Below the pieces are notes generated by a model that was not told where the DNA came from, searched no databases, and saw only the letters and a list, made by a program, of their open reading frames with translations. A stretch of 30,099 bases of DNA. Source: a virus. The position numbers were made by a program, and so were the translations under genes. Shown here in pieces: positions 1 through 30,099 of this stretch. Within the stretch, counting starts at the first letter, position 1. Every line of letters starts with the position of its first letter. The stretch spans positions 1 through 30,099 of the IMG/VR virus record IMGVR_UViG_3300046804_004776; one strand, given 5' to 3'.

Positions 1-398
1 CTTATAGTAATATCCTGGAACCAAATACTGATAAGATAGATGACAGAATAGCAGCTATACCAAAGCTGCAGGATAGTTTTGAAGTGCATATTAACTTCAG
101 TCCTATCATCTATCATCCAGGTTGGTTAGCTGAGTACGACAAACTGTTTAAACAGTTGCAAGGAATTGATTTTAAGTCTGAATGTATATTTCTTACTTAC
201 AATAATGTACAGTATGAAAGGAATAGTCCTGAAGTGAATCAACTATGCTGGAAACCGGAGATACAAGAAGCAAAGAACTCTCAGTATGTTGATGGTAACA
301 TTCGTTATCAATGGCAATTAAAAAATGAAATGATCTGTCAGTTCAAAGAACTGTACCAGAACTATTTTCCAATTGAATCAATTAGGTACATATTTTAA
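1..398 (+). CDS. splB: Spore photoproduct lyase-like protein, C-terminal part (partial at left edge)
   Basis: The reading frame is open from position 3 and ends with TAA at 396-398, so about 131 C-terminal residues are present and the start lies outside the window. The GTG at 84 is an internal codon, not a start. The order of features matches the C-terminus of spore photoproduct lyase: a strand ending in the pattern HINFSPIIYHPGW (SPL: FIVAPIYIHEGW), then a segment resembling SPL's late YKW stretch (here IRYQWQLKN), and a terminus FPIESIRYIF resembling SPL's FFPNAKIEYF. SPL is a radical SAM enzyme that reverses the spore photoproduct thymine dimer. Its CxxxCxxC cluster motif would lie upstream of this window and cannot be checked. 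Presence in a phage operon suggests repair of UV-damaged phage DNA, which is inference. The GHKL ATPase gene follows after 11 bases. Confidence 0.68.
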   Translation, partial: YSNILEPNTDKIDDRIAAIPKLQDSFEVHINFSPIIYHPGWLAEYDKLFKQLQGIDFKSECIFLTYNNVQYERNSPEVNQLCWKPEIQEAKNSQYVDGNIRYQWQLKNEMICQFKELYQNYFPIESIRYIF

Positions 399-409
399 AA
401 ACAAAAATT

Positions 410-732
410 ATGGAAAACAAAAAATGGCTTCTCATTGAGAACAGGGGTGAAATTGATAGCAATGCACTCATTCTTATGGGTGGTTCTACAAAAAGGGACA
501 GTCAAACCGCAATTGGTTACTTCGGTTCCGGTAACAAATATTCTATTGCATTGCTTATAAAAGCAGGTATAGGATTCAGAATTTTCTCCGGTGAGAATGA
601 GATTCTCATTACAACTGAAGATGTGACCTTTAGGGATAAAAGTTTTAAGAAGATTCTTATTGATGGAAAAGAAACATCACTGACAACTGATATGGGTCCG
701 CAGTGGGATACCTGGATGGCAGTGCGTGAGTT
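410..732 (+). CDS. GHKL-type ATPase, exon 1 (interrupted by a group I intron)
   Basis: This is the first part of a 433-residue protein encoded by two exons (323 + 979 bases = 1302, divisible by three). The ATG at 410 follows an A-rich leader. Residues 9-15 (IENRGEI) resemble the MutL/Hsp90 G1 box, residues 25-29 (GSTKR) resemble the TSK segment, and residues 36-43 (GYFGSGNK) resemble the G2 lid motif. The exon ends inside MAVREF, the start of an N-box whose remainder (VSNAID) begins exon 2. Read without splicing, the frame stops at a TAG at 746-748, giving a 112-residue product that lacks the ATP/Mg-coordinating Asn. GHKL proteins bind ATP and undergo conformational change (Hsp90, MutL, gyrase, MORC). 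The role here is unknown. The downstream intron and the motif order are described separately. Confidence 0.72.
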
Positions 733-2032
733 TAAATTTGGAAATTAGGAAAACTGCTCGTAACTTTATGTTATGAAAAGAACATTTGTTGAACCAGAAG
801 AAATTCAGGAATGGATTAAGTTGAATAATGAGTATACGGTAAATGAAATAGCTAAGAAAACAGGAAGAAATAGAAAAACCATAGATCGGTATTTCAAAGA
901 AATAGGCTACAAACCTAATAATTACTTCCCAAGAATATACCATGAAAAGTTTACTGAAGAAGAGATAGTTAAAATGCATCAGATTTATATGCAGAACCCA
1001 AACTATTCTCTAACTCAGTTAGCAAAAGACAATGGTGTATCCAGTCAAAACTTAGATAAAAGATTCAGAAAATTAGGTCTAAAAACTAAGAATCATTATA
1101 CTGTAGCCCATAAACAGATAAACGATAACTTTTTTGAAAACATAGATACAGAAGAAAAAGCATATTTATTAGGCTTTTTTGCCGCAGATGGTCATATTGA
1201 AAATAGAGTAGATTGTAATACTTACTGTTTAAAAGTCAATGTGTCATCAAAAGACAGAGAAGTACTGGAAATGTTTAATAAGCATGTAGCAAATAATCTG
1301 TGTAAAATAAGAAAGAGATCTGAAACAACTGTAGAAATAGCAATTCATTCTAAACAAATAGGTAAAGACTTAAAAAAATTAGGGTACGATAATAGAAAAA
1401 CATACACTTGTAATCATTTGCCCCAGCTTCCAAAAAATATGATGCGACATTTTATTAGGGGGTATTTTGATGGAGATGGTTCTATTATATGCAATAAAAA
1501 TAAAAAGAATACTAATAGAAGAATGAGTATATCTGCATATAAAGATGTAGTATTAAAAGAGATTCTGAGCCATTTACCTTATATAAATAAGGTTTATTGG
1601 AAATATACTGAACAAGAAGAAAGGTTAATTGCCGGTCAAATGTCAGTATTTACAGGAGTCCGTTTTGATATAGCAGACAAAGCATCTTTAGGTAAGATAT
1701 TTAAGTACTTTTATAAAGATTCGAGTCTTTATTTAACAAGAAAATTCAACAAGTTCAGAGAAGCAGTAAGCTAATACAAGGGCTCATGTAGATAGAAATA
1801 TCTACTGGCAATCGGGCAATATCGGTAAACGGTGAGATTCCAAATACCGAGATAAGTAACCAAATAACGAAAGGTTGGTTGCCATCGTAACGCATAGGTA
1901 GTGAATAAATATAATCTACCCAAGAGTGTCCGACTCCTACCAGGTAAAGCTGAGGATGAATATGTATGCTGGACTTACAGGAAAAAGAACTGTAAGAACT
2001 ACTGGATAAAAAGCCGGTAGGATAACAAATCG
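733..2032 (+). ncRNA. Group I self-splicing intron with an internal homing endonuclease gene
   Basis: Boundaries are inferred from coding continuity. Joining base 732 to base 2033 gives REF+VSNAID, restoring the GHKL N-box spacing E-x3-N. The upstream exon then ends in T and the intron in G, as group I introns require. Non-coding sequence after the endonuclease (1775-2032) contains a P4-P6-like stretch (TAAACGGTGAGATTCC followed by ACCGAGATAAG) similar in layout to phage T4 td. A possible P7 pairs ACGC (1890-1893) with GTGT (1926-1929). Repeated complementary stretches such as GGTAG/CTACC (about 1897-1920) and CCTACC/GGTAGG (about 1936-2020) add stems. An internal guide could use GCTCG at 756-760 with the exon end. 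The exact 5' splice site may differ by a base or two, and I could not fold the full core. A group II intron is less likely because no domain V is visible. Confidence 0.72.
773..1774 (+). CDS. LAGLIDADG homing endonuclease with N-terminal helix-turn-helix modules (intron-encoded)
   Basis: A 333-residue protein lying wholly inside the group I intron. Two LAGLIDADG helices are visible: AYLLGFFAADGHI (about residues 130-142) and HFIRGYFDGDGSI (about 227-239). Each ends in the acidic residue that coordinates the metal at the cleavage site, so this is a single-chain two-motif enzyme. Before them are two helix-turn-helix-like segments, about residues 20-45 (YTVNEIAKKTGRNRKTIDRY) and 75-105 (YSLTQLAKDNGVSSQNLDKR), each followed by a similar K(x)IGYK or KLGLK turn, suggesting an internal duplication that adds DNA contacts. 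The expected role is cutting intronless alleles of the GHKL gene so that the intron spreads by repair. The gene is noticeably more AT-rich than its neighbours and uses ATA and AGA codons heavily, consistent with separate ancestry. The catalytic residues look intact. Confidence 0.9.
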   Translation: MKRTFVEPEEIQEWIKLNNEYTVNEIAKKTGRNRKTIDRYFKEIGYKPNNYFPRIYHEKFTEEEIVKMHQIYMQNPNYSLTQLAKDNGVSSQNLDKRFRKLGLKTKNHYTVAHKQINDNFFENIDTEEKAYLLGFFAADGHIENRVDCNTYCLKVNVSSKDREVLEMFNKHVANNLCKIRKRSETTVEIAIHSKQIGKDLKKLGYDNRKTYTCNHLPQLPKNMMRHFIRGYFDGDGSIICNKNKKNTNRRMSISAYKDVVLKEILSHLPYINKVYWKYTEQEERLIAGQMSVFTGVRFDIADKASLGKIFKYFYKDSSLYLTRKFNKFREAVS

Positions 2033-3011
2033 TGTATCCAATGCTATTGATGAGAGTGATTACAGTATCGTATCAAGCACTGACAATTTATCTGCTGTTG
2101 CCGGACACACACGTATTTACATTCAGCATGTGCCTGAAATCAAAAAGGTAATAGATCAATGGGATCTGTACTTTGCATTTGATAGGGTAGATGCTCTTGT
2201 TGAAGATAACCAAAGGCGTATTTATCCCAATATTGCAGAAGACTACAGGCGTATTCTCTATCGCAAAGGTATACGTTGTCAGAATGAAGGTAAGTCACTC
2301 TATCATTACGACCTTCCTGATTTTCATATCAATGAAAGTCGTGTGATTGAGAATATTTGGAGTGCAAGAAGATTAATAGCAAAAGCTGTTGTTTCGATTG
2401 CTACAAAAGACATCGCCAGTGGCATTATGAAAAATGCCTTTAAAGAAAATACATACATCGAAACAGGACTTTACTATCACAGTGATACATGGGGTCTTAC
2501 AATGTCTCAGGGCTGGCGAGATGCTATTGGTGACAAAATAATTGTGAATGTTGACCTTGGCGGTTTTTATGCAGATAAGATCATGCGGCATCCTCATTTT
2601 CTGGTATCAAAAGAACTGGCCAGGAAAATCAAAGATTCTTTTCCCGAAGTGCAAGTATATGGCGTAGGTGATGACAAAGAAGTATTTACCGAGAAAGTAG
2701 ATACCACACCTAAAATGAACTACCAGTTGAAGAAGGCCATAGAAGCTCTGGATGAAATGAAGTACGTTGTCAGCTATCCTATCGAGGTAGTAAAATTCAG
2801 TGACAATACAGTTTTGGGCCAGGCAAAGAATAGCATCATTTATCTCTCTGAAAAAGTATTTGACAAAGGTATCAGGGAGGTAGCTCTTACCATTATGGAA
2901 GAGAATGAACATCTTCTTACCGGTCACATGGATGCTACCAGAGCTTTCCAGGATCATTTATTCAACAAACTGTTGTCTGCTATGGAGGAGCAACATGGTA
3001 TATTCTTGTAA
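2033..3011 (+). CDS. GHKL-type ATPase, exon 2 (N-box and C-terminal domain)
   Basis: Reading in frame from 2033 gives VSNAIDE, completing the N-box REFVSNAIDE begun in exon 1. After an insertion of about 17 residues comes AGHTRIYIQ, strikingly like MutL's AGATRIDI, the strand that follows the N-box in MutL. The GTG at 2130 would give an apparent 293-residue ORF but would omit this motif, so translation most likely enters from exon 1 after splicing. The rest (about 290 residues) is not recognised. It includes an acidic, His-containing stretch EENEHLLTGHMD near the C-terminus that superficially resembles a metal site, but I do not assign a function. It ends with TAA just 9 bases before the lipoprotein gene. 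Confidence 0.72.
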
Positions 3012-3020
3012 ACAAAAAGC

Positions 3021-3272
3021 ATGAGAAAAATAGCATTAGGAGCTCTACTACTGTTGAGCATTACTAGCTGTAGAAGAACAGTAGCTGATTATGAAGAAAG
3101 AGCAGCAGGGGTACGTAAAGTATGTCCACATTGCACATTTGTGACATCAGAAAATAGGTATTATGCAGTTGATACAAGTAAACAACCAAATATCATCTAC
3201 ATAGTATCTTTTAAGAGTGGTGGCTTTTTCTATACAGCATCTGACGTTGATCATCTTATAAGAGTAAATTAA
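3021..3272 (+). CDS. Small phage lipoprotein
   Basis: An 83-residue protein with a clear lipoprotein signal: basic start MRK, hydrophobic core ALGALLLLSIT and lipobox ITSC with Cys17 as the expected lipidation site after signal peptidase II cleavage. The mature part is about 67 residues, contains a CPHC pair (about residues 35-38) and no further membrane segment, and should face the periplasm or outer membrane. Phage-encoded lipoproteins are often superinfection-exclusion or lysis factors, but nothing in this sequence decides between these. It follows the GHKL gene by 9 bases and is the last protein gene before the structured intergenic region. Confidence 0.72.
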   Translation: MRKIALGALLLLSITSCRRTVADYEERAAGVRKVCPHCTFVTSENRYYAVDTSKQPNIIYIVSFKSGGFFYTASDVDHLIRVN

Positions 3273-3285
3273 ATGTCAAAAAAGA

Positions 3286-3316
3286 TTGGTTATTTCTAAT
3301 AATTATCTTACCTTTG
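3286..3316 (+). promoter_or_regulatory. Bacteroidota-type promoter for a small RNA
   Basis: TTG at 3286-3288 and TACCTTTG at 3309-3316 are separated by 20 bases, matching the Bacteroidota primary sigma factor pattern (TTG/TTTG -33, TAnnTTTG -7). Transcription would start around 3322-3324 and run into the terminator hairpin at 3388-3425, predicting a transcript of about 110 nt. This is a sequence match only. Confidence 0.5.
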
Positions 3317-3322
3317 ACGAGT

Positions 3323-3434
3323 CAAATGACCTGTGGAAAGTAAGTTTGACATTGATACTGAAAAAGCTCCTAGTGAGTAATAATACGCCCCAGCCAGAAC
3401 TTCTCCACAGGTCATATGGCTGGGGTTTTTCTTT
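3323..3434 (+). ncRNA. Candidate small structured RNA with terminator-loop pseudoknot
   Basis: There is no convincing protein gene here. Near the predicted 5' end, GACCTGTGGA (3328-3337) is perfectly complementary over 10 bases to TCCACAGGTC (3404-3413). The second copy lies in the 20-base loop of a 9-bp hairpin (CCCCAGCCA 3388-3396 with TGGCTGGGG 3417-3425), so the two helices together form a pseudoknot topology. The hairpin is followed by TTTTTCTTT, so the RNA ends in an intrinsic terminator. Further complementarity upstream (AATGTCAAA 3272-3280 with TTTGACATT 3345-3353; TTTGA/TCAAA at 3313-3326) could form if transcription reads through from the lipoprotein gene. It may act as a regulatory RNA or as a mechanism controlling readthrough. 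I recognise no known family. Confidence 0.5.
3388..3434 (+). terminator. Rho-independent terminator
   Basis: A 9-bp GC-rich stem (3388-3396 with 3417-3425) with a 20-base loop is followed directly by a T-rich tract (3426-3434). The loop is unusually long and is complementary to 3328-3337 upstream. Confidence 0.7.
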
Positions 3435-3593
3435 CTATGCTTATTCCCCACGACCTGTACAGAGTACATCAGGTAAATTAAACATACAGTAATACCAGAA
3501 AGCTTATAGGCTGCATCGTATTTGAAAGAATATCGCTAACTATAAGAAGAAGAATGGATATGTTGAAAAATTCCTGCTCTGTCTGAAGGTGAC

Positions 3594-3780
3594 AACAGGA
3601 GCTCGTGAGATTGTAAGTAGCATACTCCCCCTGATTTCGAGGAAACATAGCTTGAACAACTATGAAGTAGAGGTGATTATTGATTTGATAGTAGGGTACT
3701 CTTTCTTTTAAACCTACTGAACCTTTGTGATTTACTTGCTTTGATTACTTCAGCAAGTACTCTCACGAGGAAAACCTGTT
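3594..3780 (+). ncRNA. Candidate structured RNA element closed by a long-range helix
   Basis: Two perfect complementary pairs are nested at the two ends of this stretch: AACAGG (3594-3599) with CCTGTT (3775-3780), and CTCGTGAGA (3602-3610) with TCTCACGAG (3761-3769). They are separated by a small internal loop, giving 15 bp of long-range helix around a 150-base interior. Inside are local hairpins: CATAG/CTATG (about 3648-3666), AGTAGG/CCTACT (about 3691-3717) and ACTTGCT/AGCAAGT (3734-3740 with 3752-3758). The arrangement looks like a multi-branched RNA. It lies 21 bases upstream of the gene at 3802 and could be a leader element for that operon, an independent ncRNA or a remnant ribozyme. No tRNA, tmRNA or RNase P features were recognised. 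Bases 3435-3593 between the two RNA candidates hold nothing I can name. Confidence 0.45.
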
Positions 3781-3801
3781 CACGTCTAAAAACACTAAAA
3801 A

Positions 3802-3999
3802 ATGAATAACAATCACAGAACATTCATCCGTACCTGGTGGAAGAAAGATGCCAATGGTAAACTTATACCTCATCTTGGTCGTAAAACACCAGTGCGTAAT
3901 AATCTAACTGCAGAAGAAGCAAGAAAAATGTGTACCGAGTACAATAGAAGTAATGATCCTGGTCCTCTTGGTCGTAAAATGGAATTTGAATCTTATTAA
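3802..3999 (+). CDS. Small hypothetical protein
   Basis: A 65-residue basic, hydrophilic protein with no membrane segment. The ATG at 3802 follows the A-rich leader CTAAAAACACTAAAAA typical of this genome. A segment AEEARKMCTEYNRSNDPG suggests a short helix followed by a turn. Function is unknown. It is the first gene after the structured intergenic region, and its expression may be influenced by that region. Confidence 0.6.
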   Translation: MNNNHRTFIRTWWKKDANGKLIPHLGRKTPVRNNLTAEEARKMCTEYNRSNDPGPLGRKMEFESY

Positions 4000-4022
4000 G
4001 TAAACAGGTAAAATAGTACAGT

Positions 4023-4544
4023 ATGAAATTTAAAATAGGAGATAAAGTTGTACCTCTATCAAAATCAATTGGTATGACTAAATTGCCAAACTGTCTTCAA
4101 TGGCAGACTGCTATCTCTACCGGTCAAAACTATTTATTTGTAACAAATATTGATGGTGATATTGTTACATGTAGTCATGCAAAAAATGTGAATGTGAATG
4201 GGGGCAACTGGTATTTGCAATCAGATTTGATACCTTATGTTGAACCAGTAAATACACAAAAAGAAGAAGAAGTAAATATGGAGAAAACAATACTGGAAGA
4301 AGCTCAGTCACTTATCTATGGTGACCGTGAGAAGGATTACGGTAAGACATCTGATAACTTTGCTGACATAGCTAAAGGTTGGGAAGTTATTACCAAGACA
4401 AGTATTACACCGGAACAGGTTGCACTAATGATGGCCTGGTTGAAGATCTGCAGAGCAAATAAAGACAATTGCGGTAAGCGTGATAGCTATGTTGATCTTG
4501 CAGGTTATGCCGGCTGTATTGAAAAGATCAAAAAGGGTTTATAG
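4023..4544 (+). CDS. DUF6378-domain protein with N-terminal beta-rich domain
   Basis: A 173-residue protein in two parts. Residues 1-75 look like a small beta-barrel (KFKIGDKVVPL start, resembling KOW/SH3-like folds). After a Lys/Glu-rich linker (about 79-86), residues 87-173 match the phage DUF6378 pattern: ILEEAQSLIYGDREKDYG, then a helix, MMAWLKICRA, and the ending DSYVDLAGYAGCIEKI. DUF6378 is widespread in phages, its function is not established, and it is usually found as a stand-alone domain. The internal ATG at 4278 (MEKTILEEAQ) could start a domain-only product. I see no NTP pyrophosphatase catalytic motif that would support a MazG assignment. Confidence 0.72.
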   Translation: MKFKIGDKVVPLSKSIGMTKLPNCLQWQTAISTGQNYLFVTNIDGDIVTCSHAKNVNVNGGNWYLQSDLIPYVEPVNTQKEEEVNMEKTILEEAQSLIYGDREKDYGKTSDNFADIAKGWEVITKTSITPEQVALMMAWLKICRANKDNCGKRDSYVDLAGYAGCIEKIKKGL

Positions 4545-4579
4545 TAATAATTTTTTTCACAATCAAAATCAACACTCTC

Positions 4580-4924
4580 ATGAGATTAAAAAGAAGCAAA
4601 GTAGGAGGAATCCTCATCATGGCTGGTAGTGCAATTATGGGCACTGCATATGTACCTGTTCCAAAACCAAGAGCAAGTCGGGAGTTTATCAGTAAAACAT
4701 ATGCTCGTCCTACTGGTCAACAGAGATGGCAAGCATCTGAAGCACGTAAAGCAGAAATTCTCAGAAATCTTGATAATGCTAAAAAGGCTATTCGGAATAA
4801 AGCTGAGTCATTCAAAATTGACAGAAATACCAAAGTGACAGGGTATACAGCTAATCAAAAAATTATTGTTCACAGCACAAGGCTTATGTCAAATATAGCT
4901 GACTGCGTAAATTGTAAATCATGA
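4580..4924 (+). CDS. Hypothetical protein
   Basis: A 114-residue basic protein. The N-terminus (MRLKRSKVGGILIMAGSAIM) has a positively charged start and a short hydrophobic stretch, which could be a weak signal or membrane anchor. The remainder is helical and hydrophilic with many Lys, Arg and Asn residues. There is no recognised domain. Its end overlaps the next start by 4 bases (ATGA at 4921-4924), indicating translational coupling. Confidence 0.55.
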   Translation: MRLKRSKVGGILIMAGSAIMGTAYVPVPKPRASREFISKTYARPTGQQRWQASEARKAEILRNLDNAKKAIRNKAESFKIDRNTKVTGYTANQKIIVHSTRLMSNIADCVNCKS

Positions 4925-5103
4925 AGATTACGTGGATTATCAATGGTAAAGTTCAGTTGGTTCTTACTCCTTCAAATGAAAGAGAAAAACAACTACTGCA
5001 GGAACTTTCACAGACACCGGTAGACATGCAAATGTTTGATAAACTGCAAACAGGTCCAGATAGTCATGTAGATGCAGTAGTCATTACAACAAAAACAAAT
5101 TAA
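4921..5103 (+). CDS. Small hypothetical protein
   Basis: A 60-residue protein beginning in the ATGA overlap with the preceding gene. It has an N-terminal beta-hairpin-like stretch (ITWIINGKVQLVL) and then a helix (NEREKQLLQELSQ). Function is not recognised. It is the last gene before the hairpin at 5111-5135 and the polymerase gene. Confidence 0.55.
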   Translation: MKITWIINGKVQLVLTPSNEREKQLLQELSQTPVDMQMFDKLQTGPDSHVDAVVITTKTN

Positions 5104-5110
5104 TAATTAT

Positions 5111-5135
5111 ACACCGGGACTTTTTGTTCCGGTGT
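5111..5135 (+). terminator. Intergenic hairpin, possible terminator
   Basis: ACACCGG (5111-5117) pairs with CCGGTGT (5129-5135), extended inward by three weaker pairs around a TTTTT loop. No T-run follows on the plus strand (ATTAAATT), so termination is uncertain. It could instead be an RNA processing or stability element ahead of the polymerase gene. Confidence 0.45.
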
Positions 5136-5149
5136 ATTAAATTAGGCAT

Positions 5150-7219
5150 ATGAATACGGAAGATTTAAAAGTAGAAGTCTGTGACATTGAGACATATAAA
5201 GCATTATTTTTATATAATGGATATGATGTTCAAACCGGAGAAAAGTTTCAATTTGAGGTATCATTCAGAAAGAATGAAATAGATGGTCTTGTTAAACATT
5301 TACTTGAATATCCTCGTTGGGGATTATGCACTTTTAACGGAGTGTATTTTGACACCCAGGTATTGCAATTTATTGTAGACCATTATGAGAAATGGACACA
5401 TTTTACCTGGAGGCAAGTAGTAGATGAAATATTCTATTTTGCACAACAGACTATTGATGATAGGAACTATGAGCTACCTCCAAAATACAAAGAACAATAT
5501 CTGAGCTTTAAGCAAATTGATTTGTTTCTTCTATTGCATTACAACGGAGATGCTAAAAGGACCAGCTTGAAATGGACAGAATTTTCTCTGGATGGTGATA
5601 TCGAAGAACTTCCTATTGACTTCCGTAAAGAGGAATTACTATCAGAAGAAATTGATGATGTGATTTCTTATTGTTGGAATGACGTAATGGCTACTTACAA
5701 CCTGTACAAGGTATGTATTGGCGATACTGAACATCCTGATTACAAGGGTAAGAATAAAGTACAACTCCGGCTTGACTTGATTGATGAATATGAACTGTCA
5801 CACGTTGCTCTTAACTGGAATGATGTAAAGATTGGCACAGAGTTAAATAAGAAATCTTATTTACAACTTTCAAAAATTAACGAAGCTCAATTGTATTCTA
5901 AAGTTAAAGAAAGAAAAACCAAAACAGGTTTCTATTTCAAAGACTGTTTTCCTGAATACATGAAATTTCAGACAAAAGAGTTTCAGGATTTCTTTAAGAC
6001 CGTTGGTAATATAAAAGTCAACCTAAATGAAAAACAGGAATTTCCATTTACAAAAAATGGTACAACTTTTATGTTTGCTAAAGGTGGTTGTCATTCACAG
6101 GATAAACCAAAAAAGATAAACATTCCTCAAGGTTATATTTTGATAAGTGCGGACGTTTCCAGTATGTATCCGAATATAATTCGCAAGAGAAATATCTATC
6201 CTTCGCACCTTGGTCCTAAATGGAATGAGGCATATGTTTTGAATATATCAAAAAGACTTGAAGCAAAGAAATTGTATAAGCAAACTGGTGAAAAGAAGTA
6301 TGACAATTTTCAGGAAACCTATAAGTTGATTTTAAATGGTTCTTTTGGTAAACTTGGTGATACATACGATTGGCAATATGATGCATTTGCAGGTATGCAA
6401 GTTACCATCGGTGGTCAGATTGATCTTTTTATGTTGATTGAAAGATTTTGCATAGCTGGATTTCAAATAACTTCTGCAAATACAGATGGTATGGAATGTC
6501 TTGTGCCTGTAAATAGAATACAAGAATACTATGAGATATGCAAGGATTGGGAAGAAGAAGTAGGTAACGATGTATTAGGTAACCTTGAGTACGTAGAGTA
6601 TGAGATGTTTGCTCAAACTTCAGTTAATGATTACATAGCTGTAAAGAAAGCAGACTGGATGTGGAAAGATGATGAGTTTAAAGCAGTACCTATTGATAAA
6701 CCGGTTGAGAAAAGAGTAAAGGTAAAAGGGGATTTCTTAACATCTTATGCTATCGAAAAGAATAAATCAAAAACAATAATACCAATAGCATTGGAGAAAT
6801 ACTTTACTCAAGGTATTCCAGTTGCAGATACAATCAAAAATCATCGAAACATCTTTGACTTTTGTATTGCCAAGAAAGCATCAAGGGATTACTTTTATCG
6901 TTCTGTAAACCGAGAGAATGGCACACAAACAGATCTCAACAAAATGATTCGTTACTACTGCTCTAAAGGTAAAGGTGAAAAACTGTTTAAAATAAAGAAA
7001 AGCAGTAGTGATAAAACTGGTCCAGAGCAATCAGCATGTGAAAGTCAAAGTAATCAGCAAGTCTTGTTCAATCGTCCGTTTAAGTATGAAAAATGGGAAG
7101 ATTATGGAATTCATTACCAGTTCTATATAGACCAAGCATACAAGATCATTGATAAGATTCAGCCGGAAAATATTACTCAAAGAAAAGCGAAAGAAAGTGG
7201 CCAAATTAGTCTGTTTTAA
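5150..7219 (+). CDS. Family B DNA polymerase
   Basis: A 689-residue replicative polymerase with both proofreading and polymerising motifs. Exo I is DIE at 12-14, Exo II is NGVYFD at 63-68 and Exo III is YCWND at 174-178, so the DnaQ-like 3'-5' exonuclease looks active. Polymerase motif A is ADVSSMYPNII (334-344, Asp335), motif B is YKLILNGSFGK (391-401, Lys392, Asn396) and motif C is NTDG (444-447, Asp446). Two metal-binding aspartates are therefore present, although the usual DTDS/DTDG begins with Asn here. At 689 residues it is compact for the family. It sits immediately upstream of helicase, Sak4-like ATPase and SSB genes, consistent with the phage replisome. The start ATG at 5150 follows the hairpin at 5111-5135. 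Confidence 0.93.
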   Translation: MNTEDLKVEVCDIETYKALFLYNGYDVQTGEKFQFEVSFRKNEIDGLVKHLLEYPRWGLCTFNGVYFDTQVLQFIVDHYEKWTHFTWRQVVDEIFYFAQQTIDDRNYELPPKYKEQYLSFKQIDLFLLLHYNGDAKRTSLKWTEFSLDGDIEELPIDFRKEELLSEEIDDVISYCWNDVMATYNLYKVCIGDTEHPDYKGKNKVQLRLDLIDEYELSHVALNWNDVKIGTELNKKSYLQLSKINEAQLYSKVKERKTKTGFYFKDCFPEYMKFQTKEFQDFFKTVGNIKVNLNEKQEFPFTKNGTTFMFAKGGCHSQDKPKKINIPQGYILISADVSSMYPNIIRKRNIYPSHLGPKWNEAYVLNISKRLEAKKLYKQTGEKKYDNFQETYKLILNGSFGKLGDTYDWQYDAFAGMQVTIGGQIDLFMLIERFCIAGFQITSANTDGMECLVPVNRIQEYYEICKDWEEEVGNDVLGNLEYVEYEMFAQTSVNDYIAVKKADWMWKDDEFKAVPIDKPVEKRVKVKGDFLTSYAIEKNKSKTIIPIALEKYFTQGIPVADTIKNHRNIFDFCIAKKASRDYFYRSVNRENGTQTDLNKMIRYYCSKGKGEKLFKIKKSSSDKTGPEQSACESQSNQQVLFNRPFKYEKWEDYGIHYQFYIDQAYKIIDKIQPENITQRKAKESGQISLF

Positions 7220-7221
7220 AC

Positions 7222-7252
7222 TTGCAAGTTTCACTTTTTTATTGTAAATTCG
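7222..7252 (+). promoter_or_regulatory. Possible Bacteroidota-type promoter
   Basis: TTG at 7222-7224 and TAAATTCG at 7245-7252 are spaced by 20 bases, one mismatch from TAnnTTTG. They lie just after the polymerase stop and 23 bases before the next ATG. A second promoter here would uncouple the helicase block from the polymerase. This is a weak match. Confidence 0.35.
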
Positions 7253-7274
7253 TAACCCTTTTCAAGTACACAAA

Positions 7275-7748
7275 ATGTCAGTAACATTACCTCAATTCAA
7301 TGATATCAAGAGGTTCTTAAGGAACAATCCTGATGGTGGATACGAAGAATGGCATAATCAATACAGACCGGTAAGAGAAAAGAAAGAGATAGAGTATCCT
7401 GAAGCGTTTAACACTTGGTGGTGTACTTACCCGGCAAGCATGAACTTCCTGTTTAAAGGTCGGAAGTTTACTGGTACAAGAGGACTGAGAGATGAGAAAC
7501 AGAAGACCTTTAAGGCATATGAAGCAGCAAAGAAAGCTGCAGGTTTTAGTGATGAAGATATGCTCTACTGCCTCAAGGTAGAAATAGAGCTGAGGAAAGT
7601 AACAAGCTATAATCATAGAGATCCTAAGTACAATGATTTCCAGTATATGAAAGCTACAATAGCTTATCTCAATGCTGGAAAGTTTAAGTACTACAAGGAT
7701 GAAGAGCTTAAAGAGTTATCTGACGATACCGAATCAAACAGTGCATAA
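7275..7748 (+). CDS. Hypothetical protein between polymerase and helicase
   Basis: A 157-residue charged protein rich in aromatic residues (YEEWHNQYRP near the start; AFNTWWCTYP about residues 44-53), with a long helical middle. It has no recognised domain. Its TAA stop overlaps the helicase ATG (TAATG at 7746-7750), so the two proteins are likely made together. A helicase-loader or replisome-accessory role is suggested by position only. A pattern such as FNTWWCTYP followed by KK-rich helices is seen in some phage primosome-like proteins, but I cannot make that assignment from sequence alone. Confidence 0.6.
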   Translation: MSVTLPQFNDIKRFLRNNPDGGYEEWHNQYRPVREKKEIEYPEAFNTWWCTYPASMNFLFKGRKFTGTRGLRDEKQKTFKAYEAAKKAAGFSDEDMLYCLKVEIELRKVTSYNHRDPKYNDFQYMKATIAYLNAGKFKYYKDEELKELSDDTESNSA

Positions 7749-8866
7749 TGAGTCTATCAAAAGAATTACATAGGGAGATCGAGAATGGTAGAAACGGTAA
7801 AGCCGGTATTATACCTATAGGTTATGATAGAATATCTGATTACATTGAAATTGCAAAAAACACTACTTATGTTGTTGGGGGTGAGACTTCTGCAGGAAAA
7901 TCTACCTTGACACAGGATATGTTTATGATCCGTCCTATTGAATGGTACTTGCAAAATAAGAATGATGACATCAAGCTTTCTATTATCCTTTTTGGTATGG
8001 AACGTAAGATGTATCAGTATAGTGCCAGGTGGTTAGCTCGTAAAATATTTACAGAGCAGGGAATTGATATTCCTCCAAAGAAAGTATTGAGTAGACAGAA
8101 GAATTTCAAAATGACTGACAAGGAATATATGTTGGTACAGGAATACTACAAGGTACTTGATGAGTGGGAGAAAGATGATCTGTTGCTTGCATTTGAGGGC
8201 TCTAAAAATCCATCTGGTATCAGTGCTTACCTTGAGGCATTTGCGAGGAAACATGGGAAAATCATTGACAAGGATAAGACCGATAAAAGCATGGAGAATA
8301 TCCTGGCTGATCGTACTTATGTTCCTAACCATCCTAATCATATCGTACTGGTCATAGTTGACCATATCGGTATATTAAAGCCAGAGAAAGATCTTGAAAA
8401 GTCAAAAGGACAGATTGATAAATTCAGTACTGTAATGCGACAAGCTCGAGATATATATGGTTTTTCTCCGGTTATTGTTCAACAATTGAATAGAAGTTTA
8501 TCAGATGTTACAAGATTAAAACTTGGTGATCTGGCACCAAAGCTAAGTGACTTTGCAGACTCATCTCAAACACAACATGATGCAGATGTGGTACTTGCTT
8601 TGTTTGAACCTTTTAGGCATATAGTAGGTGACCTTGATGGTCATAAAGAAAACGGATATATACTAAAAGGTTTTAGAGATGATTACTTCAAAACTTATTA
8701 CAGATCATTGCATATTCTCAAGAACTCTTTTGGGACTAATGGTATTCAATTTCCTATGGGTTTACAACCAGAGTACGGAATATTTCGAACATTGCCTCGT
8801 AAAAAAGATATAACTGAAGATATCTATGGAAAAGTTACTTCAGGTGCATATTTCTTAGAAGATTAG
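7748..8866 (+). CDS. DnaB-like replicative helicase (superfamily 4 ATPase)
   Basis: A 372-residue protein with a RecA/DnaB core. Walker A is GGETSAGKS (44-52) and Walker B is LVIVDHIG (about 201-208, Asp205), with a following motif VIVQQLNRS (242-250) that matches the DnaB sensor glutamine segment (V..LSQLNR in DnaB). DnaB's N-terminal primase-interaction domain is absent, because the P-loop starts within 45 residues of the start, so this is a core-only phage helicase. An insertion between the P-loop and Walker B (about 100-195) is long and charged. It would unwind DNA 5'-3' as a hexamer ahead of the family B polymerase. It starts in the TAATG overlap with the preceding gene. Confidence 0.85.
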   Translation: MSLSKELHREIENGRNGKAGIIPIGYDRISDYIEIAKNTTYVVGGETSAGKSTLTQDMFMIRPIEWYLQNKNDDIKLSIILFGMERKMYQYSARWLARKIFTEQGIDIPPKKVLSRQKNFKMTDKEYMLVQEYYKVLDEWEKDDLLLAFEGSKNPSGISAYLEAFARKHGKIIDKDKTDKSMENILADRTYVPNHPNHIVLVIVDHIGILKPEKDLEKSKGQIDKFSTVMRQARDIYGFSPVIVQQLNRSLSDVTRLKLGDLAPKLSDFADSSQTQHDADVVLALFEPFRHIVGDLDGHKENGYILKGFRDDYFKTYYRSLHILKNSFGTNGIQFPMGLQPEYGIFRTLPRKKDITEDIYGKVTSGAYFLED

Positions 8867-8873
8867 TAACCAA

Positions 8874-8883
8874 TTAATCAATT
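8874..8883 (+). repeat. TTAATCAATT repeat, copy 1
   Basis: An exact TTAATCAATT just before the ATG at 8886. The same 10-mer recurs twice, with one variant, in the next intergenic gap at 9593-9630. Confidence 0.6.
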
Positions 8884-8885
8884 AT

Positions 8886-9596
8886 ATGAGTACACAAAGT
8901 GGTGCAGAGCAGAAACAGTCATCTGCATTAGAGCGTTCATTTTGGGGCAAAGTAGCTATTGTTGGCCCTACAGGTGCAGGTAAATCATACCTGTCAAAAA
9001 CGGTAGATAGAGAAACTACCGGGTATATTAATATGGAAAGGAAACCTCTTCCTTTTAAAGACGGTGGCCCATTTGTAAACATGGGAATGCCTAAAAACTG
9101 GGCATCGTTTAAGGCCAACCTTGAGAAGTATGGTAATGATGAGAAAATCAAAAGAATCATCATTGACAGCCAGACAATGGCTTTTAATACTCTTAACAAG
9201 GAGATGGCAGTAAACTTTACCGGTTTTGATATCTACAAGAACTATAACAGGCAGGTGTATGAGTACATTGAGCTTCTCAAAAACATTGAGAAAGATATCA
9301 TTGTATTCTCACATGATGAATGGCTCAAGGTAGAAGGTGAAGGTAAAAAGAGGATGATGTCTGTACATGGTAAAGAGTTTGAAGGTAAAATCGAACAGCA
9401 CTTTACTATTGTATTGTACACCGGTACCAGGATGAAGGATGGTAAGCCACAGTACTTCCTTCGGACGTTTGAACAAGATACATCAACTAAAGTACCTGAA
9501 GGTATGTTCCCAGATAAAAACGGAGACAATTTCCTTGAGATACCAAATGATGGTAAGTACATTTTTGATAGTATTGAAAAGTACTATTCTATTTAA
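8886..9596 (+). CDS. Sak4-like RecA-fold ATPase
   Basis: A 236-residue protein with Walker A GPTGAGKS (27-34) and Walker B RIIIDS (90-95, Asp94), followed by a polar segment ending a strand at IIVFSHDEW that fits the RecA-fold sensor strand. Size and layout match the phage AAA_24/Sak4 group, ATPases that assist single-strand annealing recombination and often neighbour an SSB gene, as here (9640). The protein would act with the SSB on ssDNA during recombination-dependent replication. An alternative is another RecA-core ATPase used in replication. The intergenic gaps on both sides carry the TTAATCAATT repeats. Confidence 0.75.
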   Translation: MSTQSGAEQKQSSALERSFWGKVAIVGPTGAGKSYLSKTVDRETTGYINMERKPLPFKDGGPFVNMGMPKNWASFKANLEKYGNDEKIKRIIIDSQTMAFNTLNKEMAVNFTGFDIYKNYNRQVYEYIELLKNIEKDIIVFSHDEWLKVEGEGKKRMMSVHGKEFEGKIEQHFTIVLYTGTRMKDGKPQYFLRTFEQDTSTKVPEGMFPDKNGDNFLEIPNDGKYIFDSIEKYYSI

Positions 9597-9630
9597 TCAA
9601 TTTAGTTAATCAATTTTTTTTTAATCAATC
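9593..9630 (+). repeat. TTAATCAATT direct repeats, three copies
   Basis: TTAATCAATT occurs at 9593-9602 and 9606-9615, and the variant TTAATCAATC at 9621-9630, in the short gap before the SSB-like gene. The first copy overlaps the preceding stop codon (TAA 9594-9596). It could be a protein-binding or translation-leader element. Confidence 0.6.
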
Positions 9631-9639
9631 AACAATTTT

Positions 9640-10551
9640 ATGGAACTAAAAAAGAGTACCGGTACAGGTGCAAAGAAGTTATTTACAGGTATTGCAAGCA
9701 TGAAGGTCATAGGAATTAATCCTACAAGTGAAGAACTGGCAGAACTGTTAGGTTATGAGCCAAAAAGTGATGCAGAAAAGATCAAGTATGAAGGTAAGAC
9801 TGAAAAAGGTGATGACTATGTTGATATCAATTTCTGGCTTGAAGCAGATACACCGGAAAAGCAAAAGTTCAATGCTCGTTTCCGTCTTGTAAATAAACCA
9901 GTTGTATCTGAAAATACAGGCAAGTCTCAGTGGGTAAATCAGAGTGCTACATCTACTTGGATAGATAATGAAAAAAATCTACAAGTATGGTTTACTGAGT
10001 TTCGTGATAAGAATGGTAACTTAATCACTAAAGATGAGGATGGTGAACTTACAGGTAAAAAAGTAATAAGACAAGCTATTCAAGGTGAAGCAAATCTTTA
10101 CAACTTCCTAAGAGCATGGTTTGGTAACGTAAATTTCTTTTCCGAAAGAACTAACACTCTTATAGATATAAACGAACTTTTCAGGGATGTAGAAAGTTTT
10201 GTAGACAAAAAGTATCGTTCTCAGTACAGGGTTGGTAATAAAAACATGATTACAAATGTAGTTGCAATGGCTTATGTACACATTTCTGAAAAGAATGGTG
10301 AAACCAAAATGTTCCAAAATGTTTATGGTGACTACTTGGGTCAGTGGCAGATGAAGAAAGTAAATTTCTCTCTGTCTACCGGTAATTGGGATGATAAAGG
10401 TCTCAAAAAGTGGAAAGAACAATTAGAAGGTAAATATGGTTGTGATGGTGCATTTACCATTAGTTCACTACAACCATTTGATCCTAATAATTATCAGCAA
10501 GCTACTGATGAAGTAATGACATCTACAACAAGTGATGACATAGATTATTAG
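9640..10551 (+). CDS. Probable single-stranded DNA-binding protein
   Basis: A 303-residue protein without a recognised enzyme motif. It is rich in beta-strand-like stretches with aromatic residues (FNARFRLVNK, WIDNEKNLQVWFTEF, FQNVYGDYLGQW) and ends in an acidic tail rich in Ser, Thr and Asp (TSTTSDDIDY). An acidic, flexible C-terminus is the usual partner-docking tail of SSB proteins. The neighbours (Sak4-like ATPase upstream, primase downstream) support an SSB role. Large SSB-like proteins of this type occur in crAss-like and related Bacteroidota phages. This is an inference from position, composition and tail, not a motif match. A DNA-binding recombination mediator is the main alternative. 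Confidence 0.55.
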   Translation: MELKKSTGTGAKKLFTGIASMKVIGINPTSEELAELLGYEPKSDAEKIKYEGKTEKGDDYVDINFWLEADTPEKQKFNARFRLVNKPVVSENTGKSQWVNQSATSTWIDNEKNLQVWFTEFRDKNGNLITKDEDGELTGKKVIRQAIQGEANLYNFLRAWFGNVNFFSERTNTLIDINELFRDVESFVDKKYRSQYRVGNKNMITNVVAMAYVHISEKNGETKMFQNVYGDYLGQWQMKKVNFSLSTGNWDDKGLKKWKEQLEGKYGCDGAFTISSLQPFDPNNYQQATDEVMTSTTSDDIDY

Positions 10552-10571
10552 TATTAGACTTTTTATAACCT

Positions 10572-10597
10572 AGCAGAGGAATTAATTTTCCTCTGCT
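10572..10597 (+). terminator. Intergenic hairpin, possible terminator
   Basis: AGCAGAGGA (10572-10580) pairs perfectly with TCCTCTGCT (10589-10597) around an 8-base AT loop. It sits between the SSB-like gene and the gene at 10613. No clean T-run follows (ACTTTAAAAAC), so it may be a weak terminator or an mRNA 3'-end stabiliser for the highly needed SSB message. Confidence 0.5.
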
Positions 10598-10612
10598 ACT
10601 TTAAAAACAAAA

Positions 10613-11218
10613 ATGACAAACTGGATATATAATAAAGGTAATAGTTCCATACGATGTCTTAATAAGGGTCAAATGGATACAGTAATGTACGTTGATGATG
10701 TCAATCCTGATGTAATTGATAGAATTGTGAAAATGTACAATGCCGGTAAGAATACAAAAGAAATTGAACAGTATCTTCTTAATGAAGAATTGTGTACGCA
10801 AGATGAACGTGAGTTCATTATGGAAAATATTGTAAACTATATAAATCTAACAGATAAAATGGAAAATCAAAATCAGAATCAGGAACAAAATCAGTTTCCG
10901 GACAATCTGGATCAAGTTGCAGTTCAAACAAGAACTCAGGTACCACCTGTAGAACAGGAGAAAAAAGAAGAAACTAAGGAGAAAAGAGTATATCAGCGTA
11001 GAGTTACTGATAACAGGTCCTCATTCAAAGCTCAAAGTGCTGAAGACTTTATCAAGGTGATGCAGGAAAAGATAGAAATGGCTAAGATGATAGATTCTGT
11101 AACATTGCCTGATATACCGGCTTCAATGACAAAGAGTAACCGTGATATTATGGTAGAGTTCCAAAAGGAGCACAATGCTCTGGTAACTAAGTTTATGGAG
11201 CGTATTCAAAAAGCTTAA
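10613..11218 (+). CDS. Hypothetical protein with Gln/Asn-rich linker
   Basis: A 201-residue protein preceded by the leader TTTAAAAACAAAA. Residues 1-80 form a helical domain; a Gln/Asn-rich low-complexity stretch (about 83-95, NQNQNQEQNQ) and a Glu/Lys/Pro linker (about 108-128) follow; the C-terminal about 60 residues are helical. This domain-linker-domain layout suggests a scaffold or adaptor, but no family is recognised. Its stop is 1 base before the next ATG. Confidence 0.6.
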   Translation: MTNWIYNKGNSSIRCLNKGQMDTVMYVDDVNPDVIDRIVKMYNAGKNTKEIEQYLLNEELCTQDEREFIMENIVNYINLTDKMENQNQNQEQNQFPDNLDQVAVQTRTQVPPVEQEKKEETKEKRVYQRRVTDNRSSFKAQSAEDFIKVMQEKIEMAKMIDSVTLPDIPASMTKSNRDIMVEFQKEHNALVTKFMERIQKA

Positions 11219-11219
11219 T

Positions 11220-11498
11220 ATGCCACTTAGTAAAAAAGAATATGAACAGATGAGCTCCGAGATATTGGAGCTCTCTGTTTCTGTATGGGACGAAACATTA
11301 GAATATTGTGAGGACGGTATTAAACTGGATGATCTCTGGCTAATATTAGATAAGTACCTAAAAGCAAAAGAAGAAAAGTTAGGTATAGAAATCAGTGAAA
11401 TTATCAACCAGGATGGTGATGATAAAACAGATGGCGAGTGCATTGATGAAATAATAAATTTGCTTGATAAATATGGATTTTACAAAAAAAGAGTATAG
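11220..11498 (+). CDS. Hypothetical acidic protein
   Basis: A 92-residue strongly acidic helical protein (many Glu and Asp; EKLGIEISEI and CIDEIINLLDKYG near the end). No motif is recognised. It lies 1 base after the previous stop and overlaps the next gene by 26 bases. Confidence 0.55.
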   Translation: MPLSKKEYEQMSSEILELSVSVWDETLEYCEDGIKLDDLWLILDKYLKAKEEKLGIEISEIINQDGDDKTDGECIDEIINLLDKYGFYKKRV

Positions 11499-11739
11499 TT
11501 TAATAGATGTTGATGGTTTATCAACATGTCTTGCTGAAGAAAACTGGAAAGAGATTACAAAGAATCAAAGTTTAGAAGACTTGTATGAAAACGGTAAAGA
11601 TGGTTTAGTGAAAGGTGAATGGGCAAACGCATTTTTTGATTTAAAAGAAGCCATTATTCATCTTATACATTACTACAAAAAACCGGAAGATGGAACTGCA
11701 CAAGAAGGAGGAGATAATATCCAAAGAGTTTCTATTTAG
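11473..11739 (+). CDS. Hypothetical acidic protein
   Basis: An 88-residue protein. I place the start at the ATG at 11473 (MDFTKKEYSL) rather than at the TTG at 11464, because the latter would only lengthen the overlap with the previous gene. It is helical and acidic, with no motif recognised. Its last 50 bases overlap the primase start at 11690, a long overlap for this genome, so either start assignment could be slightly off. Confidence 0.5.
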   Translation: MDFTKKEYSLIDVDGLSTCLAEENWKEITKNQSLEDLYENGKDGLVKGEWANAFFDLKEAIIHLIHYYKKPEDGTAQEGGDNIQRVSI

Positions 11740-12664
11740 TAAAATTGATCATTATGATGTTTACCGGTATTATATTGGTGACTTTGTAATTGGTCAGGCA
11801 AGAAAGAGTCCTTTTCATAAGGACAATAATCCATCATTCTCTGTTTATATGAGAGATGGGAAATTAAGGCATAGGGATCATTCTGATGATAGATATCGAG
11901 GTGATTGTATTGATCTTGTACAGCAATTATTTAACCTTGATACGAAGAAAGCAACACAGAAGATAGCAAAGGATTTTGGCATAGCAGACGGAAAGGATGA
12001 ATCCGAAAGAATAACATCTCAGTATACCAAGCCATTTATAGATGAAAAGAGGCATTGTTTTATTCAGGTAGCTACAAGACCCTGGACAAAAGAAGATATA
12101 GCTTACTGGGCACAGTTTGGTATTACTAAAGATGAGTTGAAAGCAGAGGAGGTGTATCCGTTAAAGAATGTGTTTATTAACCGTAGAAGGCAACGTGTAG
12201 ATAAAGATGAGTTGTTTTATGCCTACCGGTATGATGAAGGATTCAAAATATACTTTCCTAATAGACCGAAAGGTGAGAGATGGAAAAGTAATATCCCTAT
12301 CACAAAAATTGAAAATGATAAGATTCTTGAATTATATGATCCTGCAGTAGTTCTTATTACAAAAAGTCGCAAGGATCGCCTGGTCTTATCAAGGTATTTT
12401 CCTTATGTAATCAATGTGCAGAACGAAACAAGGGCATGTTTTACAGAACAGTTTGTAGAGAGATTAAAAGGAAGGATTGTCTGGATAAATTATGATTCAG
12501 ATGATACAGGTGTAAGGAATTGTACAAATATAACCACTGAATTTGGCTATAGGTATATAAATGTACCAAGAGAATTTTTACCTATCAAAGATTTTGCTGA
12601 TCTTTATCGTTTATACGGAGAAGAACTCCTCATTAATATATTAACACAAAAAGGTTTGTTATGA
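11690..12664 (+). CDS. DNA primase, DnaG/Toprim type
   Basis: A 324-residue DnaG-like primase. The N-terminal region keeps the CHC2-like pattern SPFHKDNNPSFSVY (40-53) and CIDLVQQLF (73-81), but the zinc-ligand cysteines are mostly missing (Ser at the first Cys position), so this looks like a zinc-free version. The Toprim core has VLITKSRKDRLVLS (221-234), where DnaG normally has the EG motif, and INYDSDDTG (266-274) for the DxD metal site; IKDFADLYRLYG matches the late Toprim segment. Toprim variants with ITKS..KD in this position are common in phages. It would make RNA primers alongside the DnaB-like helicase. The start at 11690 overlaps the previous gene by 50 bases, and no later in-frame ATG keeps the zinc-like domain. 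Confidence 0.8.
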   Translation: MELHKKEEIISKEFLFSKIDHYDVYRYYIGDFVIGQARKSPFHKDNNPSFSVYMRDGKLRHRDHSDDRYRGDCIDLVQQLFNLDTKKATQKIAKDFGIADGKDESERITSQYTKPFIDEKRHCFIQVATRPWTKEDIAYWAQFGITKDELKAEEVYPLKNVFINRRRQRVDKDELFYAYRYDEGFKIYFPNRPKGERWKSNIPITKIENDKILELYDPAVVLITKSRKDRLVLSRYFPYVINVQNETRACFTEQFVERLKGRIVWINYDSDDTGVRNCTNITTEFGYRYINVPREFLPIKDFADLYRLYGEELLINILTQKGLL

Positions 12665-12846
12665 TAGAAAAGAAAAAGTACAATCTCGCCTACAATAGTG
12701 TAGAAACAGCAGTAATTGTATGTAGTACACCACAAGATGCCGAGAGAAGCGGTAGTTGGTGGAAAGTAGTAGAAGCGTATAATCTACACGATGCGAAACA
12801 AGAATTCATTAAAGAATACAGAGAAGCTCACAGTGAAACAGAATAG
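12661..12846 (+). CDS. Small hypothetical protein
   Basis: A 61-residue protein starting in the ATGA overlap with the primase stop. A strand-helix pattern (TAVIVCSTPQDAE; LHDAKQEFIKEY) is visible. The motif of a strand followed by DA-KQEF is common in small phage proteins, but the function is unknown. Confidence 0.5.
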   Translation: MIEKKKYNLAYNSVETAVIVCSTPQDAERSGSWWKVVEAYNLHDAKQEFIKEYREAHSETE

Positions 12847-12848
12847 TT

Positions 12849-13082
12849 ATGGCAACATATGATATTACCTGGACCATCACTGAAGAGGTTGATGATGATG
12901 ACTTTTCTTCAGAAGAAGAGAAGATGGTAGCAGCAATAACAAAAACTTTCTGCAATTTACAAGAGCATGGTAATGATTGGATTTGGAAAATAGTAAATCA
13001 GCAAACAAAGCAAGAATTTGAAATAGATTTTGGATTTGTTACACCTGATCAAGGTCCTGAAATAACTGAAATAACATTATGA
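12849..13082 (+). CDS. Small acidic hypothetical protein
   Basis: A 77-residue acidic protein with the beta-like start ATYDITWTITEEVDDDD and a helical middle. Its TGA overlaps the next ATG (ATGA at 13079-13082). It is the first of a series of similarly sized acidic genes. Function is unknown. Confidence 0.5.
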   Translation: MATYDITWTITEEVDDDDFSSEEEKMVAAITKTFCNLQEHGNDWIWKIVNQQTKQEFEIDFGFVTPDQGPEITEITL

Positions 13083-13336
13083 TGGGAAAGTTCTTACCGA
13101 TAAGAGTAACAGTTAACGATGAAAAGAATAAAGTCGTTAACATAGAGAATAAAGATGGCAGAGTCTGGATTAGAGTAGGGGATAAGAATACTGGTGTTGA
13201 TATCTGTATTGCACAATCCGATGATGGTCTTGGTTTAGCTATTGATGCTTGGGATGCAAAAACATGTGAAGAGCATTTAGGAACAATGGCTGTATGGTTT
13301 GACGATATAAATCAAGAGCAAGATGAAGTTGACTAA
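13079..13336 (+). CDS. Small acidic hypothetical protein
   Basis: An 85-residue protein. The start can be either of two adjacent ATGs (13079 or 13082). It has alternating beta-like stretches (PIRVTVNDEKNKVVNI; RVWIRVGDKN), consistent with a small beta-sandwich, followed by an acidic tail. There is a 14-base overlap with the next gene. Function is unknown. Confidence 0.5.
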   Translation: MMGKFLPIRVTVNDEKNKVVNIENKDGRVWIRVGDKNTGVDICIAQSDDGLGLAIDAWDAKTCEEHLGTMAVWFDDINQEQDEVD

Positions 13337-13757
13337 TAAAAAAACAGAAAGTATTCTACTGAAAGCAGTAATCTGTTCAGAATGGGATTATTGCAATGCA
13401 GCTCTTTTAGAAAGTGTAACCCAAGAGACAATAGAAAGGTGGAAAAGGTATGACACTATTGCCACTAATTTGAAAAATGAACATAGTGGAGATTTCCATT
13501 GTCTTACCATTTGGGAATATTGTACATTTCTTAACCTTGACGAGGATAGAGACGATCAGATAGAGCTTAAAGAAGGTTTTGAGTGGTCTTACGTAACTGA
13601 TGTTACTGAAGAAGAAATAGAAGAGCAGAGACCTGAGCAGAAAATAGATTCTTTGCAACTAAAATTCTACGGCAATGGCAATATGTGCTTTCTGGGTTAC
13701 GGAAAACATACCAATGAAGAGTTTTACACAGAGACAATAAATCTGAATAAGCTATGA
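13323..13757 (+). CDS. Hypothetical acidic protein
   Basis: A 144-residue protein overlapping both neighbours (14 and 4 bases). It has a helical N-terminal half (YCNAALLESVTQETIERWKR) and a C-terminal strand-rich stretch (LQLKFYGNGNMCFLGYG) after a Glu-rich linker. No family is recognised. Confidence 0.5.
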   Translation: MKLTNKKTESILLKAVICSEWDYCNAALLESVTQETIERWKRYDTIATNLKNEHSGDFHCLTIWEYCTFLNLDEDRDDQIELKEGFEWSYVTDVTEEEIEEQRPEQKIDSLQLKFYGNGNMCFLGYGKHTNEEFYTETINLNKL

Positions 13758-13999
13758 TTTATGAGATAATGTACCGTGATGGTGCAAATTACAAACAGTT
13801 TTTCCGGGCAGATATTTCATCCTTTCCCCTGAATGCAGGTAGGGAAGAAATCAAAATGGAGGAATCCGGCCTGACAATGAAAGAGTTCTTTGATCATATG
13901 GGTTGGGAGTTTGATGAAGAGTTAGACCACAACATACTTGAGATTATAGGACTTAGTGATGATCAGATGAGTGAGCCGGAAATAAAGTTTACAAACTAA
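13754..13999 (+). CDS. Small acidic hypothetical protein
   Basis: An 81-residue acidic protein beginning in the ATGA overlap (13754-13757). It starts with a strand (MIYEIMYRDGANYKQFFRA) and continues with a charged helical part. Function is unknown. Confidence 0.5.
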   Translation: MIYEIMYRDGANYKQFFRADISSFPLNAGREEIKMEESGLTMKEFFDHMGWEFDEELDHNILEIIGLSDDQMSEPEIKFTN

Positions 14000-14004
14000 C
14001 AATT

Positions 14005-14235
14005 ATGGCAATTTACGGAGACAGAAAGCATAATGAGGACATGGAACACGAACATGACCGATTTGAATTAAGATTTGCTGTTGATATTCCTGATATCAAT
14101 AGAATCAGAGAAGGTAATGCAGATGAGTGGGTAAATGTGGATTATTTTGTAACGAGAGAAGATGCAATCAAGTGGGCTATGGAAAACCTCGGTGCAGATA
14201 AAGAAGGAAAAATTTGTATAATAAGTCAATTTTAA
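14005..14235 (+). CDS. Small acidic hypothetical protein
   Basis: A 76-residue acidic protein. The N-terminus is rich in His and Glu (EDMEHEHDRFE), and a helix (REDAIKWAMENLG) is followed by a final strand. It may be a small alpha/beta fold. Function is unknown. It lies 5 bases after the previous gene and 4 bases before the next. Confidence 0.5.
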   Translation: MAIYGDRKHNEDMEHEHDRFELRFAVDIPDINRIREGNADEWVNVDYFVTREDAIKWAMENLGADKEGKICIISQF

Positions 14236-14239
14236 AACA

Positions 14240-14986
14240 ATGGAAAACAACGTAGCAATAAATGCAATAGCAGAAGTACAATCAAGTAAAGATTTCTTGA
14301 AGAGTCTTGAAGTACCAAAACAGACATCATGGTATAAACCTGTCGGTCATGGTCAGCTTATGGATATTACAGAAGAAGCATTGGATAAATGCGGATTTAA
14401 AATAAGCAAAGAAGAATTTACTTATTCTGCCAGTGGCAACAAAGCAAATGGTAAATATCATCTTGGTTGGGGTAATGATCCAGATATGGGTCTTATGATA
14501 GCTTGGCAGAATAGTTATAACAAAACCTTGAGTCTGAAGTTTGCAGTTGGTAGCCACGTTTTCATTTGTGAGAATGGTATGGTGAAAGGTGATATGGGTA
14601 CCTTTAGGAGTAAGCATGTAGGTGAAATACAGACAGTTACTCCAAAGTTACTGGCTGAGTATATTTGTGGTGCAGGTAGTACATTTGAGAAAATGGTTAT
14701 TGAGAAACGCCGTATGCAGGAAATTGAAGTAACAAAAAGAACTGCAGCAGAATTGATGGGTCGTTTGTTTCTGGAAGAAAGGATCATTACAAGTACTCAG
14801 CTCAATATTATTGGCCGGGAGATGAAGAATCCTACATTTAACTACGGTCATCCGGATAGTCTTTGGGAGTTATACAATCACATAACTTACTCACTTAAGA
14901 CAGCATCGCCTAATACTTGGATGCAGCAACAAATTGATAACCACCAATTCATTACAAATGAATATGGTATAGCTGAACTTGCATAA
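14240..14986 (+). CDS. DUF932-like protein
   Basis: A 248-residue protein resembling the phage/plasmid DUF932 family. It shows a substrate-like middle segment (HLGWGNDPDMGLMIAWQNSY), a conserved-looking core LKFAVGSHVFICENGMV and RSKHVG, and then a C-terminal helical part with a Trp/Asn-rich ending (WELYNHITYSLK). DUF932 proteins are common in phages and genomic islands and have no settled biochemical role. The assignment rests on the core pattern G..V.(I/V)C.NG and overall length. Its stop overlaps the next ATG (TAATG). Confidence 0.6.
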   Translation: MENNVAINAIAEVQSSKDFLKSLEVPKQTSWYKPVGHGQLMDITEEALDKCGFKISKEEFTYSASGNKANGKYHLGWGNDPDMGLMIAWQNSYNKTLSLKFAVGSHVFICENGMVKGDMGTFRSKHVGEIQTVTPKLLAEYICGAGSTFEKMVIEKRRMQEIEVTKRTAAELMGRLFLEERIITSTQLNIIGREMKNPTFNYGHPDSLWELYNHITYSLKTASPNTWMQQQIDNHQFITNEYGIAELA

Positions 14987-15216
14987 TGTTTTACAGATTT
15001 TATGATAAGCAATGTAACCGGTATATGGCAACCGGTTACAATGCTACATCAATAGAAGAAGCAAAAGAAGCCATAATACAATATATAGTTTACGGAGGGG
15101 ATAATGAAGAAGCTGCAATATTATTGCCTACTTTACCAGTTGAAGAAATCTGTAACCTGTATGAATTTGAGTTAGAAAAAAGTGAGCAGGAATTTGAACA
15201 AGACTTTGATTTTTAA
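14986..15216 (+). CDS. Small acidic hypothetical protein
   Basis: A 76-residue protein with a very acidic C-terminus (ELEKSEQEFEQDFDF). The N-terminus MFYRFYDKQCNRYMATGY is aromatic and strand-like, followed by the helix IEEAKEAIIQYIVYGG. The acidic, nucleic-acid-like charge pattern would suit a DNA-mimic or protein-binding role, which is inference. Its start overlaps the previous stop (TAATG). Confidence 0.5.
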   Translation: MFYRFYDKQCNRYMATGYNATSIEEAKEAIIQYIVYGGDNEEAAILLPTLPVEEICNLYEFELEKSEQEFEQDFDF

Positions 15217-15227
15217 AAAAGAGAAAA

Positions 15228-15887
15228 ATGGACAATTCAGTAGAATTAATAGGTTATTACGGAGGAGATAAAACACATGCTTTATCTGCGTGGACATCTA
15301 CCAGTAGAGAACTGACAGAGGAAAAGGAACAAAGAATACCTATACTTCTTAAACAGTTAGCAGATAATGGTCATGGTACACCTTTTGAAAAATCTATGAT
15401 TCATTTTCTTGTAACTACTGACATAGCTACTCACATACATTTACTCAAACATCGAATAGCTGTACCGGTAAATGGTGAATCGGCTAGGTATAAAGAGTTG
15501 AAGGAAGATAAATTTTACATACCGAAAGATTGGGATATTCCTGTAGATAGTTTATGGATAAAAGAAGAAAGAGCAGATACATGGGCAGCTACATTAAAGT
15601 TATATACAGAACTAGGAAATGATCTATATCACGAATGTCTTGAAGAATTGACACCTGTATTAGGAAGAAAGAGAGCGAAGGAATCAGCAAGATTTTTTAA
15701 GACATACAATAGTCAGATAACAGCAGATATATCATTTAACTGGAGATCTTTTGTTCATTTTTATAATCTAAGAGCAGATGAACATGCTCAGTTAGAAATA
15801 CAAGAGGTAGCAAAGAAGATGTTAGAACTTATAAAAGGAATACCAGGTAATCCATTTGAACATTCAATAAAAGCATTTAAACTTTAG
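15228..15887 (+). CDS. thyX: Flavin-dependent thymidylate synthase ThyX
   Basis: A 219-residue enzyme that methylates dUMP to dTMP using FAD, NADPH and methylene-tetrahydrofolate. Family signatures are NGHGTPFEKS (47-56, usual G(H)xSPFEH), the ThyX motif KHRIAVPVNGESARY (74-88) and the C-terminal substrate segment LRADEHAQLEIQEVA (about 191-205, with the usual Arg and Gln). The canonical RHR(x7)S motif appears here as KHR(x8)S, with the first Arg replaced by Lys and one extra residue. The length is typical for the family. It lies near a dCTP deaminase family gene and a uracil-DNA glycosylase gene, suggesting a phage pathway to dTTP independent of host ThyA. Confidence 0.92.
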   Translation: MDNSVELIGYYGGDKTHALSAWTSTSRELTEEKEQRIPILLKQLADNGHGTPFEKSMIHFLVTTDIATHIHLLKHRIAVPVNGESARYKELKEDKFYIPKDWDIPVDSLWIKEERADTWAATLKLYTELGNDLYHECLEELTPVLGRKRAKESARFFKTYNSQITADISFNWRSFVHFYNLRADEHAQLEIQEVAKKMLELIKGIPGNPFEHSIKAFKL

Positions 15888-15889
15888 TT

Positions 15890-16435
15890 ATGGCAAAAAT
15901 TAGTCAGCAAGCTGCATGTGATGCAGCAAATAAAATAGCAGAACCTTTATCGGTTAAAGCAAAATCTTTAAGAAAAGAATTGGAAAAGTTTCTGATTGAA
16001 CTTTACATGAAAGATATACCTAAAGAGGTAATAGTAGTTTGGGAGAAGTACAAAAACTATTTAAGAAGAGATAAGTATTTCTATGTTTGTGGTCCAGGTA
16101 TAGGTAGAGAATATTTTAATTTAAGTGAGGATGTACCATCTGTTCGAATAATGAATTTGGAGCTTGATGTAAAAAATGCAAAAAAGTTTATACAAATGAA
16201 AAATGAATTGGATGATGCAGATGAAAAATATAACAACACTAAAAAAGAAATAGCAAATACTATCCTTACCCTCGGTACTCACAAAAAGATACAGGAAGTA
16301 ATGCCAAATGCTCTTAGGTTCTTACCTGAAGCAAAAACAGGTACAGGTACACAACTTGTATTACTGATTCAACCTATAGTAGACAAAGTAAACTGTCTTA
16401 TTACTAACGAAGATAAATGCGTAGATAAACTTTAA
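15890..16435 (+). CDS. Hypothetical protein, possibly Nmad5-like
   Basis: A 181-residue, mainly helical protein with an Ala-rich start (QQAACDAANKIAEPL) and a long coiled-coil-like middle, ending with FLPEAKTGTGTQLVLL. The general layout (N-terminal helix, central charged helices, late L(P)E.K..G..L) resembles the putative nucleotide-modification-associated domain 5 family of phages. I put this forward only as a possibility, because no catalytic residue can be assigned. It lies between thyX and dcd, which supports a nucleotide-related or DNA-related role. Confidence 0.5.
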   Translation: MAKISQQAACDAANKIAEPLSVKAKSLRKELEKFLIELYMKDIPKEVIVVWEKYKNYLRRDKYFYVCGPGIGREYFNLSEDVPSVRIMNLELDVKNAKKFIQMKNELDDADEKYNNTKKEIANTILTLGTHKKIQEVMPNALRFLPEAKTGTGTQLVLLIQPIVDKVNCLITNEDKCVDKL

Positions 16436-16439
16436 GAAT

Positions 16440-16976
16440 ATGGTACTGAGTGATTCAGCAATTTTTGAAGGGATAAAGAGTGGAGATATTGTTATATCTC
16501 CATTCAATCCCAAACATGTCAATCCTAATAGTGTTGATTTGACATTGGACAATATACTAAGGGTATATAAAGAAGATACTGTTCTTGATCCAAAAAAGCA
16601 TAATCCAACAGATGAAATAGAGTTATCAGAGGAAGGTATTATTCTTTATCCAGGTATTCTTTACTTAGCATCTACTGTTGAGAAAGCTGGCACAAAGACG
16701 TATCATTCTCAGCTTAAAGGTAAGTCTTCCTTAGCCAGACTTGGTATATTCATTGACTGTACTGCATCATGGGGTGATACAGGTTTTATCAATAACTGGA
16801 CACTTGAAATATCAGTTGTTCATCCTGTAAAGGTATACCCAGGTATGAAAATATGCCAGATCATTTTTACAGAAGTAAAAGGTCAGGTACTGATACCTTA
16901 CAACGAGAAACCAGACAGTAAATACAATGGTGATAATCGTGCAAAGGAATCAATGTACTATAAAAACTATGAGTAA
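16440..16976 (+). CDS. dcd: dCTP deaminase / dUTPase family enzyme
   Basis: A 178-residue trimeric-fold enzyme. It keeps the dCTP deaminase signature KGKSSLARLG (93-102, Ser96/Ser97, Arg100), the segment WGDTGFINNWTLEI (111-124) with the likely catalytic Glu123, and VYPGMKICQIIF (132-143), matching RPGMLIGALSF-type strands. The catalytic Glu supports deaminase rather than pure dUTPase activity, but bifunctional DCD-DUT enzymes share this layout. The product, dUTP or dUMP, would feed ThyX (dUMP to dTMP). Its stop overlaps the next start (TAATG). Confidence 0.88.
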   Translation: MVLSDSAIFEGIKSGDIVISPFNPKHVNPNSVDLTLDNILRVYKEDTVLDPKKHNPTDEIELSEEGIILYPGILYLASTVEKAGTKTYHSQLKGKSSLARLGIFIDCTASWGDTGFINNWTLEISVVHPVKVYPGMKICQIIFTEVKGQVLIPYNEKPDSKYNGDNRAKESMYYKNYE

Positions 16977-17809
16977 TGCAGATAACAGATAAAATTCGTT
17001 CACAACTTGGCTCTTGGTGTGATTTATTTGCACCATTTATTCAGTCAGAGCAATGGGATAAGATTTTTACCACATTAAAGACCTTGAGTACAAATAAGAG
17101 AACAGTAATACCAAAGTCATCAGATGTCTTTAAGTCATTTGAGTTATGTGATCGACATAAGGTAAAGGCTATTGTTATATTAATGGATCCTTATCCTTCT
17201 ACAACAAAAGAAGGAGAGATCATAGCTGACGGTGTACCAATGTCTTGCAAGAATACTGGTAAAATGCAACCTACTCTTGAGTTGTGGTATGAAGGTATGG
17301 AACAGTCTATTGTAGGTTTCGATCCTGATTTTGAGAAGAGGTTAGATACAAGTTACTTGCTTTCAGAAGAAGGTGTGCTTTTATTAAACAGTTGTTTAAC
17401 TTGTGAGAAAGATAAACCTGGATCTCATGTTGATTTGTGGACTCCGTTTATGAAATTCTTTATTGAGGAAATAGTAAACAAATATTATAGTGGTCTACCA
17501 ATAGTTCTATGCGGTGCTCAAGCTCAAAAGCTTGAAAAGTTTATTGCACCAATGTTACATTACACTCTCAAGGTAGAACATCCTGTAGCAGCAAGTTACG
17601 GTAATAGGTTATGGAAACATGAAGAAATGTTCAACTGGGTAAACAAAATAATCGAATCAGCTAACGGTAGAGATTACATGATTCGATGGTATCGAAAAAA
17701 AGGAGAAGACAAAGAAATACCATGGGAAGAGAAATCGAAACCAATTCCGGAAATGAGGAAGGAACCACTGAAAAGTGCAAAAGAGTTGAACCTTCCTTGG
17801 AACGATTGA
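16976..17809 (+). CDS. ung: Uracil-DNA glycosylase family 1-like protein
   Basis: A 277-residue UDG-fold protein. The water-activating motif GQDPYH appears as LMDPYP (69-74), with Asp71 kept but His replaced by Pro. LLLNSCLTC (135-143) matches LLLN..LTV, and HPVAASYG (202-209) stands for HPSPLS, with His202 kept. The C-terminal about 50 residues (from about 225) form a basic extension beyond the usual length. It would remove uracil from DNA, a complement to ThyX/Dcd. The changed motif 1 leaves open whether it is fully active or a variant. The gene at 17722 overlaps its end by 88 bases. Confidence 0.8.
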   Translation: MQITDKIRSQLGSWCDLFAPFIQSEQWDKIFTTLKTLSTNKRTVIPKSSDVFKSFELCDRHKVKAIVILMDPYPSTTKEGEIIADGVPMSCKNTGKMQPTLELWYEGMEQSIVGFDPDFEKRLDTSYLLSEEGVLLLNSCLTCEKDKPGSHVDLWTPFMKFFIEEIVNKYYSGLPIVLCGAQAQKLEKFIAPMLHYTLKVEHPVAASYGNRLWKHEEMFNWVNKIIESANGRDYMIRWYRKKGEDKEIPWEEKSKPIPEMRKEPLKSAKELNLPWND

Positions 17810-17955
17810 CAGCAGATGGATTAAAACATCTTTCCGAAGAAGAAATAGATAAACTCATGAAAGAAGAACCGGAGATAACTGTAAAAGGTTATCTCCTTTT
17901 TCTTCGTGAGATTGCTGACATTCAAAAATCAACAGAAAATGAAAACAACAATTGA
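17722..17955 (+). CDS. Small hypothetical protein
   Basis: A 77-residue acidic, helical protein (LERLTADGLKHLSEEEIDKLM). I use the ATG at 17722 rather than the one at 17686, because the shorter form reduces the overlap with the UDG-like gene to 88 bases. The remaining overlap is still unusual, so the true start may be later. Function is unknown. Confidence 0.45.
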   Translation: MGREIETNSGNEEGTTEKCKRVEPSLERLTADGLKHLSEEEIDKLMKEEPEITVKGYLLFLREIADIQKSTENENNN

Positions 17956-18178
17956 TGTAACTATTAGAGTAACTATTGATATTGAGAAAGATACATTTAT
18001 TAAAGAAAATGAAGATTGTTTTGAAAATGCTATTTCCGATGAAGAAGAAGATTATCGAGATGCAGCAATAGAATCAGAAGCTGTTGCATTATTTGTTCAG
18101 GAAATGGATTATGAAATCAAATCAACTGTTACGGGTATAAAAGTTAAACAAACTGAAATAAGGAGTTATGAGCAATGA
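17939..18178 (+). CDS. Small acidic hypothetical protein
   Basis: A 79-residue protein with a beta-strand start (MKTTIDVTIRVTIDIE) and an acidic helical middle (CFENAISDEEEDYRD), ending in a strand and Lys-rich region. I use the ATG at 17939, since an upstream in-frame ATG at 17906 would enlarge the overlap with the previous gene. Function is unknown. Confidence 0.5.
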   Translation: MKTTIDVTIRVTIDIEKDTFIKENEDCFENAISDEEEDYRDAAIESEAVALFVQEMDYEIKSTVTGIKVKQTEIRSYEQ

Positions 18179-18632
18179 TAATAAAGAATTAAGCTATAAT
18201 GATTTTCTGGAGAAGTATACTCTGATAAAAAACCATCTTGATGACAATGCAGCACATGATGGTTGTATGTTTGAAACATTTGGTGAAGAGCTTGGTTACG
18301 TGTATACTCAAGTACCTCAAAATAAAATATGGACCATTATAGATTCTGCCGGATGGTACGGTATAATAGCAGGTTTTCATTTTGTAGACAGACTTGGGTT
18401 TTTAGTTACAGAACAAGAGTGGGAGAAAGATGATGAGCAATATGTAATAGCTGATGAAGGACCGGTAAATGATTGGTTTTTTGACCTTACTGTTGAACAG
18501 CAGAAAAGTTTATTTCCTGAGCTGAAATTAGATCCTAATAAGGATCAAAAAGATCAGCTTCAGGATATATGGCATAACAACTGTGTCGATGAGAAAGAAG
18601 AAATTATGAACAAATTCAAATCAGGTATATGA
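18168..18632 (+). CDS. Hypothetical acidic protein
   Basis: A 154-residue acidic protein. The middle is hydrophobic and aromatic (WTIIDSAGWYGIIAGFHF, WFFDLTVEQQ) with DEGPVNDW following. Its start overlaps the previous stop by 11 bases, and its end overlaps the next start by ATGA (18629-18632). Function is unknown. Confidence 0.55.
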   Translation: MSNDNKELSYNDFLEKYTLIKNHLDDNAAHDGCMFETFGEELGYVYTQVPQNKIWTIIDSAGWYGIIAGFHFVDRLGFLVTEQEWEKDDEQYVIADEGPVNDWFFDLTVEQQKSLFPELKLDPNKDQKDQLQDIWHNNCVDEKEEIMNKFKSGI

Positions 18633-18796
18633 AAGCAGAAATCGAAAAGAAAGTAAAGTATTACGAAGGTCAGCTTAGTCGGGCAATAGAGCGTTTTTTG
18701 GAAGAGAATAGCAGAAAATCAAGGGATCAGGTTGTACGTCTGAAAGAAAGACTGAGGACTTATAATGAATGTTTAGACTTAATTGCAAAGAAATGA
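18629..18796 (+). CDS. Small coiled-coil-like hypothetical protein (55 aa)
   Basis: A 55-residue ORF starting in the ATGA overlap at 18629-18632 and ending in another ATGA at 18793-18796. It is helical and charged with a heptad-like Leu/Val pattern (EGQLSRAIERFLEENSRK, VVRLKERLRTYNECLDLI). The perfect coupling at both ends, in a stretch otherwise without a gene, is the main support that it is real. Function is unknown. Confidence 0.6.
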   Translation: MKAEIEKKVKYYEGQLSRAIERFLEENSRKSRDQVVRLKERLRTYNECLDLIAKK

Positions 18797-19491
18797 ACTA
18801 CGACATAGAAGAATACAAAGGTTACAAGATTATTATAGATTATGATCAAGAACCTATGAACCCTCGTACAGAATGGGATAATCGAAGTACTATGGTGTGT
18901 TGGCACTCAAGGTATAACTTAGGTGATTTGGAAAATCGTAGACCAATAAGCGAAAATTATCGGGAACCAATTGACTTGTTGTATGAATTAGCCGGAGTAG
19001 ATAGAGATGAATACCAAGATGAGCAGTATGAGAAGACCGGTAAATGGGATGATATGGATACTGCGGATCTTTATAAGCTGATTGAAGAAAAGGGTACGAT
19101 AATAAGTACCCTTTATCTTTATGATCATAGCGGTATTACAATCTCTATGGGTAGTTTCTCTTGTCCATGGGATTCGGGACCTGTAGGCTATATCTATATG
19201 ACCAAAGAGACAGTTTTGAAAGAGTGGGGTGAAGGAGAAGAAGCATATGAGAGAGCAAGGAATTGCATGAAAGGTGAGGTAGAAGTTTACGATAACTATC
19301 TTACAGGTGAGGTATATTCTTTTAAAATAGAGGATCCAGATGGTGAAGAGATAGATAGCTGCAGTGGTTATTATGGTAATGATGGTAAAGAAGATATGAT
19401 CAAAGAGTGTCAAAACACAATTGATTATTACATCAAGAAGAAAGAAGAAAGAAATTTATTGTTAGGTATCCAAATGGAATTAGCATTATGA
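18793..19491 (+). CDS. Conserved phage hypothetical protein
   Basis: A 232-residue acidic protein. I place the start at 18793 (ATGA overlap with the previous gene), because the ATG at 18769 would lie inside that gene. The pattern is typical of a protein family seen across many phages and plasmids: a strand start YKGYKIIIDYD, NPRTEWDN...MVCWHSRY, and a central LYLYDHSGITISMGSF followed by CPWDSGPVGYIY. The function of this family is not established to my knowledge. The concentration of conserved Trp, Asp and Ser in these blocks suggests an enzyme or nucleotide-binding fold. Confidence 0.65.
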   Translation: MNYDIEEYKGYKIIIDYDQEPMNPRTEWDNRSTMVCWHSRYNLGDLENRRPISENYREPIDLLYELAGVDRDEYQDEQYEKTGKWDDMDTADLYKLIEEKGTIISTLYLYDHSGITISMGSFSCPWDSGPVGYIYMTKETVLKEWGEGEEAYERARNCMKGEVEVYDNYLTGEVYSFKIEDPDGEEIDSCSGYYGNDGKEDMIKECQNTIDYYIKKKEERNLLLGIQMELAL

Positions 19492-20519
19492 GCACAGAAA
19501 CAAAGTCAAAAAGAATAAAGAAGGTATTTAATAGCTTCAGTGAGATTACACATCTTTGGGCACATCAATCACAAGAAGAAGCTCGTTGTGGAAATGGTTT
19601 CTTTGATGGTGAAATAATATATAGCTATGGGAGACATTTTCCTATAGCTCGTATTTATACAGACGAGAAAGGTAACAAAACAGTATTCTTTACTACCCGA
19701 GATTATAGTAATACTACTTCAAAACATAAACATTATACATCGGGAGCCTGTAGTCATCTTCCTAAATTGTATATGCAAAATGTAATACAATACGATGTTA
19801 CTTTTGGAAAGATGGACTTGTTACACAAAAAGAATATTTCAGATATTATTTTTGATATCAAAATAGCCATTAGTAAGTTTAGAGCTGCAAGAGAAAACAA
19901 GATATATTGTCTTGCTGAAATAAATAGTTTTGTCAAGAGATTTGAAGACTATGTTACTTTCTTTAGAATTAAAAGTAAGATTGATGCAGCTACTAAAAAA
20001 GTAATTACTGAAGCAAAATCTGATAAGTGGGAAAAGCAGATAGAAGAATACAATAAAAAGAAAGCAGAAAGACTTACAGATCCCAAGCTTCAGGAAAAGA
20101 GAGAGAAGGCGAGAAAGTACCGGGAAGAGAAAGAGTTGAGGGATAATGCTGAACAAATTGAAGAGTGGAGAAACTTTGAAGCATATCGTCCTTATGTACA
20201 AAAAGGTAGAAGGTATAATTGGTCAAACAGTTCACGTCCTGATTTGATGAGATACAATGCAGAGAAAGAACGCATTGAAACATCTCAAGGTGTACAGATA
20301 CCAATAGAGCTTGCTCATCGTTTCTACCGGTATATCAAGATAGTACTGGAAAGAGGTAGTTGCATAGGTGCAGAAAATTGTCAGTATCAAATAGCAGGAT
20401 ATACAGTGCAGGAAATCACTCATGAGCACATCAAGGTAGGTTGTCACAGGATAACCCAGGCTGAAATTGAATTAATGGCAACAAAAATGAAATGGAACAA
20501 TGTCGATACAGTCGAATAA
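19488..20519 (+). CDS. Hypothetical protein, DUF8033-like N-terminus
   Basis: A 343-residue basic protein overlapping the previous gene by ATGA. The N-terminal region has GNGFFDGEIIYSYGRHFPIAR, followed by TRDYSNTTSKHKHYT, a pattern I associate with the phage DUF8033 group. The middle (about 180-240) is a highly charged helical linker (KWEKQIEEYNKKKAERL), and a C-terminal segment follows. Function is unknown. The DNA-binding-like basic composition suggests a nucleic-acid role, which is inference. The family label is low confidence. Confidence 0.55.
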   Translation: MSTETKSKRIKKVFNSFSEITHLWAHQSQEEARCGNGFFDGEIIYSYGRHFPIARIYTDEKGNKTVFFTTRDYSNTTSKHKHYTSGACSHLPKLYMQNVIQYDVTFGKMDLLHKKNISDIIFDIKIAISKFRAARENKIYCLAEINSFVKRFEDYVTFFRIKSKIDAATKKVITEAKSDKWEKQIEEYNKKKAERLTDPKLQEKREKARKYREEKELRDNAEQIEEWRNFEAYRPYVQKGRRYNWSNSSRPDLMRYNAEKERIETSQGVQIPIELAHRFYRYIKIVLERGSCIGAENCQYQIAGYTVQEITHEHIKVGCHRITQAEIELMATKMKWNNVDTVE

Positions 20520-20784
20520 TTACGTGGATGTAAAGGTTACAGTGTGGCAGCGTTTGCATTTTAGTAATGATGCAAACATGGATGAAATAATTCATTTGCT
20601 TAAAACTACTGGTAACTCAAATAGTATTTGTGAAGATGACTTAGGTTTTCGTGAACTTGAAACATTATTTGATACAGAATTACCATTTAGTCCTGTACAA
20701 AATAATGGAGATGCTACTATTGAGGTTTATTCAAACAATCAAACTATTTGGAGCAATGAAAAGGAAAACAAAGAAGGAATATGA
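20500..20784 (+). CDS. Small acidic hypothetical protein
   Basis: A 94-residue acidic protein starting inside the last 20 bases of the previous gene. It has a beta-like start (YVDVKVTVWQRLHF) and an acidic C-terminus. No domain is recognised. It overlaps the next gene by 29 bases. Confidence 0.5.
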   Translation: MSIQSNNYVDVKVTVWQRLHFSNDANMDEIIHLLKTTGNSNSICEDDLGFRELETLFDTELPFSPVQNNGDATIEVYSNNQTIWSNEKENKEGI

Positions 20785-20992
20785 ACAGTATCTAAATGAG
20801 TATTACGGTGATATGGATTTTGAAACAACCAGAGAAGAACTCATTTACATGACTGTAAAATCAAGAGCAGGTGGACATATAAGTTTACCTACTCTTAATC
20901 TTAGAATACGTCAAAAGAAATGCGGTCAGGTTATACGAAAATATGATCCGATTGCTTTTAATGTTGGTTTTAATGAATGGAAATTATGGTAA
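20756..20992 (+). CDS. Small basic hypothetical protein
   Basis: A 78-residue basic protein. I place the start at the ATG at 20756 (MKRKTKKEYEQY) and not at 20651, since the longer form would overlap the previous gene heavily in another frame. It has the pattern ISLPTLNLRIRQKKCGQVIRKY, reminiscent of a small zinc-less DNA-binding or ribosome-binding fold. Function is unknown. Confidence 0.5.
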   Translation: MKRKTKKEYEQYLNEYYGDMDFETTREELIYMTVKSRAGGHISLPTLNLRIRQKKCGQVIRKYDPIAFNVGFNEWKLW

Positions 20993-21246
20993 CTAATAAA
21001 AAGAAGTTAGCACTAATAGAACTCCCTGAAACAAAGGGGGTTCTATTTGATGCCTTGTGTACCTTTGTAGGTGAGGCAAGAGGCGAAGAAGTTGATGAGA
21101 TACATTTAGCAGAAATGGTAGATGCTCTTATTACTTCTCTCAAGGTACAATATCGTCAAGAACTACCTAAGAAGAATGCAAGGCAAATTGACCTCGAGGA
21201 TAGTATAGAGGAAATCAAAAAGCAGCAACATGGAACAACAGAATAA
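20986..21246 (+). CDS. Small acidic hypothetical protein
   Basis: An 86-residue protein. Two possible starts (20977 and 20986); I use the latter, which overlaps the previous stop by 7 bases. It is helical and acidic (CTFVGEARGEEVDEIHLAEMVDA-type pattern) with a Lys/Glu C-terminus. A 10-bp hairpin (21017-21045) lies within its first 20 codons. Function is unknown. Confidence 0.5.
   Translation: MVTNKKKLALIELPETKGVLFDALCTFVGEARGEEVDEIHLAEMVDALITSLKVQYRQELPKKNARQIDLEDSIEEIKKQQHGTTE
21017..21045 (+). promoter_or_regulatory. Hairpin inside the start of a gene
   Basis: TAGAACTCCC (21017-21026) pairs with GGGGGTTCTA (21036-21045) with one T-G wobble, around a 9-base loop. It lies in codons 11-20 of the gene at 20986. 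It could regulate translation or act as an attenuator. There is no T-run directly after it. Confidence 0.35.
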
Positions 21247-21667
21247 GTATTATACTCCTGAATTAGAGGAACTATTTTTAGGTTATTCATTTGAATTGCT
21301 AACACTGGATGGCTGGAAAAGTGGGACATTTCCACATTTATTGTCTGAAAATAAAGAATTGAATCAATACGGAAAGGACGAGTTTTTAAAACTATCACAT
21401 GCTGTTATTAGAACCAAATATCTTGATCAAAGTGATATAGAATCATTAGGATGGACACATGTAGGTGGACAACTGGTATCTCATGGTAGGCAGGATTATG
21501 AAAAACCAGGAATGATGTTAAAACATTTTCCAAGACACAATTCTCTTTTTATAGCAAAAGCAATTAATCCAGATGCATTAGACGGATTTGCTGAAAAATT
21601 ATTTGATGGAGAATGTAAATCTATTAATGAACTCCGGAAGATTATGAACTGGTTAAACATCAAGTAA
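21230..21667 (+). CDS. Hypothetical protein
   Basis: A 145-residue protein of mixed alpha/beta character. It starts 17 bases before the previous stop. Conserved-looking aromatic and His/Gly positions include ESLGWTHVGGQLVSHGR and KPGMMLKHFPRHNSLFIA. No family is recognised. It precedes the zinc-finger gene. Confidence 0.55.
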   Translation: MEQQNKYYTPELEELFLGYSFELLTLDGWKSGTFPHLLSENKELNQYGKDEFLKLSHAVIRTKYLDQSDIESLGWTHVGGQLVSHGRQDYEKPGMMLKHFPRHNSLFIAKAINPDALDGFAEKLFDGECKSINELRKIMNWLNIK

Positions 21668-21668
21668 T

Positions 21669-21992
21669 ATGGGTTATGTACAATTGAGTACCAAGACACT
21701 AAAAATACGAAAGGAAAGAAGATGTCCTGGCTGTGCTAAAAAATATGCAGTAGGTACAGAAATGAGAAGGACAGTTGGTGTAATGGATAGTGAGCTCCAA
21801 AATACTTACTGGTGTTTACCTTGTGATGAGTTTCTTAAAGATAAATGGAATGAGATTGATGACGGAATTGCACCTGGTGAATGTTGGGAATGGGATGATT
21901 ACAAACAATTCAGAGAAAACTTTTTAAACAATTTGATATGCAAAAACGAAATATCATCGGAATCGACCCCGGTGCAAAAGGTGCCATCGTAG
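21669..21992 (+). CDS. Small zinc-finger protein
   Basis: A 107-residue protein with two CxxC pairs, CPGC (Cys19, Cys22) and CLPC (Cys49, Cys52), spaced as a treble-clef or zinc-ribbon type finger. The N-terminal part is basic and could bind nucleic acid. The C-terminal part is acidic and ends in a stretch that overlaps the RuvC gene by 55 bases. It likely assists recombination or transcription, which is inference from position. Confidence 0.55.
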   Translation: MGYVQLSTKTLKIRKERRCPGCAKKYAVGTEMRRTVGVMDSELQNTYWCLPCDEFLKDKWNEIDDGIAPGECWEWDDYKQFRENFLNNLICKNEISSESTPVQKVPS

Positions 21993-22396
21993 TATGGACC
22001 GAGCAGGACACAATGGAAATCCACAAAATGCCGGAGACTCCACAGGATGTATATGACCTCCTCAAGGTGTATCAATCCAACAGTGTATGTTACCTTGAGA
22101 AGGTAGGTGGTATGCCAGGTATGGGTGGAAGTGCCATGTTTAATTTTGGAAGAGGTTTTGGACATGTAGAAATGGCTCTTCTTGCCCTCAAGGTACCTAC
22201 AGAGATAGTAACTCCTCAAAAATGGCAGAAAGAGCTGCAAATGGGCACAAAAGGAGATAGAAGTAAAAGTGAGTGGAAGAACCATCTCAAAGAAAGAGCA
22301 CAGCAACTATATCCAGGTATTAAGTTTACTCTTGATACTGCAGATGCAGCATTGATATGTGAATATGGTAAAAGGAAAGAAAAAGTAAATTCTTAA
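21938..22396 (+). CDS. RuvC-like Holliday junction resolvase
   Basis: A 152-residue RNase H-fold nuclease. IIGIDPGAKG (6-15, Asp10), YLEKV (52-56, Glu54) and DTADAALI (133-140, Asp133 and Asp136) correspond to the four acidic metal ligands of RuvC (D, E, D/H, D). MPGMGGSAMFNFGRGFG follows the usual phage RuvC-like layout. It is a phage-type resolvase, shorter than E. coli RuvC (173), that cleaves branched intermediates during recombination or genome maturation. The local GC content is higher at its start than in the neighbouring genes, and the 55-base overlap with the zinc-finger gene is notable. Confidence 0.85.
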   Translation: MQKRNIIGIDPGAKGAIVVWTEQDTMEIHKMPETPQDVYDLLKVYQSNSVCYLEKVGGMPGMGGSAMFNFGRGFGHVEMALLALKVPTEIVTPQKWQKELQMGTKGDRSKSEWKNHLKERAQQLYPGIKFTLDTADAALICEYGKRKEKVNS

Positions 22397-22403
22397 TCAA
22401 CAT

Positions 22404-23492
22404 ATGGAATTACAAGCAAGAGTAGAAGGTACGCTTATATCAGAAAAGCAGTATCGTGGCCTAAAAGATAGGCTGAGTTATTCATCGTTAAAAACTTTTG
22501 ACAATGATCGTGCAAAGTTTTACCGGGAATTTGTATTAGGAGACAAAAAGGAAGAATCTGAATCAGCTTCTACCTTGATGGGCAGCTTAGTACATTGTTT
22601 ATTGGCAGAACAGAAATTTGAGGAAAAGTTTCATCTATTATCAGCAGTTGAACCTAAAGGTCAAATGAAAGAGCTGGTAGATGCTTTGTTTAGACGTACA
22701 GTAAAAGGTATGGTAGATGGTCAGCAAACTGAAAAGTTTATGACTTTGTTTAGTGACGCAGTACAGGAAGTAAAGTTTGATAGTGCCGGCAAAGAAGTTG
22801 CATTTAAAGGTAAGGACATGGAAAAGATCCTTACAATGTTTGAAGGTACAGATGCAGAGATCTATTATAAGGAATTGATGCTTACAATAGGTAAATCAGT
22901 AGTAAATGTAAACCTGATAACTAAAGCAGAGCAGATGGTTGAAAAGCTCCGTGGCCATTCTTATACACATGAGTATGCTAATGCCCGAAGCTCTCAAGGT
23001 ATTGATGTATTCAATGAGTTACCTATTCTCTTTGAAGTAGGAGGTGTTCCTTATAAATCAATGCTTGATAAGGTAATTGTAAACCATGAAGAAAAGACAA
23101 TTACCCCCATTGACTGGAAGACTTCCTGGGATAATGAAGAACCACAAAGGGCATACCTGAAATTTGGTTATTATCTTCAGGCAGCTTTGTATTATGAAGC
23201 TTTAAGTATATGGGCAGCAGAACATAATCTGTATAATTATACTATTATACCTATGAGGTATATTTTCTGTGATACATCTGGTTTTGCAGATCCTGTAGTT
23301 CTGGAATTATCAACAGAAGATCTGGATGCTGGCTGGAATGGTTTTACTATAAGAGGATACCGTTACAGAGGTTTAAATGAGCTTATGAATGACATTGCCT
23401 GGCACGTAGAAACAGGTAATTGGGCAACCAGTAAAGCTATATTTAATACTCGTGGTCACCTGCAGTTAGCGTTAGATTATGATCAAAAATAG
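22404..23492 (+). CDS. PD-(D/E)XK nuclease (exonuclease family)
   Basis: A 362-residue nuclease. SYSSLKTFDNDRAKF (26-40) is the N-terminal helix typical of RecE/Cas4/DUF3799-type nucleases, GSLVHCLL (60-67) provides the conserved His, KSMLDKV (218-224) supplies Asp222, IDWKTS (236-241) supplies the D-x-K pair Asp237/Lys239, and YYLQAALYYEA (256-266) supplies the Gln. All core catalytic positions look intact. It would act as a 5'-3' exonuclease making ssDNA for the Sak4/RecA system, or in DNA packaging or degradation. It is followed by a clear terminator. Confidence 0.82.
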   Translation: MELQARVEGTLISEKQYRGLKDRLSYSSLKTFDNDRAKFYREFVLGDKKEESESASTLMGSLVHCLLAEQKFEEKFHLLSAVEPKGQMKELVDALFRRTVKGMVDGQQTEKFMTLFSDAVQEVKFDSAGKEVAFKGKDMEKILTMFEGTDAEIYYKELMLTIGKSVVNVNLITKAEQMVEKLRGHSYTHEYANARSSQGIDVFNELPILFEVGGVPYKSMLDKVIVNHEEKTITPIDWKTSWDNEEPQRAYLKFGYYLQAALYYEALSIWAAEHNLYNYTIIPMRYIFCDTSGFADPVVLELSTEDLDAGWNGFTIRGYRYRGLNELMNDIAWHVETGNWATSKAIFNTRGHLQLALDYDQK

Positions 23493-23504
23493 GTATTAAA
23501 CAGC

Positions 23505-23535
23505 TTGACAAAGAGGGAGGTAAATTGTATATTTA
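23505..23535 (+). promoter_or_regulatory. Bacteroidota-type promoter for recA, overlapping the terminator
   Basis: TTG (23505-23507) and TATATTTA (23528-23535) are spaced by 20 bases; the -7 box differs from TAnnTTTG in its last base. It sits within the terminator hairpin and 36 bases before the recA ATG. A promoter overlapping a terminator would decouple recA from the upstream operon. Confidence 0.45.
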
Positions 23536-23547
23536 TCTCCCTTTTTT
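23515..23547 (+). terminator. Strong rho-independent terminator
   Basis: An 11-bp stem (GGGAGGTAAAT 23515-23525 with ATTTATCTCCC 23531-23541, one G-T wobble) with a 5-base loop and a following TTTTTT (23542-23547) end the transcript of the PD-(D/E)XK gene. Confidence 0.82.
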
Positions 23548-23571
23548 ATTTTCTTAAAATCAAAAATACAC

Positions 23572-24561
23572 ATGGCAAAAGCGTCAAAAACAGAGAACTC
23601 TGCACAGGAGAAAGACATCTTCTTAGAGAAGATAGAAGCATTAGAAAAGCGTTATGGTGTCGGTACTATTATACATGGTAAAGACATCGTACAGAATTTA
23701 GAAGTAGTCAGTACCGGTTCTATGACACTTGACCTGGCTACCGGTTTAGGGGGTAATCCTATTGGTAAACTGATTGAGATATTTGGTCCTGAGAGTTCAG
23801 GTAAATCTACTTTGTGTTTACATATGACTGCGGGCTTTCAGAAACTTGATGGTCAGTGTCTACTGGTTGATTTTGAGCACTCTTATGATAAATCATATGC
23901 TACTACTCTTGGTGTAGATGTAGATAAGCTTACTATTATTCAACCTGATTGTCTTGAGGATGGTTACAATATTATTGAGACCTTGATAAGGACAGGTAAA
24001 GTAAGGTTTGTTATCATTGATTCACATACTGCCGGCATGACAAAGAAGATCATTGAAGGTGAGACTGGTGATGCTACAGTAGCTTCTCAGGCCAGGGTGA
24101 ACAGTCAAGCCCTTGGTAAAATCAAACCTTTGCTTGCTCCTAACAGATGTACTATGATCGGTGTGTCACAACTTCGATCTGATATTGGTGGCTATGGTGG
24201 TGAAAAACCTACTGGTGGCAATGCCTGGAAATTCTATAGTGACATTCGTTACAAGGTCTTTAAAGTTAATGACAAAGTAAATGAATCAAACAAAACTACT
24301 GTTGAGGTCATTAAGAATAAATGTGCACCACCATTTGGTAAAGCTGAGTTTAATATCAACTGGGGTACAGGTATAGATCGTCAAAAAGAATTGATCGACT
24401 TTGCTTGTGAATTTGATCTTATCAAGGTAGGTGGTGCTTGGTTTACTATTGGTGAAAGTAAATTCCAAGGTGTAGATAAAGTAAAGCAGTTCCTTACAGA
24501 TAACCCTGAGTTTGCTGAAGATCTGGAAAACAAAGTCATGGATAAAATAGGAGGTAAGTAA
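23572..24561 (+). CDS. recA: RecA-family recombinase
   Basis: A 329-residue recombinase. Walker A is GPESSGKST (72-80), Glu102 in VDFEHSYD is the catalytic Glu equivalent, and Walker B is FVIIDS (146-151, Asp150). GVSQLRSDIG and PTGGNAWKFYSDIR match the RecA loop L1/L2 region with its GGNA.KFYS signature. The start with an N-terminal helix (KIEALEKRYGVGTII) is as in bacterial RecA, while the C-terminal domain is short. It would catalyse strand exchange in recombination-dependent phage replication. Its stop overlaps the next ATG (TAATG). Confidence 0.95.
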   Translation: MAKASKTENSAQEKDIFLEKIEALEKRYGVGTIIHGKDIVQNLEVVSTGSMTLDLATGLGGNPIGKLIEIFGPESSGKSTLCLHMTAGFQKLDGQCLLVDFEHSYDKSYATTLGVDVDKLTIIQPDCLEDGYNIIETLIRTGKVRFVIIDSHTAGMTKKIIEGETGDATVASQARVNSQALGKIKPLLAPNRCTMIGVSQLRSDIGGYGGEKPTGGNAWKFYSDIRYKVFKVNDKVNESNKTTVEVIKNKCAPPFGKAEFNINWGTGIDRQKELIDFACEFDLIKVGGAWFTIGESKFQGVDKVKQFLTDNPEFAEDLENKVMDKIGGK

Positions 24562-25001
24562 TGAAGAACGAGCATAAAAAAGAGTCAAAGCTCAGTGGTC
24601 TTTATGCTCAACGTCATAAACTGAAAGAGAAACTTGTGAAGTTGGGTAAAGACAAAGATTCCATTGAGTCTGAGATTAAGAATACGAATGAAAAGCTTGT
24701 AGGGGTTAACAAGGGCATAGAGTACCTTGAGGGAAGAGAGATCCTGTTGACAACTCACTTCATTGCCAGGTATATCCAACGGATAGGACCGGCGACTGAA
24801 GATGAAATGAGAGAGCGTATTTTGACCCCACAGCTTTTGAATATGATCCGTACACTGGGTAATGGCACGTATCCAGTAGAGGAATTTATGGTAAGAGTTG
24901 AGGATAATAAGTTGATTACAATTATGACTCCCGAAGGAAAGGAGGAGAAAAAAGAACGTACCAGAGCCAATAGGAAAAGATCAAGAAATGGTAGACATTA
25001 A
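24561..25001 (+). CDS. Coiled-coil protein with basic tail
   Basis: A 146-residue protein. Residues 15-60 form a coiled coil (KLKEKLVKLGKDKDSIESEI pattern). A short globular part with TTHFIARYIQRIGPATEDEM (about 64-83) follows; its H..ARY..RIG pattern recurs in small phage proteins of unknown function. The C-terminus is strongly basic (KEERTRANRKRSRNGRH), suggesting nucleic-acid binding. It is translationally coupled to recA and may help load or regulate it, which is inference. Confidence 0.6.
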   Translation: MKNEHKKESKLSGLYAQRHKLKEKLVKLGKDKDSIESEIKNTNEKLVGVNKGIEYLEGREILLTTHFIARYIQRIGPATEDEMRERILTPQLLNMIRTLGNGTYPVEEFMVRVEDNKLITIMTPEGKEEKKERTRANRKRSRNGRH

Positions 25002-25013
25002 TAAATCAGAATC

Positions 25014-25499
25014 ATGTACGAGTTTACCGGAAAAATAATCAAAGTAACACCTATTGTAAATGTTACAGGTAAGTTTAAAGAAAAGTGCACATTTATTGTT
25101 GAAGAGGGTACTAAGAAAATTGCATTTGTTCTATTTGACGAATCAATTTATACTATCCTCAAACCTCTGCAAATAGGAGATATAATCAAAGTAAAGTTCA
25201 GTGTAAAATCATTAGAGTTTTCTGGGTCATGGGTAACCAACTGTTATGTAATCAATGTTGAAAAAGTTACAAACAGTTCCAAAGGAAATAGTGGATCAAA
25301 AAGCAAATCGTACAATTACAGATCGTATAGTCCACCGCCTCCTCCTCCAAAAAAGGATGCATTTTTTCCTGCAGGGTGTACCAAAGAAGAAGCTAAAAAG
25401 ATCTACAGGGAATTATGCAAGAAATATCATCCTGACATGCCCGGGGGTAGTCATGAAAAAATGCAGGAACTGAATAAAGCTTATGACAAATTCAAATGA
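25014..25499 (+). CDS. DUF3127 (OB-fold) and J-domain fusion protein
   Basis: A 161-residue protein with two domains. Residues 1-82 match DUF3127, a Bacteroidota OB-fold-like domain (MYEFTGKIIKVTPIVNVTGK; later LKPLQIGDIIKVKFSV and WVTNCYVI). A linker with six consecutive prolines (107-112) follows. Residues 118-161 are a short J-domain with the diagnostic HPD (139-141) in KKYHPDMPGG and a helix MQELNKAYDKF typical of J-domain ends. J-domains stimulate Hsp70 ATPase; an OB fold may bind ssDNA or protein. A phage could use it to recruit host DnaK to a DNA complex, which is inference. Its stop overlaps the HNH gene by ATGA. Confidence 0.8.
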   Translation: MYEFTGKIIKVTPIVNVTGKFKEKCTFIVEEGTKKIAFVLFDESIYTILKPLQIGDIIKVKFSVKSLEFSGSWVTNCYVINVEKVTNSSKGNSGSKSKSYNYRSYSPPPPPPKKDAFFPAGCTKEEAKKIYRELCKKYHPDMPGGSHEKMQELNKAYDKFK

Positions 25500-25864
25500 A
25501 ACGAACACCTTTAAAACGTAAGCCTGGACCAATAGGTAAACCAAATAGAATAAAAAGAAAACCACCAACTGTAGAAAAGTTGGAAGCTGATAAGAAAGAG
25601 AGTGAGAAAGACAGAGAGTTCTACAATAGGATTTGGCAAAGCAGACCACACAGATGTGTGGTTTGCAATGTCAGTCTTGGTAGTGAGATGAAAACAGCTT
25701 ACATGGACCACGGGCTGGAGAAGTCAAAGTATAAAAACTTGAGATATGAACCTTTAAATATTCTTTTGGTGTGTTTTGAATGTCACCAAAAAAAGACAAA
25801 TGGTTTTTTGAATGAAAAGTATAAACAGTTAATAGATGAAATAAAAAGTAAATTTTTGGAATAA
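25496..25864 (+). CDS. HNH/NinG-like nuclease (3' end apparently replaced)
   Basis: A 122-residue protein with a basic N-terminus (KRKPGPIGKPNRIKRKPP) and a Cys-rich HNH/NinG-like core: CVVC (54-57), YMDHG (69-73) with D71/H72, N88, and CFECH (93-97). The lambda Rap/NinG group cleaves recombination intermediates, so the gene may act with RecA and RuvC. It starts in the ATGA overlap with the DUF3127/J gene. Its codons from 25715 onward resemble those at 26790-26936, which suggests that its 3' end arrived with the homing endonuclease that follows. Confidence 0.68.
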   Translation: MKRTPLKRKPGPIGKPNRIKRKPPTVEKLEADKKESEKDREFYNRIWQSRPHRCVVCNVSLGSEMKTAYMDHGLEKSKYKNLRYEPLNILLVCFECHQKKTNGFLNEKYKQLIDEIKSKFLE

Positions 25865-25885
25865 GTTTGCAAATTTGTATATTTG
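25855..25885 (+). promoter_or_regulatory. Bacteroidota-type promoter for the homing endonuclease
   Basis: TTTG (25855-25858) and TATATTTG (25878-25885) are spaced by 19 bases, an excellent match to the Bacteroidota -33/-7 consensus. It sits at the end of the HNH gene, 24 bases before the GIY-YIG start. Confidence 0.65.
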
Positions 25886-25909
25886 CATTCTACACCAAAA
25901 CTACTAAAA

Positions 25910-26794
25910 ATGTATTATTTGTATACACATAAGAAAAAAGACACAAAAGAAGTTTTTTATATAGGAAAAGGTACAGTTACTATAAATGCAAATAGACCTA
26001 ATCATTCACAAGAAAAATATTCTAGAGCTTTTAGTAGAGCAGGTAGAAATAAAATTTGGAATGAAGTAGCACCTAATGGATATATAGTAGAAATAATAGA
26101 AGAATCAGAAGATGAAAATTACATTTTACAAAAAGAAAACGAACTAATAAAAAATTGTGATTCTTGTATAAATAAACAAACTAATGAAAAGTTTAAAGAA
26201 TATAGTATTCAAAAATTATCAGAATCTGTAGCACTTTTAACTGTATTTACAAATAAGTATATTTTACTAAATACTGGTAAAATATTTAATACCAGTGGTG
26301 TAGAATTAATAGGTTCCGATAATGGTAGAGGATATAGAGTTATAAAATTTGTCGGAAAGAAAAATAAAAGGTGTAGAATTATTTATATACATAGATTAGT
26401 AGCAGAAGCTTTTATAGATAATTCTGAAAATTACCCTATTGTGAATCATAAAGATTCAATAAGGTACAATAATCATGTATCTAATTTAGAATGGTGTACG
26501 CAAAAACAAAATATAAATCATGCTATAAATAAAGGATCATATTATTTAATGAATGCTAAACCAGTTTTACAGTTTTCAAAAAGTGGTGATTTTATAAAAG
26601 AATGGGAATCTGCTAAATTGGCTGCAGATAGTTTTAATTGTACATCTCCAACTATACAAATGGCAGCAAAGCAAAGTAATTTAAGATGTGTATCTGCAAA
26701 AGGGTATATATGGATATATAAAGAGGAATTTGAAAAGGGTATTAATGATAAAATGTTTAATGCTATTAAAAAATTTAAAGAAGAAAACCATTGA
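25910..26794 (+). CDS. GIY-YIG homing endonuclease with HNH and NUMOD1 domains
   Basis: A 294-residue mobile nuclease gene. The ATG at 25910 (MYYLYTHKK) is preferred to the TTG at 25883, because the GIY-YIG domain begins here. The GIY-YIG part has YLY (3-5) and FYIGKG (16-21), followed by RAFSRAGRNKIWNEV with Arg, and then a Glu. The middle contains an HNH_3-type segment (IHRLVAEAFIDN, VNHKDSIRYNN, SNLEWCT) and the end a NUMOD1-like module (KPVLQFSKSGDFIKEW to GYIWIY). It is very AT-rich compared with its neighbours. It has its own promoter and sits between two partial copies of the HNH gene end, indicating a recent insertion. Confidence 0.85.
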   Translation: MYYLYTHKKKDTKEVFYIGKGTVTINANRPNHSQEKYSRAFSRAGRNKIWNEVAPNGYIVEIIEESEDENYILQKENELIKNCDSCINKQTNEKFKEYSIQKLSESVALLTVFTNKYILLNTGKIFNTSGVELIGSDNGRGYRVIKFVGKKNKRCRIIYIHRLVAEAFIDNSENYPIVNHKDSIRYNNHVSNLEWCTQKQNINHAINKGSYYLMNAKPVLQFSKSGDFIKEWESAKLAADSFNCTSPTIQMAAKQSNLRCVSAKGYIWIYKEEFEKGINDKMFNAIKKFKEENH

Positions 26795-26936
26795 GAAAAG
26801 TACACATCCTGAATTAAGGTATGAACCAGATAATATTGCAATTGTGTGCATGGATGATCATGGTTGTAAAACAAATGGTTTTCCTAAAGAAAAACATCAG
26901 GAATTGGTTAATATTGCAAAAGAAAAGTTTTTATGA
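26790..26936 (+). pseudogene. Displaced original 3' end of the HNH gene
   Basis: The +2 frame relative to the GIY-YIG gene reads IEKSTHPELRYEPDN, then an IVCMDDHGCKTNGF segment and an LVNIAKEKFL ending. The upstream HNH gene at 25715-25861 reads LEKSKYKNLRYEPLN, then LVCFECHQKKTNGF and LIDEIKSKFL, so the two stretches are homologous from end to end. The stop (26934-26936) overlaps the next ATG by ATGA, exactly as other operon partners here do. This indicates that the remnant is the native gene end, cut off by the insertion. It has no start of its own. Confidence 0.75.
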
Positions 26937-27265
26937 TAACAAAACAATCTCATCCAAAGAGCTTTGAGCTTTTTAAGTCCTATGTAAAAACAAGAGCTGG
27001 TCAAATTAGTTCAAAAGAGATACCTGCTGAATTGATGGATAATATTGTAAATGACAACATGATCTCATTATCTTTATCTAACTTTTCACGAGATCTGTAT
27101 GACTTCTTTGATGCTCAAGGTATCATAATATCAGTGTGGAATCCTGGTCAGGGATGGAAATACAGAATTGCTGATAATTTTCCAGTAGAAAGTTCTTCAG
27201 CCGGCAGAAAAGAAGCAGAAAAGCTTGCATTTACTGAGGCCTTTAATAGGTTAGAAAAGAGATAA
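26933..27265 (+). CDS. Hypothetical protein
   Basis: A 110-residue protein. It starts in the ATGA overlap with the displaced HNH gene end, so it was coupled to that gene before the insertion. It is mixed alpha/beta with the segment QGIIISVWNPGQGWKYRIAD and a C-terminal helix EAEKLAFTEAFNRLEKR. The last helix pattern occurs in many small phage proteins. Function is unknown. Confidence 0.55.
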   Translation: MITKQSHPKSFELFKSYVKTRAGQISSKEIPAELMDNIVNDNMISLSLSNFSRDLYDFFDAQGIIISVWNPGQGWKYRIADNFPVESSSAGRKEAEKLAFTEAFNRLEKR

Positions 27266-27280
27266 TATGTATCTTTGTGG

Positions 27281-28045
27281 ATGCTCCGGTTCCACGATGA
27301 AGGTCATAGATATGAAAGTGTAACCCCTGATGGACGAAAGTGGTTAGGGGTTACTACTCTCATATCAAAATTCAAAGTTCCCTTCGATTCCTCTATTGTT
27401 TACAAAAATGTAGCAGATCCAAAATCAAAATGGTACGGTATGGACCCGGCTGAGGTTCTTCGTATTTGGAAGAATGAATCCAACCGAAGTACTACAGTAG
27501 GTAGTTGGTTTCATAAGAAAATGGAAGACCGTGAGGTATCAGCTATATCTTGTTGCCCTATTGATCAGGGATGGAAATATGCCGGAGATCAAATACTCCG
27601 GCCCGGAGTATATCCAGAGTTCTTTGTATACAATGCTTACTATGGTCTTTGCGGTCAGGCCGATAGAGTAGAATGCACTGCTCAAGGTTATGTAAATATA
27701 GGTGACTACAAAACGAATAAGAAGCTGGAAACAGCCGGTTTCCGGGGAAAGAAGATGTTACCTCCTATACAACACCTGGATGACTGCCATTTAAGCCATT
27801 ATGCCCTACAAATGAGCTTGTATATGTGGATGATCCTACAGCATAATCACAAGCTAAAACCAGGTAAAATGACAATCTATCATATTAAGTTCAAGAATGC
27901 CGGCGTAGATAAACATGGATACCCTATTATTGCTAAAGATAAAAATGGGGATTATGAACATGAATCCATAACCCCCATTGATGTCCCCTATCTAAAAAAA
28001 GAAGTAAATGCTATTCTGCAGAAGATTCCTGTGTATCCTCATTAG
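27281..28045 (+). CDS. PD-(D/E)XK nuclease, Cas4/RecB-like
   Basis: A 254-residue nuclease. I place the start at the ATG at 27281 (MLRFHDEGHRYES) instead of the TTG at 27275. The H..Y.S.TPDG...W.GVTTL opening is common in phage PD-(D/E)XK exonucleases. The core has GQADRV (125-130, Asp128), GDYKTN (141-146, Asp142/Lys144) and HYALQMSLYMWM (173-184, Gln177). It is distinct from the other PD-(D/E)XK gene at 22404. It is the last plus-strand gene, ending head-on with a minus-strand gene (35-base overlap at 28011-28045). Confidence 0.8.
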   Translation: MLRFHDEGHRYESVTPDGRKWLGVTTLISKFKVPFDSSIVYKNVADPKSKWYGMDPAEVLRIWKNESNRSTTVGSWFHKKMEDREVSAISCCPIDQGWKYAGDQILRPGVYPEFFVYNAYYGLCGQADRVECTAQGYVNIGDYKTNKKLETAGFRGKKMLPPIQHLDDCHLSHYALQMSLYMWMILQHNHKLKPGKMTIYHIKFKNAGVDKHGYPIIAKDKNGDYEHESITPIDVPYLKKEVNAILQKIPVYPH

Positions 28046-28271
28046 ATACTTCAAGTGCTACACCATCTGAAACTGCTTTTTCTAGCACATCATTCATTAT
28101 CTGCTGTAGTTGTATAATACCCAGTGTTTGTTGTGCTTCTGCAACTTTTGTCTGGAATCCTGGTGCATTAACTATATTAGTTAAACTATTGTACAACAAA
28201 CCAAATTGTTCATTGTTTAGTGTAAATACGGCATCTGATGGCCATTTGTACTGTGCTCCGTTCTTTAACAT
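28011..28271 (-). CDS. Small acidic hypothetical protein
   Basis: An 86-residue acidic protein. The C-terminal tail is Glu-rich (SNEDTQESSAE), and a helix (VAEAQQTLGIIQLQQIMNDVLE) dominates. It is the last gene of the minus-strand module, and its end overlaps the end of the nuclease gene tail-to-tail by 35 bases. Function is unknown; a phage structural or assembly accessory is possible by position. Confidence 0.55.
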   Translation of the reverse strand: MLKNGAQYKWPSDAVFTLNNEQFGLLYNSLTNIVNAPGFQTKVAEAQQTLGIIQLQQIMNDVLEKAVSDGVALEVSNEDTQESSAE

Positions 28272-28281
28272 ATGTAGTTTT

Positions 28282-28596
28282 TTAAGACTGTAAAGATACT
28301 GAAGTTTTTGATTTCTCCAAAGGTATCCTGAAAGAAACTCTTTTGCTGATAGCTAATGATGAGCTATATCTAACCCGGAGTTTTATTACCCGGTTGAAGA
28401 ATAACAAATTGTCTATAATAGCCTGTTTGTTTTCTGACCTTGAGGGAGTAATGTGACCAATGATCTCATCGTCTTTCTTATAAATAGTAGCTTTGTAAGC
28501 AGGATCAGAGTAATACAAAATAGAGAACATGAGATTGAAGATTTCAAGCTCATTATCAGTAAGTATGTGATCTCCAATGTATTCAACTGCAGACAT
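28282..28596 (-). CDS. Small hypothetical protein
   Basis: A 104-residue protein. The N-terminal acidic helix (ILTDNELEIFNLMFSILYY) is followed by the strand-like segment ATIYKKDDEIIGHITPSR and a basic Ser/Lys-rich end. It begins 1 base into the previous gene's stop region (28596), so the two are coupled. Function is unknown. Confidence 0.55.
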   Translation of the reverse strand: MSAVEYIGDHILTDNELEIFNLMFSILYYSDPAYKATIYKKDDEIIGHITPSRSENKQAIIDNLLFFNRVIKLRVRYSSSLAISKRVSFRIPLEKSKTSVSLQS

Positions 28597-29297
28597 TATT
28601 TCTTCTTCTTTATCCCTACCAAATTAAAAGTAACCCCTATACCAATTACAGGTATAATCTTACCATTATAACCTAACCCCAGGAACGGGCCCAAAACTGC
28701 GATTGTTTTCGGTACTGATGTTGTATAACTGTATCCTTCTTTCGGTTCAAAGAGTTTGTTGGTGTGGTAGATCTTGAGCTTGTATTCATCTGCTCGGAGC
28801 AATCGCTTAGTAGTAATACCAACATAAGTACTAGTGTCAGGAGAAAGCTGCAGATGGAAACTACCTGTTCGTTTTGCGTAATTACCGTAGTAACTGAGGA
28901 AGTAATCTTTCGTAGAAATGCTATCACCAAAAGTATGCGTGAAAGTATCAATGTAAACTGTATTCGTGGTGTAAGAATGGGTATCAATATTTGTAACGAG
29001 ATTTGTAACATTGGTAATGTTACCAGGTTTCACTTTTAGTGCTTTAGCAAGTGAATCAACAATTTGTTTCATCTGCTCAGGAGTAACTATGTTTCCATTT
29101 ACTTGGGTATAACTTGTTCCATTATTATCTACTCTATGTTCTGTTGGTTTATATACTGGTGTAATTACTGGAACAGGAGCTGATGATGAACAAGTTCTTA
29201 AATAACATATTAGCAGCACTACAATAATTGCAATATAAACAAAGTCCTTTCCTTTAAAGTCTTTGAAGTAATCCTTCAATGATTGTAGTGCTACCAT
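28596..29297 (-). CDS. Membrane-anchored protein, possible spanin or lysis factor
   Basis: A 233-residue protein with one N-terminal membrane segment (about 19-33, FVYIAIIVVLLICYL) after a charged start, then a long Thr/Asn/Val-rich region, and a C-terminus with a Gly/Leu-rich beta-like stretch (LGPFLGLGYNGKIIPVIGIG) ending in KKKK. The layout of a cytoplasmic start, one TM and a long periplasmic domain suits an inner-membrane spanin or a single-protein spanin, and the neighbouring gene looks holin-like. This is inference from topology and position, and a virion protein is possible. Confidence 0.55.
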   Translation of the reverse strand: MVALQSLKDYFKDFKGKDFVYIAIIVVLLICYLRTCSSSAPVPVITPVYKPTEHRVDNNGTSYTQVNGNIVTPEQMKQIVDSLAKALKVKPGNITNVTNLVTNIDTHSYTTNTVYIDTFTHTFGDSISTKDYFLSYYGNYAKRTGSFHLQLSPDTSTYVGITTKRLLRADEYKLKIYHTNKLFEPKEGYSYTTSVPKTIAVLGPFLGLGYNGKIIPVIGIGVTFNLVGIKKKK

Positions 29298-29305
29298 ATG
29301 TATTT

Positions 29306-29629
29306 TTATTTTGAAGCAATAGATAGATATTTCTTTGCTTCTATTTGATCAGGCAATATAGCTTCTTTACTAAAGACACCACCTGATTTATTATTATTCT
29401 TTCCTCCTTCATCTGGAGTACAAGGTTGCATTTTATCAAACCTTTCTTTGAGATTCTTTATCTCAGTTTTTTGCACCCCATTCTCTACAAGCAGTATTTC
29501 TAATTTACCTTCTATCGAGGTCAATTTATCAAAACTTACTTTTCCAAACCAAGCAAATGCTCCAAGAGTTATTCCCAAAAGATAGGTAAATGCTTTACTG
29601 TAATCAATACCTGCTTTTGTTGCTGACAT
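29306..29629 (-). CDS. Holin-like membrane protein with coiled coil
   Basis: A 107-residue protein. A short N-terminal segment is followed by a membrane helix (about 14-30, TYLLGITLGAFAWFGKV) and then a coiled coil (ILLVENGVQKTEIKNLKERF), and the C-terminus is charged. One TM plus coiled coil is the shape of XhlA-type or other holin-associated proteins. Co-location with the spanin-like gene and the virion protein on the minus strand suggests the late or lysis module. I cannot prove the function. Confidence 0.5.
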   Translation of the reverse strand: MSATKAGIDYSKAFTYLLGITLGAFAWFGKVSFDKLTSIEGKLEILLVENGVQKTEIKNLKERFDKMQPCTPDEGGKNNNKSGGVFSKEAILPDQIEAKKYLSIASK

Positions 29630-29639
29630 TTCTCAAAAA

Positions 29640-30099
29640 TTATGAAAGAGTTACTTTATACTGTTGTCCTGACCTTGCTGGAGTTGTTACACTTACAGAA
29701 GCTGTACCACTTCCACTTACACTTGGGTTATAACCAGATCCATTTGCTACTACTGTAGTTGCAGTAGCAGTAACTGAACCGGCAGCAGTAATTACAAAAG
29801 TGTAATCATAACCAAATGGTACAATAAAGCTAAACATACCTCCACCTGATGCAATGGTATTGTAATTTTCAAGAGCATCATCAGTTGTCTGCACCATTGT
29901 TACATTGGATGCAGAGTTATTGATAATAGTCAAAATAGATGCTGGTAAACCATTACATTCAGTGTAATCAGTTTGGATTTGCCTCCAATAACCATTCTTA
30001 GGTGTTACACCTATAGGACGATATTGCTCTGATCCTGGTATAATGTTACCGTTAACATCTAATCTTACCCAACCCACTAAGTTTCTGCGGTTTCCGGTT
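29640..30099 (-). CDS. Probable virion protein, C-terminal part (partial at right edge)
   Basis: The frame is open to the window edge (codons upstream of the GTG at 30077 also read through), so the gene continues outside and only about 152 C-terminal residues are seen. The visible part begins RRNLVGWVRLDVNG and includes IIPGSEQYRPIGVTP, and then repeated Ser/Thr/Val-rich beta-strand stretches (AAGSVTATATTVVANGSG; VSGSGTASVSVTTPARSG). Repetitive beta structure at the end of a late gene is typical of tail-fibre, baseplate or decoration proteins. I call it a probable virion protein only. Confidence 0.6.
   Translation of the reverse strand, partial: TGNRRNLVGWVRLDVNGNIIPGSEQYRPIGVTPKNGYWRQIQTDYTECNGLPASILTIINNSASNVTMVQTTDDALENYNTIASGGGMFSFIVPFGYDYTFVITAAGSVTATATTVVANGSGYNPSVSGSGTASVSVTTPARSGQQYKVTLS

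Follow-up and report, generated by a model that had tools for sequence, protein, structure and literature searches.

The window analysed here is an entire 30-kb IMG/VR contig (30,099 nt). At 3309-3434 on its plus strand lies a compact element in which a promoter box is followed, within about 110 nt, by a 5'-terminal hairpin (P1), a possible small middle hairpin and a terminator-like hairpin (P2). A conserved non-coding block and a series of genes on the same strand follow, among them a DNA polymerase gene whose product is related to the polymerases of crAss-like phages (27-31% identity). The features are as follows.

3309-3316, plus strand: -7 promoter box TACCTTTG
3321-3350, plus strand: predicted 5'-terminal hairpin P1, stem 3321-3325 (GTCAA) with 3346-3350 (TTGAC), 5' kissing segment in the loop
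3326-3337, plus strand: 5' kissing segment ATGACCTGTGGA, perfect 12-nt complement of 3404-3415
3366-3378, plus strand: possible small middle hairpin GCTC/GAGT, from folding and by-eye comparison with relatives L012 and L258
3387-3426, plus strand: predicted intrinsic-terminator hairpin P2, 10-bp stem 3387-3396/3417-3426
3404-3415, plus strand: P2-loop kissing segment TCCACAGGTCAT, perfect complement of 3326-3337
3426-3434, plus strand: terminator U-run TTTTTCTTT as read in the sequence, TTTTT at 3426-3430
3453-3720, plus strand: conserved non-coding RNA-like cassette, 3' of the terminator and reached only by readthrough
3802-8866, plus strand: 65-aa ORF, DUF6378 gene, 114-aa ORF, DNA polymerase gene (5150-7219, plus strand), 157-aa ORF and DnaB-like helicase gene (7748-8866, plus strand)

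The -7 box fits TAnnTTTG, the promoter consensus of Bacteroidota (PMC7366714), in agreement with the promoter proposed in a first-pass annotation of this DNA, and a box of the same type is found upstream of the element in other loci of group A (see below). A possible -33 element, around 3285-3290 in the sequence, is weak. Transcription would start about 5-7 nt past TACCTTTG, so that the RNA would begin almost directly with P1. P2 has the textbook form of an intrinsic terminator, its G-rich arm running into at least four T, and from the layout of promoter and terminator termination should yield an RNA of about 105-110 nt, which corresponds to the short transcript that had been anticipated.

A 10-base pairing between 3328-3337 and 3404-3413 had been noted previously. 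This pairing is real but extends to 12 bp (3326-3337/3404-3415), and hairpin P1 had been missed. Since P1 encloses the 5' segment, the pairing is, as predicted from the sequence, a loop-loop (kissing) interaction between P1 and P2, which are about 65-70 nt apart in the window RNA. The 12-bp ATGACCTGTGGA/TCCACAGGTCAT duplex has a predicted energy of -20.2 kcal/mol, and for a 22-nt loop compared with 75 nt upstream the chance of at least 10, 11 or 12 bp is 0.0016, 0.00045 and 0.000075 per terminator, respectively. In a promoter-anchored scan of all loci, the null of equal size contained a single match, which was weaker than that of the window. The simple fold of the putative small RNA is unremarkable (z = -1.04), because simple folding cannot show the kissing helix. 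A second helix of 9 bp, between 3272-3280 and 3345-3353, had been suggested for readthrough transcripts. The match exists but is unsupported, and we have rejected it: 3272-3280 lies upstream of the promoter, and the other strand, 3345-3353, takes up the 3' arm of P1, so that the helix would compete with P1. By eye, no counterpart was found upstream of the L012 element.

Contigs encoding homologues of the window's neighbouring genes (group A) show the same layout in other letters. Their 5' segments and terminator loops are listed below; L258 and L264 were contributed by two DNA-pattern scans.

L012: TGGACCCTTGGAA/TTCCAAGGGTCCA, perfect complement
L002: GGAGTCCCTGGAA/TTCCAGGGACTCC, perfect complement
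L003 and L004: GAGGACCGGCAAA/TTTGCCGGTCCTC, perfect complement
L007: GAAGACCGGCAAA/TTTGCCGGTCTTC, perfect complement
L058: TAGAAGACCGGCAAA/TTTGCCGGTCTTCTA, perfect complement
L258: 5' segment TGAACCGTGGAA, perfectly complementary to its own terminator loop
L264: 5' segment GGAGCCCGTGGAA, perfectly complementary to its own terminator loop

The helix is thus kept at 12-15 perfect pairs while its letters differ, which is the covariation that the first-pass annotation had proposed to look for in related phages. The 5' segments of L002 and L264 differ from each other at two positions, each matched by a compensatory change in the loop. MAFFT alignments of all group A or all group B members (group B is described below) misplaced the kissing columns, and counts were therefore made on two subsets, A8 (group A) and A6 (group B). 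In A8, 7 of the 13 kissing pairs were changed on both sides and none was broken, and the covariation score of the whole structure was 0.344 against 0.130 for shuffled alignments (0/500), collapsing when the structure was slid along the alignment as a control. The P2 stems covary in both subsets. P1-like hairpins occur at the equivalent place in L012, L258, L002, L264, L003 and L058, and a small hairpin is possible, by eye, at the place of the middle hairpin in L012 and L258.

In L002, L003 and L264 the middle of the element contains a stretch similar to the 5' segment, with the potential to pair with the loop plus the 3' arm of P2 (in L002 about 9541-9549 with 9589-9597, with equivalents in the other two). 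Within this subgroup alone it could serve as an antiterminator; as a general mechanism it was rejected, being absent by eye from the window, L012 and L258. Between the gene for an 83-aa lipoprotein and the element, L002 carries ORFs for a 58-aa membrane-protein-like and a 270-aa lipoprotein-like product, which are also present in L003 and L004 (by DNA) and absent from window 3272-3802.

The first ORF in group A lies 210-391 nt downstream of the element. In the window, the cassette in between is 74% identical to L012 over 279 nt, and a two-sequence consensus fold shows 13 compensatory, 5 one-sided and no broken pairs. Equivalents lie at 12181-12456 in L012 and about 2990-3300 in L258, and L002, L004 and L264 have a different block at this place. 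The cassette is conserved to this degree, yet the homologous proteins of the window and L012 are much more diverged (p293 24%, polymerase 47% and DnaB 59% identity). The block has no match in Rfam.

To what extent the architecture occurs elsewhere was assessed with a structural pattern that required a promoter box TA-TTT[GC], the hairpin P1, a P2 resembling a terminator, and loops pairing perfectly over 6 or more positions, with an equal-sized third-order Markov sequence as null. The layout was recovered in many other contigs of Bacteroidota phages: at scores of at least 55 there were 49 distinct matches against 1 in the null, and at scores of at least 60 there were 22 against 0; some matches come from near-identical phages, and a few are probably chance matches or reverse-complement duplicates. 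Permissive scans yield some chance matches, and some null matches appear at lower scores. Outside group A, 38 of the 44 matches scoring at least 55 end 4-32 nt upstream of the ATG of a substantial ORF, giving the order promoter, intrinsic terminator, same-strand gene; the window has this order too, with a 376-nt non-coding stretch before the gene. The compensated kissing helix supplies a conserved upstream structure predicted to interact with the terminator.

The genes after these leaders outside group A commonly encode a DnaD-like replication protein, some relatives of which are annotated as DnaD or replication initiation, or an HNH protein (by eye, HNH-type genes in L131, L137, L031, L024 and L164). 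In L023 and L129 the leader precedes a large gene which the window carries split as 410-748 and 2130-3011. The isolate Polaribacter phage Danklef_1 has one kissing leader, with a 7-bp kiss, near 28.55-28.66 kb; a kissing leader on every operon is ruled out by this single occurrence. Riemerella phage vB_RanS_PT33 and Bacteroides phage BS-TP3 gave weak DnaD-like matches with little or no annotated room upstream.

Since the structural scan itself selects for complementarity, an unbiased sample was drawn from the leaders that precede the DnaD-like gene: 23 of them, non-redundant and picked by promoter and T-run only. The complementarity of each 5' region to its own loop averaged 18.6, compared with 12.8 for mismatched pairs; 74% of the leaders, but 5.5% of mismatched pairs, reached 18, and none of 10,000 permutations reached the observed mean. 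In canonical members of group B the P1 loop reads N6AC-AYYATA and the P2 loop AR-GUN6. The search pattern did not include the inner P2 stem, in which 71 of 72 cells nevertheless pair (mean 39.7 and maximum 55 in permutations). In A6 all helices, P1 included, covary, with 23 of 28 pairs changed on both sides and a score of 0.767 against 0.224 (0/500). A covariance model of group B, R1, matches L131, L139, L157, L196 and L197 but, at E≤1, neither the window nor any other group A locus. What groups A and B appear to share, judging by these comparisons, is therefore an architecture, common descent being unproven. The window, L003 and L012 records hold one copy of the element each as scanned, and some group B records hold two. 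No copy was found in an R1 search of 396 host genomes of one order, a search of low sensitivity, and restriction to phages is therefore not established.

At the gathering threshold Rfam 15 gave no match in the window or in 11 relatives, in line with the annotation's remark that no known family was recognised. At E≤5 there were only sub-threshold, chance-like matches and nothing convincing, the likeness to Rfam families being limited to that of a small, structured intergenic RNA from a bacterium or phage. Searches of this kind miss an RNA switch whose members have their architecture, not their sequence, in common. In the literature we found no description of such a kissing-loop terminator leader, and the element seems to belong to an as yet undescribed class of RNA switches.

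Taken as a whole, the element is probably an RNA leader that acts in cis and carries its own transcription attenuator, by which readthrough is set. Sequence and covariation show the two hairpins, the helix between their loops and the leader position; termination at P2 in vivo, its modulation by kissing, and the direction and signal of that modulation are what we infer. P1 would fold first, and P2, made about 65 nt later, would present a large loop complementary to that of P1, so that the two could kiss through the 12-bp helix. Docking of the loops may alter the folding or stability of P2, and the docked or undocked state would then determine what share of transcripts ends at the U-run and what share continues into the operon. 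In most relatives readthrough would reach the gene starting 4-32 nt further on, and in the window group first the structured non-coding cassette, with the DNA-polymerase/helicase genes behind it. The genes at 3802-8866 are accordingly proposed as the target of the window leader, and a leader role in group A would rest on analogy with the other leaders. In most of the contigs checked the kissing segments occur nowhere else, and the partner is therefore taken to be in cis. We favour, but cannot prove, a default OFF clamp that is relieved during infection. P2 looks like a good terminator on its own, and kissing could instead serve stability or another role.

Purine, fluoride and SAM-I riboswitches likewise place a docked loop-loop or pseudoknot structure in the leader ahead of a terminator. 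Here, in contrast, docking involves the loop of the terminator, and only short linkers (AYYATA and AR in group B) are conserved, with no ligand-like core. Attenuation controlled by antisense RNA is known from the rep leaders of plasmids pT181 and pIP501, in which a leader terminator controls the replication gene. In pSA564 (RepA_N) the terminator loop of the antisense RNA1 has been proposed to kiss the repA leader, favouring a terminator (PMC8129170); as proposed for the window element, a kissing hairpin doubles as intrinsic terminator, and a leader terminator controls a replication gene. In these three systems the partner is a separate antisense RNA, whereas both loops of the window element are on one transcript. 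The put RNA of phage HK022 is a leader that acts directly on polymerase and suppresses pausing and termination (PMC9378689). Like the proposed leader, it is a structured part of early phage transcripts with an influence on termination; the element differs in having its own terminator-like hairpin and loop-loop helix.

The first-pass annotation had left the choice between a self-contained non-coding RNA and a terminator switch. The leader position in most relatives, with the terminator 4-32 nt before an ORF start as is typical of leaders, favours the regulated terminator. We consider it unlikely, though worth keeping in mind, that the product is instead a stand-alone RNA of about 105-110 nt, compacted by the kissing helix and acting in trans on host or phage. 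Its own promoter and terminator, the single copy in the window, L003 and L012 records as scanned, and the lack of a gene directly after the terminator in group A all fit such an RNA, but the kissing sequences diverge fast and are mostly unrepeated in the contigs checked, which suits a conserved trans target poorly. Even under a regulated terminator the terminated RNA would still be made and could act. A trans regulon was rejected, the kissing segments being unrepeated in most contigs. In L193 (2649/2752), L174 (1512/1605) and L158 (9891/9992) the 5' kissing segment recurs at the start of the downstream gene, where the terminator loop could also pair; this recurrence is not general. A leader peptide was also discarded as a general mechanism: the 5' segment of the window includes ATG ACC TGT GGA AAG TAA, but an ATG is missing from this place in most relatives.

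It is improbable that the structure protects or exposes an mRNA without any regulated terminator, the kissing complex shielding the 5' end from nucleases, and P2 with the U-rich stretch keeping the start codon open. P1 at the extreme 5' end, and P2 with an A/U-rich stretch directly before the start codon in group B, agree with this proposal. On the other hand, P2 is a textbook intrinsic terminator, with a G-rich arm and at least four T, and in group A the structure lies 210-391 nt from any ORF start.

Terminated leaders, each carrying a loop together with its complement, might also pair in trans with nascent leaders of the same phage and raise termination as genomes accumulate, a control of copy number or superinfection resembling plasmid antisense attenuation, which we regard as decidedly improbable. 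RNA1 of pSA564 is a close analogue (PMC8129170), the elements often lie upstream of replication genes, and kissing sequences differ between near relatives (L012/L258 and L002/L264), a diversity that self-recognition would, if true, explain. However, kissing within one molecule should normally outcompete such pairing, an antisense transcript is not predicted, and the L012/L258 difference coincides with a recombination boundary. There is at best a slim chance that self-recognising leaders couple replication-gene expression to genome copy number and confer sequence-specific superinfection exclusion. The boundary itself is seen as a jump in identity at the element, from at most about 45% upstream to 90-100% downstream, between about 2850-3000 of L258 and about 12010-12160 of L012.

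That the element is an inverted repeat, and lies near this boundary, is about all that speaks for a recombination site, protein site or origin acting as DNA, a reading that is almost certainly wrong given the fixed place just after a promoter, the T-run, the strand asymmetry, the leader position and the independent covariation of the P1 and P2 stems. Chance is ruled out by the nulls and the covariation.

A cis-acting attenuator of this kind would add kissing by the terminator loop in cis to the known attenuator mechanisms. It would bear on how Bacteroidota phages, crAss-like phages included, time their genes. The switch recurs before replication and homing-endonuclease genes, can be tested in the isolate Danklef_1, and is small enough to serve as a regulatory part in Bacteroidota genetics.

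Two further regions of the window contain homing-endonuclease-like sequences. In L012, L023 and L024 a single gene of 425-449 codons corresponds to the ORFs at 410-748 and 2130-3011, which are separated in the window by a LAGLIDADG ORF with an HTH (773-1774), which looks like an intron or other homing-endonuclease insertion. At 25883-26794 a TTG-start ORF of 303 aa, by eye homing-endonuclease-like (GIY-YIG/HNH type), adjoins small HNH-like ORFs.
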